Below are positions 1 through 8,103 of a DNA stretch of 8,103 nucleotides, piece after piece (position 1 is the stretch's first letter; each line of letters starts with the position of its first letter). The DNA lies in contig JAPULM010000651.1 in assembly GCA_027294925.1 (NCBI GenBank), positions 1 to 8,103 on the forward strand, given 5' to 3'. Under the pieces are notes generated by a model. That model was not told the DNA's origin. It ran no database searches and saw only the letters and a program-made list of their open reading frames with translations. The position numbers and the translations under genes are program-made. Origin of the DNA: a bacterium (GTDB lineage Bacteria; Tectomicrobia; Entotheonellia; Entotheonellales; Entotheonellaceae).

Positions 1-68
1 ACCCAGAGGGTAACGATATTTCGGTCTGTCGACACACAGAGATCGCCCAGCACTGGCTCATTCATCAT
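1..68 (-). CDS. Start of a truncated gene, possibly enoyl-CoA hydratase/isomerase (crotonase) family
   Basis: An ATG at 68-66 (followed by a second ATG at 65-63) opens a frame that stays open to the window edge. It encodes 22 residues beginning MMNEPVLGDLCVSTDRN and continuing IVTLW. The pattern of a short polar lead followed by a hydrophobic strand of the type 'NIVTLWV' is how crotonase-fold enzymes commonly begin, just before their NRP motif, but the diagnostic part lies outside the window. It starts 39 bases after the stop of the CoA-transferase on the same strand, so it is probably the next gene of the same operon. No strong Shine-Dalgarno is visible. The family call is an inference from very few residues; the existence of a gene start here is somewhat safer. 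Confidence 0.35.
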   Translation of the reverse strand, partial: MMNEPVLGDLCVSTDRNIVTLW

Positions 69-107
69 CCATTTGAAGCGTCGCGTTAACCTGGTAACCA
101 CTCTCCG

Positions 108-2519
108 TCACGGGCCGCCAACCTGGCCGGCTTGACCACGAGGCTCCGTCACCTGACGCATTTGCTCTGCCGTGTAGCCCAAGAGCCCCTCAAAAACGGC
201 CTCGTTGTCTGACCCCCGGTAAGCCGACCATCCGGCCACCCGGCCGGGCGTACGCGAGAGTATCGGTATCACGCCCTGCGTCACCACCTCGCCAAGTTTG
301 GGATCGGAGAGCCGAACGAGATTCTCACGATGCCACAGGTGGGGATCAGCGACGAGGTCAGCAACCGAGTTCACCCTGCTCGCCATCAGCCCCACGCGGC
401 GCAGCGCCCTCACTGCTTCTTCGGCCGGTAGCAGGGCGACGTACTGCGCCAGCTTATCGTGCGCCTGCGAGGCGCTGTCAAGCTGTCCGATGCCAAGCTG
501 CTCCAATCGCGGCAAGGCGTCCTGCCATGACTGGATGGAGACTGCAACAAATTGCTGGTCCGCTCCTTCCAGTGTTAGACAGATTGGATACAGCGGCCAC
601 TGCCCGCTTGCCCGCTCCCGCCGGATGCCGAGCGCACTGCGTACGGCGAGCAGGTCGCCGCTCATCCGCAAGACAGCCTCGTACATTGCCGTGTCAACCA
701 CTTGCCCTTCGCCGTCGCGCTCCCGGCGCAGTAGCGCCCCCAGCACGCCGAGCACGTTGAATAGCGCGGTCGTGTAATCGCCTGCCTGCACACCGTCCCG
801 TACCGGCGAGCGGTCTGGCCAGCCATTCAAGTAGGTGAGGCCGCCAAATGCAAGCCCGACCGGGTTGAAAGCAGGGCGACGGGAATACGGACCCGTTTGT
901 CCAAATCCTGATGCGCGTAGGAGGACAAGTTGCGGATTGACGCCAAGCAACTGGTCCGCACCGAGATCCCAGCGCTCCAGGGTCCCCGGGCGAAAATTCT
1001 CCACCACCACATCGCTCACCCGGACGAGGTCCAAGAACGCCTCCCTGCCGCGCGCCGTACGCACGTCAAGGGTAATGCTGCGCTTGTTGCGGTTGGTGAC
1101 GAGAAAGGACAGTGCACGGCCGGCAGACGACTGCTGAGGGCCGTCTAGCGGCAACTCGACCATGATCACGTCGGCTCCGAAATCCGCCAGCATGCTCGCC
1201 GCTGCCGGACCGGCCAGCCATTGCGACAGGTCGAGGACCCGGATACCGCTGAGGGCTGCCGTGGGTGCGCTGCCGCTCTCGCTTCGCACCACCGCACTCG
1301 GTGCTGCTGCTATCGCCTCGACTCTCGAACGGATGTATGTTGTATGCTCACCTAGCTTTGGTGCACACTCCGCGTCTCGCGTCGAGGTGCGTGAGAATCG
1401 GGGTACCGAGGCCGGGGCGACAAAAGCCTGTCCGGACTGCGACCGTAGTTGCACGTATGATCGACGCGCCTGAATGTGCGGGTTGGCGATAATCTCGTCA
1501 ACTGAGAGGACAGTGGTGCCAGCCACCCCCACCGCGCTGAAGCGTTCCTCGACCTCGGCAAGATCGTGCGCGGCGATCCAAGCGCCGACCAGGGAATCTG
1601 CCGCGGCGCGATTTTGTAAGCGTGCGGCAGGGGTGCTAAAGCGCGGGTCGTGGACGGCTTCGGGCGCCTCAATAGCCTGGCAGAGACGCGCGAATGGCTG
1701 ATCCCCCGCGCCGGAGAGCGCCATCAGCCCGCCGTCTCTGGTTGCGTATATATTGGCAGGAACCACAGTCGGAGACTCGGTGCCCGTGCGCGACGCCACC
1801 GCTCCATGCTGGTCGAAATTGATCACGATCGCTTCTTGCATACGAAGTAAGGTTTCGTAAAGCCCTAAATCGACAACCTGTCCGTGCCCGCTACGGCGTG
1901 CATGAATAATTGATATCAAGAGTCCATTAGCACCATGCACACCGCTCCAGCAGTCCGCAATTGGCAGGGTGACAGGGATGGGGGGGCGATCGGCAAAGCC
2001 GGTCAGAAATTGCGTCCCGGAGAAGGCTTGCGCGATGCGATCGTCGCCACCTTCTGCAGCCAGCGGGCCGCTCTGTCCGAATGGCGAGATGCGTAGGAGA
2101 CATAAGGGTGGATGACGCGCTTGCAGCACCTCTGGAGATAACCCCGCCGCCTCCATCACGCCCGGCCCCAGATCTTCTACGATCGCATCAGCAAGCGATA
2201 GGAGTCGTGCGAGCCAGGGCTCTTCCTGCAGCGCTTGCAGCTCAGCACAGACCGAATACTTACCGCGATTTTCCGACTGGAAGTAAAGCGAATCTTCGCC
2301 ATCGATGGCGGGGCCGAGGCGCCGCATGGGAGAACCCTCAGGCGGCTCGATCTTAATCACCGTTGCCCCCATGTCGGCTAGCAATCCCCCAGCAAATTCA
2401 CCCGCTAGCGTTGCGCTCAGCTCGATGACGACCACGCCATCGAGAACGCCACCCCGTCCCGTCTCCAGCAACCCGAGTGTGACGGAGGCGCTTTGGCCGT
2501 GCTGCTCTGCTGTCGACAT
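108..2519 (-). CDS. Tandem-fused class III (CaiB/BaiF) acyl-CoA transferase
   Basis: Family III CoA-transferases move CoA between carboxylic acids in the cytoplasm through an aspartyl-CoA thioester. The usual enzyme is about 400 residues and works as an interlocked dimer; this 803-residue protein contains two complete copies. Copy 1 starts with the signature strand around residues 28-62 (ending in IKIEPPEG) and has PIAD with Asp189 and HGQVVDLGLYE at 212-222. Copy 2 starts near 425-460 (RVLDLSQWLAGP), has QAGDY with Asp581 and EGQVVDTAMYE at 604-614. An Ala/Ser-rich linker near 404-424 joins them. Start chosen at ATG 2519 because AGGAGG lies 8 bases upstream; the frame is open to an ATG at 2582, which lacks such a site. 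Fused pairs are known, for example DddD (DMSP CoA-transferase/lyase, about 830 residues), but the substrate here is unknown. It lies 84 bases downstream of the amidohydrolase, probably in one operon. Family call firm; substrate open. Confidence 0.93.
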   Translation of the reverse strand: MSTAEQHGQSASVTLGLLETGRGGVLDGVVVIELSATLAGEFAGGLLADMGATVIKIEPPEGSPMRRLGPAIDGEDSLYFQSENRGKYSVCAELQALQEEPWLARLLSLADAIVEDLGPGVMEAAGLSPEVLQARHPPLCLLRISPFGQSGPLAAEGGDDRIAQAFSGTQFLTGFADRPPIPVTLPIADCWSGVHGANGLLISIIHARRSGHGQVVDLGLYETLLRMQEAIVINFDQHGAVASRTGTESPTVVPANIYATRDGGLMALSGAGDQPFARLCQAIEAPEAVHDPRFSTPAARLQNRAAADSLVGAWIAAHDLAEVEERFSAVGVAGTTVLSVDEIIANPHIQARRSYVQLRSQSGQAFVAPASVPRFSRTSTRDAECAPKLGEHTTYIRSRVEAIAAAPSAVVRSESGSAPTAALSGIRVLDLSQWLAGPAAASMLADFGADVIMVELPLDGPQQSSAGRALSFLVTNRNKRSITLDVRTARGREAFLDLVRVSDVVVENFRPGTLERWDLGADQLLGVNPQLVLLRASGFGQTGPYSRRPAFNPVGLAFGGLTYLNGWPDRSPVRDGVQAGDYTTALFNVLGVLGALLRRERDGEGQVVDTAMYEAVLRMSGDLLAVRSALGIRRERASGQWPLYPICLTLEGADQQFVAVSIQSWQDALPRLEQLGIGQLDSASQAHDKLAQYVALLPAEEAVRALRRVGLMASRVNSVADLVADPHLWHRENLVRLSDPKLGEVVTQGVIPILSRTPGRVAGWSAYRGSDNEAVFEGLLGYTAEQMRQVTEPRGQAGQVGGP

Positions 2520-2527
2520 GCGCTTAA

Positions 2528-2533
2528 CCTCCT
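2528..2533 (-). promoter_or_regulatory. Ribosome binding site deciding the CoA-transferase start
   Basis: The plus strand reads CCTCCT here, so the minus strand has a perfect AGGAGG with 8 bases before the ATG at 2519-2517. This favours that start over the two in-frame ATGs further upstream (2582 and 2570), neither of which has a comparable site. Confidence 0.8.
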
Positions 2534-2603
2534 CGATATGCGCCTCATCCCTACGCCCAGGAACTTGCATCAGGATAAGCACCCTGCCGCAAGTCAGAAC
2601 GCG

Positions 2604-3512
2604 TTACTCGATCTCGAAGACGCGGGCAGCGTTACCGAATAGCCATTTCTCTTTGACGCTATCCTTGAGCGGCAGATCCAGGTATTCCTGAATCAGCGTC
2701 TCATGTGGTTGGCCGATCAACGCCGTCGAAAGCCCCACCATCACCTTGTCCTGGATCAACGTGTTACCGAACTGAAGGAGCATTTCCCAACCGGAGCCCG
2801 GCTGGCCGAGATACTTCGGTCGATGGGCTGACGTATCGAGGTAAAGGTTGGGATGACGGCGCACCAGCGCCACCATATCATTCACCCACGGCCAGCCGCC
2901 CAGTCCGCCGATGATGGTTAGCTCAGGGAAGTCCATCGCGACCTGGTCGAGGTTTCTCGGATGACCCAGGTCATACGGCCGGTCGTTGGCGTAGTTCATG
3001 GTAGAATAGATGCGTACCGGGACGCCAAGCTCCGCCGCTTTGGCATACAACGGGTAGTAGCGCCGGTCACTGGCAGGGAGACAATCCACTAGCGCCGAGA
3101 CGCCGAGGGCATGGAATCCCTCCTCACGGATCAGGCGCTCCAGGTCACGCACGCCGGCCATGCCGCGCATCGGGCTGAGGCGCGCCAGACCCAGGAAACG
3201 ACCCGGGTAGGTTCGTAAGAGCTCGGTCGTTTCCTCATTCGAAGCACCGAAAGGAATGGCCTTTTCAATGCCGAGACCGGCAAGTTTCTTGACGTAGTCG
3301 TCCATCGGCATGGCTGCGGCACGATTGTCGCCATCGACCCGGGAGCGGAAGATACGTCCGTAATTCGCCATGCCATAGCCGGGGCGCTGTTGCACCGCAG
3401 AGCGAGGCGCAGTGGCGTCGGCGTTAAGGTCTGCCGCTTCTGCGCCACCTGACCCTGACGGATCGTTTGCGCGGCGCGGAAGAGAACATTCTAGGTCGAT
3501 GATACGCACCAT
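2604..3512 (-). CDS. Amidohydrolase-2-family (COG2159-like) protein lacking the usual metal ligands
   Basis: This 302-residue protein has the overall pattern of the amidohydrolase-2 group of metal-dependent TIM-barrel hydrolases and decarboxylases. It has an N-terminal IIDLE strand, the GLARLSP strand near 108-114, the GWPWVNDMVAL segment at 206-216, LYLDTSAHRPKYL at 223-235, and a C-terminal KWLFGNAARVFEI that matches the family's final helix. The positions that normally bind metal look changed: the opening HxH is Glu8/Ser10, the mid-barrel His is Tyr169 in RIYS, the His of the 'HxGG.PW' motif is missing in IIGGLGGWPW (200-209), and the late 'GSD' Asp is Ser262 in VGLST. It may therefore be a metal-free or non-enzymatic member, or use different chemistry. 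The start is well supported by AGGAGG 5 bases upstream. It is the first gene of the minus-strand string and precedes the fused CoA-transferase, suggesting a shared catabolic pathway of unknown substrate. Confidence 0.88.
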   Translation of the reverse strand: MVRIIDLECSLPRRANDPSGSGGAEAADLNADATAPRSAVQQRPGYGMANYGRIFRSRVDGDNRAAAMPMDDYVKKLAGLGIEKAIPFGASNEETTELLRTYPGRFLGLARLSPMRGMAGVRDLERLIREEGFHALGVSALVDCLPASDRRYYPLYAKAAELGVPVRIYSTMNYANDRPYDLGHPRNLDQVAMDFPELTIIGGLGGWPWVNDMVALVRRHPNLYLDTSAHRPKYLGQPGSGWEMLLQFGNTLIQDKVMVGLSTALIGQPHETLIQEYLDLPLKDSVKEKWLFGNAARVFEIE

Positions 3513-3517
3513 TTATA

Positions 3518-3523
3518 CCTCCT
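3518..3523 (-). promoter_or_regulatory. Ribosome binding site of the amidohydrolase gene
   Basis: The minus strand has AGGAGG followed by TATAA and then the ATG at 3512-3510. This is a near-ideal site and fixes the start of the amidohydrolase gene. Confidence 0.85.
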
Positions 3524-3616
3524 GAACGCACTAGATTAGTGACCTATCAAACAGATCTATACCTAAATAATAGGGACGTCACATTGCCTTAATGAGCCAA
3601 ATTGGTGATGACGATT

Positions 3617-3626
3617 GGCAACCCTA
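3617..3626 (+). repeat. Upstream copy of the P2 arm (direct repeat GGCAACCCTA)
   Basis: GGCAACCCTA here is identical to 3745-3754, which is the 3' arm of helix P2 in the structured element. Both copies could pair with the same strand (TAGGGTT at 3695-3701 plus GCC at 3705-3707), so the two pairings would be mutually exclusive. Confidence 0.55.
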
Positions 3627-3675
3627 CTACCGAAACATATCGAAGTCAATTGCATTTAGGAAACAGCTTTAGTAG

Positions 3676-3811
3676 TCGGTTTCACAATTAACGATAGGGT
3701 TTTTGCCCCTGCATAAGCCTGACTGCGGGTTGCAAACCCGCCTAGGCAACCCTATCCATAATTGCGCTGCGCAGCACTAAGCCTGAATAGACGATGCAGC
3801 GTTGAAACCGA
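3676..3811. ncRNA. Candidate structured element folding as a three-way junction (RNA or fold-back DNA)
   Basis: Three inverted repeats fit together without overlap. P1: TCGGTTTCA (3676-3684) with TGAAACCGA (3803-3811), 9 perfect pairs. P2 starts on the very next base: CAATTA (3685-3690) with TAATTG (3759-3764), a 2x2 mismatch, GATAGGGTT (3693-3701) with AACCCTATC (3748-3756), a 3-base T bulge, then GCC (3705-3707) with GGC (3745-3747). P2 is capped by a hairpin GCGGGTT (3725-3731)/AACCCGC (3735-3741) with loop GCA. P3 again abuts P2: CGCTGC (3765-3770) with GCAGCG (3796-3801). Only T3802 is unpaired at the junction. Such fully abutting helices are typical of structured RNAs such as riboswitches or small RNAs, but the repeats are strand-symmetric, so the strand is not known. 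On the minus strand it would sit in the amidohydrolase leader. I do not recognise it as a known family; a fold-back mobile element remnant is an alternative. Confidence 0.4.
3714..3786 (+). repeat. Pair of identical 9-base repeats TAAGCCTGA in the two loops of the structured element
   Basis: TAAGCCTGA occurs at 3714-3722, in the internal loop of helix P2, and again at 3778-3786, in the loop of P3. Both copies fall in parts of the model that are unpaired, which suggests equivalent binding sites or an internal duplication. Confidence 0.55.
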
Positions 3812-3871
3812 AATGGCTAACGAAAAAGTAAGGTTTTCAACCATACGGAGAAGTAAGGGGTAAAACTGGCC

Positions 3872-4333
3872 TCATACATCCCCTACCGGCCGGGCGCGGG
3901 CGATAGCGTCGCGAGCATCGCCCCATCCTTCGCAGATCGTACGTCCGGGTTGGCGGCGATAGAGATTGAGCAGCTGCTTGCAGCGGGCATAGAAGCGGAA
4001 AAAAAGCAGGATGAGCCAGCGCTCTAGAGGACGAAGCGGGTGGTCGCTACAGATCAGCTTGTCGTCGTAGATATTGTGGTCGGTGAACCCGATTACGCCA
4101 TGTACGTCCACCTCCACCCGTGTGCCCCGAGGCAGACGCGGTCCTAAGACCACGGCGTCCAACAGATCGCCATCCCCACCTATGAACGTGTCGACAGAGC
4201 CATAGTTAAACGGACAAGGAAAAGGTGAGACAAAGTCAATGCGCTGATCAGTGCCGCGTTTCACAAACGAGCCACGCGGGATCTCGATGCACACCGTGAG
4301 CCGCAGCGATTCTTGAGGTATGTATTGGCTCAC
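3872..4333 (-). CDS. Inorganic pyrophosphatase, small class I (soluble, Mg-dependent) type
   Basis: Hydrolyses pyrophosphate to phosphate in the cytoplasm, pulling biosynthetic reactions forward. Numbered from the GTG at 4333-4331 (153 residues), the protein shows the family pattern: IEIP with Glu17, FVKRG with Lys25, FNYG with Asn43-Tyr44, DGDLLD with Asp54/56/59, FTDHNIYDDK with Asp85, Asp90 and Lys92, a FFRFY helix with Tyr115, and EGW near 135-137. These match the metal and phosphate ligands Asp65/67/70, Asp97/102, Lys104 and Tyr141 of E. coli Ppa. The stretch between IEIP and NYG is about 8 residues shorter than in E. coli Ppa, Ala replaces the Lys after Tyr115, and Glu31 has no clear counterpart. 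The frame is open upstream to ATG codons at 4471 and 4504, but those lie inside the divergent helicase start and encode nothing family-like, so I chose the GTG; a TTG at 4390-4388 is another option. Product likely, exact start unsure. Confidence 0.8.
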   Translation of the reverse strand: MSQYIPQESLRLTVCIEIPRGSFVKRGTDQRIDFVSPFPCPFNYGSVDTFIGGDGDLLDAVVLGPRLPRGTRVEVDVHGVIGFTDHNIYDDKLICSDHPLRPLERWLILLFFRFYARCKQLLNLYRRQPGRTICEGWGDARDAIARARPVGDV

Positions 4334-4412
4334 CGAGGGCTCGCTTTCTGTCTTTTGCCGAACGGATTCAAGGCAGGGTAGGCCTTTCAAACGGAACAAC
4401 TTTATTTTAACA

Positions 4413-4418
4413 TATAAT
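4413..4418 (+). promoter_or_regulatory. Candidate -10 box for the SNF2-SWIM operon
   Basis: A perfect TATAAT lies in the short AT-rich divergent region between the pyrophosphatase and helicase genes. Transcription from it would begin near 4425, giving a leader of about 50 bases to the preferred ATG at 4475. No good -35 box is found at 16-18 bases; TTTCAA (4385-4390) is too far. The same AT-rich block carries TAAAAT on the minus strand (plus 4404-4409), a weak candidate for the divergent pyrophosphatase promoter. Confidence 0.4.
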
Positions 4419-4474
4419 GGCCGATTGAGAGTAGTATGGGGGAGAATATGGGGGAGAAGGGGTTGGGTCATTAT

Positions 4475-7153
4475 ATGGACATACGACTGACACCAACAGG
4501 GCATTTGCGCTGGGAAGCGTCCGCTGGGGAAGCTGACTCTGCCACCTTGGCATTCTTACAAAACGCCTTTCAGACCGATTGGCGCCAGGCCCTGTTTATC
4601 CTGGCAGCGCAAAAGGTGCATCCACAGGGGTCGCCAAGGGTGCGCTACTGGCAGCAACTGGCGGAACGCTATCTCACCCGCTTGTGCCACATTGCCGAGG
4701 ACGCGGAGACCTTTGAGGTCGAGGCGCCGTCACCCGCCGATCACGCCAACTGGGTATTGACGGCGCCACCGATGCAGGGCGGGGAATATCTCTCTGCAGA
4801 GCGCTTACAGCACATTTGGCAAAGCCTGGACGAGTGGGTGCACGAAACAGTCACAACAGCTGGCGGACTGGCCGAGTTTCTGCAAACACGCGCACCGAAA
4901 TGGCATCAAGTGGGGCGCGTTTGCTTCCATCTAGCCGAGAACAAGAACGATGCGGCGCGTCCGTTTGCCTTCATGGCAACCTATGCGTCCGGCTTCGGCG
5001 CGGCGGGACGGCTGAAGCATCTGCCGTTGCGCAAAGCCCTGGAACAGTACGCCGGGGCGAAGAATCGCGCCGCGCTGATCAAACTGCTTTCACCTGTGCA
5101 GCAGGCAGCCGAGACTTGTGATTGGGTGAAGACCTTGGTGGACGCCAGTGCCATCTATCAACCCATGGCCTGGTCGGCGAAGCGTGCCTATCAGTTCCTA
5201 CGCAGTGTGCCGCAACTTGAGGCAAGCGGCTTATCCGTGCGGCTTCCGGATTGGTGGCGCAAGCGTGCCCGGCCACAGGTGTCGGTGACCATCGGTAGTC
5301 AGACACCGTCGAAGTTTGGCCTCGATGCCATGCTGGACTTCAACGTCAGTATCGCCCTCGGCGATGATCCCCTGTCGCCCGACGAGTTGGAGGCGCTGTT
5401 GGCCGGAGAGGACGACTTGGTATTACTTAAGGGCCAATGGGTCGAAGTGGACCGTGACAAGCTGCAGCAGGCCATTGATCACTGGGAAACGCTGCAACAG
5501 CAAGCCAGAGACGGTGAGATTTCCTTCGTCGAGGGCATGCGCCTGCTTGCCGGTGCGTCAGCGGATCTGAAGCATGAGGAAGAGGCGGAAGACGAACGCC
5601 CCTGGGTGCATGTAGCGGCCGGCGAGGCCATGCGTGAGATGCTCTCGGGTCTGCGGCAACCGGGCGCCTTGGACGGGGTGGAGGTCGGAGGGGCCCTGCA
5701 GGGCACACTGCGGCCGTATCAACACGAGGGCCTGGCCTGGTTGCGTTTTCTGACCCAACTGGGCCTGGGCGCCTGCCTGGCCGACGACATGGGCCTGGGC
5801 AAAACCATTCAGGTCCTGGCGCTGTTGCTGTGTGACCGTCATCACCATGCTGACCGGCCGCGGACACCGTCGCTCCTGGTGATCCCAACCTCGCTGCTGG
5901 GCAACTGGCGTAGCGAAGCGACGCAGTTTGCGCCATCGCTGAAGCTGTGCTTTCTGCATCCGGCCGAAACCGATCGGCAAACCCTGACCGACATCGCGGC
6001 GGCGCCTGAGGAGCAGCTGGCCGATGCCGATCTGGTTATCACGACCTACGCCATGCTGACCCGGCAAACCTGGCTGGCGGACCTGAATTGGCGGCTGGTC
6101 ATTCTAGACGAAGCCCAAGCCATTAAGAACCCGTCGACACGTCAGAGTAAAGCGGCCAGAAAGCTCTCGGCCCATGCCCGCATCGCCATGACCGGTACGC
6201 CAGTGGAGAACCGCCTGGGCGATTTATGGTCGCTGTTCGATTTTCTCAACCCTGGTCTGCTCGGCTCGGTCACGGCGTTTCAGTCCTTCGTGAAAAGCCT
6301 GCAAGCGCGTCAGGACAACCCCTTCGCACCCCTGCGTCAGTTGGTCGGGCCATACATCCTACGCCGTCTGAAAACGGACCGCAGCATTATTGCCGACCTG
6401 CCGGAAAAGACCGAGACGTTCCGCTACTGTCACCTGACCCGGCCACAGGTCAAGCTCTACCAGCAAACCGTGCGGGCCATGCAACGCGACATGGCGTCTA
6501 CCGACGGCATTGCACGGCGGGGCGTGGTGCTACGCTCACTGCTGCGCCTAAAGCAAGTGTGCAACCACCCCAGCCAGCTTTCCGGCGACGGCGAGTACAA
6601 ACCCGCCGACAGTGGCAAATTCCTCCGTCTGGCAGAAATTTGCGAAGAACTCGCCGAACGACAGGAAAAAGTGTTACTCTTTACCCAATTCCGCGAAATC
6701 ATCGATCCGTTAGCCGAGCATCTAGCGACGGTTTTTGGACAGCCCGGCCTGGTGTTGCACGGTGCGACCCGAGTCAAGCAGCGCCGCGTCCTGGTGGATC
6801 AGTTCCAGAGCGATGACGGACCGCCGTTTTTCATCCTGTCCCTCAAAGCAGGTGGCACCGGCCTGAATTTAACGGCTGCATCACACGTCATTCACTTTGA
6901 TCGCTGGTGGAACCCGGCGGTTGAAAACCAGGCCACCGACCGTGCCTTTCGCATTGGGCAACAACGCAACGTGTTGGTCCACAAGTTTATGATCAGCGGC
7001 ACTGTTGAAGAACGCATTGATCTGATGATGGCGGAAAAACGACAGTTGGCGGACGATATTCTGGTCGGCGACAGCGAGGTAAACCTCACCGAGCTGTCCG
7101 ACGATGAACTGCTCGACCTGGTCCGTCTCGACGTCACCCGGGCGGCATTGTAA
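4475..7153 (+). CDS. SNF2-family DEAD/DEAH-type ATPase (helicase-like) with SNF2-associated N-terminal region
   Basis: SNF2 proteins use ATP to translocate on double-stranded DNA and remodel bound proteins; few unwind strands. Numbered from ATG 4475 (892 residues), the second half holds the full two-lobe motor: DDMGLGKT with Lys443 (motif I), LDEAQAIKNP with DEAQ at 545-548 (motif II), TGTP at 573-576 followed by the SNF2-typical ENRLGDLWSLFDFLNPG, ILRRLKTD, VLLFTQF near 733-739, LSLKAGGTGLNLT near 788 (motif V), and QATDRAFRIGQ with arginine fingers Arg823 and Arg826 (motif VI). Residues about 280-340 (LDFNVSIALGDDPLSPDELEALL, written here in part) match the SNF2-helicase-associated domain (PF12419 type). 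The start MDIRLTPTGHL fits the family best; in-frame ATGs at 4436 and 4448 add up to 13 Gly-rich residues and are possible. It ends with tandem TAA stops, 14 bases before the SWIM gene, so the two are almost certainly co-transcribed. Confidence 0.95.
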   Translation: MDIRLTPTGHLRWEASAGEADSATLAFLQNAFQTDWRQALFILAAQKVHPQGSPRVRYWQQLAERYLTRLCHIAEDAETFEVEAPSPADHANWVLTAPPMQGGEYLSAERLQHIWQSLDEWVHETVTTAGGLAEFLQTRAPKWHQVGRVCFHLAENKNDAARPFAFMATYASGFGAAGRLKHLPLRKALEQYAGAKNRAALIKLLSPVQQAAETCDWVKTLVDASAIYQPMAWSAKRAYQFLRSVPQLEASGLSVRLPDWWRKRARPQVSVTIGSQTPSKFGLDAMLDFNVSIALGDDPLSPDELEALLAGEDDLVLLKGQWVEVDRDKLQQAIDHWETLQQQARDGEISFVEGMRLLAGASADLKHEEEAEDERPWVHVAAGEAMREMLSGLRQPGALDGVEVGGALQGTLRPYQHEGLAWLRFLTQLGLGACLADDMGLGKTIQVLALLLCDRHHHADRPRTPSLLVIPTSLLGNWRSEATQFAPSLKLCFLHPAETDRQTLTDIAAAPEEQLADADLVITTYAMLTRQTWLADLNWRLVILDEAQAIKNPSTRQSKAARKLSAHARIAMTGTPVENRLGDLWSLFDFLNPGLLGSVTAFQSFVKSLQARQDNPFAPLRQLVGPYILRRLKTDRSIIADLPEKTETFRYCHLTRPQVKLYQQTVRAMQRDMASTDGIARRGVVLRSLLRLKQVCNHPSQLSGDGEYKPADSGKFLRLAEICEELAERQEKVLLFTQFREIIDPLAEHLATVFGQPGLVLHGATRVKQRRVLVDQFQSDDGPPFFILSLKAGGTGLNLTAASHVIHFDRWWNPAVENQATDRAFRIGQQRNVLVHKFMISGTVEERIDLMMAEKRQLADDILVGDSEVNLTELSDDELLDLVRLDVTRAAL

Positions 7154-7154
7154 T

Positions 7155-7160
7155 AAGGAG
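7155..7160 (+). promoter_or_regulatory. Ribosome binding site of the SWIM gene
   Basis: AAGGAG overlaps the second of two in-frame TAA stops of the helicase gene and lies 7 bases before the ATG at 7168. The arrangement supports translation of both genes from one transcript. Confidence 0.8.
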
Positions 7161-7167
7161 TACTACA

Positions 7168-8103
7168 ATGGCATTTTGGGCCCCATATGTTCCGGTAGCC
7201 AAGCGACGCGCCAAGGCTCAGCGGGAGATGAATAAGCTGCGTAAAAAAGGCCAAGACATCCAGCCAATTGCCATCGAAGGGCGCACCATTGCCCGTAGTT
7301 TCTGGGGCAAAGGCTGGTGCGATCATCTGGAATCGTTTTCTGATTTCGCCAACCGCCTGCCGCGCGGCCGCACCTACGTGCGCAATGGTTCCGTCTGCCA
7401 CCTGGGAATCCACCCGGGTCGCGTCGACGCCATGGTCAGCGGCTCAGAACTCTATAACGTCACCATTCGGATCAACGAGCTGAAAACCGCCACCTGGGAA
7501 TCCATCAAAACCAAATGTTCCGGTCAAATCGGCTCCGTGCTCGAACTGATTCAGGGCAAACTGTCCAACCAGGTGATGGGCATCGTAGCCGACCGTGACC
7601 AGGGTCTGTTTCCGAAACCGAGCGAAATCAAACTGAGCTGCAGTTGTCCCGATTGGGCGACGATGTGCAAACACGTTGCCGCCGTGCTCTACGGCGTCGG
7701 CAGCCGGCTCGACGACCGTCCCGAACTGCTCTTTCTGTTGCGCGAGGTCGATGCCGCAGAGCTGATCGCTACCGAGATGGCACTGCCCGACACCGCGGCC
7801 ACCGGTGACAGCTTGGCCGATGATCAACTCGGCGACATCTTCGGCATCGACCTCGACATGGAGATCAAGGCACCGCCCGCCCTGCAAGTGAAAATTAAAC
7901 AATCAAAAGCGAAGAAACAAAGGCGTCAGCGCGCCGCCATAGCGCCGCAACGGCAACCATCGCCCGTCACCAAAACCCGACGTATGGTAACATCCGGGAC
8001 ACCGGCAAGCCGCGCCCGCAACGCAACCTCAAGCGCCAGCCGGCGGACAACCGCTTCTCGCAGCGCAACGCCCCAGCCTCGCGCCACGGCCAAACGTGCC
8101 ACC
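7168..8103 (+). CDS. SWIM zinc-finger protein with basic tail, cut by the window end
   Basis: The frame is open for 312 codons to the last base and has no stop, so the 3' end is missing. The first 230 residues look like the bacterial SWIM proteins that accompany SNF2 ATPases: start MAFWAPYVPVAKRRAKA, a FWGKGWCDHLE segment at 45-55, and then the zinc-binding CxCx(6)CxH motif CSCPDWATMCKH with Cys158, Cys160, Cys167 and His169. Original work on the SWIM domain proposed DNA or protein binding and noted its link with SWI2/SNF2 ATPases. The acidic FGIDLDME stretch at 225-232 is followed by a low-complexity tail from about residue 240, rich in Lys, Arg, Ala, Ser, Thr and Pro and resembling histone H1 tails, which probably binds nucleic acid. 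The gene follows the helicase by 14 bases with its own AAGGAG, so they likely form a functional pair. Domain call firm; molecular role unknown. Confidence 0.9.
   Translation, partial: MAFWAPYVPVAKRRAKAQREMNKLRKKGQDIQPIAIEGRTIARSFWGKGWCDHLESFSDFANRLPRGRTYVRNGSVCHLGIHPGRVDAMVSGSELYNVTIRINELKTATWESIKTKCSGQIGSVLELIQGKLSNQVMGIVADRDQGLFPKPSEIKLSCSCPDWATMCKHVAAVLYGVGSRLDDRPELLFLLREVDAAELIATEMALPDTAATGDSLADDQLGDIFGIDLDMEIKAPPALQVKIKQSKAKKQRRQRAAIAPQRQPSPVTKTRRMVTSGTPASRARNATSSASRRTTASRSATPQPRATAKRAT

Follow-up and report, generated by a model that had tools for sequence, protein, structure and literature searches.

MITEs such as Correia, ERIC and Chunjie are short, non-coding, intergenic sequences with terminal inverted repeats, able to form strong hairpins on both strands. 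According to a review, they favour intergenic regions, are typically AT-rich and give transcripts with stable stem-loops, and the direct repeats that flank them fade with time (PMC10969869). From the same account, RNase III cuts at the Correia terminal repeats, and ERIC affects transcripts at the 3' ends of genes (PMC10969869). REP and REPIN sequences, which occur together with Y1 (RAYT-type) transposases, are likewise palindromic hairpins. Many REPs have the tetranucleotide GTAG beside them. Among bacterial RNAs, including riboswitches, a three-way junction closed by a perfect stem is a familiar arrangement. We describe an element of 136 bases that has features of all of these. It is located in the gap between two genes of the window, i.e. 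the whole stretch of 8,103 nucleotides that was analysed. The features are given below.

108-2582, minus strand: CoA-transferase III ORF (ORF scan)
2604-3512, minus strand: amidohydrolase (ORF scan)
3513-3871: intergenic gap of 359 bases between amidohydrolase and pyrophosphatase
3676-3811: the whole element, an inverted repeat that is long and imperfect and carries a side hairpin; it folds on both strands and gives a three-way junction when single-stranded
3676-3684: left-end terminal inverted repeat TCGGTTTCA, forming the 5' arm of P1, 9 of 9 bases paired with 3803-3811
3685-3701: P2 5' arm, of 6 bp, two unpaired bases and 9 bp, all pairs Watson-Crick
3685-3690/3759-3764: P2 outer helix, 6 bp, followed by a 2x2 internal loop
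3693-3701/3748-3756: P2 inner helix, 9 bp, beyond which the inner end is ambiguous
3714-3722, plus strand: first copy of TAAGCCTGA, in the P2 head, a 9-base direct repeat with 3778-3786
3725-3741: cap hairpin GCGGGTT-GCA-AACCCGC, 7 of 7 pairs
3748-3764: P2 3' arm
3765-3802: P3, a weak 38-base hairpin in the 3' arm, read as an insertion into a longer hairpin
3778-3786, plus strand: second copy of TAAGCCTGA, in the P3 loop region
3803-3811: right-end terminal inverted repeat TGAAACCGA, forming the 3' arm of P1
3872 to about 4348, minus strand: inorganic pyrophosphatase ORF
4436-7153, plus strand: SNF2 helicase
7168 onward, plus strand: SWIM zinc-finger ORF

The original prediction had placed the element in non-coding DNA, and this was confirmed: 3676-3811 lies in the gap between the minus-strand pyrophosphatase (3872-4348) and amidohydrolase (2604-3512) genes. 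It is located 164 bases ahead of the start of the amidohydrolase and has the same orientation. The GC content of the element (0.515) is higher than that of its intergenic flanks (0.393 and 0.417) and lower than that of both neighbouring genes (0.58-0.60). Neither a promoter-like site nor an intrinsic terminator was reported in the scan of 3480-4450, and the stem is followed by a T/U tract on neither strand, the flanks being AAATGGC and, on the minus strand, CTACTAAAGC. No tRNA or tmRNA was found, and the scan of five window proteins revealed no transposase. At the beginning of the SNF2 ORF, further along the window, there is a perfect 12-base tandem duplication (TATGGGGGAGAA, 4435-4458), which provides two possible ATG starts.

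When checked base by base, most of the helices were as the original prediction had drawn them. All nine pairs of P1 (3676-3684/3803-3811) are Watson-Crick and its coordinates are exact, and the cap (3725-3731/3735-3741) and P3 (3765-3770/3796-3801) have 7 of 7 and 6 of 6 pairs. At the junction, 3684 is contiguous with 3685 and 3764 with 3765, and base 3802 is the sole unpaired one. For P2 the region was right, but it is not one continuous helix, since a 2x2 internal loop interrupts it. Its inner end also has to be redrawn: GGC at 3745-3747, earlier paired with 3705-3707, pairs with GCC at 3717-3719 in the minimum-energy fold. The 41 core pairs include no G-T (G-U) pair, and the full minimum-energy fold of each strand has 2 among 50. 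RNAs are expected to contain a fraction of G-U pairs, and their scarcity, although a weak argument, weakly fits a DNA palindrome.

P1 and P2 together form a single long inverted repeat with a terminal repeat beginning TCGGTTTCACAATTA, consisting of 15 bp, the 2x2 loop, 9 bp and a capped head, the 3' arm of which is split by the 38 bases of P3. When 3765-3802 are dropped, the 3' strands of P1 and P2 are joined into a perfect 15-bp stem, followed by the 2x2 loop and 9 further pairs. Of all the single deletions tried (up to 69 bases), the removal of the 38 bases of P3 gave the longest continuous terminal stem (15 bp), a length which some deletion also reached in 19 of 200 shuffled interiors. The 98-base core without P3 stood far outside the shuffles on both strands (z −9.84 and −8.11 against mononucleotide shuffles, 0 of 300 in each case), whereas P3 alone was within chance (z −0.85 and −1.1, with 57 and 39 of 300 shuffles equally stable), and the tight junction thus needs no RNA design. 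If a small hairpin inserts into one arm of a long palindrome, a compact three-way junction can result, and the tightness of the junction alone is therefore poor evidence for a designed RNA. The simplest history would be that of a long palindrome which acquired a 38-base hairpin in one arm. Since TAAGCCTGA is common to P3 and the P2 head, P3 may derive from a partial duplication. Taken as a whole, the anatomy of the element does not favour a designed three-way-junction RNA.

The fold itself is strong. The minimum energies of the plus and minus strands were −54.4 and −57.3 kcal/mol (z −5.0 and −4.35), equalled by none of 200 dinucleotide shuffles on either strand, and mononucleotide shuffles were as good in 0 of 300 cases for the plus and 1 of 300 for the minus strand. 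Shuffled sequence of the same composition, named in advance as a possible refutation, thus does not fold equally well. Among 80 windows of 136 bases taken at steps of 100, the best summed two-strand z was −3.74, compared to −5.98 and −4.42 for the element. The raw energy of the element is not the lowest in the window because GC-richer coding stretches fold lower. In 60 shuffled gaps scanned in 136-base windows the best energy was −44.6 kcal/mol, compared to −54.4 kcal/mol for the element. The wider stretch 3640-3860 on the plus strand gave z −2.83, with 1 of 200 shuffles as good, a weakening that fits a signal limited to the element itself.

The claim that abutting stems of this kind are unlikely to arise by chance also held. 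A junction whose closing stem has 9 bp or more, with two stems of 6 bp or more abutting it and no more than one unpaired base, occurred once in the window and in none of 2000 mononucleotide shuffles of 3513-3871, a figure that indicates rarity and is not a formal probability, since the limits were chosen after the element had been seen. With three relaxed settings the junction was found in 0 of 300 shuffles each. The number of perfect 9-base arm pairs in the gap, two, was matched in 35 of 500 dinucleotide shuffles. An arrangement that arose by chance, or a decayed remnant without a present role, is consistent with this last count and with the ordinary stability of P3, but it does not account for the whole fold or for the junction, and we regard it as highly improbable; the MITE/REP-type reading in any case includes a mobile-repeat remnant that has no function.

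Compared to the known classes of palindromic DNA, the element has the terminal inverted repeats (9 perfect bp, or 15 without P3) and the small non-coding body (136 bases) of a MITE. It differs from Correia, ERIC and Chunjie, as described in the review (PMC10969869), in having a side hairpin on one arm and a higher GC content than its flanks, and its sequence was unrelated to them in the searches run. It also differs from them in that no second copy, no target-site duplication and, by blastn against plasmids and phages, no matching insertion sequence was found. No target-site duplication was seen directly beside the element, and moving either end by as many as 4 bases did not reveal one. As direct repeats wane with time (same review), their lack weighs against a recent insertion and not against such an origin.

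With REPs the element shares the GTAG just 5' of its left end (3672-3675). This GTAG is present on the left only: the right end has no counterpart, in that CTAC is missing and the right flank is AATGGCTAAC, and dispersed copies were not found in the searches. An integron attC site was also considered. The ends of attC sites are RYYYAAC and GTTRRRY boxes, which by eye are not present in TCGGTTTCA and TGAAACCGA. The element resembles three-stem-junction RNAs in its closed junction, but differs from them in matching no family and in the near-symmetrical folding of its two strands. An intrinsic terminator does not fit either, as there is no T run after the stem. We therefore place the element near MITEs and REPs provisionally, by appearance, as a candidate member only.

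A precedent for such an element at this position was found in Rokubacteria. In locus L003, a 94-base palindrome (947-1040) with 20-bp arms GGGGTCAGGTCTCACAATCC ends 14 bases upstream of the amidohydrolase. In its own genome, G213, a BLAST search with this 94-base repeat returned 71 match rows, a figure that counts both arms and both strands as well as the query itself; five other genomes gave no matches. The sole Y1_Tnp gene of G213 (C210:11997-12317) is located between two of the matches (C210:11860-11911 and 12823-12847), and the repeat looks like a REP family with its transposase. Like the element of the window it is a palindromic hairpin upstream of the amidohydrolase; it differs in sequence and length (94 compared to 136 bases) and in having a transposase, none being recognised in the window. 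The L003 repeat thus indicates that lineage-restricted palindromic repeats occupy the slot upstream of the amidohydrolase, and a single window of 8 kb would not show such lineage-specific repeats. It is unrelated in sequence to the element and shows only that such repeats can occur.

The searches for copies and relatives were run without a positive control and in sets not known to contain the source lineage, and their empty answers show little. In Rfam no match was above threshold, the best in 3513-3871 reaching 12.9 bits (E 8.4) against a threshold of 35. BLASTN gave no match in plasmids, phages or E. coli genomes. With regard to identity to a known transposon end, this covers the plasmid and phage records. 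In the phylum of L079, blastn against 95 genomes and the covariance model R1 against 94 genomes each gave no matches. In 299 genomes of the phylum of L027 the model gave two matches at E ≤ 0.1, both of which were judged to be chance: one (L103) is inside a 240-aa ORF, and the other (L104) is a GC-rich alignment of 64 bases that skips most of P2.

The exact-end pattern with inner CAATTA-type bases was found neither in the genome contigs nor in the viral contigs. Without the inner bases it was found in 1 of 398 genomes, and likewise in one genome with the read-backwards control; it also occurred in 14 viral stretches, and the inner-arm pattern in two. These 16 viral stretches, all of which were folded, and L086 gave no match to R1. 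The most similar of them (L094:7215-7358, z −5.08) is a gap in viral DNA that contains several GTGAAACCGT-type units and has the ends TCGGTTTCAC and GTGAAACCGA. It precedes a primase-like ORF, named by eye, and is perhaps a replication origin or operator. It was considered convergent. Neither a relative nor a second copy of the element emerged from Rfam, from the plasmids, phages and E. coli genomes, or from the exact-pattern scans and sampled genomes, and repetition, the defining feature of MITEs and REPs, is thus only putative here.

The original prediction had also suggested a leader of the amidohydrolase/CoA-transferase operon. Short metagenome contigs carry the closest amidohydrolase proteins (83-95 % identical); the Rokubacteria relatives have about 66-72 % protein identity. 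For the SNF2 protein, relatives with 76-82 % identity were listed, many of them on multi-megabase contigs, and its identity was at most 53 % in 18 genomes and at most 57 % in 143 genomes sampled from Rokubacteria and gammaproteobacteria. The amidohydrolase pair and the SNF2 gene thus point to different relatives. The pairing of the two genes was borne out: amidohydrolase and CoA-transferase are adjacent in four Rokubacteria loci (L001, L002, L011 and L079), with 66-67 % identity for the CoA-transferase. The pyrophosphatase was beside the amidohydrolase in none of the loci compared.

Retention upstream of the gene in relatives, characteristic of a cis-regulatory RNA, was not seen: the element is absent upstream of the amidohydrolase in all 13 Rokubacteria loci compared. 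The 80 loci retained included 14 from Rokubacteria, and for 13 of these the 500 bases upstream of the gene were aligned locally with the element; L079 was omitted as it starts within the gene. Raised alignment scores were obtained only for L002 (z 4.45 to 4.89) and L048 (3.36), which counts against a mobile element; the L002 match is apparently, by eye, a GCGCAGCGC stretch in permease-like coding DNA. R1 gave nothing over 85 loci beyond one match with E 2.3. In the 400-base folding scan upstream, z was −3.39 for L003, where the fold is the 94-base repeat, −3.58 for L008, where the fold is a set of separate GC-rich hairpins, and −2.09 or weaker for the others. In L011 the gene starts 31 bases past the preceding ORF, a gap that leaves no room for a leader. 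The idea of a leader is weakened by the lack of an R1 match in these loci and by L011. The relatives are distant (about 66-72 % identity), however, and a leader could have been lost in them.

That the element is an RNA, either a small RNA or the 5' leader of the minus-strand amidohydrolase/CoA-transferase transcript with a three-way junction, is in our view a tentative possibility. The fold is well beyond the shuffles on the minus strand, too, and the position and orientation relative to the amidohydrolase suit a leader. The repeats could be taken in the same sense. GGCAACCCTA, a 10-base direct repeat, is found at 3745-3754 in the P2 arm and again at 3617-3626, between the element and the gene and 50 bases outside the element, and since TAAGCCTGA is also repeated, in the P2 head and the P3 loop region, alternative pairing is conceivable. 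However, the competing pairing is predicted to be negligible, with a summed pair probability of 3.5e-6 compared to 7.6 for the element's own, and when the gap was shuffled by mononucleotides, 111 of 2000 sequences had a repeated 10-mer. The lack of a promoter-like site, of an Rfam match near threshold and of a homologue, the similar folding of both strands and the core pairs free of G-U also argue against an RNA, and the undescribed structured RNA of the original prediction gained no positive support. A more elaborate version appears doubtful to us: an undescribed RNA class whose three-way junction is perfectly stacked and which would display UAAGCCUGA twice (P2 head and P3 loop) as a putative double binding site for a partner, while the second GGCAACCCUA, located downstream, would act as a competing strand that couples it to the amidohydrolase/CoA-transferase operon.

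It is unlikely that the long hairpin, of whatever origin, is kept at the pyrophosphatase-amidohydrolase boundary as a site of mRNA processing or stability, i.e. as an RNase III-type substrate. As both flanking genes are on the minus strand, a read-through transcript would contain the element, and the review reports RNase III cleavage of Correia and 3'-end effects of ERIC (PMC10969869). Co-transcription of the two genes is only presumed, though, the two are not neighbours in the loci compared, and a U tract is missing after the stem on both strands. Of the three explanations originally proposed (an undescribed RNA, an operon leader and a fold-back DNA element), the last is the best supported, by the anatomy of the element and by the palindromic repeat in the corresponding slot of L003. 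We give about an even chance to its being a non-autonomous palindromic intergenic repeat of the broad MITE/REP kind, or the remnant of one.

If the element is such a repeat, it would have been a hairpin of about 98 bases, with the terminal inverted repeat starting TCGGTTTCACAATTA, and P3 would be a later 38-base insertion or duplication in the right arm. The element may have been copied as DNA into the gap between the pyrophosphatase and amidohydrolase genes by an enzyme encoded elsewhere, which would recognise the ends of the element or its single-stranded hairpin. A read-through transcript would form a stable hairpin, which may incidentally affect the mRNA processing of the two flanking minus-strand genes. 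As a dispersed palindromic element it would be one more sequence in a class that is already crowded, and a sign that repeats are active in a lineage sampled poorly so far. If it should instead be an RNA, a leader on the paired amidohydrolase/CoA-transferase operon would be worth pursuing.
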